From Clonostachys chloroleuca (Eukaryota > Ascomycota > Sordariomycetes > Hypocreales > Bionectriaceae): a stretch of DNA of 64,000 nt. Made by a program: the position numbers and the translations under genes. The notes under the pieces are model-generated. The model searched no databases, was not told the DNA's origin, and worked only from the letters and a program-made list of their open reading frames with translations. Each line of letters begins with the position of its first letter. Position 1 is the stretch's first letter. The stretch is taken from assembly GCA_037952775.1 (NCBI GenBank), contig JBANAY010000001.1, positions 5,146,001 to 5,210,000 on the forward strand, read 5' to 3'. Of this stretch, positions 1 to 64,000 are shown one piece after another.

Positions 1-1
1 C

Positions 2-184
2 GATACTTCTTTGCTCGCCAAGGACGGTGACGAGCTTGACGACGAGGGTGGAGGGACCGACGACTCTTCGCTCTCCGGGAACGAGCGCGAAGATAAGACT
101 CCGGACCTTGAATACGGTGCGAGGAGTGGTAGTTTGCGAGCACGGTTCACCAGGGCAGTGGAAGGGTATGAGTCATCGATGTGA
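2..184 (+). CDS. C-terminal end of an unidentified protein (partial)
   Basis: An open frame runs in from the left edge and stops with TGA at 182-184, giving about 60 residues. The segment is hydrophilic and acidic at first (K-D-G-D-E-L-D-D-E-G), then Arg-rich, and ends E-G-Y-E-S-S-M. G+C and codon use look like the coding regions elsewhere in the window and unlike the AT-rich DNA just downstream. It resembles a disordered tail. No family can be named, and an unspliced or spurious frame cannot be excluded. Confidence 0.4.
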   Translation, partial: DTSLLAKDGDELDDEGGGTDDSSLSGNEREDKTPDLEYGARSGSLRARFTRAVEGYESSM

Positions 185-538
185 GCCGCAGCACGAGCAT
201 GCATCAGCATATCTCAGTACCTCTCATGCAATTCGCCACCGTTTGATACTGGCAACAGCGCGTTACAGCGTATCGCGCGGGTGCGTCTGCGAGTGTGTAC
301 ACAGACCCTAGGACGCCTCACGTTACGCGCGATTGCTGACTTCACCGGATAGAGGGGTAAGTATCGTGGCAGGTTTAGTTGGGGCATCGTGCTGTTGCTA
401 ACTGTTGGCCGCTTAGAACGGACTTGGCACAGGGGCCCACCAAAGAAAGCACAGAAGCTGTAGTACTAAAAATGTCTGGTCACACCACGTGCCCTTGTGC
501 ATATTTCAAGTCCCAACAACTTCATCGGTCAATAACAA

Positions 539-600
539 TCTTGAAGAAAAAAGAAAAAAAAAAAAAAAAGAAAAAAAAGAAGAACAAAAGGACAAAAAAA
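539..600. repeat. Purine-rich A/G low-complexity tract
   Basis: Almost uninterrupted A with scattered G, including a run of 16 A. It marks the start of an AT-rich block (about 540-1030) in which I see no gene. It could be an old retroelement poly-A tail or simple slippage. Confidence 0.7.
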
Positions 601-1099
601 TCACATACAAACACAGCAAAATGTAATAGAGTTAACAGAATGAACTCTTGGAATTGCGTATTATGAGATATCGCCAGGCGCCGATCCCTCGAATTAAGGA
701 AAATCCGCAATATAACAAATTTTTTTAGCTTTATATTGAGAAAAATGGAAGTTAATCTAGGTACAGAAGGCCTACTTATTGACCATTTCAGTCCCTTACC
801 ACACCTAAAATTCGATATATCAAAATTATTATTATTTCCTGTAGCTAATGTGACCGTAACAAAATCCCTATTACCTTTCACATATGAGATGAAGTTCCTC
901 TTAGCCAACGGGCTCTGTATAGTAGTTATATGATTGTACGTAATTCCTAGCGCTGGTATATCTAGAGCAACCGCCAAAGTACCTTCTCAACTGGAACAAT
1001 CAAAGCCATTAAAAGCTAATTCGTGCAGTAATACTCTCTCTCTTAAGAAGAAGAATAAAGACAACCACCAGTCCATCAACTGACGCTCTACTGAGACTT

Positions 1100-4000
1100 G
1101 AGTGGCCGAAATCTCCCAGTTTGATGCATACTGTTGAGGTGGTTGATCAAATCAAGCCCTGAAGCCTATTGTGCTGTATCCGACAGGCAGAATAGGTAAA
1201 AATAGATAGATCTACCACCCACAAGCCTAAGACCCTCGATGCCCGGGGGTCGATTGTATATCCGTACAAACCCATCCAGGTAGTCCCTTAGCGGTCTACG
1301 AGGGAACATGGGCTAGTTCTTCTAGAGGGCCTGTTCCTCCTCAGACTTCGAGACTGATTGTGCTGCTGGGTTCACCGCTTAGTTAACGTTGTTGAACGGG
1401 AGGGCGGTCTGCTTAGGCGGACCCAGAAGTTGGCGGACATCTTCGGGGCTTAGGAGGCCACCTATGGCGGGCGTGGTGGGTGAGGTGGAAGATACCGAGA
1501 ATGGAGGGGTGATATAGGGGCTGGGCCCGGGGGCCGAGAGTACCACAGGGCCTGCTTAACCCCTATTTGTCGGCGTGGAAATGGGTAGCCCTGCGCCACT
1601 CATTGGAGATATTTGAGGACGAGCTTGGGTTTATCTTAATTGAACAGGCCGAAGCTGGATGTTAGGAGTCCGACGAGCACAGGGTTGAATCACCGGATAC
1701 GAATTGGATCTGGGGACAGCGGTTGTTAGGGATGGCGTCCAAGCTTGGGATTGAGGCTGGATCTGCGGCCGAGTCTGTGTCTGTATACTGGCTCCAGATG
1801 AGATATGAAGTCTTTGCAGAGGCTGGGGTGATCCCTGAGGAGGTGTTCCCTGAGGCTGAGGTAGTCCCTGGGGTTGAGGTAGTCCCTGAGGTTGAGCTAG
1901 TACTGGACAGAAAGACTGGACTAGACTGTGGGAGTGAATCTGGGACTGTGGTTCCGCTAATTTCTGAGTTTGAATGGGAGATTGTAGTGGTTTCTGAGGA
2001 CCAGGATAGATTTGTATCGGAAAACAGGGTTGTAGCTGAGGTTGAGGCTGGGTATGGTGCTGGGCTGATAAATCCAGCCAAGTTTGACTATGAGCTTGGA
2101 ATGGTATCCTAGATTGGGGATGAGATTGGTCTTGAAATTGAGAGTTTGAGTGAATATTATATTGTATCTGAGGGATGGTTAGTATATGAAGGTCAGGTCT
2201 TATTCTGGGCTGAGAAGCTGTAAGAGATAGGTGCTGTATCTCCAGCCGGGGCTGAGAATAAGATCCAGCCTGCAGCTGATATTATATCCGGGCCTGATGG
2301 AAATAGTGTCCAGCTTGCGGGGTGCAAAATGTCGGTGTTTCAAACCGTGCTTGAGACGGAACCTGGCCCTGGAGTTGATGCCTTCGATTGTTATTGGGCC
2401 CTGTTGGGGGATGGCTTGTTATCTCTTGGGGCATGGTTCTATAGATACGAAGCTTGCTGACCTGGTGGCTTTGCGTGTAGGAGATTTGGCTGCTGGTGGC
2501 GAGTGTGGGGAGTGAGCTCCTGACCGGTGAGGTTATTAAGTCTATAAACTGTGTCTGAGCTGTAGTTGCTGAGCTATTCTTAGGAGCTGTTATTACCTTT
2601 CCCGGTCGAATAGATAGCTAAGAACTATCAGAATGCTGCTGTGGCCCCTCTACATTTACTACTGTATGTCTGGGATACTGGCTCCTAACAGATAAGGTTT
2701 CAGGAACTGTATAGTACAGCTCTATTTCTTGCTGATGAGGGACTCCCCTTGCTGTGGATATATTTTAGCTCCCAGGGGTTTTGCCTGTAGTCGAGGAAGT
2801 AGGAATAGGCCGTCTTTCTGTATTGGTTGAAAGACGCCCTAGGCTAAGTTCATCAGACGCAGCTTGGTTCTCTAAAGGATTTCCAGGTCTATCGCTATTG
2901 ACGCCCATCGTATCTCTTGCTAATGCCCCCGGACTGCCGTAGGATATATCTTTCACCAGCTGCTCGCCCTTATCACTTGAATCAGATGAGATGGTCTGGA
3001 TTGAGACTGCTCTTATTATGATGATAGGTGGTGGGCTCTGGCTTTTTTTCCCGGTTAAGGGTATTACTGTTGGTCTATCTCCAGATTCCGTATGGCTCAA
3101 GTTTAATTTACAGGCGGTCGCCCCAGTTGGGACTGTAGTAGTGCTGTTTAGGGATGAGATTTGGATTGTTCTATAGTTAGAAAGTGCGGGTGTATGTTTG
3201 GACGTTGATTGTTAACTTGGAATATCCTATTCAGACAGTCCGGGGGAGCGATCTATGCTTACCTCAATTCCTTCTTGAGGCTCACTTAATTGATTCCTAT
3301 CTTGATGTATACTAGGCGAACTTATACTACTTGTTCCCGAAAAGCTATTATTTTGAATGTTTCCAGGATCTGAGGTTAGGGGGTTATTATCTTGATTCTC
3401 TCCTCGATCTGTTTGGCTATAGAGGTTATTATCTGGTCTTTCTTCGGTATTACCCCCTTGCTTGGATATGTTATTAGGTTCAGTATATTTGCTATTAGCT
3501 CTAGGACTTATGCAAATTTCGGTATTAGTCCTATCTCTGATATTTCCCGAGCTGCTAGGACGTCGGCTGCCTGGCTCTGTTATAATATTCGCTAAGATAG
3601 CTGATCTGTTTACATCAGCTTGCTGTATGAGGCGCAATAATAGCTGGTAATACTCCTGCTTAATGATAACAGGGTCTATTAGATCAAAATCTCCCAGGTT
3701 TGTTCCTTTTACCTATACTGGAGGATATATCTCTAGGGTATTGTGAGTTAAGTATAGACCAGGGTATACTCGAGATGATTCGAACGCTCCACTATCCTTA
3801 TATCCCTTTTTCCACCTGTATTTTCCTGTGGTCAGGTTATAGATACAGCAGTTAGGTATAAGCTGGACCAGATTCAGCGTCTTGAGGTTGCTATTGATTC
3901 CAATTTCAAGCATATTATTAAAAGGAAGGATAAGAACTAGGATATACTCTCCCCCCAGATAGACGAGGTATATATCGCTAGGTTGATGATATATATATAA

Positions 4001-6960
4001 TCTTTTGTTCCCTTTATTAGTATTATCATACTTTGATGTTTTAGACCCTCTGTTGTCGTAGATATTATCTTCTGTGTCCTGATTACTCCGAGATGTTTCG
4101 GCTTTGTTGCTCATCAAGGCTGCCTTTCGGCTTCCAAAAGCCTGTCCGCCCCTTTTGTCTTTGTTATTACTACCTGTAGTCCGATCTATCGATATTCGTG
4201 AGTTCTTCTGAACAGCTTCTTTTATAAAAGCGTTATTATTTTGCTCTGCACGGCTCGCCGTATAGTACTTGACTCGTATACCTATCTGATTGATAATATC
4301 CTTATAGGCTTTTGAGTATTTATTGTGCTGGAGACTGCCCAAGTGAAATACGGTATCTATAAGTAGATTACTACCTCCAAATTTAAGTCCGTATTCCTTG
4401 TATCGAATTATATACTATAGGCCCTTATTAGCAGGATACTGAATAATGGTCTCCTTATATCCAGTAATAGTATTATTATATACCTCTCTATAGCGGATAG
4501 TTCTCTCCTTGCTCTGGTTTTTGGTGGGTGGCTTCTTCCACTAGGAAGGCTTCTTTCGTGGTTGGAGATGGCTCGTATAAGAGAGCTTTCTTTTTCTCTA
4601 TCAGTATATTAGTATATGAATGGTCCTTCTTACGAACGATAGATATCTTACCCCTAGGATAAGAAATTCTTCGTCTACTGTCGTACTTAGGGTGGATTGA
4701 TCGTCAACCTCTTCGGAATTATTATCGGCTTTAGGCTCAAACTCGGAGTTTATATCGATAGCGCTCCTTTTGCTGCCCTTAGCCTCTATTAAAGAGTGAT
4801 GAGTAGTCTCTATATCAATTTCATTCATGCGGCTGCTAGGGAGAGTATCAGGGAGGACCTTATTCGACTCTGCTATTGCGTTGTGGCCGATTTGGCCCGG
4901 CGTTTTATTACAAGGTTCTTTATTATGAATCCCTCTGTTAATACCCTCAGCCGATGAACCTCTGTTAATTGCGATGTTATTAACTGTCTTAAACTCCCTT
5001 TGTATCTCTTGAGCTGTATATTGAATAACTTTATCGGGCTGCTGCTCCTTAAGCCCTGTGCCTCCCCTAACATTCTCTGCTCCGTGGAGTATTATCCTAT
5101 TCCAACTACTAGCAGGGAAAGAATGGAAAAGAGCTATCTGGAGCGGCCTCAGCAGCTCTATTTATCGTTTCTTACACGCTTCCTCCTCCTCTGCCTGGTT
5201 AGCCTCGTGCTCAGCCTGAAAACTCTATTGCTGCGACAGTAGAGACTGTAATTTCTCTTTAATGCTTTGTTTTTCCCCTGGACTTGAATTTTTATCGAAT
5301 AAGTCTATGATATTATAAATCGAGTAACTTATCTCCTTGTCCTTCTCTTGGTATTGCTCTTGTAGAGTTTTGAACCTGTTGAGGGTCTGCCTCTGAAACT
5401 CGTTTAAGTATACCTTTATTATGCTAAAGACTCGACGGATAGTGGGTTGCGGCGGGACTTATCTGCTACTACCCTCTTCCGCTGCTATGATTTGGGCTGA
5501 TAAATTCTAAGTATATTCGCTCAAATATCAAACGAGGCGGTTTTAGCTGGGTTAAGTTCGGGTACAGAAGCAGAGCGGAAGCTGAGTTGGCCAGGCCTTA
5601 TATCGTATAGGGGAACAAAGGGCTAATATTTTTTTTTCTTCTCCCGCTCGACAGAAAGCCGAAAGTATAGGAGGACAGAGCGGCGAGGGTATGGCCAGGT
5701 ATTTGAAAGTCTTCTATTGGTAATATTGGTTGTAGAGTGTTGGTTGTGAATATACAGTTGGTTCTTATGTCGAACTCTTTGGTACTAGGCGGGTGGAGTA
5801 TCATTATTATGCCTGTATGAATGGGCTGGTTCGCAGCACTGACATATCCCGTGAGTAATATAACTGATTTTGGGTGGGGATAGGGGAGCCGATCCCCTGT
5901 AAGCTATCTATTCCAGTATCTGGGAAGGGTATCCGCCGAGCTGGCCAGTCTTCTTAGTTATGTTTGGTGATCGGCGGTTCGCCGCTGCAGAATAGATAGG
6001 AACTAAAACTCTCACCTACTACTTAGTGTAGGGCCCTCAGTTGTATTCCATCCATAAATATACCCTCCTGTGTAAGCAGCTCTACTAACTCAAAATAGTA
6101 TTATGTAACAGAAGAAGCCTATATAGTCTCAGTATTTAGGCGATAGCCTAATAAGAATGCCATGATATTCTCGGATAAGATTGGTTAAGCAATAACTTAT
6201 GAGGTTAGCTGTATGTTATTTATTGTTGATTGTGGTCGGTGGCCACGGGGTGCCTTGCGCTTTTACTCTTACTACTGGCAATATTATGACTGGCGGCCAA
6301 GGCCCAAGTGCTGAGATTGTGGCTGAAGACTGGTGACTATAAGGATGAGGATGAGGGGGAAGGTAAGGACTACTATAGGCAGGTTGATTGAAACTAGTAT
6401 TAAGATTTCTACTTTTATAGGCACTTTGGTTTCTTTTCTTCTTCCTTGGTATGTCCCATAAGTATGCGACTATCTCTTATATACTGGCTCGGTAGTACGC
6501 TAATAATGTAGATGAAATTAGCTACTGAATAAAAGCACAGAGTGAAACGAAAAGAGAAGGAGAAGGAATGAGCATACTCTAAGAAACAACGGCCGACAGC
6601 GGGCGTCGTGATTGTTTTTAAGCCCTTGAATCTCCTCGAGTATTACGCGCATTTCTTTGCAGCTTCGTTCAACGGTGGCAGGCTTTCCCCCCTCATACTG
6701 CCAGCGGCGAATATTATGCCACATCTTATTGTAACGGCCAAGCTTCCTCTGTATATGGCAGTACACTGTACAAATTGTAGGTTGTTCTTCGGTCTCATAG
6801 ACCAGTATGAGGCCACAAGTCTGGCCTATGCGGTATTCCCTGTTGCACTGCTCACCGAAACAACCCTATCGCCAATAACCATATTCCCAACGGATTTGGT
6901 GATAGTAACACATACTTATATGTACAGGATGGGGATTGGGATAGTTAGCCTGCAGGCCTA
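1100..6960. mobile_element. AT-rich transposon graveyard, probably RIP-affected
   Basis: This interval is TA-rich and crowded with stops in all frames, and long ORFs are absent except for low-complexity ones. Several minus-strand fragments lie in element-like order: a gag-like piece (4873-5073), an integrase-like piece (3713-4342) and a polar Ser/Asn/Gln-rich linker (3227-3637). On the minus strand at about 6520-6960 another fragment reads through one internal stop, with a Cys/Trp/Arg-rich composition that I do not recognise. I did not find a convincing LTR pair. The TA-rich, C-poor sequence is what repeat-induced point mutation leaves behind, but no RIP index was calculated. The ORF at 1662-2112 is a degenerate Val/Glu/Pro (plus) or Ser/Thr (minus) repeat and is probably not a gene. 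Confidence 0.5.
3713..4342 (-). pseudogene. Ty1/copia-like integrase relic
   Basis: The N-terminal part of this open stretch (about residues 18-50) carries a G-I-R-V...A-x-x-E-Q-N pattern followed by an Arg and S-I-D. This resembles the end of the retroviral-type integrase core of fungal copia elements, where the conserved 'EQNG' region precedes an Arg/Ala-rich helix. The rest is Asn/Lys-rich and has no clear match. Stops flank it on both sides. The call rests on one short motif in AT-rich DNA, so it is tentative; a chance resemblance is possible. Confidence 0.35.
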
Positions 6961-8635
6961 GTAAACTCGGTATTAATACAGAAAAAAGAACAAAAACTAG
7001 GAAAACGAACATCAGGAAGGGATAAAAAGGCCCTTTTTATAGAGGTAAGCCAACAGTTTTGTTGGCTCTAAAGCATGTTCACGACCAACAACCTATTATC
7101 AGCCTGGTGTGTGTGGATTCTGTCAAAGTTGTGCCACATATTGCACCACTGGTGGAGGGGTAGAGAGCAAAGATTTCTGATCAGAGCCCCAAAAATGTAA
7201 ATAAGATGCCCTTGCATCCCTGGGGCCCCCCTGGGGCCCGGTTGCTTATAACCAGCTAATAATGAAGTTGAGTGAGTAGAGCTAAATATTCAATGAGCCT
7301 CCATTCCTGGGTTAAGTTCTTAGCCTCCTCGAAGAGCGTATTTTTTTGGCTTGTTGGTTTACCGAGCATATGATCTTATTCCTCCTATATCGCAGCAGAC
7401 AAGGTGGGGATTTGCGCCGATATGAAAGGTTAATGAGTTGATTCAGTATAGACTGCATCCCGCAAGGCTGACGGTGATCAGTTGCACATAACTACCGGAC
7501 TAATTTAAAGCTTGCCGGCGTCCGCTTCCAGCTGTGTAAGAAACACATGATCGCATCACGATTGATTTGAAGAATTATGAGAAAGATGAACCGGTTGTAC
7601 AGTGTTCCTTTCCTTGGTGTTGAAAGAGTGCGGCATGGATTAGACGAATCATTTCTGTTGAGATTTCTATACGTAGTTTATACTTGTCCGAAGAAGACGG
7701 TACGGACGTGGACCTAGACCTCTGAGCCCTACGACAAAGACGATGAGGGAGCAGCTTTGTCGGCAGATAATGACCGGTGGGTAGGTGGAAAGGGGAGAAA
7801 GGCTCCCAATGAGGAAGATTCTGTCTACTGCGTAACGTTACTTGCCTTGTTTTCCATGTATTCACATGTTCCCGCTGCCAGCCAGTGGCCTCGAATAGCA
7901 GGTTACGCGATATCATCACAGTTAGGAGCATGGTATTTCCCTTTTATACTACTGGCTGGCCAGCCGAAATAACATGTTGAGTGAGACCTCTTTCGTAAAT
8001 ACTTTATCTTCTAACAATTACTAAGTAATTTTGAAGTATCTAGATGAATTGCTTGTGGGCCAAGCACATATTATAGGTGCTAGGTGGCTATAGGGTACCT
8101 ACCTAATGGTCTTGTGGGATCATACTCGGACCGTTGGCACGATTGGACCGTGAGAACAGTTGGACGCTTGTCTGTCCCTGGCGCTGGGCTTTTTGCAGGG
8201 AGTGGGGAGGATCGGCCACCGCTGGGGTAATCACACTGTGTTTTTGACTAACAGCGGAGCCACCGCACTCACGCTGGTGGGTTTCTGCATGGAGCGCGCG
8301 CCAGCACAAAAGCGTGACCTGGGTTTTCGATGAGACTCCACTCGTGAGGCTGTCCAAGGGTGTTGTGGCGGCAACAGGTGGTGGCAGTGTCAGCATAGGT
8401 CGACTGCTGGACTGTCTGTAGCAGCCTTATGCGTGCGTCGAGTTTTCCCCTTATTTCCGTCAACGTCCAAGCGCGTCCCTTCCTTTCCTCTCAACAATGT
8501 TCCGAATCTCCCATCCCGCGACACCCATCTCGACCAACAATTACGCATCGAAGAAAGAAGCATTTGTAGTATACAACCAGGTGGATACTTCGCTTTGGTG
8601 GGCGGAGACGACTTTGACGCCAGAACCACACTGAA
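6961..8635. other. Intergenic, upstream of the NLR gene; no gene seen
   Basis: No ORF here has recognisable protein character. Both strands show only short overlapping ORFs. The last 500 bp are less AT-rich and presumably contain the promoter of the NLR-like gene that starts at 8636. Confidence 0.5.
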
Positions 8636-11600
8636 ATGAAGGCCTTTCCCCGTCAAAAAGGGCAGGTAACCCCAGACCACGACCCAAGAAGTGGGTCACC
8701 TGCTTCGCACGACCAGTATACAATCGCCTGGATCTGTGCGCTACCCATAGAGATGGCCGCAGCCCGCGCCATGCTAGACGACGTCCACCAAGACCTGCCC
8801 AGGCATACGAATGACACCAACACCTACACGCTCGGCAACATCGAGCGCCACAATGTCGTCGTTGCGTGTTTGCCGACGGCCCAGTACGGAACGAACAACG
8901 CGGCGAACGTGCTGACCCACCTCATACGAACCTTCCCATCGATCCGCCTTGGTTTGATGGTGGGAATCGGAGGTGGAGTGCCGAGCAGGGTCGATATGCG
9001 TTTGGGCGACGTCATTGTCGGGACGAAGGTGATGCAGTACGATCTAGGGAAGATTATCGGAGACGGACAGATTCAGCGCACTGCGATTCCGAAGAGCCCG
9101 CATCACCTACTCGGCACGGCCGTGTCGTCCCTACAAGCAAGGCATGAGCGCGACGGTAGCCGAATCCCGCTTATATTAGAGGGAAAGTTCGACGGATACT
9201 CTAAGTACGGCCGCCCAATCTCGGCAGACCGCCTCTTTTTCTCGACGTACGATCATACATCTACAGCACCTAGCTGCGATGAATGCGACCATTCGAAGCT
9301 GGTACCTCGAAGCAAGCGGAGCACGGATAACCCGATGATACATTACGGCACGATAGCCTCGGGCAACCAAGTCATGAGGAACGGCGCCCAGAGAGACAAC
9401 ATCGCTCAGCAACTGGATGCCATCTGTTTCGAGATGGAGGCTGCCGGTCTGATGGATATTCTCCCCTGCCTGCCTATCCGGGGGATTTGCGATTATTCTG
9501 ATTCTCACAAGAACAAGGAATGGCAGAGATATGCCGCAGCCACCGCGGCTGCGTATGCGAGGGAGTTGCTAGAGGTGCTCCCCGTCGCTGAAGTGCAAAC
9601 GATGGTCGCTCCGGCGCCGAATTCTCGTAAGTCAAGTCTAGTGTTTCCGGACCATGCTCTCGTCATTACGGATCACGCCTGGCGTGGTACAGATATCGAG
9701 CGCATCCTAGAAATAGACAGCAAGGATAAACCCCGTCCTATCTCCAATACAACCCACCACGTTGTCATGCGGCCTCAAAATGCTGACGTCAATGTCTTGT
9801 AGTACAGACTTCCTTCCAAGTCGCCTTTAGCCTACAAGGCATGCCCGTATCCGACAAGTTTATCGATAGACCAACCGACAGGGCTGCGCTCGAGCAGTGT
9901 CTTTTACCGCAGCAACCCCCTACCCAACGACAGAAGGTTTGCGTTTTGCATGGGCTCGGCGGCATCGGCAAGACGCAGCTGGCTATCGACTTCGCCCGTC
10001 GTTACAAGGCCACCTTTAGTGCGATCTTCTGGCTAGATGGCCGGTCGGAGGATCAATTGAGGCAAAGCTTCGCCAGATGCCTTACCAGAATCCCCGAATT
10101 CCGGACAGCTAACCCTAACCCTGATCCGAACCTCAACAGCAAGGAGGATCTTGATGTCGCCGTGATGAAAGTGATTGAGTGGCTCGCTAGACCGAGCAAT
10201 ACTCAATGGCTGCTGATTTTTGACAATGTCGATCAAGATCAGCAGCAAGGTGGCGCAACGGGGACATATGACATCCAGCAATATTTCCCTGGAGACCATA
10301 GTTCAGTCCTGATAACAACACGATTGTTACGCTTGCAGCAGCTAGGTAGGTCAAAACATTTGACCAATGTCGACCTAGATCAGAGCAGGGCCATTCTACA
10401 GACGTGGTATGGACAAGAGCTGCGTGAGCTATAACCCCCTTCACACTCCAGTCCTTATCATAGCGCTAATTTTGGTTCTAGATTGGCGCCCAGATTACGA
10501 CACCCTTCTAGAGTTGTTGCAAGGCCTACCACTGGCTTTGGCGCAAGCTGCGTCGTACTTACGCGAGACAGGCATGGATGTTGCAACCTACATCCAGATT
10601 TACAATCAACAATGGAAAAGGCTTATGGGATCTGATAATCCTCTGACGGACTACGACCAAGGAAGTATCGCCACTACATGGGCAGTATCTCTTGACGCAA
10701 TCGAACGTAAGAGTACGGATGCCATGCATCTATTACGGTTGTGGGCGTGCCTTGACAATAAGCAGTTCTGGCATGGCTTACTCGAAGTAGCCAAATCTAC
10801 AAAGTGGCCACCTTGGCTGTTCCGCATAGCAACCGATGTGACCTGTTTTGCAGATGCGATGGGGCTTCTGCTCCGTTATTCGATGATCCAGGCCCAAGCA
10901 GAACCCAGCGGAAGTTACGCCATGCACCCAGTAGTGCACCGATGGGTGCTGCATCTGGATAGCGGTGAGAAGAATAGGAACTTCGCGCGCCTAGCACTTA
11001 TATTGGTCGGCCGTTTAGTACCAGACAAACAAACGAAAGAGTATTGGATTCTGCAGCAGAGGATCCTTCCCCATGCAGAGCAATGTTCAAGGTGGATACA
11101 AGAGGACTTCTTACGATCAAATGAGACAGCTACTAGTGATAAGGCTGTGATAGACTCGGTTCACCGCCTTGGGATTCTCTACGGGGACCAAGATAAGTTT
11201 AGCGAAGCTGAGGCGATGTACGATCGAGCACTGGAAGGGTACGAGAAGGCACTTGGGCGTAACCATACATCGACCCTTGATACCGTCAACAACCTAGGGG
11301 TCGTCTATAGGGACCAAGGCAAGCTCAGCGAGGCAGAGACAATGTTTGACCGAGCACTGGAAGGCAGAGAGAAGGCACTTGGGCGTGACCATACGTCGAC
11401 CCTCGATACCGTCAACAACTTGGGGGTCGTCTACTGGAACCAAGGCAAGTTTAGCGAAGCTGAGGCGATGTACGATCGAGCACTGGAAGGTAAAGAGAAG
11501 GCACTTGGGCGTGACCATATATCGACCCTCGATACCGTCAATAACTTGGGGGTCGTCTACTGGAACCAAGGCAAGTTTAGCGAGGCTGAGGCGATGTTTA

Positions 11601-12619
11601 ATCGAGCACTAGAAGGCAAAGAGAAGGCACTTGGGCGTGACCATACGTCGACTCTCCAAACCGTCCACAACTTGGGGCTCATCTACTGGAACCAAGGCAA
11701 GTTTAGCGAGGCTGAGGCGATATTTAATCGAGCACTAGAAGGCAAAGAGAAGGCACTTGGGCGTGACCATACGTCGACTCTCCAAACCGTCTACAACCTA
11801 GGGGTCGTCTACAAGGATCAAGGCAAGTTTAGCGAAGCTGAGGCGATGTACAATCGAGCACTAGAAGGGTACGAGAAGGCACTTGGGCGTAACCATACAT
11901 CGACCCTCGATACCGTCAACAACCTAGGGGTCATCTATAGGGACCAAGGCAAGCTGAGCGAGGCTGAGGCGATATTTAATCGAGCGCTGGAAGGGTACGA
12001 GAAGGCACTTGGGCGTGACCATACATCGACCCTCGATACCGTCAACAACCTAGGGGTCGTCTATAGGGACCAAGGCAAGCTGAGCGAGGCTGAGGCGATA
12101 TTTAATCGAGCACTGGAAGGCAGGGAGAAGGCACTTGGGCGTGACCATACGTCGACTCTCCAAACCGTCAACAACTTGGGGCTTCTCTATAGGGACCAAG
12201 GCAAGCTTGGAGAGGCAGAGACAATGTTTGACCGAGCACTGGAAGGGTACGAGAAGGCACTTGGACGTAGCTATACGTTGACTCTTGATACCGTCCACAA
12301 CCTAGGGGTTCTTTACAAGGACCAAGGTAAGTTTGAAGAGGCTGAGACAATGTTCAACCGAGCACTGGATGGATTCCAGTCCGCCCTTGGGCAAAGCCAC
12401 CAAAAGACGCAGACTGTTACGCATGACTTGCAGCTTCTGCACTCCAGCCAAGGTGAGGGCCACCAAACTATAATTTTGTGTGCACGTCGCCTGATCGAAA
12501 CAGATATATACCCGAGCAGACCTGTAAGGACTGAATCAGCAAGTGGGACGATATTTCTCAAAAAGCTTGCGGACAAATTTCGCAATAACGTCCAGTTTCG
12601 CAAACACCGGAAACGGTAA
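8636..12619 (+). CDS. NLR-like STAND receptor: PNP_UDP-NB-ARC-TPR
   Basis: Three exons (8636-9626, 9803-10423, 10482-12619) give 1249 residues. Intron 1 has donor GTAAGT, a CTGAC branch site and acceptor TGTAG; intron 2 has donor GTGAGC and acceptor TTCTAG. Both keep phase exactly. Residues about 27-320 form a nucleoside-phosphorylase-like domain, with the typical openings I-A-W-I-C-A-L-P and G-I-G-G-G-V-P-S and the C-F-E-M-E-A-A-G segment. The NB-ARC domain follows, with a P-loop G-L-G-G-I-G-K-T at 381-388, a Walker B-like L-L-I-F-D at 467-471 and a winged-helix segment ending A-M-H-P-V-V. Residues 762-1181 are ten tandem TPR units. Proteins of this build are cytosolic STAND sensors linked to fungal nonself recognition and programmed cell death; here that role is inferred. 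It is intact, unlike most of its neighbours. Confidence 0.93.
11153..12412 (+). repeat. Ten tandem 126-bp units encoding 42-residue TPRs
   Basis: Ten in-frame 126-bp units. Units 2-9 are nearly identical in DNA and protein (consensus core D/Q-T-V-x-N-L-G-V-V-Y-x-x-Q-G-K, then S-E-A-E and R-A-L-E-G, ending A-L-G-R-D-H-T-S-T-L). Units 1 and 10 are more divergent. Variation concentrates at a few sites: Y/F/I and D/N next to the central Ala helix, and the Y/R/K in E-G-x-E-K. High identity with change limited to a few positions fits recent unequal exchange and diversifying surfaces, as known for fungal NLR repeats. Confidence 0.95.
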
Positions 12620-12695
12620 GAAAGTACAATTAGCATAGACATCTTCTCTAGGCAAGATCAAATTAAGCAATTTTTGGCAGGCACAGGTAGCGAAT

Positions 12696-13866
12696 TCAAC
12701 ACAAACTAACCCTACATAGGGGCCTCTCATTGTCACATCGAATTGGGCAGTGTTTGAGTTTAGTCGGGTACCGGACTTGGATCGTACCCTGAGAGCGATG
12801 TGGAAGAGCACGGTGGATCTCATCCCAAGAGCGGCCGGCCCGTCTCATGGTGCACACTATACTTTCCTCCTTCGCCGTCCACTTTCGACGGGATGGCGTC
12901 GTCGTATAAGGCAAAGCCGGAGACGATTCCTCCGTCTTCGGGATGCAGAACGGATGTCTGACCATGTAGCTGATCCGACTCAGGGGTCCATTCAAACTGT
13001 AGTTGAAACGTCGTCCTGCTGCCCTCGGTGATGCGCTCTAGACAAACGTTGCTGAGGAGCCATTCCTCGAATCGAGCGACGCATGTGCCAAGGTCGGGCG
13101 GGGCTGCACCTGTTTGCGGTATTGCTGGGCTGTGTGATGTTCGACACCTAGGAGACCGCGCAGTACTTCTTGCAGACCGTATCTGACGAAAGCTCAGAGC
13201 GCCGAGAGGCGAGGGGTAAGGGGATAGGGATACTTTTCGACGCTTGCGGCGATTTAATTCTTCGTCTTCGTGATCGTCTCCAGATTCATATTTTTAAACA
13301 TCCGGTCATGAAGGACAATAATCCTCGTCCCGACCGCGTTGTGGAACGTCAAGACCATCTTCGCTATTAGAATCTTCGGTATGTGAATCCCCTCCATCCT
13401 TATCTTGCACTATCTCGCGTGTGCGGAGGGATGTGGGACGAGAACGGTGTTGAGAGAGCCCCTCACAGGGCAGAGGGCGCGTTTGGGTTCCGAGTAGCGA
13501 TCTAGGTTCGGCCTCCGAGGAGCTAGATTTAGTGTCACTGGATGAGCAGCTCCTGCGGTCATGGTCTTGGCCTTGATCTGGTGGCAATTCAGGCGATAGA
13601 GCCGGTGATAGGGATAGATTGTGAACAATGATGGTATCATCTTGCTCGGCGCTCAGGCAAACTTCGCCATCGGATAGCGGCGTCTGAAACCCTCTGCTCG
13701 GGAGGGGCAACCATGGGACTGTATGTGCACTTTGAGGGGGTAACGGGACTGTTTTGCAAACAATTGCCAGATTCTTCGTCAACCCGTCATCAGCAGTCAT
13801 CGCGACAGGTTCGCTGGATGCTGGGATGACTGGGGTAGCTTCGGTGGTAGGCTGCTCGTCTAACAT
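12696..13866 (-). pseudogene. Decayed Myb/SANT-domain gene
   Basis: On the minus strand a disordered Ser/Pro/Asp-rich segment (ATG at 13866, although a splice from exons nearer 14.4 kb is possible) runs into D-E-D-Y-C-P-S. It then hits TGA and, four codons later, TAA. The same frame continues with an acidic and basic tract (R-R-K-R-R-K-V) and a conserved segment F-E-E-W...F-Q-L-Q-F-E-W. A one-base shift near 12.9 kb is needed to reach a Myb/SANT repeat: R-R-K-W-T-A-K-E-E, then S-W-D-E-I and R-S-Q-G-T-I-Q-V-R-Y. Both stops can arise from C-to-T changes (CGA to TGA, CAA to TAA). No intron of normal size removes them. Upstream coding exons on this strand may lie at 13.89-14.44 kb, where a GTAAGT donor is visible. 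Confidence 0.6.
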
Positions 13867-14442
13867 AGTCTGATATGGCTGGCTTTTTATGTTGGTAGGG
13901 GGCTGTCAAAGTCGACATCGCCAGTAGATGTGGAATTCGTCTGGCAAAGAGTTTGCACATTTGGCTCAGGATCAGCAGAAGGGTCCAAATGTGAGCCGTA
14001 CACCCGGATGGAGCCGCCTTCCACTCCAACCTCGGACTCTGTTGGCGTAGTTTCCATAGTGATTGCGCCACCCGCCTCTGTTGAGCCGTGTTTGGTGCCC
14101 GTGCTGTCTACGTGCTGACTGTCAGGGCTTGCCCCGGGAAAAGTCCCAAAACGAAGAAACTTACTAAAATGGGTTGCAATGCTGGTTGCAGTTGTTGTGT
14201 ATGACTGCGGACTGTGGGAATCTTCTCCCATGTTGCTTAATTGAACGTGAGCATTCGAATGTATCAATACTAGTGGGCCATTTTTGGTAAGCAGAACTGG
14301 CGATGCGGGATGAACCGAACGCGAGGTTAAGGTGCCAGAGTAGACGCTCATCAGACACCACAAAAGGTGTTAGTACATCCAGACAGTTGGACGGTGGCCA
14401 TGGAAGTCGGAATCCGCTAAGGACTGTGTAACAACTCACCAA

Positions 14443-17277
14443 CCGAATGTACTAGCCCTGAAAATGGATGGCGCTCAAGCGTCTCACCCATACCTCGCCC
14501 TCAGGGTAGAAACGATGCCCTGAGGAGTAGGCGGACGTGGAGGTCAGTAGCCCTCGTCTTCTGCATCACTGTCCTCAGGTATCACAATGGCGGTGTCCTG
14601 GGATGCTCCAGGACCCGAGAGTGCTTCTCCATCGCACGGCGGTGGAGTGTCAGCGTGTAGGATAGGGGGGCACAACTCTGCCGCAACCATTGCTGGTCGG
14701 CGTCAGACGCTGTCGAGGCCATATTGGAGTTATGGAGTGTCTGTAGGCCAAGGAAGAAGGTTGGTGTCTTGGCAGTGCGTTGGAGCAGAGGATGGGTGAG
14801 AATTTTGCAGCTTATATGCTCGCACTTGAGCTACACGGATCGCACAGCCGGCAGGAGCCCTCCCCGGTGTTATTCTGCTGTCTCTGTGCACCACCAAAAT
14901 CAAAGCGAGCCAGGTGGAAGAGACAAAAATGTAGCCGCTCCCGCTTTGTGCCAACCAACCCACCGCCGGGCCACACCGATGCAGCCATCCTGGGCAGATG
15001 ATCTCCCCTCGTCCTAGCTTCGCTGCTAATCACCGTGGGTCAAGCTGCTTGTTGGCAAGGCAGAGTTCTCAGACGTGCCAGATGAGGCAGGTCTTGGGGG
15101 TTATTGGAGTGTCAACGCATGACGTGTGACCACTTTCAGCTGGTCAGACAGCATCGGGATGGAACTTTCTGGCAGCAGCAGCTCTCCCGTCTGACCGTGA
15201 TGGAGCCCGACTCCGTGCCCGCATGTTTGATCGTCCCCAACCAGGAATTTGTTGGGCCATTGAGAGGGCTCGAAAGCTCTGTAGGCCGTCATAAGTGCTT
15301 CATAATCCTACAAATGTGTGGCAACCAGGGTTGGCATGCATCCAACACACCAACAACTCGCCGGAGTACGCCCGTCTCCGTCCTCTCCGCTTCACCCAAT
15401 CACCCCTGACGGCATGCCAGCTTCCCTTCCTGCGAAGTTGCTGAGCCGTCATGAGTGGCACAGAGATGGGCGAATCGATGGCCAGCAAGCAGTACTCGAG
15501 AGAACATCCCCGCAAGTGGTAGGTGGTCTCGACAACCCCTGAACAAGGTAATGGTGACTCGGCCTCCGTCGGGCGAGCCGTCGCACTCGCACACTTTGGC
15601 CAGTCTGAGGACCAACCGGGCGAGAAAATTTATGCCGGGAGCCTCCGTATCAGCTTGTGCTCGTTTTGGGAAGGAAGCCAAAAATGGCACCACCCCCATG
15701 ATGCATGGGAGGAGGCATTGATCAGCCACTGCGGCATTTTCGCTATTGGCTGACCATTTGTCGGAGGCCTCACGAGAATATGTATCGTCGCGCGATGCTC
15801 AGCTGTTGCGTAAACATCGCCGCATTGCAGCGTTGCAAAGCGATCCTCCCCCTAGGGTGCGCCTCTGAACTATTGAGCTTATTAGATCTTGTGAGATGAA
15901 GATGCCAAGAGAAGCCGTACGAGAAGAAAGGTAGAACTGCAAACAACATCAGGGAGGATGATGATCATGAGTAGTAGAGCATTTCTCATGATCCTCGCAA
16001 TACGGCATTGCGATGGTCGGTCAATCCAGCAGTAGCAGAGCTTGATTCTAAACGAGAATGAGGACGTGGCGAGAGTAGACAAGGGGGGTAGGGTGAGGCT
16101 GGCTATGTTTGCGAAGGAGGGAGAATCTGGTGCAGGCTGAGGTGGAGGATGGGAGGAAATAGAGGTCAAAGATACATGTTCACAGGGTTGGATGTGGTCG
16201 GCATCTCTTATACGGAGGTCACGTGATGCACGGTCGAGCTGCCATACGGCGGGCACACCTTGCCCGAATGGGCGTGGCCGCTAAACTGGAGGCAGCAGTA
16301 GCGAGTCCGCGGTTACTAGATGCAAGCTTATCCGAGATCTTTTCTTATTCCATTACCAAGGGATGATACGTCGTGGGTAGATCCGGCCGTTGGGGTCTGT
16401 CACGTCTCCTTGTGTCGTCAAGGAAGGCAACGGTCAGTTACGGCCTCCACAGCTAGGCTGAACGAATGGCATGTTTCGATGGGCCTGATGTGTCGTGTGG
16501 AGGCGCGAAGAGATCGAGCGCCGCAGCCTGCACAGCCACATCTATTAACAGAAGCCAAACACGTGATGTGGCTTCATAAGTGGCTACTCCTGACTAATAT
16601 TCTACTCGCTTGTGACGAACATCGACATCACGCTCAATTTCGAGCGAACCCCCCGGCAACACCATCATCCGAGAATGTGGAGTCTATGACATCGGCTGAC
16701 ATAATAATGCTAACAGATGACAAATTTATTGGTCAGCCGTAATATCGCCATCCTTATCAATGCCCACTGATGATTGGGCCGCCTAAATAGCGCACACACC
16801 CCTAATACGGATCAACCCCCTGCTCTGAGCTTAAGCTGTTTCAGGCAGTAGCTGTTTCACCAGAAGGTGAGCGTTCATTACGGTCACCGTTTTCTTATTT
16901 AGGAAGGTGGTCTGAGGTGTATTAAAATTCAATCTTCGTATATGAAAATATCTAAGAGCAACGGCCGCTTTAAAGAGATATATCAGGTTCCAAAGATGGA
17001 GGCCAAGGGATGACCTTTTAGATACTAATGCTACCAGAATGCGAGGACATGACGGGATCGCGTGTTCTCGAATAGGTATGGTCGTATGTGAAAGACGATA
17101 CGTGAAATGCACTCATATACAGCGAGCGGACACTTTTTCCTCACCCAAGAGGCGCAGGTTTTACAGCCGCTTCACTACCCTTTTGGGTTTGTTCGATCAA
17201 CCAACAGACACAATTGGTAATTTTAGGAATACACTGCCACCCTCGCACTTTACCTACATTAAATGCCTCTCTAAATG
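14443..17277. other. Long stretch with no supportable gene
   Basis: Between 14.4 and 16.3 kb the G+C content is fairly high and ORFs overlap on both strands, but none has recognisable domains, balanced composition or consistent splice signals. The 140-residue ORF at 16320-16742 is also unrecognised. The DNA becomes AT-richer from 16.8 kb. Confidence 0.45.
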
Positions 17278-18557
17278 AGTTGTTCTCGCTAGACTTGAAG
17301 CATCTGGGCTCAATCAGATATTCACATACCGGATTGAAGAAGAGGTTCACCACTCTCAAGATGTCACCAGAATGTTAGGGAAGAGCGAGAAGCCTGACCG
17401 GACATTTGGGTTGCGCCAAACCAGAAACATAGAGAATCTTCTCTATGATGAAGCCAAAGGGGGTTTACAAGACTCACACAGCCAAGTGGCCAAACAAGTA
17501 CATGAAATAGTTGGACTTGATAGTCCCCTGGCTTTAACTGGCGATCGTCTTCTCTTCCCATTTCTGGTCCTAGAGGCCAAATCCAGCAATGCTGCAGATA
17601 GCTGGCATTCGATTCAGTTGCAGACCGCATTCTCCATACGGAGCTTCCTCGCAGCACAAGAGCGACTGCGCAAGGCTGCGAATATTCCTTCGAGCCACCA
17701 AGAAGGATCAGTCGTATGGTTCATGGCAAACAAAGGGGAGGACTGGCGACTCTCTATTTGTTATCTGGAATCTGCACCTGCCAAGCCAGGAACTACCGGG
17801 ACCACTATATACGTATGTACTTCCGGTCCCTCTCCTTCTGTCTCTCTATTTATTTGTATATTTTATCACCTCATGGGTAAAAGCTAACCTTTCAGTAGCG
17901 GGTTAGCACCGTATGGCGCGGTTCTATTTGTTCTCGTGATGGAGCGTTGCAGGCATTGCTCCTTGTCGATTTCATCTTTGACTGGGCAAGAGATACGTAC
18001 AGGAATGATATCATCAGACTTTTACGTGTCCTAGCTACCAGGAATAATGATGCTGCTATCAATATACATGCAGATACCGATATTCTATCAACCCTCCCAC
18101 TTGCGAACCTGGACAGACTAAATAAGGAGGAGCCCAAAGAAGACGTTCCAACCAAAGAGAAATTTATAGTATTTGACAGCGTTGATGGCAGGGTCCGACA
18201 TGCCACGTTTGTGGAGTTAAGATACATTTGTCTCGTGATCACAAGGGATAACATCCAGACTTTCTTGCAATCGATACCAACTACCAAGGGTTAACGTGTC
18301 TGCAAGCTGATCCTACAAAATCTCAGAGGAGCGATGCGGATAAAAGCAGCAGATCTAGACGCAATAGAAGAGAAGTGGACTGGGGCAGAACATCTCACAC
18401 GGAATCCTTTCAACATTCAACCGCAATTCAGACTGCAATATCACTGGCGACTTACATCTCTGCACAGTGGCATATAGTGCGCGATTTATCAGTGATTGCC
18501 TTAGCAGAGGATGCTTTCGAAGGTATTGTCCATGCCATGCCTCTGGTTGGAAACTAA
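17278..18557 (+). pseudogene. Broken gene for a nuclease-like (PD-(D/E)XK-type?) fungal protein
   Basis: The coherent protein begins inside an open frame after 17277, with T-F-G-L-R-Q-T-R-N and then a core D-R-L-L-F-P-F-L-V-L-E-A-K. That E-x-K on a hydrophobic strand, followed by Q-x-x-x-A-x-x-I-R, is like PD-(D/E)XK-fold proteins. An intron at 17813-17898 (GTATGT...GTAG) keeps phase into a segment ending D-F-I-F-D-W-A-R-D. TAA at 18292-18294 interrupts the frame, but the same frame goes on with A-D-L-D-A-I-E-E-K-W. A frameshift near 18.42 kb then leads to I-S-L-A-T-Y-I-S-A-Q-W-H-I-V-R. The 5' end is not found. Function is unknown and the nuclease link is inference. Confidence 0.5.
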
Positions 18558-18752
18558 GTCTAGTGGAGACCTTGTTCCCTTTTGCATCTGCAATTATTGA
18601 TTCAACATCCCTCCTGTCTTCCTAAGAACGTTTCAAGGCTGGTAGTCCTGGCAAGTCCTAATGTCAGCTATCGAAAGACACTACATAAGCTTTGAAGGGC
18701 CTCTACTTGATGGAGATCAAGTTGGATATGATTCGAAAGAGGATTCGTCTCT

Positions 18753-19995
18753 GTGGAGTCTGACGTACTTTATGTACTCTACCTTCAAGCGGGGGTTCTC
18801 GAGCCACGAGAGCCCTTCTTAAGAGTATCAAATATTGTTAATCAGCAGCACCGAAAGATTTCCGATATGATACCTCTTTTTGACCAAGAAGCTCAAGTTT
18901 CTGCTGAAGGCTGTATACTCATACACAGTAACGGCAAGTAAAATGATAACGAGGAGTCCCAAAGGGTGGTATGTGCATACCTAACTCAGGGAAATGGTCA
19001 GCTTCAACCCCGCATTTGCCTTGGCCACATGGTGAAGCAAGCCTTCGAGACTCGAGACTTCTATCACACATTTCGAGGACCTCTAGGGCCGGCTAGATCT
19101 CCACTTCTTCCCGGCGATGGCTTCCCGGCGATGGCTTCCCGGCGATGAAAATTGTACATGGAACCTGACGGATCTGACCAACACATATGGTGTATACAGC
19201 GACACAGATTTTAGGATTTTGGACTTCATCGAAAGGCTTGGGGCTAAGGCACTAATCACCCAAGGCTCATCTAGGTCTGAAGGCTCCTCCGGCACCCAGC
19301 TTTTTACCAGAAACTTAAGTCCACGGATAAACCCACTTTATGATGACTTCGATCGCATACAGCAGATGTTTTGGTTATATAAACTTTTCTCGAGGGTTAT
19401 ATCGTTCTGGAGATCAACTGCAAGTGACAAAAGAACCGCGGGAGTGTCCTGTTGCCAGTGCTGTGCCACATTTGGGCAAGATGACATTTGCTCAGAGTGT
19501 AGCGATGTGTTGGAGGATGCAGATCGCTATACGTGGATGAAAGACTGTCTACTCGGCAAATCCCCATTTACTCTTACTGATTCGGACCCATTTAGTCTCA
19601 ATGAAAGAATGCGAAAATCTCACAAAGATAACCCCAGGCGAAGCCCTTTGGCCGGTGGTCGCACCGACGACGAAGATTGGGTGTGGGATCTGGACTTTTA
19701 TAGTCCTCTCGAGGCACCTTTCAATAATATCATCCAGCTCCATCGTCAGCGAGAAAAATATGACGCATTTCGTTGGCAAAACGAAGACTTTGGTCGGAGG
19801 AAACGGGAGAGGTCACTGAGTGTTTCTGATGATCAACGGTCAGAAAGACTCTTTGAAGCAAATGCTTAGGATAGCAATAGCTTACATGATGATATGCCAG
19901 ATACCAACTCAGTTGGTGTTTTGACAGAACTGAGTGATAAACCAGAGGATCTTGCAGTTGACGATTCTACAGAGGATTTTATAAAATTACTATAG
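18753..19995 (+). pseudogene. Unidentified Cys-motif gene broken by a tandem expansion and stops
   Basis: The reading frame at 18753-18941 and 18966-19148 is the same frame, with TAA at about 18939-18941 between the two parts. A triplicated 14-bp unit at 19107-19148 then shifts it into the long frame at 19117-19869. Removing two copies restores L-L-P-G-D-E-N-C-T-W. The long frame has a cysteine cluster (C-C-Q-C-C...C-S-E-C, about resid. 111-126 of the open stretch), which may bind a metal. It ends at TAG 19867-19869, after which the same frame stays open and protein-like to TAG 19993-19995. It may be the 3' part of the nuclease-like gene just upstream. I do not recognise the family. Confidence 0.45.
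19107..19148. repeat. 14-bp tandem triplet
   Basis: Three head-to-tail copies of CTTCCCGGCGATGG (the last ends in A). Because 14 is not a multiple of three, two extra copies add 28 bp and change the reading frame of the surrounding gene. Confidence 0.9.
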
Positions 19996-20757
19996 AGAGT
20001 TCTATAGAAGATATATAGAATCCTATAGAATTTATATAAGTACCTTACTTGTTATCTTAAGTTACTTATATCTTTTAATTTCTAACTAATTAGAGAAGAG
20101 TATATATATAAGAAAGTATATATTTAGTAATTAAGGATATATAGTTAACTATTCCCTTCTTATAAGAGTTATTAATATATAATAGTTTATATAGAGCAGC
20201 CCTCCCCAGCTCGGCCAGTTAAGGTATAGCCAGGCTGATAACGTGGATGACCAGCATAATCTCTGAACAATTTTGATGCAGGAAGTAGAAATGATGATGT
20301 AGCTTAAACCTTCGCGAACTCCGAGGAGCATTCCAAGGGCCCCACCAGCCCAACACCTCCGACGTCCCCTAAACGTCTACTTATGAGGCTAACATGTCTT
20401 GTCGCTGTGGCAGGAGCTAACCATCCCACACACTTCCAATGGAGCGAATAACGATGATTTGGAACAAAACCTTGCCAGTCGCAATCCCTGCGGGTATCTA
20501 CCGCACACGTTAGGATCCCAGACAGCGACACGCGAACCTCCTTTTCATATCATGATGCATTGGGCGCGGAAACGGGGCTCATTCAGATTGCTCGGCATAG
20601 GGGATGTAGGTCCGGAGTTTTTCCGGCGTACGGCATCACTAGTTAAATTCTGTGAATCAAAATTGCTAACTTCCCCGCTTCTCTTCCGCCTGCATTAATA
20701 TTTAATTCTTCGTCCATCTTGTTGACTCATGCCACTCTTCCCCTAAGGACGCTGACT
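19996..20757. other. AT-rich spacer (19.98-20.2 kb) and 2EXR upstream region
   Basis: A block of about 200 bp made almost only of A and T, with many TATA steps, sits just after the broken gene. The rest has no supportable ORF. The final part should hold the promoter of the 2EXR gene. Confidence 0.5.
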
Positions 20758-21525
20758 ATGGTCAACGACATGCTGCAATCGGCAGCGGAGCTAGCACTCC
20801 CAGCACCTGGGCCATCCTTGTCTTTTCACGTCTTTCCCCACCTCCCTGTCGAGCTCCGACAGAAGATCTGGCGCTACTCTCTTGCGCCCCGGATCGTCGA
20901 GGTCCACGCCCGCAGATCGCATTACGCCGATGACTTCCAACATGGAGGTGTGCCAAAATGGCAAAGCGGTTGTAACAATCCTGCCGCGCTGTCTGTAAAT
21001 TCCGAGGCGAGGTCTGCCGCATTGGATTGTTATCCCATCAAATTGCCCCTTGCGACTATTGCGCCATGTGAGCATGCTGGCGATAGTATTAACGACTTGA
21101 ATCGTGTGTTGTATATCAATCCTGAGGTCGACACCGTCGTTGTACTTGGCGGCGATCTGGACTATCGCAGATTGTCGCACCTGCTAACGGACTTACGTCT
21201 TCGTGATCCGAAGGGGAAAGGTCTGCAGAGACTGGCTGTCAGCGCCAGCTGGACATATCATCAAGGAGCTGGCGACACAATCAGAATGCTCGTTCAACAC
21301 ATGTTTCCTGAACTGAGTGAGATGACCGTGTTTATGTATGCTGAAAGATTACCCCCTGCTGATTGGGCTGGTGGAGTGTGCTCGCTGGAAGATTGTAGTG
21401 GGACGGACTACTACAAGCGGTATACAATGGGAAGAGGCCAACAGATGAAGGATGGTGATAAATGGATGGTGATTGGGAAGAAAGAGTTAAGAGTGATGGA
21501 GCTCACTTTTAGGTATGGTTGGTAG
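20758..21525 (+). CDS. 2EXR domain-containing protein
   Basis: A single exon of 255 residues. I chose ATG at 20758; the frame is open a little further upstream but only from a TTG. Residues about 24-52 carry the hallmark F-P-H-L-P-V-E-L-R-Q-K-I-W, followed by S-L-A-P-R-I-V-E-V. This is the 2EXR motif of a large fungal family of unknown function, often expanded in plant-associated ascomycetes. The middle contains the family-like segment with A-A-L-S-V-N-S-E-A-R. The length is on the short side but start and stop look natural. It is the only intact gene between 12.7 and 23.9 kb. Confidence 0.85.
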   Translation: MVNDMLQSAAELALPAPGPSLSFHVFPHLPVELRQKIWRYSLAPRIVEVHARRSHYADDFQHGGVPKWQSGCNNPAALSVNSEARSAALDCYPIKLPLATIAPCEHAGDSINDLNRVLYINPEVDTVVVLGGDLDYRRLSHLLTDLRLRDPKGKGLQRLAVSASWTYHQGAGDTIRMLVQHMFPELSEMTVFMYAERLPPADWAGGVCSLEDCSGTDYYKRYTMGRGQQMKDGDKWMVIGKKELRVMELTFRYGW

Positions 21526-21829
21526 TTGAGAATTTTTCACAAGTTTGGTGATGAGCATAGTATGCTGAAATCCTCGCCAATGGAAATTTAGTCCGAAGGA
21601 TATATCTTTTTGACATTATACTTTATATTAATAACTCTGGCTATGTGCTGGCGCTCCATGGGGCGGTGCAAATATGACCGTAATCTATTTTTCGCCCTCT
21701 CCGTACTATGGCGAAGTCATCAAGATAAAAAGACCAGAGCGTGGTATAGGGTAGGCGACATTGATTGGCGCGAGAGTTGAAAGCGACTTAATGGACTCTT
21801 AAGTCCTCATGTAGTTTTTTCTTCTTCCA

Positions 21830-22107
21830 TAAAGGGAGCTTCAAGATCGTTGGTTTCTACGGGACCAGCGGGGAATACGGGATGTGCTACGAGTTTGATT
21901 TTATCACGGCGCCCGCAGACGCCGAGCTTCCCGACTCTCTATGGCATGCCCGAGTTACAGAATCTCCCCAACGACGGAACCCGCCACCGAGGCAAGCGTA
22001 GAAGGGTGGACTGCAGTAACTATGACAGCAATACAGAGAACGACCAGAATACCTCTGAGGACGAGGACGGTGGTTATGACTGCAACTCGGATATAAACGA
22101 AGACTGA
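21830..22107 (+). pseudogene. 3' fragment of an unidentified gene, frameshifted
   Basis: One plus-strand frame reads F-K-I-V-G-F-Y-G-T-S-G, then E-F-D-F-I-T-A-P and A-E-L-P-D-S. A one-base shift near 21.94 kb continues it as L-Y-G-M-P-E-L-Q-N followed by a K-R-R-R tract and an acidic, Asp/Asn-rich tail ending at 22107. The two pieces together look like the C-terminal end of one fungal protein type. Upstream exons are not recognisable. Confidence 0.4.
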
Positions 22108-22917
22108 TATCTATCATCCCGGGGTTCGATAGACCAGACTACAAACATATTACTCCCTTGGAAATCATTGGCTCTCAGCTCGGCTCACTGGGCTCCTTCT
22201 CTTTTGGCTTTGATAAATTTCCGTTTTCTGGGACGCCTCACTTTGTGTTATTGTAGCAAATGAGCGTTCTATAATAATTCCATTAACCATCCTGCATGCT
22301 TCGCAAGTAAAACTGCTTCAGATGGTGGCCAGTTACCAGTGCTAGTCACTGCACATTGTGCCTTCGTGTATGACAACATCACGCACCATCTACATATTGC
22401 TAAGCAATTTACATCTCAAGGTATTGTTGATGGGAATTCGCAGGGAACAGCCGGTGAAAGATCTCCTACCAAAGGACTCAAATATTCAAACGAGTTCGAG
22501 GCTGAAAAGATTGCAGCCACTGCTAAAGTATGTCTTCTCCCGGCACTCAAGGCATTCGTCTAATACTTCACCGTCCGCTTCTAGGGCACGAAACTTTCAA
22601 AAAGGGGGGCGTAATTATACTTGCATTGCTGTCGTTGCAGGCTGAAATTATATATATCCGTGGACACGCCCCAGAACACCATAAGCAACTCTTGACCAAC
22701 TATCACTCGTCCCCCAAGTCCCTCTGCAATAGGCGCCACGGAGTGCATCTTCATATATTTGGGCTCGATCCTCCACCTGGCTCCTAGATCCAATTTCGTA
22801 TAACACAATCGGAGATAAGGACAGGTGGGATGTTGACTTCGGTCACATTGCAAACGGGCCTGTTCTTAATGAGACAAGGATGAGAAGAACAGCCAGTTCA
22901 AGAATACAGATGCCTGA

Positions 22918-23344
22918 TGGATCGGCCTACTCTTATATTGCCGGCGGGATTCTCGCTACTTGCCACCCGACGCCCCATTCAAGATTCCCCATATTGTTGG
23001 GTCGGCGTCCAACATTATTTCTGTGGCATATGCCATAGTGGCTGTCATCGTCTTCCAATTTCCCTGGTCGGCAACAGTAGAATTTTCTACAACAATGAGT
23101 GAGTTTTGATCCAGTTGCTTCGCGATGGTTCTGGGGAGCATTGATAGTTGACTTTGGCACACTTTTCTTGTTTGGTATTTGGTGCTTTCATCGTGGATCG
23201 TGGCAAGCACCGCGACTTGGTTCCTCTTCGCCCGAAAGCGCTATGCTCCGCCAACAATGGCACACGATCATGAGCACAATTGAAGGGAGATTTGGTTGCG
23301 GAGCTAATGGAAGAGATAAGGACGCTTGCGGTGTGTGTTGGTGA
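22918..23344 (+). pseudogene. 3' fragment of a multi-pass membrane protein, frameshifted
   Basis: The frame from 22918 reads into a clear hydrophobic helix (I-I-S-V-A-Y-A-I-V-A-V-I-V-F) preceded by L-P-P-D-A-P-F-K-I. Near 23097-23101 it must shift by one base to continue as W-F-W-G-A-L-I-V-D-F-G-T-L-F-L-F-G-I-W, a second helix, and a charged tail ending at 23344. The layout resembles the last helices of a fungal transporter or permease, but the family is not certain. The DNA at 22.2-22.9 kb holds further short, incoherent ORFs. Confidence 0.4.
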
Positions 23345-24079
23345 GGGTCCAGTTGTTAAAGGCTGTGATGTCGCTGATATTTGAATTCTTTTAAACCGTA
23401 CTCTTAATAGTTGAGAGTTAATTACAAGCCGATCTTTGCAGCGTAACTCTTTACGGCAAGCCTTTGTGCGAATTAAAATGACTTTGAGAAATCAGGATGT
23501 TCAGTAAAAATAACGTTGCAAGCAATAAGGCTCATGGTTCAAATGCAATCCTACATCATGAGTCCCCAGAAGCATTCTAACTAGCTAGAGAAGGTCGATA
23601 CAAACTTTCGACTTCTCTGTAACAAATCTCTTCAATATTCTAGCCGTGAGCCTTTCGAATACTAATATTCAATAGCTTCATTTAACGATTTCAGTTCATT
23701 GGGTGCATCAGCTAATGGGATCTTCATAACAGTCAATCTGAGCCTTAATGTCCTGGGAGCCGACTGTTTACTGTAGTTTCTGTTGGGCCTTTGTGGCCTA
23801 CCTTGCCTACCCATCAGTTCCAAGCCACATTTCATTTATTAGGTAGGCGAGGGGAATAAGCGAATAGGGACGAGAACATTTTCTATCGAATCACAAAACA
23901 TTTCAATAATAATAAAGAGCTACATCATGACTTTTAAAAGTCAAGTTCTAAAGTTTAGCAAACACAAATCAAGAGCATAATGATAGAGGGTAGCTCATAA
24001 ATCAGCAACTCTTCACTAATCTAGGGCCTCAGCTTGTATTCTCTTTTTTTAATTTGATTTAGGTATAGTAAACTATACT
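23345..24079. other. Intergenic, no gene seen
   Basis: AT-rich sequence with stops in all frames. It lies 3' of the minus-strand regulator gene that ends at 24080, so its terminator should be here. Confidence 0.5.
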
Positions 24080-26644
24080 TCAACTTAAATGAAATAAATC
24101 CAATATTGTGTTATCAAGAGAAAGATAAGATGACAAGTCCCATTCTGGTAGCTCGATGTCCGGCATATTGATTTCTTCTGCCACAGTTGGAAGTTGATTA
24201 TCGTCATTAAGTAAAAGCGTTGAACCAAAGTTCCCCCAAGTGATATCGTTGATGTTCGGCAACGCTTCCAAGCTAGTGCAAGCCTCATCACTACGGGTGT
24301 TCAGAGTCTCAGAGTGCCTAGAATGCCAATCAATACGAGACGCTTGAGTAGGAGTTATTGATATAGGGCCTGCCAGTGGTGAGTTCATGGAGCATCCGTT
24401 GTTGATTGGTGTTATGGGCAAGGATTCTTCCGTTTTTCGTATTTACTCGAGATGCTTCGATCAGTGAGTGAGAGGCGCCTCCTCTCGTCGATCTCTCGAC
24501 TAGACGATCCAATCGTTGAGCTTGTCCCTGTGACCATAGAGTCTTCTTTGGCGATACTTGCCACCTGGTTTCTCAACTCATTTCGATATTGATCCATCCA
24601 CGCGGTTTCACTCGCTACAGGATGCGTCGGAGATTCAAACAGGCTGACTTCGTCTTGTCTTGAAGTGGAATCCTTCTCTGTTGACTTTTGAAAGGGCACT
24701 AGAGGGGGTTCCTGGATGCCAGGAAACATTGAGAAGAAGCTTGAAGCTTTAGAATGCGGCAAATCCGGACTTACTACCGCCTTATTCCGGGCTTGGCCAA
24801 ATGTTGAAAGGTAGTCAATCTAGTATAATTCTTAGTACAACTACCAAAGGCTCCGAATAAGTTTTCCGACCCATAATTTGGCAGGCTTGTGAAATTTCGT
24901 CAAAGCTAGAAGAATAGCCAAGAGTACTTTGAGTTTATCTTTGTACTCAGTTCTCTCGCTTTGCGTAAGACGATAGTCTAGGCTTTGGATAAAGACAATA
25001 GCTGCCTGAAAGCAACAATACCCCAAAAAAGGAGACTGGATATAATACCGACGTGTTAGCAAGGGATCGTACAGCGGATTGATTTCAAATACCAAACAGA
25101 AGATTTGATTCGATAGGAGCTGCGTGCAAAGATTGTGAATACTTTCAGCACTAGCTTTACACGCATTGACACGTCCCCTAAGGAACATTTCCGGTGCTAC
25201 ATCCCGGCCTGTTGGCTTGCGTTGTGGTTGAGACGTGAGTAAGAAATCCCGGTTCAACAAGATGCTACAACAATCGCGCAGAAGAATCATCGAGATACCG
25301 ACAGCTAATTTTGAGCCTTTAATGGTACTTGAACCAGCAGCCGCAAAATCGAGGTGGTACGTCTCGGCAATTTCTATTGAGAACTTTTCCAAATGAAGTC
25401 TGAGAGACATGAAGTTGGAATTGCGATTCCATGGAAGTATCGGATCGCTGGCAATATCTCTACTGCTATGTTCCACACATCGAAGCAGAAGTTCTTTGGC
25501 CTTGTCCAGATCGGCGCGCTGGTCGTCCAAGGGGTCAGTGGCATCGAGTTTTGAGAGGATCTTGCTTTGGGCCGAAATCAATGGGACCAGTTGCGGATGC
25601 CCAAAAGCAAACTCGGTTCTGAGCCAATTGAGAAAGTCAGAGGCTATTTCAAGTACAGCCCGGGAATCTGGAGATAGAATCGATCGAGATATCAGAGGTA
25701 CCATACTCTGCCCCATTCCTAGGTCATCTTAGCTGGCTAGACAAGCCGTTTTTCATTGAACTTACCAATATCACACCATGCCTGAGCCCCATCGCCATGA
25801 CTTGCCTCGTAGCAAGCTAGAGCACAATAACAGAGAAATTGATCGAGGTAATTCATCCTTCTGAGTCCTTTATCAAGGATTTGAAGCCGACATGCACATT
25901 GGAGTTGTGTCGCCAACCCAAGACGTTTACCATTGGAAGCAATCTGACTAGACGAATAGGCAAGACTGATGGCACACAAAGCTAAAATCAATGCCATAGA
26001 GCGATCTTCAGCCAACAACCACATCGGCCAATGATCAGGAGGTAGCAATGGTACCTGCTGAAAGTTCGAGACGGTAAAAAAATGTTTCCAACAATTGGAT
26101 AATAGTGTGGCTAGATATCTCGGCCACCCTATCAAAACGGTTATGCCAAGATTCTGTCCGAGAGAAGCTGATTCTTACTGATATTCATGCTGCATGAAAT
26201 GCTCTTGCAATCGCCGTCTTATCACTACAGCGTCTGGGAGAGCTAAATCCACGACAATCCCCGGTGGTTGTTCTGAGTCTTCTCTCAAAGCGCTGCCATC
26301 TATCCATCCAGGCGTAGCTTGGGTTTTCGGTGGTGAAGGAGGAATAGCTAGTTGTGTGCTACCGTCCCCAATTGGGTTCCGCCGAGGACCACGCCTTTGT
26401 CGGTTTGTATCGAATACGCGACTGAGCTTGTTCTTAGAGCACAGGTCACAGGGTGCCGTCCCTAAACAGCGAACCTATTTATCAATGGGTAAGTACCCAT
26501 TCGCTTGCGCTCACACGTAATACAACCGGCGGTTACCACCTTTCTCTGCCGACACGTTTCACACGCGATTGTGATCTTGCGCCTGAGATAGGCACTCACA
26601 GATCTATTGCTAGCCATAGAACTGAAGGACATGCCCTCAAGCAT
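24080..26644 (-). CDS. Zn2Cys6 transcription factor with altered zinc cluster and one frameshift
   Basis: Six exons on the minus strand: 26644-26540, 26474-26179, 26128-25766, 25718-24845, 24769-24447 and 24369-24080. The N-terminus has C-E-T-C-R-Q-R-K, then V-R-C across intron 1, then C-D-L-C; the sixth cysteine position is Arg (S-R-V-F instead of the usual C). The middle is a fungal-specific TF region (S-M-A-L-I-L-A-L-C-A-I, then a long helical part). The C-terminus is acidic and Ser-rich, like an activation domain. Exon 3 is one base too long: a 7-A run (plus strand 26076-26082) shifts the frame between L-L-E-T-F-F and V-P-L-L. ATG 26644 is the first in-frame ATG; 26632 and 26617 are alternatives. 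The acceptor of intron 4 is weak. Either a decaying gene or an assembly slip. Confidence 0.72.
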
Positions 26645-27519
26645 ATATTGAGAGGTGCAATTATTGTGACAGCCACACAATCTCGGCTATAATTGAGCAC
26701 TGGCAAGGTAGATCATTAGAGTTCAGTTCCATCGGACCCCAGAACGTGCACTATCTACTTATCAAGCCCTTCAGCGCTACTAGAAGATACGGGTAGGCCA
26801 ACTAAGCACATATCTCCTCTGCTACTAGTCCGATCTGGTTCGTGCCGTAGTATTTCAAGTTGATAGTTATGATGAAACGTCCGGGGTACTTGGGGCGACC
26901 CGCTCTAACACCGATGAAACATCGTTTGCTGATCACCGGACACTGGCCGCTCAATAAGTTCAGTAGATGAATACAAAGGATGCATTATTCCACTTTGGAA
27001 TCACCCGCGGGGCCAGACTGGCAAAGAATTATATCATGTCCCATCTACAAACTTGGACAGTTGTATTGCTGGAGTTTATAGACCGCCAGCCATCAGTCAA
27101 AACAGGTTGTAACTAGGTAGCTCTTCTTATTACCTGTCCGGATCGGGATTAATTTAATCATCGGATTAATGCTGTATTGGCTGTATGCTCTAAAGTATAT
27201 TGCCCATGAACAAGCGTCCCAAACGTCCACCTGACTTTCCACGCTGGACGAATTACCAAGGATGGCTACGTAGCCATTTATCCCCTTCCAGGTTAAAAGG
27301 GTAGTTTATTGAAGAGGAGCTGAATAACCGCTTTGATAGAAATTGATCTCTGTACATACATACAGGGGCTATCTACTCCCTATTCAACTGACAATCCGTT
27401 GATCTCCACCTTGTCTTAAGACTTGCTATTAAGCGTGTCCTAGAACTATTATGATAATTTAATGGTGGAAATGCCAATCCGTATCCTAATCTCTTCACAT
27501 CTCCGCTCAAATATACAAT
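26645..27519. other. Intergenic between the regulator and the rvt-like gene
   Basis: No ORF with protein character. It contains the promoter side of the Zn2Cys6 gene and the 3' flank of the rvt-like gene. Both genes are on the minus strand. Confidence 0.5.
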
Positions 27520-30500
27520 CTAGCTCTGCCAAGTCACCCTCTTGTCTCTGAACAAAGTAACCATTCCCATTGGCAAAAGGCCTTGGTCCACGATGTTCAG
27601 CGCCCCAAATCGCTTCACAATGTCCGGCCCGTGCATCATGACCACCCACTTCCAGTAGGCATTCATGAAGCTCCAGTGCCCGGTGATGCCTCCCTGATAG
27701 GAGCCCGACTGCCTAAGTTGATCCAGCGCCGCCGACAACGAACCGATGTCCAGCCGAACGCTCGTCTCGGTCGGCTGCTTCATGAGCTGGCGGAACACGT
27801 TGTGAAGACGCGTAGCGGCCGAGTGGTGGTCGAACCTGAAGTAGGCCCGGTGGCGGACGTACTCGTCAAAGGACATGAACTCGTCCCGCTCGCGTGCCTC
27901 GGCGGGCACCCAGTCCGGGTCGTCGAGGGAGTAGCGCAGCGGCTTGACAGCGCCGCTGAGAAAACGCTCCCTGGCGCGCTCGTAGGCGTTGCGCTCGGCC
28001 TCCTCGAAGCTCTCGACGAGCTCGGCGGGGGACGAGATGACGTCCTCGCGGATCTGGAGTAGCGAGATGAAGGGCGACTGGAGGTTGAGCCCGCCGAGCT
28101 CCATCGGCCAGTACAGGTAGCCGTCGGGGACGTCGTCAATGCCGAAGCGCTGCGCGATGGCGCGCTTGAGGTGCTCGGCCACGCTGGCGGCGCGCCCGTG
28201 CTGCTCTCCTCCCACGCCGCCGCCATCCTCGGCCATGGAGGAGAAGATGAGGCGCTGGATGCGCTCCTGCGTGGACAGGATGCTGTCGACGTGCTCGCGG
28301 CCGAAGCAGTTGGCCGCCTTGGCGAAGTTGGTGGTGAAGAAGCGCCCCGCGTACGTGTTCCAGGCCTGCACGAAGTCGAGCACGCTCTTGCGCTTGCTGC
28401 TGAGCTGCTTCTGCAGCTCCGCGATGTGGGTGTCGACCATCTCCTGGTCGATCTCGAAACGCGCCGTCTGCGGCGAGAGGCGCAGGAAACCCCAGCGGAT
28501 GTCCCCCGCGGGCAGGGCCGGGTCGATCGGCAGCTTCTGCTTCTCGTCTCTGGACACGCGGACGGTGCCCGTCTTGGCCAGGTTGATCTCGGTGCCCGTG
28601 ACCTCAGCGAACTCCTCCACGGCCTTCCAGGCCTTTGCCGCCATTGCGTGATCCCGGGACCAAAACCAGAAGTCGTCGTGGATGCGCCACAGGTTCGTCC
28701 CGCACGTGAGGCGGTTGATGGCGAAGTCGAGGCAGAAGAGCGTCGTCTCCCCAAAGATGTCGCTGAGCGTGTGGGACGCAGGCACTCCTCGACGACGCTT
28801 CCGCGCGGGCGTCGATTCGTCATCCTCGGCGAACCTGAGGGGCGCCTCGAGGAAGTTGCGGAAGAAGTCGAGCCACGCGGGGGATACACCGAGGAACTTG
28901 AGGACGACGAGCACTGTCTGGTGCGGCAGCAGCGAGTTCCAGCTCTCGAAGACGGAGTGGAAGGCCGTCAGCTCGCCGTACAGTCGCCTGTTGATGGTGA
29001 TCTCGGTCGCTAGGAGATGGAGGAGCTGCTGCTTGAGCGCCATGGGGCTGAGGCGATCTCCGGTGTCGACACGACGGCATCCTCTGCCTCCTCCTCCTCG
29101 TACTCCTCGTCTGAGTAATCAATCAGGTTCTCGGCATGCACGCCCCCTGTGCTGGGAGCCGACCTCCGAGCTGCCTTGCTGGCGAGCTGCCTGCGTGGCG
29201 CCGCTCCGCCGGTCGACTTTCTAGCTGTCTGCTTCGCGCGGACACCTACCTTGCGCTTCTGGCCTAGGGTCTGAGCGGGGACAGACGTCACCTGCTCGTA
29301 CTCGGCTTCCTCCTCCCCGTCCTCCGTGGTTGTGATCTGCTGCTCGTAGTCCATGAGGTTCACCAGGAAGTAGCGTATGGAGTGCACCTTGCTGCGCACC
29401 TCATCCAGGCAGGGCTCGTCTTGCAGCGGACCGAGATAGTAGCCAAGCTTCCTCTTGTCCTCTCTTGGGATCATATCGCGCGCGGATAGCCAGGTGCCCT
29501 CGACCGTGCGGAGCGAATTGAGGGCGCTCTTGAAGAAGACACTCCACTTGATGCCGATGTAGTGGAGGAAGATGGCCTGGAGCAGGTCCTCCTGCATCGT
29601 GATGTTGAACACGCCGCTGATCTTGCGGTTCATCTCGACCTGCACGGGGCCGTCGGAGCTCCAGGTCCACGAGCTCAGGGCACCCAGACGCATGTTGAGC
29701 ACGTCGGCGATCTCGCTTAGGATGATGTTGTTGTTCTCAAAGTCCTTGAGCACCTCGCGCTTCTCGTCCGAGAGCAGATCGGAGGCGTAAAGGCTCTGGA
29801 TGACCCACTTCAGAGACGTGACGTTGAACTGGTTCGGTGCCGAGAGCCTCATCTCGAAGGACTGCACGGACTCCCTGAGCTGCGTGAGAGCCTTCTGCAG
29901 GCCCTTCTTGGACTTGTCGCCGTCGTGGAAGACGCGTTTCAGGTACGCCTCCAGAGAGTCCTCATCTACTTCAGCAGGCTCGAACACCATCTCCTCCCAC
30001 TCCATCCTCGACTCAAGCTTCTTGCCGTTGTCGACGACCTCGTACGCTTCATCCATGGTGACATCATCACTACCAGCCGACTCCTCCTCCTTCTTCCCAC
30101 CTGACAGCCACTCCGTGACAAGCTGCCCGTACAGCGAGGCGTACTGGAACTTGAGCGATTGCACGTCCAGGTGGCGGAGGAGGGACTGCTCCCAGGTATC
30201 CAGCATGGTGCCGGACACGGAGGGGTCGTACTTGACCTGCTCTAGGAAGCGGTCCAGGTTCTGCAGCTCCGTTTCGAGCAGTTTATGCTTAGTCTGCTCC
30301 ATAACGACCTTGCCAGCCTTGTCAAGCTTGATGGAGAAGCATTCCTTAACGCCATCGCAGAGCAGAGAGAGGCGGCGGGTGGGGTCGCTCTCGGCGCGGA
30401 CGACCTCGAGCAGGGATGCCTTGGCTTCCTCGAAGCTGCTGCGCCTCTTGGAGAGCTCGTCGAGCTTGGTGTTGGTAATGCCCTGAAGGGTCTCGGAGAA

Positions 30501-30521
30501 TACGCTGCCGGAGGTGGCCAT
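27520..30521 (-). CDS. rvt: rvt-type reverse transcriptase-related cellular gene (two overlapping ORFs)
   Basis: ORF A (30521-29010, 503 residues) starts at ATG 30521 with a helical, coiled-coil-like region ([13 protein letters not shown]). It ends in a histone H3-like stretch and an acidic tail. ORF B (29043-27520, 507 residues) has [21 protein letters not shown] and then R-I-H-D-D-F-W-F-W at residues 120-128, the x-D-D motif C of reverse transcriptases in the form used by fungal rvt genes. Together they match the roughly 1000-residue length of rvt proteins, single-copy non-mobile RT genes (Gladyshev and Arkhipova). The ORFs overlap by 34 nt in a -1 relation; a missing base in the C4 run (plus strand 29044-29047) would fuse them. 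I see no motif A aspartate in the F-H-S-V-F-E-S-W segment. Coding G+C is higher than in its neighbours. Confidence 0.75.
29139..29240 (-). other. Histone H3 N-terminal tail-like segment inside the rvt-like protein
   Basis: Residues 428-461 of ORF A align with H3 residues 2-35 without gaps, 30 of 34 identical. Differences are T3A, K14A, K18R and K27R. Retained blocks include [18 protein letters not shown] and S-A-P-S-T-G-G-V. The S22/S31 form is the fungal rather than the animal H3 version. After it come H-A-E and an acidic tract, not the H3 core. Confidence 0.9.
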
Positions 30522-31000
30522 GGTGGATATAGTACTATGCGGTGGTCCTCAATGTCTGTGTATACACGACTCGGGGTCATGTGATGAAGGGCTAAAGAAG
30601 ATGGATAAGAATGAGATGGATGGATGAGAAAGAGATGAAAGGATGAGAAGTTGGTGTATGGATCATGGGTTGCTTATGTTTTATACTCGGGGGTGGTTGA
30701 AAAAGTGGGGTCCATCGAGAAGTGGTGTAGATGCCTGATACTACGCCGCATCAGCATGGGGCATGGCACGGGGAGAGCTTCTTGTCGATCAAACATCTCA
30801 CTAACTGTCCTTATGTCTATAGTTCTTCAAATTGAAATCAAGCATCAGGTTAAGCAAGCGAGTTCGTCTAATTATGGTGAGTGGACAGCAGGATCAAATT
30901 CTATCAAGTGTATCAGCCGAGACTGGTAAAGGGATAATGTAGTATTCACACGTATGTTGTCTAGCTGGTTATAAGACGTACTCTTCTTGTTCAACATTTA

Positions 31001-32494
31001 TTAGTTAACCCCAATGCTCTTCTCGATCAAGGCCCAGGTCTGGGCGGTGAAAGTCCCATGTAGCCAAACATCTCCACGGTGATCCTTACCAGTCGTGATC
31101 AGGTAATTCCGGTTCGTCCACGCCGGCTTGACAGTAAAAGCATGATATAAAGCCGGACTGCCCAGGGGGTTTACCCTCTGCTGGCCTGTTTGACCTTGCT
31201 TCTCGACGGCTGGCCCGAACTGCGCAACAGTGAAGTGCTTGGCTGCCGCCCAATTCGTTGTGATGTACAGAGTGCTCTCTGGCTTTGTGTGCATGGGAGC
31301 AGCATTGTCACCCTTGTCCCACTGCACCTTCTTGGTTCGCAGAGCAGCAAGAACTTGCGCCGGGGTTGTCTGCCTCATCAATTCCTTGCGGATATTCCAC
31401 GCGATGCTCCCGACGGATGCGTTGGCCTCCTCGGCGGACAGGAGGGTGAAGTTGTTCAGCACCATGTTCTCAACGTGAGTATCATCATGGCTGATTATCC
31501 CCGGCAGTCTTTTCCGGCAGTCAAATGGCAGACACATGGTGAGAGAGCTGGGCTTCGACTGTGATCGGGCCAAGTTACTCAGCCAGAGCGCGAGGATGGC
31601 ATCGAACTCGCTGATCCACGGCTCCGGACCGCCTGCTCCCTGCTGCTCCCTCTTGGCCTCATCAAGTGTCTCCGCACGTAGCTTTTGCACAAACTCCTTG
31701 GGGAGGTGTACGACACGCGATTCCATCTTATTCCAGTACATGTCCCAGAGCAGGCTCCGGGCAAAGGAAACCATACTGAGGCCGGATAGTCGCGAGTCAG
31801 CAATGACGCTTTCCTCTTGCTGCGCGGCGTCTGAGCTGGCGGCTTCATAGAGAATGTCGCGCCCAACCGACGAGACAGGCGGCACCTTGTCTTCCTGACC
31901 GGCCAGCACAAGGGACCAGGCTTTGACAAGAAATCCTACACCGTTGGCGTCCATCAGATTATGCGGCCACGTCAAAGAGACAAGTGTGGCATCGCTGAAG
32001 GAAACGATGCGCAGTGAGAGCATCGGCTCATCCCGGGCGAGGAGATCCTGGAGCGTTTGCGGCTGGTCTCGTCGAAAGACTAGTGGTCCCAACTCCTCCG
32101 ACGCCGGATGGAAAGAGGGACGATTCGTCGGCTTGGGGAACTTGTCTGCTAGGGCATGTTCCTCAAGCTTCATATTGAACACCTCGTGTGAGAAGGCAAC
32201 CGCAGGTCTTTGGCTGGTGTAGGGAGTAGGAACATGAATCTGCAGCTTGCGCAAGCCGGCGACTCGTCTAAAGCGGCCACCGAGCTTCCTCCAGTCGCCG
32301 ATGGCGAGTAAACGATTGAGGGAAGAGTGTAAATTGATGGGGTCGAGGACATCATTGAATTGCCATATAGAGGCCATGATGAGAGGTTCGAAGATTTGCG
32401 TGTTATCGTGGAAGTTTGTCTGGTAGACCTGATCGCTCTCGATGAGAGGCACAGGGCTCTTGCTTCCACTGAATAATGAACTGATCCACGCCAT
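31001..32494 (-). CDS. BAHD-type acyltransferase (transferase family PF02458)
   Basis: A single exon of 497 residues from ATG 32494; the frame is open three codons further up but only from a TTG. The catalytic H-x-x-x-D is seen as H-N-L-M-D (His178, Asp182) after a S-L-T-W-P strand, where the family places it. The second family signature, D-F-G-W-G near the C-terminus, is degenerate here: V-A-Q-F-G-P-A after T-T-N-W. These enzymes move acyl groups from acyl-CoA to alcohols or amines, often in fungal secondary metabolism (trichothecene 3-O-acetyltransferase type). The substrate cannot be told. No biosynthetic core gene is adjacent. Cytosolic, with no signal peptide. Confidence 0.85.
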   Translation of the reverse strand: MAWISSLFSGSKSPVPLIESDQVYQTNFHDNTQIFEPLIMASIWQFNDVLDPINLHSSLNRLLAIGDWRKLGGRFRRVAGLRKLQIHVPTPYTSQRPAVAFSHEVFNMKLEEHALADKFPKPTNRPSFHPASEELGPLVFRRDQPQTLQDLLARDEPMLSLRIVSFSDATLVSLTWPHNLMDANGVGFLVKAWSLVLAGQEDKVPPVSSVGRDILYEAASSDAAQQEESVIADSRLSGLSMVSFARSLLWDMYWNKMESRVVHLPKEFVQKLRAETLDEAKREQQGAGGPEPWISEFDAILALWLSNLARSQSKPSSLTMCLPFDCRKRLPGIISHDDTHVENMVLNNFTLLSAEEANASVGSIAWNIRKELMRQTTPAQVLAALRTKKVQWDKGDNAAPMHTKPESTLYITTNWAAAKHFTVAQFGPAVEKQGQTGQQRVNPLGSPALYHAFTVKPAWTNRNYLITTGKDHRGDVWLHGTFTAQTWALIEKSIGVN

Positions 32495-33121
32495 TTTGGT
32501 CAATTTAGTGCAATGAAGTTGCAGAAGGAGATGCTCGGAGAACAGTGAAGTAGAGGAGGCATGGTGACTCTAATAAGTCAATGGAATTGCACCCCATTCA
32601 GGATAGCAGGGACACCTGGTTATCCAGCAAAACGCTTCTCAGTAAGCGCTAAGTGACAAGTTGAATCACCATCATATCACAGAGGTCGGCAGCTGCTCCT
32701 GTTAATAGAGATATTTTCAGCCAAAGCAAGTATAGTCTCCATGAACTCTCCCAGAAAACCCCACATGCCTACCTTTGTTAGTTCTTATTCGCATTTTAAA
32801 CCCTCCAAGTGCCCCATAATCCGGTAGTCTCACATTCGACATCGTCAGCGTGCAGGAATCAGAACCTTGTTGGCTCAAATTTTGCCCTAATTCCAAATCA
32901 GAAAATTACCTGTTTTGGAAAGTGGAAGTAAACACATTTTCTTATTCGTTTCACTGCTAATAAATGCCGTGTACGAAGTACTCAGGCGGCATAAGTCACT
33001 CAATCAATCCGGGCTAATTATTATGTCGTTCTGCCAACATGCTGGCATAAACTTAAAGGTGTGTCATTAAAATTCTGTTTATTCCTCTCTAGCACACGCG
33101 CTCTCTTATCACTATACTCTA
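32495..33121. other. Intergenic; promoter side of the acyltransferase gene
   Basis: AT-rich, no ORF of note. It separates two minus-strand genes. Confidence 0.5.
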
Positions 33122-35014
33122 TTATATCCACGTCTGAACCACCGTAGGGGCGCATTTTTGCCGCTCACCTGCGCCAGAAATTCCCTCGCAACGTTCCATT
33201 ATTGGCGTTCTCTCTAACTCGTACTCTTCTACTGTAGACTCTCCCTCAGAACTGTCCCCAGAATCTCCCTCGGAACGCTCGCTGGACTCTCCCGCCAGGA
33301 TAGCGCATCCCCCCTTGCCGGTTTCCTGATATCTTATCTGGAGAAGACCAGCTTCTTCGATTTTCTTCCCGCTCGCCAGGTTCCCCAGGCCCATGCCGCC
33401 AGTCGAGGCCGCCACAGCCACATACCGGAGGTCGGTCATGTCGAACTCGGGCATGCCACTCCACCACGAGGTGCGTATCACCTCTGCGATGAAGAGCCCA
33501 ATCACGACGACATTCAGGATGAAAACCGAAATGGCGTACTTGAACTCCCCGATCGCGATGGCGGAAACGCGGATCGTCGCCGGAGTGGTCTGTGAAAAGT
33601 TGCCGATCATCACTTGCGCGGCCGCGTAAGCGCCCAGCATGTCATCAGCCATGGCCGTGATTGAATTTCGCACGCCCTCGAGGACGATGTCGGATTCATT
33701 GGACTTTTGCGGGCTATTTCCGGCCGCAATGGACGTCTTCAGGTCTGTGATGGAGGCATTGAATGCCGACCCAACCATGGACACATAGAGGTTGGTTTCG
33801 TCGTTGGCAATCAGCTCAAATTGCCGAAGAAGGGTGCCTTTGAGACGGCGGGTGGGGTCGATATCTCCCACCCCAAGAATATCGGCCGGGTTCACGGTGA
33901 TGTTGCGGCCCTCAATGTTTACAGTGACGTTGAACTTGGTCGGGTGGAAGTCGACTGAGCATTGCACCTTGTTGAGAAACGCGTAGCTTTCACCCGTGGC
34001 GAAGGCTAAATACCTCCTCGGCGGGAGCTCCGGGTCCGAGGCATTCTTGAAATGGCCGACGCCAATTGCCACGACACTGGTGCCGTCGTGGCCCACGTAG
34101 CTGGAGTACTCTTCTGTGTCGTCCGAGTCGGGAAGCATCCCACGGGCGGTGTAAACCCAATGCTGTTTTGATTCCTCCAGCCTGAAATCGCTCGTCTCGT
34201 TGTAGATACAATCCACGTCGGCCCGATACCCATCCTCTTGATATGCATACAACCTGGCGTGTCGGTTCCCTTCAATGTTGTCGTCGACCAAACCAGCGGT
34301 GGATCCCATGCCGTAGGATCGTCCCATGTAGGTGTATCGGGAGTTGTCAATCTTGCGCTGCTGTCTCGATTCCGGCTCTATTGGTGTGGCGGAGGAGGCA
34401 CTGGCGAGTAGACTGCCGAGAAAATCGAGAGCGACCGAGTATGAGAAACGGCCGTGTGTATTCTGTACCATGGGGCCTCCATTCCCAATCTCGGATGCGT
34501 ACTCCCTCAGGAGCGACACATCGTCCCAGCGGGGGATGGCCACCTGGCCGGCCGTCTCCTTCCAGGTTATGACGGGTGTCAGCGACGCCGCCCAAATGCC
34601 TCTAAACGCCTTGGTCGAGCCCAAGAAGAGCAGGAGGGGAAGGAGAAACTTTGGGGGCAGGTCCCAGTCCATGTGGGTGACCATAGCATCAGACCACATC
34701 AGCATGGTATTTAGGTCCATCTCCCTGCTGGCAAAGCGGCGGCGGATGGCGAAGTTGATGAGCCGGCATAGCACGATGACCTGGGCGGCGGAGAGGAAGT
34801 TGGCGATGAGCTGGACGGCGAACTGGACGCTGGGTCGGTTGTTGCTGATGAAGTCGAAGAAGTCGCCCGGGAAGCGGGTGGACTGCACGCTCGCGTACAG
34901 CAGGAAGAAGCTGACTGGTGTCGTGAAGAGGAGCGTAAGGAAATTGAAGTGTCCAGCCGAAAATAATGAGGCCTGTCCGTTTCGAGCGCCCTTCGTGCGA
35001 GCCGACTTGGCCAT
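33122..35014 (-). CDS. Fungal multi-pass membrane protein of unknown function
   Basis: A single exon of 630 residues from ATG 35014. After a basic N-terminus there are three hydrophobic helices within the first 150 residues (F-N-F-L-T-L-L-F..., V-Q-L-I-A-N-F-L..., L-L-P-L-L-L-F-L-G). A long extracytoplasmic region follows with several N-glycosylation sequons (N-E-T, N-A-S, N-V-T, N-I-T, N-F-S). A last helix near residue 510 (V-F-I-L-N-V-V-V-I-G-L-F-I) leads to a Ser/Glu-rich cytosolic tail. The design matches a common family of uncharacterised ascomycete plasma-membrane proteins. No enzymatic motif is visible. The gene is intact, with G+C like its neighbours. Confidence 0.8.
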   Translation of the reverse strand: MAKSARTKGARNGQASLFSAGHFNFLTLLFTTPVSFFLLYASVQSTRFPGDFFDFISNNRPSVQFAVQLIANFLSAAQVIVLCRLINFAIRRRFASREMDLNTMLMWSDAMVTHMDWDLPPKFLLPLLLFLGSTKAFRGIWAASLTPVITWKETAGQVAIPRWDDVSLLREYASEIGNGGPMVQNTHGRFSYSVALDFLGSLLASASSATPIEPESRQQRKIDNSRYTYMGRSYGMGSTAGLVDDNIEGNRHARLYAYQEDGYRADVDCIYNETSDFRLEESKQHWVYTARGMLPDSDDTEEYSSYVGHDGTSVVAIGVGHFKNASDPELPPRRYLAFATGESYAFLNKVQCSVDFHPTKFNVTVNIEGRNITVNPADILGVGDIDPTRRLKGTLLRQFELIANDETNLYVSMVGSAFNASITDLKTSIAAGNSPQKSNESDIVLEGVRNSITAMADDMLGAYAAAQVMIGNFSQTTPATIRVSAIAIGEFKYAISVFILNVVVIGLFIAEVIRTSWWSGMPEFDMTDLRYVAVAASTGGMGLGNLASGKKIEEAGLLQIRYQETGKGGCAILAGESSERSEGDSGDSSEGESTVEEYELERTPIMERCEGISGAGERQKCAPTVVQTWI

Positions 35015-35751
35015 GGCGTTACGTTTTGCTATATCGGCAACGTTGCAGGTGGAGGACGTAGGTGAAGGGGAGAGGAGCTGGGGCCAGAGTCGGCGATGCC
35101 CCCGTTCTAGTTCCTCCGAGGTCTAGGCATGTTGGCAAAATCCTACGCCGCTGCATGACGATAGTTATGCTGTTGGCTGTGTTCAACAACCAACATGCAT
35201 ATGAAGACTTGAGTTCCGGGTGGCCGGTGACATCGAGAGCCTGGGCCTGGCTCACTGCTATTGGCTGATTGGCTCTGCCGCTATTACGTGCTGCAGGTTC
35301 AGCGGCAACAGGGGGTCTGATCGCCTGTGATTGGGCTCCGAAGCGCTACAGCCAGCGCCTGGTCCACTCACTACCGGTAAGGCGGTCGTCGACTAAGGGT
35401 GAGTTAAGAATAGATGCGAGCCAACTAAGACCAAATGCCAGCAAGAGCGATTAATTCAGCGTAGCAAGAAAAGAAAGAAAGAGCTGCCCAAGAAAGTGAT
35501 GTGCAAGACAGGTAAATCAGATGACGTGGCGGGTGAGACATGGCTTGTTCAGCTTGTTCAGCTTGGGCGGGCTGCTGCTGCCTGACATGAATCCTGAATT
35601 CTGCCTCCCACAAATGCTCTTTACTTCATCCATCCCCAACCACGGCGAGATTGCCGAGCAGTTACTCCTGTTCTACAACCCGGCACGCTAGGCTCGCTCG
35701 TCCGGGGCCCAAGTATTCCCGCCATCTTCATCCTCGCCCGTGATTATCACC
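35015..35751. other. Divergent intergenic region
   Basis: Lies between the start codons of the membrane protein gene (minus) and the F-box gene (plus), so it probably holds both promoters. No gene is seen in it. Confidence 0.5.
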
Positions 35752-36990
35752 ATGGGAGACTGTTACTGCGTCCTGTGCGGGGCCCCAACGTTTCACCCCA
35801 CGTGGGACCCGGTGGAAGACATCGATGAAAATGGGCGGCGCCGATACTCGATGGACATATTGATATCTGGCCCTCAAGACCCTGAATTAGGTTGGCTATC
35901 CCGTGTTAAGGTTATTTTTGAGAACTTGAGGCAAGTCTCTCGGGATTGATGGTCTGCCGATGAATGCTCCCACTGACTCTTCTCAAGCCAGATTTCCGGA
36001 AGCACTTTGCTGTCGCAGACATCCCAAACATCGGCCATACCCCAATTGCCGGCACCAGATGAGGTTGACCATGGTGGAACCCCGGCACCGCTAGATGGAC
36101 AAGTCAACAGCACCGAAGTTGGGGGCATCGGATGGGTCGAGAGTAAGGGTGGACCACAGTAAGTTCGTTTTATTCTACATAAACCAAGAGCCGAGACTGA
36201 TATATCGTGCAGCTATACCTGGACCATAGACTACAACAGCGATATGTGGCGTCTCCCGTTTCATTCAGAGTGTATCAAGATCCTGTGTCGATACTTGGAT
36301 ATTTCAATGTCGCAACTCAACAACACATCCTTTTTTCAGGTGCTCAAGGCCTTGGACGATGGCAGCGAGCACGGGACATTTCTCGACATCGACTATGGCG
36401 ATATCACCTCGGTAATGTGCGAATGGACAAGAAACGGTAGAGAGGATTATTTCCTTTTCAATCCTGTGAATGTGACTGGCCTCACGGAATTGTACCAAAA
36501 TCCTCCTCGCTGCGACGATTCGATTACACACGAGAAGAAGATGGTCAGTGTGAAAGGCGACCCTTTCAGAAAGTTTTCACAAGAGATCATTCTTCTCATA
36601 ATGTCGGAGTTGGATGTACCCACCACCTTTAAGATGCGACAAAGCTCACCGGCTTTTGCAAACACTGGGCTTGGAGTGAGTTTCTGGAAATCGCATATCG
36701 TGGGTGATATGCCTTGGCTGTGGGATTTCCCAGCTTCTACTCTGGTCGAAGTTGAAGGCGTTGATTGGGAGCAACTCTACCGCACCTTGTACCGGGGAAG
36801 CAAGTATAATGCGGGCAACGGCATCCAATTCAACGGGCTGTGCAACAGGAGGAGAATCTGGGAACAAATGTGCCCTGTATTCGCTGTGCCATATCTGGAG
36901 AACGAGTCTCGTCGAAGGCTTAATGTTCCTGAAACCACCCAAAATCAGGCACATGATGAAGCCAACTCCAAAATTATCAACAGGCCTTGA
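35752..36990 (+). CDS. F-box protein
   Basis: Three exons (35752-35934, 35992-36158, 36213-36990), 375 residues, phases consistent. It starts M-G-D-C-Y-C-V-L-C-G, the Cys-rich opening common in this fungal family. The F-box lies in the last exon: D-P-F-R-K-F-S-Q-E-I and L-I-M-S-E-L, followed by M-R-Q-S-S-P-A-F-A. The Trp-rich C-terminal part is typical of these proteins. F-box proteins recruit substrates to SCF ubiquitin ligases; the substrate is unknown. Intron 2 is canonical (GTAAGT...TGCAG). Intron 1 starts GTCTCT, which is unusual, so the first junction is less certain. Confidence 0.82.
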
Positions 36991-37632
36991 TGAGGACTCT
37001 GCTCTGGTGGGTCGATATGCGGGCTTGCCCTTTACCAAGGGTTTTTACTGATTCGCGTGGTCGGATAAAAGACCGTTAGTTGGAATCTGCTGCTTGATCA
37101 ATGGGAATATATATCATTTTAATCAGATGTTGGAGCCTCTAAGTTTAGGGAAGATGAACCTCTTCACTTTAACGATGATAAATGGCTAAATGGAATCACA
37201 ATCTCCGGCCATGTGATGAATGCTGGTGGCATCATTGCGACTTAGCAGTTGTCGAGTGTTGGAAACCAAGCTGGCGAGTTGCGAGCATGCGCGTGCATTT
37301 GTGACAGCAGGTCTAGAGCAGAAGCAGACTGGGCTTTGTTTGTTTCCCGTCGCGTCATTATCTGCACTTAATTTGTGTAATGCAAGATGAAACGAGTGAA
37401 TTTGCAAACCCTGAATGATCATTGGCTATGCTTTGAAGCAGGAGGCCTTCCACTCTGAACGATATGTCATTTTGTACCACGCCCACACGCAAGCAACGTT
37501 GCCTAACTTCACAACAGCCCGCACCGCGTTGTATCTTTGATTTCTCACACTGAGCTTACTTTCTTTCTCTGAAAAAAAAATTCAGTCACGCTGCTTCACC
37601 TTTCGCTCATCTGCCACAGAGCCGCCGCAACA
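36991..37632. other. Intergenic, no gene seen
   Basis: Between two plus-strand genes. Short ORFs only. A CT-rich stretch just before 37600 looks like the core promoter or 5' leader of the SET/TPR gene. Confidence 0.45.
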
Positions 37633-39961
37633 ATGGATATCGACGACGGATCCAGTATGCCCGAGTTCATCAAAATGCTCCACCGACAGAAAGAAAACCT
37701 TCGCCGAGCCCAAGCTAAAAGAGGGGAAAAGCCAGAGTTCATGGCTCCTAGGGCACTCATCGTTGCCAAGCTCCGGCTCCAGAGTATGGCGCAGCGACAA
37801 AATCCTTCGAATGACCAATGTTTTTTCAAAACGTCCTTCCTTCCTGCCGCCTACCCGCCCAGCACCGAATCTCTCGACGAACTCAAGAAAATGATGATCA
37901 AGGATCTTCATATGGAGATCCACCATGAGGGTGCCTTCTTGGTCGCGAGATCCATTACTCCGCCAACCAGGCTAACAGGTATCTTGACCGCCGTTGAAGA
38001 CGAGAATCAAGACGTCGTCACGCTCCAAATGTACAATCAAGAGAAGGAAACAGAACGTCCAGTAGATGATATCATAGGGGAAGGGACGGTCGTTGTGCTC
38101 AAGAACCTTATCTGAAGACGACATCGGATGGCAGTTATGGGCTTCGTGTAGACCACCTTTCTGACATCGTCCGTCTGGAAAGACATGGCGAGCGTGTCCC
38201 ATCAAAATGGAGAATCAACCTCTACGATGACAGCAAGAACGCACTGTTTTGGAAAAACCTGGGAAATCAATTCTTCGGCAACGCCCAGTACAGAGCGGCT
38301 ATTGAGAGGTGGGTCAAAGCTCCCACGTTGTCACAACTCACAGCGCATACTAATTTATGTCTTTAGGTATACCGAGGCGCTCAAGCACGGTCCAACCGAG
38401 GACGAAGAGCGCATCATCAAGCCCAATCGCTCCATGGCCTTCCTAAAGACTCAGCAATTCGAAGCTGCGCTCTCTGACATTGAGTCCGCTCCTGACGGGC
38501 CTAACCTGGTTGAGAAAGCTCTGGATCGCAAGGCCCAGGCCCTATATGGTCTCGAAAAGTATCGAGAATGCTCTCATGTTCTCAAAGAGATGAGCCAAAA
38601 CTTTGCAGGGAACACCTCTTTGCACCAGCGTCTCGCCGTACCATAGAACGCGTCAAGGAGCAAGAGCGCGGCCTGTATGACTTTGCGAGAATGCAGCGCG
38701 AGGCCTCAAGTCAACGGCCACCGCATCTAGATTTCGCTACCTATATTGGTCCAGTGGAAATAGGTCTGTCAGGCTCAAAAGGGCGCGGCCTCTTCACGAC
38801 GAGAGCCGTCAAGGCAGGCGACTTATTGTTGTGCGAGAAGGCATTTGCTCATGCTTTTGTTGATACTGAAGGTGTCCACAAGCAAGATCTCACTGTTCTC
38901 ATCGACGCTGAGAGAGATATGATCACAGTCGGGGGGCAGGCTGAGCTCATTCGGCTCGTGGCTCAGAAAATATACCACAATCCATCGATGGCTGCTGCCG
39001 TCACTGGGCTACACCATGGCTCGTACCAGCCTGTCGATGTAACTCGAGTCGACGGCATCCCAATCGTTGACACGTAAGTTGCCGTTTTTCAAACTATGGT
39101 CTTGGTCATGCTGTACGTATCTTCGGCATGCTAACCCACTAATCCTTGACCAGGTTTCTCATCTCCCGTATCATTTCACTCAATTGTTTTGGCTGCCCTC
39201 TTACCACACTTGATTTGAAAACAAGAGGGTGGTAACCAGGGAGGGATTGATGAAAAGATCCACCACTCATGTGGACTTTGGCCAATGGCTTCGTACATCA
39301 ATCACTCTTGCGACAGAAATGCCACTCGGGCCTTCATCGGTGATTTCATGATCGTTCGCGCAACTCGGGACCTTGATAGCGGCGCCGAGCTCAAATGGTG
39401 GTACTACGAGCCAGGACAGGATAACAAGAAGGGCGCTCACAACCACTGGGGTTTTCAGTGTGACTGTGCCATTTGCACAGATGACCAAGCCACTTCCCCT
39501 CAGATGCTAGCTGAGAGAAACGACTTCAAGTTGCTTTAAAAGCACAGGGGAACTCAGTGAGGGCTGGAAAGATTGAATCCATACTGGCAAAAGTGAAGCT
39601 CACATACCGCAAGCCAGCCTCAGAGGTACCGCGGTTGGGAATGTATAACTTCCAGGTTCGTCTTGCGATCAGATATCTGGACGCAAACCAGCCCACCAAG
39701 GCGGTTGAGCGGGGCTTGGAAGCCCTTGGCTCTCTTGGCTTTATCATTGAGGGAGCAACAATGTCCAAGTGTGGTACTTCGAACGGAACAATCTTGATCA
39801 AGCAATGGGGGGTGGATTGTGACATTTTCAAATGCTGGCGGGTTCTCTCAAACGCATATGGCATGCTCGGAGCTTTTGGCCTTGCGTCCCAAGCAGAGAA
39901 CTTTGGCAAGATCTCTTACAAAGCCTGTATCGGAGAAGATGCCTCTTTCAAACGTTATTAA
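37633..39961 (+). pseudogene. SET/TPR (SMYD-like) protein gene with four frameshifts
   Basis: The coding trace is continuous from ATG 37633 to TAA 39961 but needs four one-base corrections: near 38104 (before P-Y-L-K-T-T-S), near 38632 (before R-T-I-E-R-V-K-E-Q-E-R), near 39220 (in an A4 run) and near 39524. Two introns are canonical: 38310-38366 approximately (GTGGGT...TTTAG) and from 39075 (GTAAGT) to about 39154. Domains in order are an N-terminal region, TPR-like helices (F-F-G-N-A-Q-Y-R-A-A-I-E) and a split SET domain with G-R-G-L-F-T-T and the cofactor motif Y-I-N-H-S-C-D. A post-SET C-D-C-A-I-C and a helical C-terminus follow. Intact relatives are protein-lysine methyltransferase candidates. 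As written, this copy cannot make the full protein. Confidence 0.75.
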
Positions 39962-40740
39962 ATGGGAGGATGGGAACTTGTGAGAATACCATGTTTACTT
40001 CGTAAATCAATTTATCGATAGATATGAATTTAGTTCTAAGACGATCTTCAGCTCTCGATGTAGTCCTTCCTGAAAAACAATCATCCCCCATTTCTAACTA
40101 TAATAGGTTAAGTCTGATTTGGCCGATTATATCAGCAAAACGATGCCAGCTCAGCGTTGGCTCAGCCATGCTCAGGATGCTCAAGCGGGTATCAGAGCCA
40201 AGGACGTCACTATAGATGCCAAGATAGCGAATTAATATCATGAAATGGCCAGCTACCACAGTACTTTGTTTGTTGATCTTTACCTCCCGTAGGGCTCACA
40301 CAATTAAGCAACAGTCTTCATAACACAACAAGGTTCATGCCCGAACCTAGAAAACTCCACCAAGAGCTGCCCAAGTACAGATCAAAAACTGCTGTGTGTT
40401 GCTACGCTAGGTACTCCAAATTCATTTGCACCCAAAACCATCACATCAGTTCTTCCTTCCTCCATTCACACTAAAAAGTTGGCCGAAAATCGGTCCACGC
40501 CGGCGCCCTCAACGCGTGATCTTTCCCTAGGCCTTTAGTTTGCATACTTAGCGCAGCTGAATGACAGGCATCACACGGGTTCTATGCGCCGTATGTGGTG
40601 GTCCTGTTGGTACGGCGAATGATTTGCCCGGTTGGATGGGACAGTTTCGAGTTTGTGAGTTAACGTACTGCATATTTTTCCCCCAACAGTTCCTGATAAC
40701 CAACTGTGCACACTTTTTTAGAGGCCTGAGATAATGCTCC

Positions 40741-40760
40741 GCTCTCCGGACTCGGAGAGC
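40741..40760. repeat. Perfect inverted repeat (hairpin)
   Basis: GCTCTCCG and CGGAGAGC are exact reverse complements around a 4-base loop (GACT). Whether it is a terminator, a transposon end or chance is open. Confidence 0.7.
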
Positions 40761-41743
40761 GCCGCCATTTTCAGGATATGATACCTTATAACCAATCCAT
40801 GAATAGCTAAGATCTCATTAAGAGCAAAGTCGTCGAGAACTAGGTAGAGTTCTCTCCTATAAACACTACTTTCTATAGGAAATACCCACCAGACCCCCCT
40901 TAATGCCCCAGCCTCTTTAGGGTGGTTTTTGCAATACACTGCGCCTTCTGGGAACTATTACTAGCCCATAAACCGCAAGTGGGAGAAACGGGTGGACGTC
41001 AAGCTCTCTTTAATATTTGCTGATCACAGCCGATCTATTTCAGAGTGATGGCATGGGGGCATGATTACAGGGATACCTTAGCCTTCGAGCATAACATCTC
41101 CAAGTCTGTCCAGGCGAGGATCCCAAAATAATAAGTCATATTAGCAGCGCCAAATCACTCTTTATTCATAATCCGCAAGAGTATCCATCCACAGGCTACA
41201 TGCCGATCATCCTTACCGTTAACGCAATTTTATGACATTCCAGGCTGAGGTGTGGAAGTTAGGATAGTTAGCACTATGACCACTACCGATCCATTCCGAC
41301 ACCTGCTACAAAAACTTATGCTAATGTTGTTTCATCACATATCATCAAAATCCGTTTGTTCTCTTCAGCTAGGCTCCAGGGTGTCTACCATCATTCATCT
41401 CGAAGAGGGTCAAAGTTTTTACCCGGGCAGGAATTCCATCATTTTCTGCCACTATTTAAAGCCCTAAAGTTTCCGGGGAGATAGAGGTCAGCATATGCAA
41501 AGGCCAGAAGCATTACTAACAGCCCGGCTATACTAAACAGAAAAGGGATATAGGTTCTAACCAGTCACCTCACCTCACTATTCAAACTTCATCTTCAAGC
41601 GATAGCCTCTACACACTTACGCCCCATCAAGGGAAATCACTCTAATTCTAGAATATCCATCCCGGAGTTATAGCGCATTAACCACTGTGTATGCCCTTGA
41701 GGAACGAAAAAGTTCTTTCTTCCGCGCCGTCCTTTGATCAATT

Positions 41744-41778
41744 GTCTGCGCCACAGTTTGCGCCATAGTTTGCGCCAC
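41744..41778. repeat. 12-bp tandem repeat
   Basis: Two copies of AGTTTGCGCCA(T/C) preceded by a partial copy ending TGCGCCAC. Confidence 0.8.
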
Positions 41779-42222
41779 GGATGTGGCTGGCAAACTGTTC
41801 CGTCAGGCCACATTCAAACAAATCAGGCCGCCAGGACAGCTCAGTCAATCGGAGATCGGAGCCCAAGGGTAGAGGCTTCCAACCCTGTACAGCGACTGGA
41901 CACCCCTGAATTGACTCCGGGTAGCGCGAGTTTAGACCAAATCACACATTTTCCTACCTGTTGGTATAAAGGTGGGCCAAAGTGAACCCTTCGACGGCGA
42001 TAGCACCCGCCACAACTGGCCAATAAGTAAGGACCACGTATAGATCATGGCAATCCGCAGGCAGGCAGTCTCGTACATATTTTCTGTGCTTCCTACTGGA
42101 CGAGACAGACAGCCTCAAAGGCCAGAGAACTTTCTGGAAACAACGGCATCTATCTTAAATTTCCGTAATTATCCTCTTTGTTACTCTTTTTCCAGCACGG
42201 CTTCTTTACAATTCCAGGCCAA

Positions 42223-43582
42223 ATGGAGCAGATATTGGAGAACGCGGGGAAGACTTTATACCCCAGACTTGCCCTCTATGAAGCACTCGCGGTGTACAAG
42301 GACGAACACAAACGGCGGCAACCCACAAGAGATGAGAGCGATGATACATGTGAAATTCGAAGAGATTTTCTTGACTCCTTCGCATATCTATGTGACATCG
42401 AAAAGGGGGGGCAACGGTAACTGCTGCAGGATTACAGAAACTACCGTATAGCAACATTCTCTGGCTGGCAGCAAATGAGGGAATACGAAATACGGTGCAT
42501 CTATACGCTAAGAGCGTCTTGCAGCAACTTGTCCTTGTGAACTCTGAAGAGACCGAGCTAAGAGTTCGCGAAGAGGTGTTTCAGCGAGCTGTACAAATGT
42601 GCACTCCAAGACTTACATTTTACAACAATGAGGTTCGCTTATGTGCGATGAAGTGCCGAATGGAACTGAGAAAGCAATTGCCAGATGATGCTGGTAAGAT
42701 CTGATCGGCTTCTGGCTTCATCTAGCGCTAACATGATTAGTGAGCGCTCTCCGGAGAAAGCTCAGGAAGCTTTCCGAACCACCAATTTCCTTCACCGTCG
42801 CGCGCATTGTTGACCTCTGTTATGGCATGCGTGGACGTGAAGTTGACGCTATTAAGAAAAGATCGACACACTCTCAAGATGATTTCGGAAAGCTAGCACA
42901 CTATATCGGTCGTCTTGGCGCAACTCGTTGCTCGGTGAATACAGTTGTGAAGGCGATGAGGCAGGTGACTGCACTCCGTGAAATAACTGATATTCGTGTC
43001 ATCGAAGAACCTAATGCCCTGAATATTACCATTAGCACAGAAAATATGATTCCATACGAGATTGTATGGGCAATCAGCAAAGACTCTGTGTCTCAGAATA
43101 CCCTGGACATCCAGTCAGCCCTTCATAATCTTATCAATCTAGATCCTCCGTTGAATGATGGCACAAGCAATCCTATTCGTATCAATTTGGCTAACCGAAG
43201 GACTATCGTCACGAGGGTTCATGCTGAGCTGCAGATTTGTGACCAGTTTAGCCGTCGCGGCTTCGAGTTCGTGGCCGATGACAAGTACATCGGATGTAGC
43301 AAGCCTGCCTGCTACTTTTGTTACAATTGGCTCGTCAATCATAGACATAAGTATGTCCAGCCGGCAACACACCATAAGATCATTCCAGGGTGTAGGGGCC
43401 CGGACAACGACATTAACGAATCCGGGGCCACAATTCTGAAGCAAATGTATAGTAAAATGACCCTGCGTGTGGGTCAGGATATTATCGACTTTCTGCTCCA
43501 TGTGGGTGGGAGGGAGGCTGCAAGAAGAACTCATCAGTACCTGTCAACAGAGGGAACGAGTCGTGCAACGAGTGCAATATAA
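42223..43582 (+). CDS. OTT_1508-like deaminase-domain protein (one frameshift)
   Basis: The start is taken as ATG 42223. The frame breaks in a 7-G run at about 42415-42421: one more G would continue as A-T-V-T-A-A-G-L-Q-K-L-P-Y-S-N instead of ending at 42420. Exon 1 then runs to 42693; the intron 42694-42740 (GTAAGA...GATTAG) keeps phase into exon 2 (42741-43582). The C-terminal half has V-H-A-E-L-Q and, after Y-I-G-C-S-K, the pair C-Y-F-C. This H-A-E plus C-x-x-C layout is that of the zinc-binding cytidine-deaminase fold in the fungal OTT_1508 family (PF14441). The substrate is unknown. The length (about 438 residues) fits, although an additional upstream exon cannot be excluded. Confidence 0.75.
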
Positions 43583-44956
43583 TTTCCAAGAAGCACAATG
43601 ATAATACAAATTTGATATCGCTGTCATCATTGTGTAAGGGGCCTAGGCTGAACTCATCCACAAGAGCCATTCTAGCGTAGCCTCGTCAAAGGCTTATTTG
43701 AATATACCTTAGCAGATCCCTCGGCCGGCTTATTACATGCCACTCTTATAGAAGAGCTTGGCCAAATGATAGACTAATATTGAAGGCAGGCAGATAGCTA
43801 GCGACAAAACTACAGCCGAACTACCGAGGAGATACGTTAATAGTCTTATATCACACTAACTATAATGAACTTCCACTGTTAACGCTCCGATCTTGCCTAC
43901 ACACATAAACTACACAGTCTATTTTATCTCTTAGACAATGACCTAACCGTTACACACAAGGCAAGTGCCTTACACCTCAAGCTCTCGGCTCGTTCCGAAA
44001 GGGCATTGGCGGACCCCGTAGGGGACCTGTCTCCTGTAGCATATTGTTCTCAATATGACCATGTGAGTGACAGGGTCCAGCATACTGTCCCATCTGGTGG
44101 GCTAGTATATCAAGTGCTAGGTATTGAGTGTTGCGCCCGATTTTGGGCTGACCGAGAAGTGGGCTATACTGCAGGACACTGTAGTGCTCATAAGCGGATA
44201 AAGAACCAGGGCTAACTAAGAGGCATCTACAGCTCAGCTAACCTCTAACTTAGTTTAGGCTCAGACCTCGCTTAGATTATCTAATTTATCGGTTAGTTAT
44301 AATGATAGAAGTAGCCTTCGGTGTTATTGTTTTATAGGATAGTGTTTAGTTGTTGTATTTTATACGACTAAAATGAGAGAGTTATGTTCTCTTCACGGTG
44401 AAAAGGCTATTAATACCAGCCGCTCTCCACTTTGGGGGCCTGCGCCAAGGCTGACAAGACAAATGTTGTCATCACGGGCACTGCCACACCACGATGTAAC
44501 GATAGTAGGCGCTGTAAATATCCAAGCTCAGTGCAGCGCGGCAGCAGTGAGGTTAAGCATGTACTTGATCGATTTGGCGCAGACCTACAAAAGCGCTGGA
44601 AGATTCCATCGTGGTCTGGGGTCATCTGTAGAAGGATTGTCAGCTGGGGGTTTCAATCTAAGCACCCCAGATGGATCCTACTAGGCAACAAGGCAGTTCA
44701 CAAGCAAGCTATCGATTCCATACTGAACCAGCTCTCTGTCGGCTGCACCTTTTTCAGGTGTTTATTTACCATCAGTACATCTTGTCCTCACACGCGATGG
44801 GTTTCCAAGTTCAACGTCCCAATAAATTATGCTCTGATAGATAAAAATTAAGCAAAAAAAAAAAAAAAAAAAACAGACATGTTAATATAACTTGAATCAA
44901 ATCACAGCGCTGATCGCTTGCTCCATCACTCGCTCATTGTCATCGCATCAAGTCTC
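43583..44956. other. AT-rich intergenic region with possible retroposed segment
   Basis: No recognisable gene. A 139-codon plus-strand ORF (44432-44851) of unknown type ends directly before a poly-A tract, and the sequence at 44.24-44.36 kb resembles the dispersed repeat near 57.8 kb. Confidence 0.45.
44855..44873 (+). repeat. Poly-A tract of about 19-20 A
   Basis: A pure A run two to four bases after the stop codon of the 44432-44851 ORF. It could be a retroposition tail or a slippage tract. Confidence 0.85.
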
Positions 44957-46218
44957 TCATATACCCATTACTCCTCGCAGCCACGGCCAGTACGTGTCCT
45001 GCGCCCATCGTCGCAACAGTTGCAGCATATAAGTAATCTTGTACACGCCGAGCGCATCGGCGGTAGAACCAATCGAGGCTTTTTCCCAGACAATTGTCTG
45101 GTTCTTCTCCCTTGTGCTAAGGACGAGGTACCAGTCGTGCCCCTGGATGATGATGCCCAGCAGAAAGGGGGGCAGCTGATCCACCGCCACACCATGACCA
45201 GCATCGCCATCGCCGCGCTTGGAGACGGCGGCCTTTTGGCGAAGCTCGACCAGGCGTTGCAGGAATTGCCACTGAGCGCTGAGCCAGGTGCCAATTTGCA
45301 ATTTGGCGACTTCCCAATTTTCGCCCGTGAGCTTGGTCTCTATGCTGAATGCGACGGGGCGGCAACGTAAGGGGTGGTAGTCGGTGTGGTTGAGGGCACC
45401 TTTGGGAAGCTTCCGGCGAAGGTTGGCGATGGCTTCATTTGTTGGGGCTCGATGAGGATCGTTGGTGGGGTCAATGTATATGGCGAAATCCACCTTGCGG
45501 CCTTTGACGGCCGGTTGATGGTACTCAGGGATGATGGAGGCAGAGGAACTAATGGTCTGAAATGAGAAAGGAAAAAAAAAGCGAGATATGTAGAATGAAG
45601 AGGCAGGATAAAGCATCAACTGGATTCATTGATTAGTTTCACTCACCATGGCTGGTAGTTGAGCAAATGTGTGTATCTGCCCATCCCCGGGGGTTGCAGT
45701 GCAGCTCTGAGGACGTGACAATGCACCTCGCTGTTCCAGCTGGCCTCATCATGCCTGTTGGTGTTCATCTCAGCCGCACCTGCAAGGATGAAGGTAACGC
45801 ACTCAGGCGAGGGCGTGTGGCCCAGACCGTCCCGGTCGCTGGAAAACAAATGAGGAGCGTCATCGGCTACAAAGGCCCAGCCAGACGCGGAGGCATCTTG
45901 GCCTTGAAACTCGGAGACAAACGAGCAGGGCAGTATACCGCGCCGGTGCTGAGTCGCGCTCTTGATCTGCCTGAGAAATTCCCCAGGCGGACCAGCCATG
46001 TCGCCGAGCTCGCCGAGCTCACGAAAGACAATACCGTTTGCATCCAACTCAAGAGTTGCTAGGCAGCGGCTTGGGGAACGGCTCTTCGCTGGCCCTCTCT
46101 TCAGGCGTTTGCTTAGGGCTTTGGAGCAAGAGGCAACGGTGTCGGTCTCGGTGTCAGACCCAAAACCTTCATCGCGACCGTGCTTTATGCCGCGAGAACG
46201 AAGTGGCGATGGAGGCAT
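44957..46218 (-). CDS. PDDEXK-like (PDDEXK_12-type) domain protein
   Basis: Two exons: 46218-45647 and 45556-44957. Exon 1 starts at ATG 46218 (M-P-P-S-P-L-R-S-R-G); the open frame above it has no ATG. Exon 2 carries the family core: R-K-V-D-F-A-I-Y-I, later F-S-I-E-T-K, then L-Q-I-G-T-W-L-S-A-Q-W. The Asp and E-x-K pattern is that of the PD-(D/E)XK nuclease fold found in many uncharacterised fungal proteins. The donor GTGAGT and acceptor TTTCAG are clear, but exon 1 ends in phase 2 and exon 2 begins in phase 0, so one base is missing or extra somewhere in exon 1 (a G5/C5 run near 45.69 kb is a candidate). Otherwise it is undamaged. Activity and partner are unknown. Confidence 0.75.
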
Positions 46219-48498
46219 GTTCCCAGGGCTACACGGCCTAGAGGTGTGCAAGAGGGTGAATGGCGGGCGGGGGTTGGGTAAAAGTTCTATTTACTTCTCC
46301 GAATAAACAGAGTAGGCAAATAAGGCAGAGGATCTCGACATGTAGAGGCTGCGGTGGGATAGAAGAAAAGAAATGGAAAGAAGAGAAAATTCTAATCTAA
46401 AATACACTATCTTTTTTTTTCCCCCTCAAGAGACGGTCGGTTGAAGAAAAGGGTTGAAGCTGGCGGCCGAGAAAAGCGGGAGGGTTGAGGGATGGGGAGG
46501 TGGCTGCCTTATATACGTTTTCAAGAAGCAGATTCTGGCTTTTTTTTGCAACTTGTCTGAGGAGGCTTCCTACGCTTAGCTACCTAGATGACGAAACTCG
46601 TCTGTGAGAGTAGAAATCTAATTGACCAATATGAACCCCCTCCAGGGCTCCATGGTCGACTTTGGAAAAAAGCGTTGCTTGAGGAAATAGACATTTGTCG
46701 AGGCCATATACAGGTAAACACAGTGTATAGAAGATCAATATAATCAAGGTAAGCATCAAATGGACAAGGGATTATAACTATGGGGAAGGGATTAAGTTGA
46801 CTTGAAATCGAGCAAAGGGTGTGAACGGAAAATAGACGAGCACGGGACGTGAATGATGGGGATGATGTAGAGCAATCAATAGTAAACAAAGCTAGGGACC
46901 GCACAAAGGGCAGCGGAATCTGGAATTGTGCTCTGGTGCACGTTGGCTGATTTGTGGTCTGGAAAAAGAGATTTCTGGCTGTTAAAATGGCAAAGAATTA
47001 TTTTGCTATGGTCGTCGTCCCCCGCATTATCAAGCCCAAGCCAGACTTGTTGGACTTAGTCAAATTAAAGTGGCATTAGCTGCACCCCCGAACTTGAACA
47101 ATTCTTCAAGCCCATGTTCAAATTCGTGTGAGTCTAACTGTGAAATGTGGCTTCTCTACCAATCTTCCTCACTGAAGAATTCTTGGACTACTTAAAAAAA
47201 GGGGAATTTACCTTATGAAAAGACGCCACTTGCACTTTTTCTTTACCACTTTTCCTCACTGAGTCCAATAAGGAAGAAAAAACCACCATCTCCTCTCCAC
47301 AAATGCAAACAAGATTGCTCTTGTCTGCCCATAGTATTACTCTTCCTATCATCCCCGCTTCAAAAAAAGATATTGCATTCCACTAGCTCACGAACCACGC
47401 CTCTGTACCATGCTGACTTTCAACACCACCTTTATTTGGACTGATTCCCCCCATAATGCATATTGCAGCAGTTTGATTATCGCGACGATGTCAACCACAG
47501 CCAAAATAAATCTTCTTGTAGTCCATCTAGCACCAGTCTATCACGAAAACAATAATGATTGACCGCCAAGGTGAATTACGAAATATTAAGGAACTCACCA
47601 GACAAGTGGCCTGAGACGAGTGGAACCTGAAATATTAGTTTGGTCCATGCGAGGCGAATATGCAATCAGAGTGTGTTTGTAGCCAGAGGACGAATGGATC
47701 AAGCACAAGGCGGCGCTAATTCATGTATGCTCCAAGACGATGCAGATACCCTAGAGCCCATCCACATCCGTCTGCCTAGCGAAGTACAAGAATCTCGCGA
47801 GAAAGGGACGCTAATTACTAAAATGAAACGTTAAAGGGAAAAAGTAAGATAATGGTCGAAAAGAAGCAGCGAATGGATGAGTGAATCAGATGACCATTCA
47901 TCCTTTGCACAGGGAATAACGAGAATCGCATTGCAAGATATCGAAGTTACAACCAACACGTCGAAAAGCGTGTTGATAGATCAAAACTGACTAGGCCAGA
48001 AAGGGAAATATTTTCTTTCACTCTGAAGAACTGTTACACTTTACACGGCCCGAAGGGCTGGTGAGGTCCGTTCTTCACGATAATCCCGACCTCCAGAAAG
48101 GATTCACGTCTGCGCAGTCCGCGGGCGATGCGCGGGCCGACCCTTTCTCCCTGGCTGCCTCTCAACATCCCCGGTCGAATCAATTGTCCAATTTCTGTTT
48201 TAAGTTAGTTAGTCTGATTCAGCTAATTACTTACATCAGCAGCACTCAATTTGCTCAGCCACAGCTCTAATGAGGAACGGCTGCGCCCCTGAAGGTCATG
48301 TCAATTGAAACAGTTTGTTATTTTCTTTGTTTGTTTTTTTTGGATGAAGAAGAAAAGACACACATCATCCATTGATCCCATATCCATCTATCCTACTCCC
48401 AAACAAAATCATGCTCTTCCACGTCATTTCGCCGTCGCTCTAACATGACCCTGCGAGTCCCAGAAAGACCAGTTAATCCCATCAGCCCCTGAGTCGGC
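46219..48498. other. Long intergenic stretch, no gene seen
   Basis: AT-rich with T- and CT-runs (for example around 46.41 kb) and only short, unremarkable ORFs on both strands. Promoter of the PDDEXK-like gene at its left end. Confidence 0.45.
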
Positions 48499-49344
48499 AT
48501 GAATGGATCAGCCCACACGAAGGCGGCGATGCCAAGAGCTGCCGACCAGATTCACAATAGCCGCCTCAGTTCCTTGGACAGCTTTCCCGCTCGCCTGCAG
48601 CGCTGTATTACCGCTCGCATTGACACTGAAGGCTGGCTGCTCTTCGCATTTTGGTCTTCCCGCCTCTCAACCAGCATCTTGGACCACATCGGAAAGGCCG
48701 CAGTGGCCATCAAGCCTACTGTATCATCATCCAAACATGACAGCTCGCATCCCCCTGACCCAGAGGAGCAAGCGCCCAAACGTGTCACCCTACTCAAAGA
48801 GCGCTCCAAGGCCTCTACGGGGATGATCGCTGATGCCCGGTGTTTCAACCGTCTATGGGGAACAATCGAGATAATCCTATCGCTTAAGAAACTCATTGAA
48901 ATTGATGAGTCTTTGGGTGATGCGGAGGAATCGAGTCCTAAACAAACACATTCTTTTGACCTTTTGGTGGACTTTTGCCAAGCGGTTGCTCTGCTTGTAT
49001 ATCATATATGCGACCATGCCATCTTTTTTTCCAAACATAAAATTATTAAACTATCCTCAGCCACAACGGCCATTCTTACACGCTGGAGCTTGAGGGCCTT
49101 TGCCATCAATACAGTCATGGCAGTGGTGCGTGTGGTCGCGCAGCGTGTGCGGTCACGGGGAGCGGTGGATAAGAATTGGAAGAAGAGCCTTGTGCGGACC
49201 TCGGCCATCCTGATTATCGCTGTAAATAATGCTCTTCCCAAAGGCCCGCTAAACGAGCTAACTCTCTCGATACTTGGCGTCCTTGGCTCTGGTATCCTAG
49301 CCCAAGGTATTTGGGAGAAGAATGCTCTCGCGCTAAAAGCATAA
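48499..49344 (+). CDS. PEX11-family peroxisomal membrane protein
   Basis: A single exon of 281 residues from ATG 48499. Segments that fit the PEX11 family in order are an N-terminal amphipathic region with R-L-Q-R-C-I...G-W-L-L-F-A-F-W-S-S-R-L-S, then A-R-C-F-N-R-L-W-G and L-S-L-K-K-L-I, D-H-A-I-F-F-S-K-H-K-I, W-S-L-R-A-F-A-I, and a C-terminal hydrophobic helix near L-S-I-L-G-V-L-G-S-G. PEX11 proteins bend and divide peroxisomal membranes. This looks like one of the diverged PEX11C-type paralogues of filamentous fungi, not the canonical one. The gene is intact. Confidence 0.75.
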   Translation: MNGSAHTKAAMPRAADQIHNSRLSSLDSFPARLQRCITARIDTEGWLLFAFWSSRLSTSILDHIGKAAVAIKPTVSSSKHDSSHPPDPEEQAPKRVTLLKERSKASTGMIADARCFNRLWGTIEIILSLKKLIEIDESLGDAEESSPKQTHSFDLLVDFCQAVALLVYHICDHAIFFSKHKIIKLSSATTAILTRWSLRAFAINTVMAVVRVVAQRVRSRGAVDKNWKKSLVRTSAILIIAVNNALPKGPLNELTLSILGVLGSGILAQGIWEKNALALKA

Positions 49345-50702
49345 GTAAAACGTTTGTATATATTATTTGCCTTTTAGACTTATTGGCAATATGGCATAGA
49401 ATAGATCAGAAGAAGAGATAAAATTACCAAGCTTTAATTCATCCTACAGTAATAAAATCCAGATATACTAACTGCCTCAAAACTTTACATCTAGATTGGT
49501 GCCAGCATTGTTGAGGATGGACTGTCCCGTCGGAGGTGTTATTCACACCTCAGTTGGCCCGCACCCATGCATTCTCATCATCATGTGACTCGCAGAGAGA
49601 CCAGTCATTGGGCGCAAGATTCCCAATCTGATCCTCTTTCGGGGTCAAACTGGCTACCGCACGCCAATTGTCTTCGGTCACTCTATGCTAGGTGAGACAT
49701 GAACTCCGCGTTGGCACGGAAGGACCGAAACCCACACACACTCAACCGTTACGCCGCCACCCAACATGCTGCCGCCGAGCGTAACGCACGCGTATATCCG
49801 ATACGACTCATTGGTTGTGAAAGTCTCACAGCCGTGCTATGGAATGGGATGAGTGGCGCTTTGCAATACTGAGCGTACGCGCCATCAACTTGACCCTTGT
49901 GGTTGCAAAAGGTCTAGCCTGGAAATACCTCGGTTTGGTGTTTTCACGCAAGGTCTTGTTTCTTTCTAGGTAACATGAAGAGTACCTAAAACGTGACACC
50001 AGGTACAATTGAATCAACCTAAAATTGATCACTGTATACTGAACTTCCCACCGCTCTTGGGGGCAAAATCGGTAGCGACGAATTTGAGATGATAATAACC
50101 GTTAGCATACTGTACGTACGTTCCTATGCGGTGTTATAGTGCTCGCGAATTGACATCTATTTCTTACTACATACACGCGAGGAGTGGCAAAGGTATCTAT
50201 CCCAGCCGGCAACCAAACCGTGGGCGGGTCTTCTAAGATGTAGAAGCAGTGCCAACTGAACCCAGCTACTACGTTTCCAGCCTGTTGGTCAACCAGAATA
50301 GTCTAGACAGGGGAGGTATAGCGCAGAAGCATGGTGGGTTGCGGGATACGCCCTGGCTAATTGCAACAATCGGCGCTCCTTTGGGAGGTGTGACTACTGG
50401 ATACATCAGGGCCTGTTAGTCTGTATTACGAGCGTTACCTAGATAATAAAACGATATCCGTAAATTTTGAAATCTCCCTCATTTGCACTGCACCTTCGAT
50501 TTTTTTAACCGTGTGCGCTCCTGCAGCGACTTCGTCACCGGCATCAGACTCGACCTCGCCCCAGTTCTCGTCCACACTCGTACCATTGCAGAAAGCGTAC
50601 TCGACTGCTAAGGTTCGCACAGATCCATTTCGAGATTTTGCCTCTTATCTCCTGCGTACACAAGCCTGTGGCCTGATCTACCATTTCGAATCAATTTTGA
50701 CT
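49345..50702. other. Intergenic with a dispersed repeat
   Basis: No gene. A segment at about 49519-49562 (GGACTGTCCCGTCGGAGGTG and on to CCTCAGTTGGCC) recurs at about 57748-57789. Confidence 0.5.
49519..49562 (+). repeat. Dispersed repeat, copy 1
   Basis: Shares GGACTGTCCCGTCGGA, then a TTAT-C-A-ACCTCAGTTGGCC core, with the segment at 57748-57789. Few mismatches over about 42 bp. Confidence 0.7.
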
Positions 50703-50888
50703 ATGTCTCTTGAAACCAAGTCAGCGAAACAACGCCAAAGTCCTGAGGAGACTCCTGATATTGTCCCTCCTCGCACACTTACCGCCGAAGAGGCCGAGAA
50801 GGACTACCAAAAACAGCTTGCTCTGCTTCATGAACAGACTCAAGCCTATCATGACAGACAAAGACGGCTGCGGAACTCCACCGCCTAG
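50703..50888 (+). CDS. Possible small protein, 61 residues
   Basis: ATG 50703 opens a hydrophilic frame with a Pro-rich start and a helical T-A-E-E-A-E-K-D-Y-Q-K-Q-L-A-L-L segment, rich in Gln, Glu and Lys, ending R-R-L-R-N-S-T-A. The composition is protein-like and differs from the surrounding AT-rich sequence. There is no known domain. The same frame is open upstream to 50511, so a longer form or an upstream exon is possible. Confidence 0.4.
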   Translation: MSLETKSAKQRQSPEETPDIVPPRTLTAEEAEKDYQKQLALLHEQTQAYHDRQRRLRNSTA

Positions 50889-51804
50889 GACACAACCCGC
50901 CCTGCGCCTAGCTGAGTTACTTTTTGGGCAGGACTTACGCATAGCTTGGAGGAGACATTATATATATTTCTTTGGTATCATTTCTGTCCTGAGGTTAGAC
51001 TGATTGCTGGAGTCACTGAATGGGGAGCGATTCAAAGTCAGTAGAGCTTCTTAAATGCCAGGATGACCATGACCAAGGTCGCGCGGCGACCTCGCTAGGT
51101 CCTCTGCCGGCGGATCAGTGCTCTGAACAAAATTCAATCAAATTGAGCCTTAGAATTGACGTGATTAACTTGTTTGGTTGCAAGCCCGATCTAAGCGCCC
51201 TTGGCCTTGGAGGGCCTTCTAGAAATTACCGCTGCATATTGAACATCTTCTAATAGCGCTGTGCCGATCTCAGTCATAATTCTTCATCTTCACTAGTACT
51301 CCTTTGGAAGGTGCCTCTGACCGACCCCTTCGGACTACGCTGTTATCTCAAAAACATCATAGCACGTAATTGCAGCTTGCAGACCTAACAACATTGTATA
51401 TCTTTAAGACTAACTAAGGGTAGTCGCCCTTACTTAGTTTGCAAATATACCCTACCCAACTTAACCAATGGGTATAAAAACCATTAAGATCATGATAATA
51501 GTGGACATTCGCGAGGATAGCAGCGGAAAGTAAGGTCTTAAGATAAAGAGGATATCGGTGATAGAGGACTTGGGTAATGAGGTAGACTAGAACTTTCCCG
51601 CGAATCGCGGATCCAATAGTAGATGGGCGCAAATACGACAGCTTTAAAAATTGCATTATAACCTATTTGCATCTAGGAGGCGATATAATTTTAAACACCC
51701 GTTGCGAGTCTAGCAGCCTATCTTATTCTCTTCTTTAACGCAGATCTGGCCTAACATCGGTTTGGCGTCTCGTTCGGCACTATTTTCCAAACGCCAGGGC
51801 GAAC
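50889..51804. other. Intergenic, possible repeat remnant
   Basis: No gene. Around 51409-51440 an imperfect inverted repeat (CTAACTAAGGG...CCCTTACTTAG) precedes an 80-codon minus-strand ORF of unrecognised type. This may be a transposon remnant. Confidence 0.4.
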
Positions 51805-53040
51805 TCACTTGTACTGGTCGATCTGCTCCTCGGTCCATTCCCAGTACTTCTTCCCAAGGACAGGATCAAGGAGATCCTTGCGAGCTGCCTCAACCTTTCC
51901 AAAAGGCGAAACTGTTGAACAAGTATTGTCATTAGCTAGATGAATCATGTTGCTTGCGCATGAGGCGCTTAGAGTAAGCTGGCAGACGCCTCGAGTCTTG
52001 GGAAGAAAGGAGGCTTACCCCAACAGCCGTTTTCCTTCTCTGTAATGGTAGGAGAATGGCTCGCAAAGAGCTGAGTATAGGCGCCGTTTTTGGGCGCGTG
52101 GGTGATGAGTTTCTGAGAAGTTTAACGTCAGTCCAATCGACTCTTACGGATAAGATCGACTTACAAATAGGGCAAGCTGCATCTTTGGCATGTTTTGCTG
52201 CAGGTTGGTCACAAAGTTGCCGGGGTTGAGGGCCTGTGGCCAAAGGTCAGTTTTCAGCACCGATGAAAGGGAAGAGGAAGGGAGGAGCGACGGCGTCGTC
52301 GACGAACAATACTGATAATGCCTTGGTCGGCAAATCTGCGAGCATACTCGACAGCATGCAAGACGTTTCCAGCTTTGCTGCGAGAGTACTTGGGCCAGAT
52401 ACCCTCTTCATTGTGGTAGTCCATGTTTGTGAAGTCGATAGGAGGCGTCGGGGCACCATCGGCGGCGCTGGAGGAAACCCAGATCACACGCACGGAGTTC
52501 TTGGGTGCGATCTGAGCTGTAGCGGCGAGGACGGGGTGGATGAGGTGGGTGAAGAGGAACGGGGCGAGATTGTTCACGCCAATCTGCAGCTCGTAGCCTT
52601 GCACGGTCTTGGACCCCTGAGGAGGGACCATGACACCAGCGTTGTTATACAGGACGTCTAGGCGGGTCTCTTGTGCGAGGAATTCGTCGGCTGAAGCCTT
52701 GATGGTGGTCAGGTCATCGAGGACGAGCGGTAGAAAGATCATCTGGCCAGTTGAGTTTGGATAGGCGGCCTTGATCTCCTTCATCACCTCGCTTGTCTTG
52801 GACCGGGAGCGGGCAGCCATGTAGATCTTGCCATTCTTCTGGTACAGAATTGAGGAGAGTTCTTTCCCTAGACCACCCGAGGCGCCAGTGATAAGGAAGA
52901 CCTAATGCATGTTGGTATGCTGAGCGAATCGCAGCAGTGCGTGTGGAATAGTTATGTCTTACCTTGCCTGCTTGGTCAGGAAGGTTCTTCTCAGTCAGAG
53001 TCGGCTTGTAGGGGACAATGGTGCTTCGGCGGACACTCAT
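51805..53040 (-). CDS. Short-chain dehydrogenase/reductase
   Basis: Five exons on the minus strand (53040-52963, 52901-52308, 52233-52165, 52112-52019, 51911-51805) encode 313 residues with every phase consistent. The NAD(P)-binding T-G-A-S-G-G-L-G is at residues 31-38, N-N-A-G at 112-115 and the catalytic Y-x-x-x-K as Tyr198/Lys202 (Y-S-R-S-K). L-N-P-G-N-F follows at the start of exon 3. The short N-terminal extension before the Rossmann fold resembles the retinol-dehydrogenase/WWOX-like fungal SDRs, usually NADP-linked alcohol/ketone oxidoreductases. Intron 2 has an uncommon GTTCGT donor. It sits tail-on to the Zn2Cys6 gene at 53598-55653, both on the minus strand; co-function is possible but not shown. 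Confidence 0.9.
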
Positions 53041-53597
53041 GTTGAGCTTTTGGGAAGGGCTTTCTTGGTAATATAAAAATAAAATTCCCAAGGTAAATAT
53101 CCTTGTTCTAGGACCTAATCGGATGAGAGGAGGGCGAATGTGTTACTTGGTATAGCCCAAAGGTTTATGTATTGGCCGTCGACTTTTATAAGCAGTTTTC
53201 TTTTTTTTTTGTCGGCGAAACTCTAATCTCGTCTGTTATGGCAGGCATGTATCTAGCTTGGTGAAGGGTGGGTCCGACTGCGCACCTGCGGCCGCTGCCT
53301 GTACAGGACATCGCGGGGTGCAGCGGCGGCGGTCACCCTCTGCTTCATAGTTGTGGGACGGCATTTGTGCAACAACGATGGCATCATGGACAAGTTTCAG
53401 CGCTTCGACCTGCTTCCGCGCCTTCCACGCAGGAGCGGCCACGAATCACCTCACGGAGGTATCGAGCAAGGGGCTTTGACTTATTGATCCGTTGCTACAG
53501 TTAGCCAAACATGATATCACTTACTATCTCTGATAACCTTTTGACCGCAATCACAGCACCCACTGACCGGCACCTTCCCCGGCCGCCGCTGATTCCA
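53041..53597. other. Intergenic, SDR promoter
   Basis: No gene. It contains a T-run near 53200 and the upstream region of the SDR gene. Confidence 0.5.
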
Positions 53598-55653
53598 TCA
53601 TTCCGCCATGCCGGCTGCTACCCTCGCTGAGGCGTCGTGCATCATCAACAGTTCCCTGTACACGCTACCGAGCCGCCACTTCGGGCCCAGAGTGGCCAGA
53701 AGTAGGTTAAAATCAGCAGCCTTCTTGCGGTAAACGTCCTTCCCGTTCTCCCCGAGAAGCCAGTGGAAGGTCGCAGCGCCTGCGTAGATGGAGTCCATGA
53801 TGAATGGGCTCACAGCGCCGAGTGAATATTTTTGAGCCTGAGCCGTATCCACTTCGGCCTGGAGCACGCCAAGCATGTTTGTACCTAAAGCGTGAAGCTG
53901 CTCGCTCGCCAGTTCGATGAGGTGTACTGACTGCTTCTGAAGCTCGAGCTCTTCCTTTGTCTTTGCGCCCGGGCTGTTGATGTACCCGGGCTCTGAGCCG
54001 ATCTTCTCTGGGCAAGTGAAGCGATCAAGAAGAACGAATAGTGCTGAGCGGGTAATGGACTGGGGGGCAAGGAGGGTAAAGGGGCCGCTGGCGGTGTGTT
54101 CGTTGTCCACGACGGCGGCGAAGCCAGTGAGCTCATGGGTGAGGGAAGTTATTTCTGCAATGCGGAATCTGCTCATCGTTGAGTTCTCGCGTGCGTAGTC
54201 TATGGCGCGGCCGAGATAGATCGAGGCCTGGCATAGACGTGCAAACCCCGATTGCTCGACCGGGTAGGGCGTATGAGTCGAGTAGCCGATGGCCCTTCTG
54301 ACATCTCCGCAGTCCTGCCTGCCAAGTCAGTTGCTAGCAAGTACCCTGTCGCGCTAGGCGATGGTGGGAGTAAGATAATCACTGCTTCGGCTCCTGAAAT
54401 AGAGAACTGGGAGAACCTACCCATGCCTCATCATCAACAGGCAACCTGCCCTCGGGCTGCGGGTCGGGTACGAGGCAACGCCTTCTGCTACCCATAGACA
54501 CGATTTTATCCAAGATGTAGATACTCCACCACACCCTCCTCCGCTCTTCGGCTTCCGTCCAGGTGGTCTACGACGAAGAATATTGTTAATGAAACGAAGA
54601 AGGGCTCATACGCGATTAGATCGCGGCCCCTACCCAGCAATTGAGACACGTACAGCTTGGCCCAATATGGGATAATCACCAGGGTTAAGTCCCAAGGCAT
54701 CGGAGTAGCGTGTGCATGACCCAATAGTCATCCAAGCCGCCGGATAGATTGCGTGGCCGTACTCATATAACGCTACCAGGGCCATGGCCTGAAGACAGAG
54801 TAGCGAGACGGCACCGTTACGCTCAAGGCGGGCAAGGAAGTCCTTCGCCGTTGTGTACATGGCGCAGTCGGCCACGTGATGCGCAGGCGCAGGCGCGGTG
54901 ACAAGTTTCATTCCGAGGAACAGCATGGCAAGGTCAGGGCCTGCATTTTGCACTGGAAAGCCCATATCCATCCGCTTCTTGGATATCATGGGGAGCCAGG
55001 CGTGGATCGTGGCAAAATAGTCCTGCGACACGTCGAGGACGACATTGCCTTGGCTTAGAAGCGCCAGAACTGACTACGACTGGTTAGAACATGTAAGCAT
55101 CCTGGTATGGGATCAGGCGCTGGCAAAGCGAAGACGCGGAAACGTGCGGATGACCAAGGAAACGCACCGCAGGAATGGCGCCACGGGGAGCAGGCAGTCG
55201 GACACGAGACCAGATATAGTAGTCTATATCAAGAAACATAGATGCCGGAAACTGGGCTCCAGAGTTCGGGCCCGAATCCTCGACTGTAGAGTAGGCCGGC
55301 GTGAAACCGGTAGATCGGAACGATGAGGTTGCGCTGCTTGGGCCGGTGCTTAGCGTATCCATAGACTCGCGTGCGATGATGCTGGACGCCAAGGCTGGGT
55401 CCGAGGCTGGGGTCGAGGTCGGAAGCGAGCACTGCTGGGCAGTTCTCGGAGAGCACTCTAGGCGATTCTCAAGCTCATCGAGGCGTGCCCGCAGGAAGCC
55501 CCAGTCGCTGGAGGTCGGCTGGAGGTTAGTGGTGCTCCCATACTCGCAGAGGCGCCCCGTTCGCCGGCACAGACTGCATTCGGGGAGACCCTTGTCGCAG
55601 CGCCGCTTCCGCCTTTTGCAGGGCCTGCAAGCTTGGTCGCTGCGGGAGGACAT
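53598..55653 (-). CDS. Zn2Cys6 fungal-specific transcription factor (intact)
   Basis: Four exons (55653-55168, 55073-54654, 54567-54421, 54314-53598), all in phase, 589 residues. The six zinc ligands are Cys9, 12, 19, 26, 29 and 36 (C-R-P-C-K-R-R-K-R-R-C, then C-S-L-C and C-E-Y), followed by a linker and a likely dimerisation helix (L-R-A-R-L-D-E-L-E-N-R-L). The MHR domain has D-Y-F-A-T-I-H-A-W-L-P, then A-E-E-R-R-R-V-W-W-S-I-Y and L-D-K. It is nuclear and binds CGG-type sites by family rule. Donors GTGCGT, GTACGT and GTAGGT are acceptable. Neighbours are an SDR and a secreted BPL_N gene, so a local pathway regulator is plausible. Confidence 0.9.
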
Positions 55654-56424
55654 GATGGACGTGGATCTTGTTTTGTTGGCCGTCTTGTAAAGGAGGGAGG
55701 CGGAGATCAGCCGCACGTCATGGCACGTTGCGGGTGTAAGGCGCGAGACTTAATAGTCTGGCTGCAGAGGTCTGCTCGCATTTTCCCGAGGGATCCGTGC
55801 GGGAAATGCGGCCGCAGCGGCCGCAGTACCGGCGTTATGCTCTCGCAATGGGGCTAACCTCAACCCGACAAGCTTGGTGGCGGGACTCACTAATGTCCGC
55901 TATCGCGGGTTGTTTCTCGCTAGCCAGCCGCTCACTTGCTAGAACTACGGCGTTTGGAGATCCCGGGCTCAACATCACAATCAAGTACTGATACACATGG
56001 ACATTACCTATTTGGGCTCCTTCCGATCAAACCGGAAGGTCTGTAAAGACTTGTCCCAGGAAGCACCCGCATGGACAATGGAGGAAATTGGCCCGGCTGC
56101 GTTTCGCAAGGTGGACGTTGCGCATCGGACATGATCCACGCTAATGCTGGCTTTGGTAGTTACCAGGAGCTGTGTGCGCACGGCTTTCTCTCGATCTTGG
56201 CCCTGACACACCAATGTGATTACGCAGGGCGTATAGACTCTACTGCAGCGCGTACACACAGCTTTTATAGCAACAAGCTTTGGAGCATATATAAGGAGCC
56301 TATCGCCAACTGAGCGCTGGCTCATTCTTAAATCTATCATTACAAGAAGTCGGAAACTTTCACCCGAACACGAAACATACTGCATACTATCTCTCTTTAA
56401 TCAAAATTGTTATCAACTTTCAAA
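55654..56424. other. Divergent intergenic region between regulator and BPL_N gene
   Basis: Separates the start of the Zn2Cys6 gene from the secreted protein gene. It includes NotI-like GCGGCCGC tracts near 55.81 kb and a TATA box for the plus-strand gene. Confidence 0.5.
56288..56295 (+). promoter_or_regulatory. TATA box of the BPL_N gene
   Basis: TATATAAG lies about 130 bp upstream of ATG 56425, a usual distance given a short 5' leader. Confidence 0.45.
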
Positions 56425-57353
56425 ATGAGGTTCCTGGCTGCAATGGGCCTTCTTCCGACTTTGTCTGCCTTGGTCGAAGCAGTGCCTCATTCCAACCTCG
56501 CGCAACCATTAGCCGTGGTCTATCGCGGCAACCAAGCCCCCCGCGAATGCTCGGACAGTGTCGGCAAACTTCTTACGAATTCCGAGTACAACTTTAAAGT
56601 TACCTACGCTGGGCCGACCGAAGAAGTGGATCTCAGTCCGGAACTTCTCTCGCAAGCCTCCATCTACGCTTACCCTGGCGGACCAGGTTCGTTTTACTAG
56701 CTCCACGTTGAATCGGCTTGTCGTATGCGTTAACATTTATCTATAGACGTCGAACGCTCTTGGAAAGAACTCAAAGAGCATGGAGACACAATCAGGAATT
56801 TTGTGCTTGCTGGGGGCCGATACATGGGGTTCTGCTTGGGAGCTTACCTTGCCGGGCAATCTGCGCTCAACCTTCTTCCTGAGGGTATTGACGTTGGCTC
56901 TGAGATCCAGCGAGATAATTCCCAAGTTAAAGGCCCCGAGGATACCACGATTCAAGTGGACTGGACGTTCAATGCTAGCACTGGAAATTCCCGCCTAGAC
57001 CAGGGTCGATGGGCATACTTTCAAGAGGGAGCAGTTGTCCTAGGCTTCAAGGGCGATGATCCCCGCGTTGTTGGCAGATACTCGCGTAATAAGGATGTTG
57101 CTGCCTCGGTTACTCCTTACGGTAAAGGATTTGTCGGCCTTGTCGGCCCGCACCCTGAAGCGGATGCAAAGTGGTGTAAGTAGCTCACACAGGACACGAA
57201 CTGGCGTCCTAATGAGATTTGCTAATGGCTGTTACTGAAGACTCGGATGCCGAAATTACGAATCCAGATGGAGTTCAAACGGACATCGGATATGACTTTA
57301 TCAAATCGACCATGCAAGGAATCTCTGTACCCAGTAGCAAAATTGATAATTAG
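56425..57353 (+). CDS. Secreted BPL_N (biotin-protein ligase N-terminal-like) protein
   Basis: Three exons (56425-56686, 56747-57175, 57241-57353), in phase, 267 residues. The first 20 or so residues form a signal peptide (M-R-F-L-A-A-M-G-L-L, then A-L-V-E-A). The mature part has V-V-Y-R-G, Y-A-Y-P-G-G-P-D, and G-R-Y-M-G-F-C-L-G-A-Y-L-A, which matches the BPL_N fold related to class I glutamine amidotransferases with a nucleophile-elbow Cys. Its catalytic role in secreted fungal proteins is not known. Intron 1 begins GTTCGT; intron 2 begins GTAAGT. It is transcribed away from the Zn2Cys6 gene across a shared promoter region, which suggests possible co-regulation. Confidence 0.85.
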
Positions 57354-58346
57354 ACTTCCTATAGGACTAGTTGAGGACGACTTTGAGGTTATGACCTATA
57401 GCTACGAGGTGAAAGGCTCCAGGAGCCTGTTGATCATCACGGATGGTTACCTCCTACTAGTATCTTGAGTATCTTGAGGCCCAAGTATACTCGAATTCTC
57501 ATCTGGGCTTGGAAGAATTTTACTAAATAGTACACCATTTTTTTCTGGATTCTGTAAGGGAGAATTTGTATATTTCCAGTTGTCCTAGTGAATCTGTACT
57601 AGCTATACAACCACTCTCTACGTAGATTGAAATTGAAACGGGGTCACTTAGAGTAGGTCTCTATGCTACTCGATAGGGAGGATATCTCTCACCCGTTTCC
57701 GTGCAAGCATTGCTGAGAATGGTATGTGTGGGCGGGGCTATCCGGTGGAGGGACTGTCCCGTCGGAAGGGTTATCCATACCTCAGTTGGCCTCAGTCGAG
57801 CTCAGCTCTAGCTCAGGCTATATGATCATCAATCAGTTTCAAGAACGAAAGTAGCCTTTGGTGAGATTGACGTGCTTTTCAGGAGAGTGTTTAGCTGTAG
57901 CCGTTTCTGAAAAATAGCCGTTGCCTGTTTCTAATACCAAGTACTAGCCGTAAGTCAACGCGTTCCATCTTCATTTATTGCTTGGTCAATCAGGAAATGG
58001 TGGGATTCGGAAACACGGCTATTTTCTCATTCACTCTATTGTTTCCACCAGTATATCTTGAACTAACTTCAATTGGTAAGCTCACTGAGTACATTGATAG
58101 GCCATGCAGGTCTAGAGGCTGAGCCAAACCAATGAAAGCGGACGGTAGATGGGCCGCTTACGGCACAGGATGCCTCACGGGGCGCCTTCTTTTGCACATG
58201 CAGTCATGCTTGCAGTCATACATCAGACATAGCCATATCTTCATTTTCTTTACGGCCTTTGACTTTTTGTTCTGAGCACAGGTCTTCTACTATTCATACC
58301 GCTGCTGATTTTTTGCAACTCCCAAGCTCTCCTATGCACGCACGCC
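57354..58346. other. Intergenic with dispersed repeat
   Basis: No gene. It carries the second copy of the repeat at 57748-57789, and a following segment (AGTAGCCTT, then GTGTTTAGCTGT) that resembles 44.30-44.36 kb. Confidence 0.5.
57748..57789 (+). repeat. Dispersed repeat, copy 2
   Basis: Matches the segment at 49519-49562. The flanking sequence continues with a region similar to 44.3 kb and, more weakly, 60.57 kb. Confidence 0.65.
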
Positions 58347-60166
58347 ATGGATCCAATCAGCCTTGTAAGAGAATCATTTGTGCTGATGCAGTTGGCCCAA
58401 AGACTATCCAAAAACTACGATGAGTTTGATTCCAGGGTCGATCTTATGGTTGCTGTTTCAAACCAAGCCTTAATCATTTGCAGAACTTCAAAGTCCAGAG
58501 TGCCAGACGAAATGCAGGACCTATGCGCAGTCATTGAAACGAAGTGCACTGCGATCTTAAGCGAGCTAGAGGAATGGAAATTTCGCTTTGATAAAGAGGA
58601 GGGAAAGAACAAAAAGCCTTCGAGCTTCAAGCGTTCGTACACCAAGATCAAGGCACAGACTCGGCTTCCAAAGCTAGCAGAAGCTCTAAATGACATGGCC
58701 TTGCATGCAAACAGGTAAGCAGAACAAATTCGTTGTCTATTCACATCTAACATCTAATAGCTTGCTCCTCGCCGCAACCATGAAAGATATTGCCTCCCTG
58801 GCGGCCTCTAGAGAAGATGCCAATAAGAAGGTGGAAGGTATCTCCGCGATGGTTTCCCGCTTGTCCATGGATCCCGGTCCTCCACGTGAACTCGGGAAAT
58901 ATGTCACTATCGATGATGGATTGAACGAAACTTTCAAGATACCACCTAGTTTGTGTGAAACGCCGCAGGTTGGTGACTCGCTCCAAGATGAAGCATCGCT
59001 CTCACTGACCGCTGGGTAGCGACTTCAAAGCACACTAGCTATAATGTTTGAATCAATGCCCGGTTTGGCGCAGATCAAGCGAGGGCATTTCGTAGCATAC
59101 CATTGGAAAATGGACCGCCTGATTTGCGCCAGTGAATGGCCGGTAGTTATCAAAGAAGGGTGCGGTATCAGAATTGCCTTCGTGATGGGAACATGGCTTC
59201 CTAATAAGCCAAATAAATGCATTCGGTGCCTCAAGCCCATGACGGGTAGTCCAAGAATCGCAAAAGGAGAGCTGAGAAGCTGGTTTGTCTGTTCCTTCGC
59301 CCAAATTCGTGGTATTATCCTTACTAATATCATATTGCAACAGCAAGTCCTGTGATCTTCAGTTTTCCAAATTCGCTCCCTTGGACTTTAATTACGAACC
59401 GCAAGAGGTCAGCTTCGGTTTCCAGGGTTATCATGAGTACAAAAAGAATTCCTGTCAAAATTCTTCAATAGCGGATTCTCCTACATTGGCTGCCGACGAT
59501 GCCCCCGCAAAAACCCGACCTCCGAGAAGCAGCATCGCTAGTACTGAGCCACCTCCCATTGATCTTGTCTGCCGACGACTTGTTATCAAATGGGAACCTC
59601 TTTTCAACATAAGGTATAGGTATCTAGTTTGTCGCTGCATTGCGTGGGCGAGCACCCCATCACAACTGGAGCCTGAAAAGACGGTTCTTCTCGTGGCCTC
59701 TTGTCCGAGACACAATAATCAAGGCATCTCTTTCCTGGACTACGGGAACCTCGACTACAGCGATGACCCCTACTTTGATAAGTTTGGAGGTTACGGACTT
59801 TTCCGTCTTCATGTTCTAACATATTTTCCACACCTCTACAATATTTTAGGAGGTCAAGCATTCATGAGTGAATCTGATCAAACGATTTTTATGGAAAAGC
59901 TTGACAATGTTTTAGATGAAACGTGGGCTACAATTCGCCCAGCGCTTGTGGAATATCAGTTTCATTACTTTGATAGGCTTGAAGTGGTTGGGATTGCGTT
60001 TCCAAGCAATGTAACACAGTGGCTTGCAGAGCAGAGATTGGAACGGGATAAGCAAGAGAAACCAGGTATTCCGGAAACCCATGAGGAATGGTCTGTGAGC
60101 ATACAAGTTCGCGAGATTCTCAAAGGGGAGTGGTCAGGAAAACCCCATTGGGATATTGAAGACTAA
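58347..60166 (+). CDS. Uncharacterised fungal protein with helical N-terminus and C-x-x-C pairs
   Basis: Four exons (58347-58714, 58761-58968, 59020-59282, 59344-60166) with perfect phase, 553 residues. It begins M-D-P-I-S-L-V-R-E-S-F, like the helical N-terminal domains of fungal signalling and STAND-related proteins. A middle segment (G-K-Y-V-T-I-D-D, then M-F-E-S-M-P-G and S-E-W) is reminiscent of the ubiquitin-like domain that follows such helices. Then come C-I-R-C and, across intron 3, C-K-S-C, a possible zinc-binding pair. The last 250 residues are globular and unassigned. Cytosolic. A role in signalling is a guess from domain style only. Confidence 0.7.
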
Positions 60167-60714
60167 TTGTGCTGCTTTCCTGCATAGAGATCGCCCAAGT
60201 ACACAATGAAACGCTATCACATAAAACAGTAGACAAGCTTCTCAAGGAAGACAGTCTCTTCACGAGTATAATTATAATGTCAAATCGGCCGAGCAGCCGT
60301 AGCATAGATAAGATAGTGGCTCGTTGGAACAGCTTTCAGCGAACCTGGCTCGACTCAAACTAGACATCTGCCGTTCTCGCTATGAGGGAAACTGAGAATA
60401 TATTGGACGTCCTGCTCAATTTTGATAGACAGTACAGATATGACACAAGGGTCACGGGGTAAGTATTATCTTACGTAGAACGTTAACCTGCAACGATGGT
60501 GTGAGGTAGCACTTCCCATGAATCGTAATGTAAGTCCTAGCCTTGCTCAGATTGTATAAACATCAATCACTTTGAAGAATAGAAGTAGGTCCCTACTATG
60601 GTCGCTTTTTGGGCTCGTGTTTGGCAGTGATAATTTCAATAGCATCAAACAACCAGGATTTGAAAAATAAGGAGTGAATCATCCCTACAACACTTCTATT
60701 GTACAAGCTGGCCC
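60167..60714. other. Intergenic, convergent gene ends
   Basis: 3' flanks of the two genes. A weak relative of the dispersed repeat is at about 60.54-60.65 kb. No gene. Confidence 0.5.
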
Positions 60715-61523
60715 CTAGTTCACCGAGATGGTGTACTTTGAAGTAGTAAAAACGCAGTTGGAACCGACGAAAGGCTCAGTACCTGCCTGAAGACTGGTCA
60801 CAACCATGTCTGTGCTGACGCCCTGGCTGGAGGTGAGGTAGTCGAAGAACTTCTTCAGGTCGCCGCTGAAGTTTCCAATGTTGCTGGGCGCGACAAACGA
60901 GTACACAGTGGTGTCACCATTAGGACCCCTGAACAACTTCCACTTCGTGCCGAGGATGGTGGGAGTAGCAAGTGGTGTGTCGTTGGTATCGGAGATAGGG
61001 CCAGCACCTCCGTATGAACCAACCCAGATCATGATCTCGTACTTGTTGTTGGCGCCGACTGAAGGGGCCAGCCACAGATCATACGAAACGTCGGATACCA
61101 TGTTGGTTCCGGTGTATCTGGATATTGTCAGCTATGTATGAGCAACAAGACGAACGGAAATACAAGGATGCGGCCGTACCTCCAGGTCCAGGTAGAAGGG
61201 ATCGAGTTGATTGCAGACAGCTTCTTGTTTACTTTCTCCAGAGCAACGTTGGAGTACGACTTGACGTGAATGTTGCCGCCCTGCCAAGTCCAACTTGTTG
61301 ACCAAGAGAATGACTTGCTCGAGACGGAGTTGAAAGTCGTGCACTGAGATCCAGAGGTAGCTTGTCCAGAACCCCAGTTGTTGTGATAAACGGTATAGCC
61401 TTCTGTTGTCAAAGAGCCGAAGGCATCGCACCAGGTGGTTGCTCGCTCTTCGAGAGTCGGAGTAGGCGTGGCCAGCGCAGTGGAGGCCAGGAAGGCCGAA
61501 GTGAGGAACGAGGACAGCTTCAT
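60715..61523 (-). CDS. Secreted GH12 endoglucanase/xyloglucanase
   Basis: Two exons (61523-61180 and 61117-60715), 248 residues, the normal GH12 size. The signal peptide (M-K-L-S-S-F-L-T-S-A-F-L-A-S) ends near A-L-A-T. The mature enzyme has W-C-D-A-F-G, N-N-W-G, and V-S-Y-D-L-W-L-A; the nucleophile Glu is in N-K-Y-E-I-M-I-W and the acid/base Glu in A-G-T-E-P-F near the C-terminus. GH12 cleaves beta-1,4-glucan or xyloglucan in plant cell walls; some are also recognised by plants. The intron (GTACGG...TCCAG, 62 nt) keeps phase. A TATA element lies about 80 bp upstream. Confidence 0.95.
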
Positions 61524-61598
61524 GGCGCAGACTTGGAATGAGTACAGTGGTCGTGAAGTGAGAGCGTGTTGATCGAAGTATTGGGCCCAGGTAGTCAA

Positions 61599-61606
61599 AT
61601 ATATAG
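61599..61606 (-). promoter_or_regulatory. TATA box of the GH12 gene
   Basis: A TATATA-like element about 80 bp upstream of ATG 61523 on the minus strand. Confidence 0.4.
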
Positions 61607-63692
61607 GGACTTGCCTCGTGGGTTGCTGTGAAACCGCAGCTCACCCCCATATCGAGCACGGTGGCTCTGAGATTCCGGCAAGTGGTTGCGCGCCAATGGT
61701 ACGCCAATGGAAACTGGCGATCTCCTCCAACAAGGGTGTTTCGGAAGGTCAACATCCATTTAGTTAGCCGTTACAGTTCAGTAGCCCCAAATGGAACCGA
61801 CAGAGCCGAGTGGCCCACTCAGACTGGTCCTGCCGGTGATCCGTGTGCCGTATTTAATTTAATATCACGAGACATACTTCGGCACTCGGATGGTAGTTCA
61901 GAAACGGGCTTGGTTCTAGAACGGCAACAAAGAACCGCTTCGGCATTAATTTGGCGATGACATACATAAACAGGCTAATCAGCCTCGCCCAAGGAGCGCT
62001 GTTTCCCCTGGGATGCCCAGCCATTATACGTCTGAGTGACAGCTCTGACCCAGCTGACAAGGAAGCTGTCAAACTGGCTAAATATGAGGGGTTGTTTGAG
62101 GTCTCCGGGAAATGACTACTCAGGTCAACCGCTTTCTGCTCTTTTGCACAAACGCTGAAAGGATTGATGAGCTCGTTATGGAATATGGACCAAAACCTAT
62201 TCCCCGCGTTAGGAGCTTGGAGCAGAACTGACAGCTTACCCTAGGGTATCTACAGGATAATGCGTCGCATTACTGCCAAATTTAAGAGACAAAGAGACTT
62301 TCTCATTCTTCGAATATACCTAATTAAATCCACATCTATCGTGCCACTTGGGTTCAAAGGCGTAGGCTAATATATAATTACATGGATACGCTCTAGCATT
62401 TCTTAGTTAACAGAACTTGACAAGTTCACCCTTCTATCTTCATCGCGTTAATATAGTCGTCACTAGACAAAACAACCCCAACCAACGAAAACTAGTACAA
62501 TGATATTGCTTGTCACAGGAGCCGCTAACTCGAGATTACGTTTGGCCGCCTTTTCTTTCCAGACCTTATATTAGATTTGGTGTTGATGCGTGGAAAGCGG
62601 CGTAGAGAACCTCTTTGCCCAGAAACTTACGTAGTGGCTCCCGTCCATCCTGAACGCCTCATTCGTGGAGTATATAATGGATGATTGCTTGCTCTCCAAA
62701 AGTACCCAGGGCGTAGGGTTTGGGGCGGGGGTTTGGGGCGGGGGTTGGCCATAAATTCGCGCCGCATCTTCCCAAATGTGGACATTGATGTATGATCTCA
62801 CAGCTATTGGTACTTACGCTGCTACTGGTACGGTAGAAGCTGTAGAGCGTGTTATTATTGCTACCAAGTTTTGACCTTACGATCCAATCAGGAGATGTGT
62901 ATTCCATCGCATTTATCCGAAGCGTGTCAGCTCTGATTGTTGTTGATGATTGAGTTCCCCCATAATCTCCTTAATTGGAATCCGCAGAGTTCCCTAAATG
63001 TCTTCGCTTGAGAAGGCCCAATGCTTATCAAGGTCTATATCTCAACATCATAGCTCATACACAGTGGATAAATTGAACTGAATGAGATATAGGAGCCAAC
63101 TTCCGATACAAGAATCTACGAGCATAGGTGACTACATTTAAAGATCATAATTGTCTTATCATACCTAATTATGCATGAATAAATTGAAGAGTTCCACATA
63201 ATAATCCGTGCTGGAAAACCTATTCCTCAACTTTCTAGTAGCATAAAACAAGAACTTAGTTTAGGGAGAGGAAGAAAGAGCTCTCAAGAATGAGGTCCGA
63301 GCAGCAAGTAGTTGGTCTTCTAGCGCTCGCCAAATCCACGTAAAAAACAACGTGTCCATACTGGAAAGGCTCCCTCTCACATATCAAATCACGTCAGTAG
63401 TGGATAAATTGCTACCAAAGTCCAATATTTAGCGGCAATGGTAACTCAGAGGAAATCAGAGCTCCTGGCACACCCTATGACAAGCAGCCAATGAGCATGG
63501 AGAGAGATCATCATGGGTCCCGATGCAACGCAAAATGGTGGATGTTTTAAGGTCAGCTTGATGCATGTAAGAATACGCCTGTACAGTCAGCACACTTTAC
63601 GAAGTGGAATGCTTCGGCATTTATTTAAGAGTGAGCTTCTCACAGTCACCCTCTTTCCCCCGACCCTCAGATTGCTCCCGGACCTCACAAGA
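61607..63692. other. Intergenic region between GH12 and P450 genes
   Basis: No gene supported. It contains a G-rich tandem tract at 62716-62748. The two flanking genes are divergent. Confidence 0.5.
62716..62748 (+). repeat. G-rich tandem repeat, potential G-quadruplex
   Basis: Two copies of GGGTTTGGGGCGG(G) in tandem give five G-runs of three or more within about 30 bp, separated by TTT or C. Confidence 0.8.
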
Positions 63693-64000
63693 ATGTTTAC
63701 AGTCTCTTCCTCTGAAGTGACAGCAATAGTTGTCGGAATTGCCATAGTAGCTATCTGCATGGCATACCGAGCTATCCTACCAAAGCCGCTCCCCAATATC
63801 CCGTACAACCAAGATGCCGCCGGAAAGCTGTTCGGTGACGTCCCGGAGATGATGGGCTATGTCATGCGGACAAAGCGAATATTTGTAAGACAAGATGATC
63901 AACCATTTACCATTTGAGCCCCCTACCCACTGTGTACAGTCGACTGATTATGCCTATGAGCGAGCAGTGTTGGCTAACATCACTCACCACCCGCCACCAA
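63693..64000 (+). CDS. Cytochrome P450, 5' exon (runs off the window)
   Basis: ATG 63693 opens a 64-codon exon ending at 63884 before a GTAAGA donor, phase 0. It encodes a membrane anchor (V-T-A-I-V-V-G-I-A-I-V-A-I-C-M-A-Y) followed by the Pro-rich hinge L-P-K-P-L-P-N-I-P-Y, the usual start of microsomal P450s. The rest, including the haem-binding cysteine, lies beyond the right edge. Function is unknown from this part. A branch-like CTAAC near 63.97 kb suggests that the intron continues close to the edge. Confidence 0.6.

Follow-up and report, generated by a model that had tools for sequence, protein, structure and literature searches.

A histone-tail-like loop in a probably catalytically degenerate reverse-transcriptase-related protein of Clonostachys chloroleuca and related fungi

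Results

Organization of the locus

The window, a 64,000-nucleotide stretch of the Clonostachys chloroleuca genome, contains a gene related to reverse transcriptases (RTs) whose parts are collected in Table 1. A Transferase-family gene (Pfam PF02458) lies upstream of it, on the minus strand at 31004-32491 of the window. Pfam searches returned only sub-threshold vWF_A and RVT_1 matches for the window open reading frames (ORFs) and no domain for three orthologues, and an NCBIfam search with the closest orthologue, P0001, gave only a sub-threshold match to group II RTs.

Table 1. Positions in the window of the RT-related gene and its features
Feature	Position	Strand	Basis
Part of the gene encoding the N-terminal half (helical N-terminal region, first RT part, loop predicted to be disordered)	29010..30521	-	ORF of 503 aa, orthologue coverage, AlphaFold model of P0001
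NLS-like basic cluster KRK immediately preceding the mimic	29250..29258	-	sequence; NLS role putative
Donor-like AAG/GTAGGT directly before the mimic (first base)	29249..29249	-	sequence
H3-tail mimic, 34 aa, H3 positions 2-35, 30 identical	29139..29240	-	H3 tail match and codon comparison
Acidic tract (19 residues) after the mimic	29076..29132	-	sequence
One-base frame difference relative to the C. chloroleuca orthologue	29060..29080	-	P0001-P0003 read through
RT half (motifs A-D and C-terminal part)	27520..29043	-	ORF; RT fold of P0001
Val in place of the catalytic Asp of RT motif A	28951..28953	-	orthologue and paralogue alignment
Asp-Asp of motif C (HDDFWFW), kept in the window copy	28672..28677	-	orthologue alignment

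The initial annotation of this DNA had drawn attention to an ungapped run of 34 residues that reproduces the H3 tail except for four changes (T3A, K14A, K18R and K27R). We found this segment exactly as described at 29240..29139, followed in the window protein by the reported His at the place of H3 K36. The same annotation described an acidic stretch and then the RT half; both are present, but the RT half (ORF 29043..27520) is in a different frame from the ORF that carries the mimic (30521..29010). In P0001, a protein of 1000 aa that is 97% identical and also comes from C. chloroleuca, the reading frame is continuous here. The window copy therefore probably differs by one base, through an assembly error or a mutation of the strain, an intron being the less likely cause of the frame change. 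Several GT..AG pairs could join the two window ORFs in frame, but an intron of this kind was rejected because the same stretch is coding in P0001. From the donor-like site, an in-frame removal of the mimic is conceivable though unproven, with 168 or 192 nucleotides lost up to AG ends at 29082 or 29058. In P0004, from Bionectria ochroleuca, comparison of the loop with the window sequence suggests that the mimic stretch is read in the adjoining frame. Acidic stretches are also visible in the aligned orthologue loops, and a loosely defined basic cluster lies within the loop of 83/120 orthologues (the best 120 of 787).

The segment resembles H3 in amino acids but not in codons

A six-frame search of the 59.4-Mb assembly with the H3 tail listed five matches, the best of which was the mimic (E 8.9e-13); it outscored each exon of the intron-split H3 gene. 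The corresponding segment of P0001 differs from that of the window at two residues and scores z 29 against the H3 tail (500 shuffles). Chance is excluded as the source of the H3 likeness. A query with the H3 fold found no match at the locus, where the tail is followed by the acidic tract and the RT instead. The window protein is a non-histone protein with tail-like sequence beyond chance, as in endogenous histone mimics.

The DNA of the mimic is not close to that of the genome's own H3 gene. Nucleotides are identical at 70/102 positions, and the codon is the same for 9 of the 30 matching residues, against 8.2 expected from local codon usage (2000 draws from that usage, P 0.44; window copy alone compared). 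The H3 gene is interrupted by an intron at codon 25, which the mimic lacks. A recent capture of H3 is contradicted for the window species by this codon comparison, and the initial view of the segment as mimicry and not a fresh insertion is borne out both here and by the tail-like loops of orthologues. The retention of amino acids over apparently saturated synonymous sites speaks for selection, or for evolution in place towards the tail.

Orthologue loops resemble the tails of H3 and H4

Our homologue search found 787 proteins among 7999 scored candidates; the best 120 were aligned and the loop was cut out of each. Every loop was scored as z against 500 shuffles of itself, counting z>5, with H2A, H2B, reversed H3 and reversed H4 tails as controls. 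Among these 120 loops, 67 were positive for H3 and 47 for H4, compared with none for H2A or H2B, two for reversed H3 and four for reversed H4. Exact 10-residue words in common with H3 occurred in 38/120 loops, and none were found with the reversed tails. Either tail was present in 87 loops and both in 27, leaving 33 with neither at z>5; where both were present, H3 started ahead of H4 in 26/27. Hybrid loops were also seen, in which an H4-like AKRHRKI runs into an H3-like stretch. The likeness is specific to H3 and H4 among the histones and extends across several Pezizomycotina classes, and a composition artefact is ruled out by the reversed-tail, H2A and H2B controls.

Carriers among the best 120 are mostly Sordariomycetes, including Clonostachys, Fusarium, Diaporthe and Verticillium; those named from outside this class are one Leotiomycete (Bisporella, P0075) and one Dothideomycete (Lepidopterella, P0096). 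The segment, for which a search in related fungi had been proposed, is thus far from absent in orthologues, and close copies occur in P0002 (Clonostachys, 32/34), P0075 (26/29) and P0006 (Cosmosporella, 33/34 aligned positions equal, though an insertion is present). Loops of 71 aa or more are found in 115/120 proteins. The five others, P0017, P0038, P0041, P0050 and P0055, have loops of 38-40 aa without a mimic, which may be gene-model artefacts, products of exitron-like splicing or true deletions.

We also considered whether GLFG motifs replace histone tails in these loops, but the signal was weak (5/120 against 0.82 expected, with a maximum of 5 in 500 shuffles as well). In a region search with the mimic, 120 of the 1396 matches were inspected; all were judged to have histone Pfam domains, and no other families appeared among them.

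Arginines are kept more often than lysines

Tail positions were counted in the aligned H3- and H4-positive loops, which are related sequences, so that the counts ignore kinship. In H3-positive loops, Arg was kept in 189/213 cases, Lys in 193/335 and other residues in 939/1236; the corresponding values for H4-positive loops were 100/113, 61/167 and 309/403. Lysine is therefore lost more often than arginine in the mimic loops. The loops are also Lys-poor in general, with K/(K+R) of 0.40 versus 0.50 for the rest. The best-kept positions are R17, A21, R26 and P30 of H3 and R17, H18, R19 and G14 of H4. Individual H3 positions that are well kept include R17 (62/66), R26 (59/63), K23 (50/64) and K4 (31/39), and the lysines kept less are K14 (27/60), K18 (24/63), K27 (36/63) and K9 (26/49). 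For H4, R17 and R19 are each kept in 47/47 loops, K12 in 1/39, and K16 is Met in 23/47.

Several of the lost lysines are known acetylation sites, as is K23. At several such sites R, Q, M or A frequently takes the place of Lys, with the flanking Arg, Ala, Gly and Pro retained. The selective loss of K14, K18 and K27 that had been read from the window alone holds as a trend but is not fixed, all three being kept in P0002 of C. byssicola. A proposed role for K4 and K9 in recruiting specific readers or writers was dropped, since neither position is singled out by the counts.

An RT fold without the motif A Asp, and paralogues with it

The AlphaFold model of P0001 (mean pLDDT 77, pTM 0.74), made from an alignment with 60 orthologues and four paralogues, combines an RT core with a loop of pLDDT below 50, and matches R2, LINE-1 and group II RTs and the large spliceosome protein. 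The low-confidence region (pLDDT <50) covers residues 406-488, with the mimic at 428-461, by prediction only. The protein has the RT fold expected of cellular RT-related genes. The name rvt follows the initial annotation and is putative for this gene.

The catalytic Asp of motif A is absent in 120/120 orthologues (the best 120 of 787), where it is Val in 103 and M, T, A, S, G, I or C in the others. In motif C of the same proteins, the first Asp is kept in 112/120 and the second in 84/120, with Asn in 34. Given the missing motif A Asp, the mimic-bearing branch is probably not an ordinary polymerase.

Contrary to the description of this gene as single-copy, the genome has five further rvt-like places (E 3.6e-38 to 1.5e-96) and a second piece of one of them. 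These are L009, L010, L011, L012 and L013, the last of which runs into masked sequence. The motif A Asp is present in 4/4 of the aligned paralogues. No tail likeness was found by eye in the ORFs of the rvt-like paralogues, and a scan with the paralogue alignment found no relatives in bacterial and archaeal genomes. The H4 likeness, the missing motif A Asp and the loss of lysine above that of arginine are additions to what the first reading had described.

Evolution of the loop

On a tree built without the loop, 25 changes were needed for H3, 21 for H4 and 17 for either tail; replacement of H3 by H4 was not significant (sign test, median p 0.45). The tail trait turns over quickly, yet it persists or returns. 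Across 33 sister pairs the mimic is identical at 672/1044 positions (64%) and the other loop residues at 688/1311 (52%), the mimic being better kept in 24/33. Since the protein outside the loop averages 86% identity in these pairs, the loop is fast-evolving. Distant H3-positive pairs were defined by <55% identity outside and 12 or more mimic positions in common; in these, identity in the mimic averages 63% versus 54% for the rest and is higher in 320/463. Because the pairs have members in common and were selected by their resemblance to H3, this apparently better retention between distant orthologues is only suggestive.

Other proteins with histone-like stretches

The same genome encodes a VIT/vWA protein (L015:626-3472, G000:C3, minus strand, 949 aa) that begins MARTKQTARAST, the exact H3 N-terminus for eight residues. 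Another two stretches of it are H3-like, and close to the C-terminus it has an H4-like GKGVGVGGALRHRRI. Of 120 relatives listed, one being identical to this protein, 13 scored z>5 for H3 and eight for H4 after residue 600, with controls at 2 (H2A), 0 (H2B), 0 (reversed H3) and 1 (reversed H4). Named tail-bearing relatives come from Clonostachys, Trichoderma and Cylindrodendrum, and those from Trichoderma have a 27-residue histone-like stretch. Moreover, 19/120 of the listed vWA relatives (e.g., P0161, P0167, P0168, P0232 and P0240) carry PF13634, nucleoporin FG repeats, and their disordered linkers apparently contain either FG repeats or histone-like tails, with both together in P0232 and P0240.

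A third protein (L004:481-1578, minus strand, 365 aa, no Pfam match) begins MVRTKQVARKSTGGRAPRKQL and is H3-like from its first residues. Its paralogue in L023 is 50% identical, begins MPRAKQGSRKSLGGG and has two in-frame stops, being either broken or split by introns. The third protein and the VIT/vWA protein are both unrelated to the RT-like protein, and both begin with H3-like tails.

Discussion

Together, these observations suggest a reading to which we give a probability of about 0.5, in which an RT scaffold with degenerate catalysis presents a mimic of the H3/H4 tails that is poor in lysine; this mimic would either dock on putative nuclear partners that bind H3/H4 tails or compete for such partners. 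On this reading the gene is a member of a cellular, catalytically degenerate group among the RT-related (rvt-type) proteins. Between the first RT part and motif A the protein has a loop, predicted to be unstructured, that consists of the basic KRK, a stretch mimicking the H3 tail (in relatives the H3 tail, the H4 tail or both) and an acidic tract. This loop would be translated and, in the nucleus, would be recognised by a protein that normally binds H3/H4 tails, and such recognition might either dock the RT scaffold on that protein or compete with real histones. The frequent replacement of acceptor lysines beside retained Arg, Ala, Gly and Pro favours, as the most likely role, a pseudosubstrate or acetylation-proof ligand of a putative partner such as a tail-binding enzyme, a remodeller or an import or chaperone factor. 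The pseudosubstrate idea leaves the kept K23 unexplained, and the overall shortage of Lys in the loops also counts against it. Weighing against the docking or competition reading as a whole are the fast evolution of the loop, the 33/120 loops with neither tail at z>5, the five short loops, the lack of a significant replacement of H3 by H4 on the tree, the apparent frame of P0004 and the frame break of the window. More tentatively, the Pezizomycotina protein might be a dead polymerase turned into an endogenous chromatin decoy, an acetylation-poor H3/H4 pseudosubstrate that selection repeatedly rebuilds (H4-H3 hybrids included) and that inhibits or titrates tail enzymes or import factors; mimicry would then have arisen independently in the VIT/vWA and third families, which would point to a shared antagonist or partner.

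Among the alternatives, the loop might be a histone-type nuclear localization signal (NLS) serving only import through a Kap123-type receptor. According to a study of Kap123 (PMC5677370), this receptor binds the H3 and H4 tails through two lysine pockets, which take K14 and K23 of H3 and K16 with R17 and R19 of H4; K14A lowers binding, and the middle of the H3 tail (15-22) is not specifically read. The preceding KRK cluster, the retention of H3 K23 and the invariance of R17 and R19 of H4 agree with such a signal. However, a Kap123-type H3 signal would have Lys at both K14 and K23, and K14 is Ala in the window and kept in only 27/60 loops; H4 K16 is Met in 23/47, and H3 15-22 is mostly well kept except for K18. 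An import signal fits the pairing of H3 with H4 but is at odds with how often K14 and K16 are lost, so docking or competition is favoured and a pure import role appears rather unlikely. Distinctly unlikely is a relic, in which an ancient H3-H4 tail fusion was captured once and is decaying without function. The fast evolution of the loop, its patchy presence (25 changes for H3 and 21 for H4) and the frame irregularities of the Clonostachys and Bionectria copies would suit decay, but close copies persist far apart (P0002, P0075 and P0006), the mimic is better matched in 320/463 distant pairs (overlapping and H3-selected), and in the window copy amino acids are kept where codons are not.

An arginine-rich stretch beside a polymerase fold, with arginines as the best-kept class of residue, could also be a nucleic-acid-binding basic patch of the RT whose resemblance to histone tails is accidental; this is improbable, since the reversed tails, although identical in composition, give z>5 for just 2 (H3) and 4 (H4) of 120 loops and share none of the exact 10-residue words that 38/120 loops have in common with H3. 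Splicing of the stretch out of most transcripts, as an intron or exitron, is very improbable. That explanation could draw on the donor-like site before the mimic and on the 5/120 proteins with short loops, but it is opposed by the loops of at least 71 aa in the other 115, by the retention of amino acids and not of codons in the window copy, and by the absence of the same donor, as judged from protein, in P0002 and P0003. Finally, an assembly chimera, or a piece of an H3 gene that was inserted recently, would account for the high protein identity to H3 but is scarcely credible given the 70/102 nucleotides and 9/30 codons in common and the tail-like loops that many species have at this position. 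Neither the absence from orthologues nor the near-identity to the local H3 gene, which the initial annotation had named together as refuting its view, was found.

If docking or competition on tail-binding factors is the correct reading, these loops would provide a natural series of tail variants, pre-filtered by selection across fungal classes, in which the kept positions show the tail residues that the putative partner needs. It also offers a testable function for an RT-related branch without the catalytic Asp. Our literature searches, with subscription papers largely outside their coverage, found no published description of H3/H4 mimicry in an RT-like protein.

The rvt genes are cellular RT-related genes of fungi, bacteria and rotifers. 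They are, like the gene described herein, cellular RT-fold proteins in fungi, and the orthologues of the window gene are mostly about 960-1000 aa. In two meeting reports, rvt genes are called cellular or domesticated and stress-responsive, and are described as single-copy genes with a terminal-transferase or non-templated activity for which intact catalytic residues are needed (PMC3520738, PMC10680173). In the mimic-bearing branch, unlike the rvt genes of those reports, the motif A Asp is missing, and other copies are present in the genome. Prp8, the RT-like scaffold of the spliceosome, is of a different protein family, and we know of no histone mimic in it.

Histone mimicry itself is already known from viruses and some chromatin proteins. 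G9a/EHMT and ISWI AutoN carry endogenous, host-encoded histone mimics, which are short, as is that of BAZ2B, and influenza NS1 is a viral protein with a histone-like peptide. Reports describe another such peptide in a non-histone protein, the HDV delta antigen (PMC6972770), and a histone-like stretch in a largely disordered linker of BAZ2B that is said to modulate histone binding (PMC5663869). The viral mimics reside in viral proteins, whereas the RT-like mimic belongs to a fungal cellular gene. In BAZ2B, G9a/EHMT and AutoN the histone-like stretch is host-encoded, as it is in the RT-like protein; those mimics, however, are in chromatin proteins, whereas here an RT-derived protein carries up to 34 residues of H3, with H4 in its relatives.
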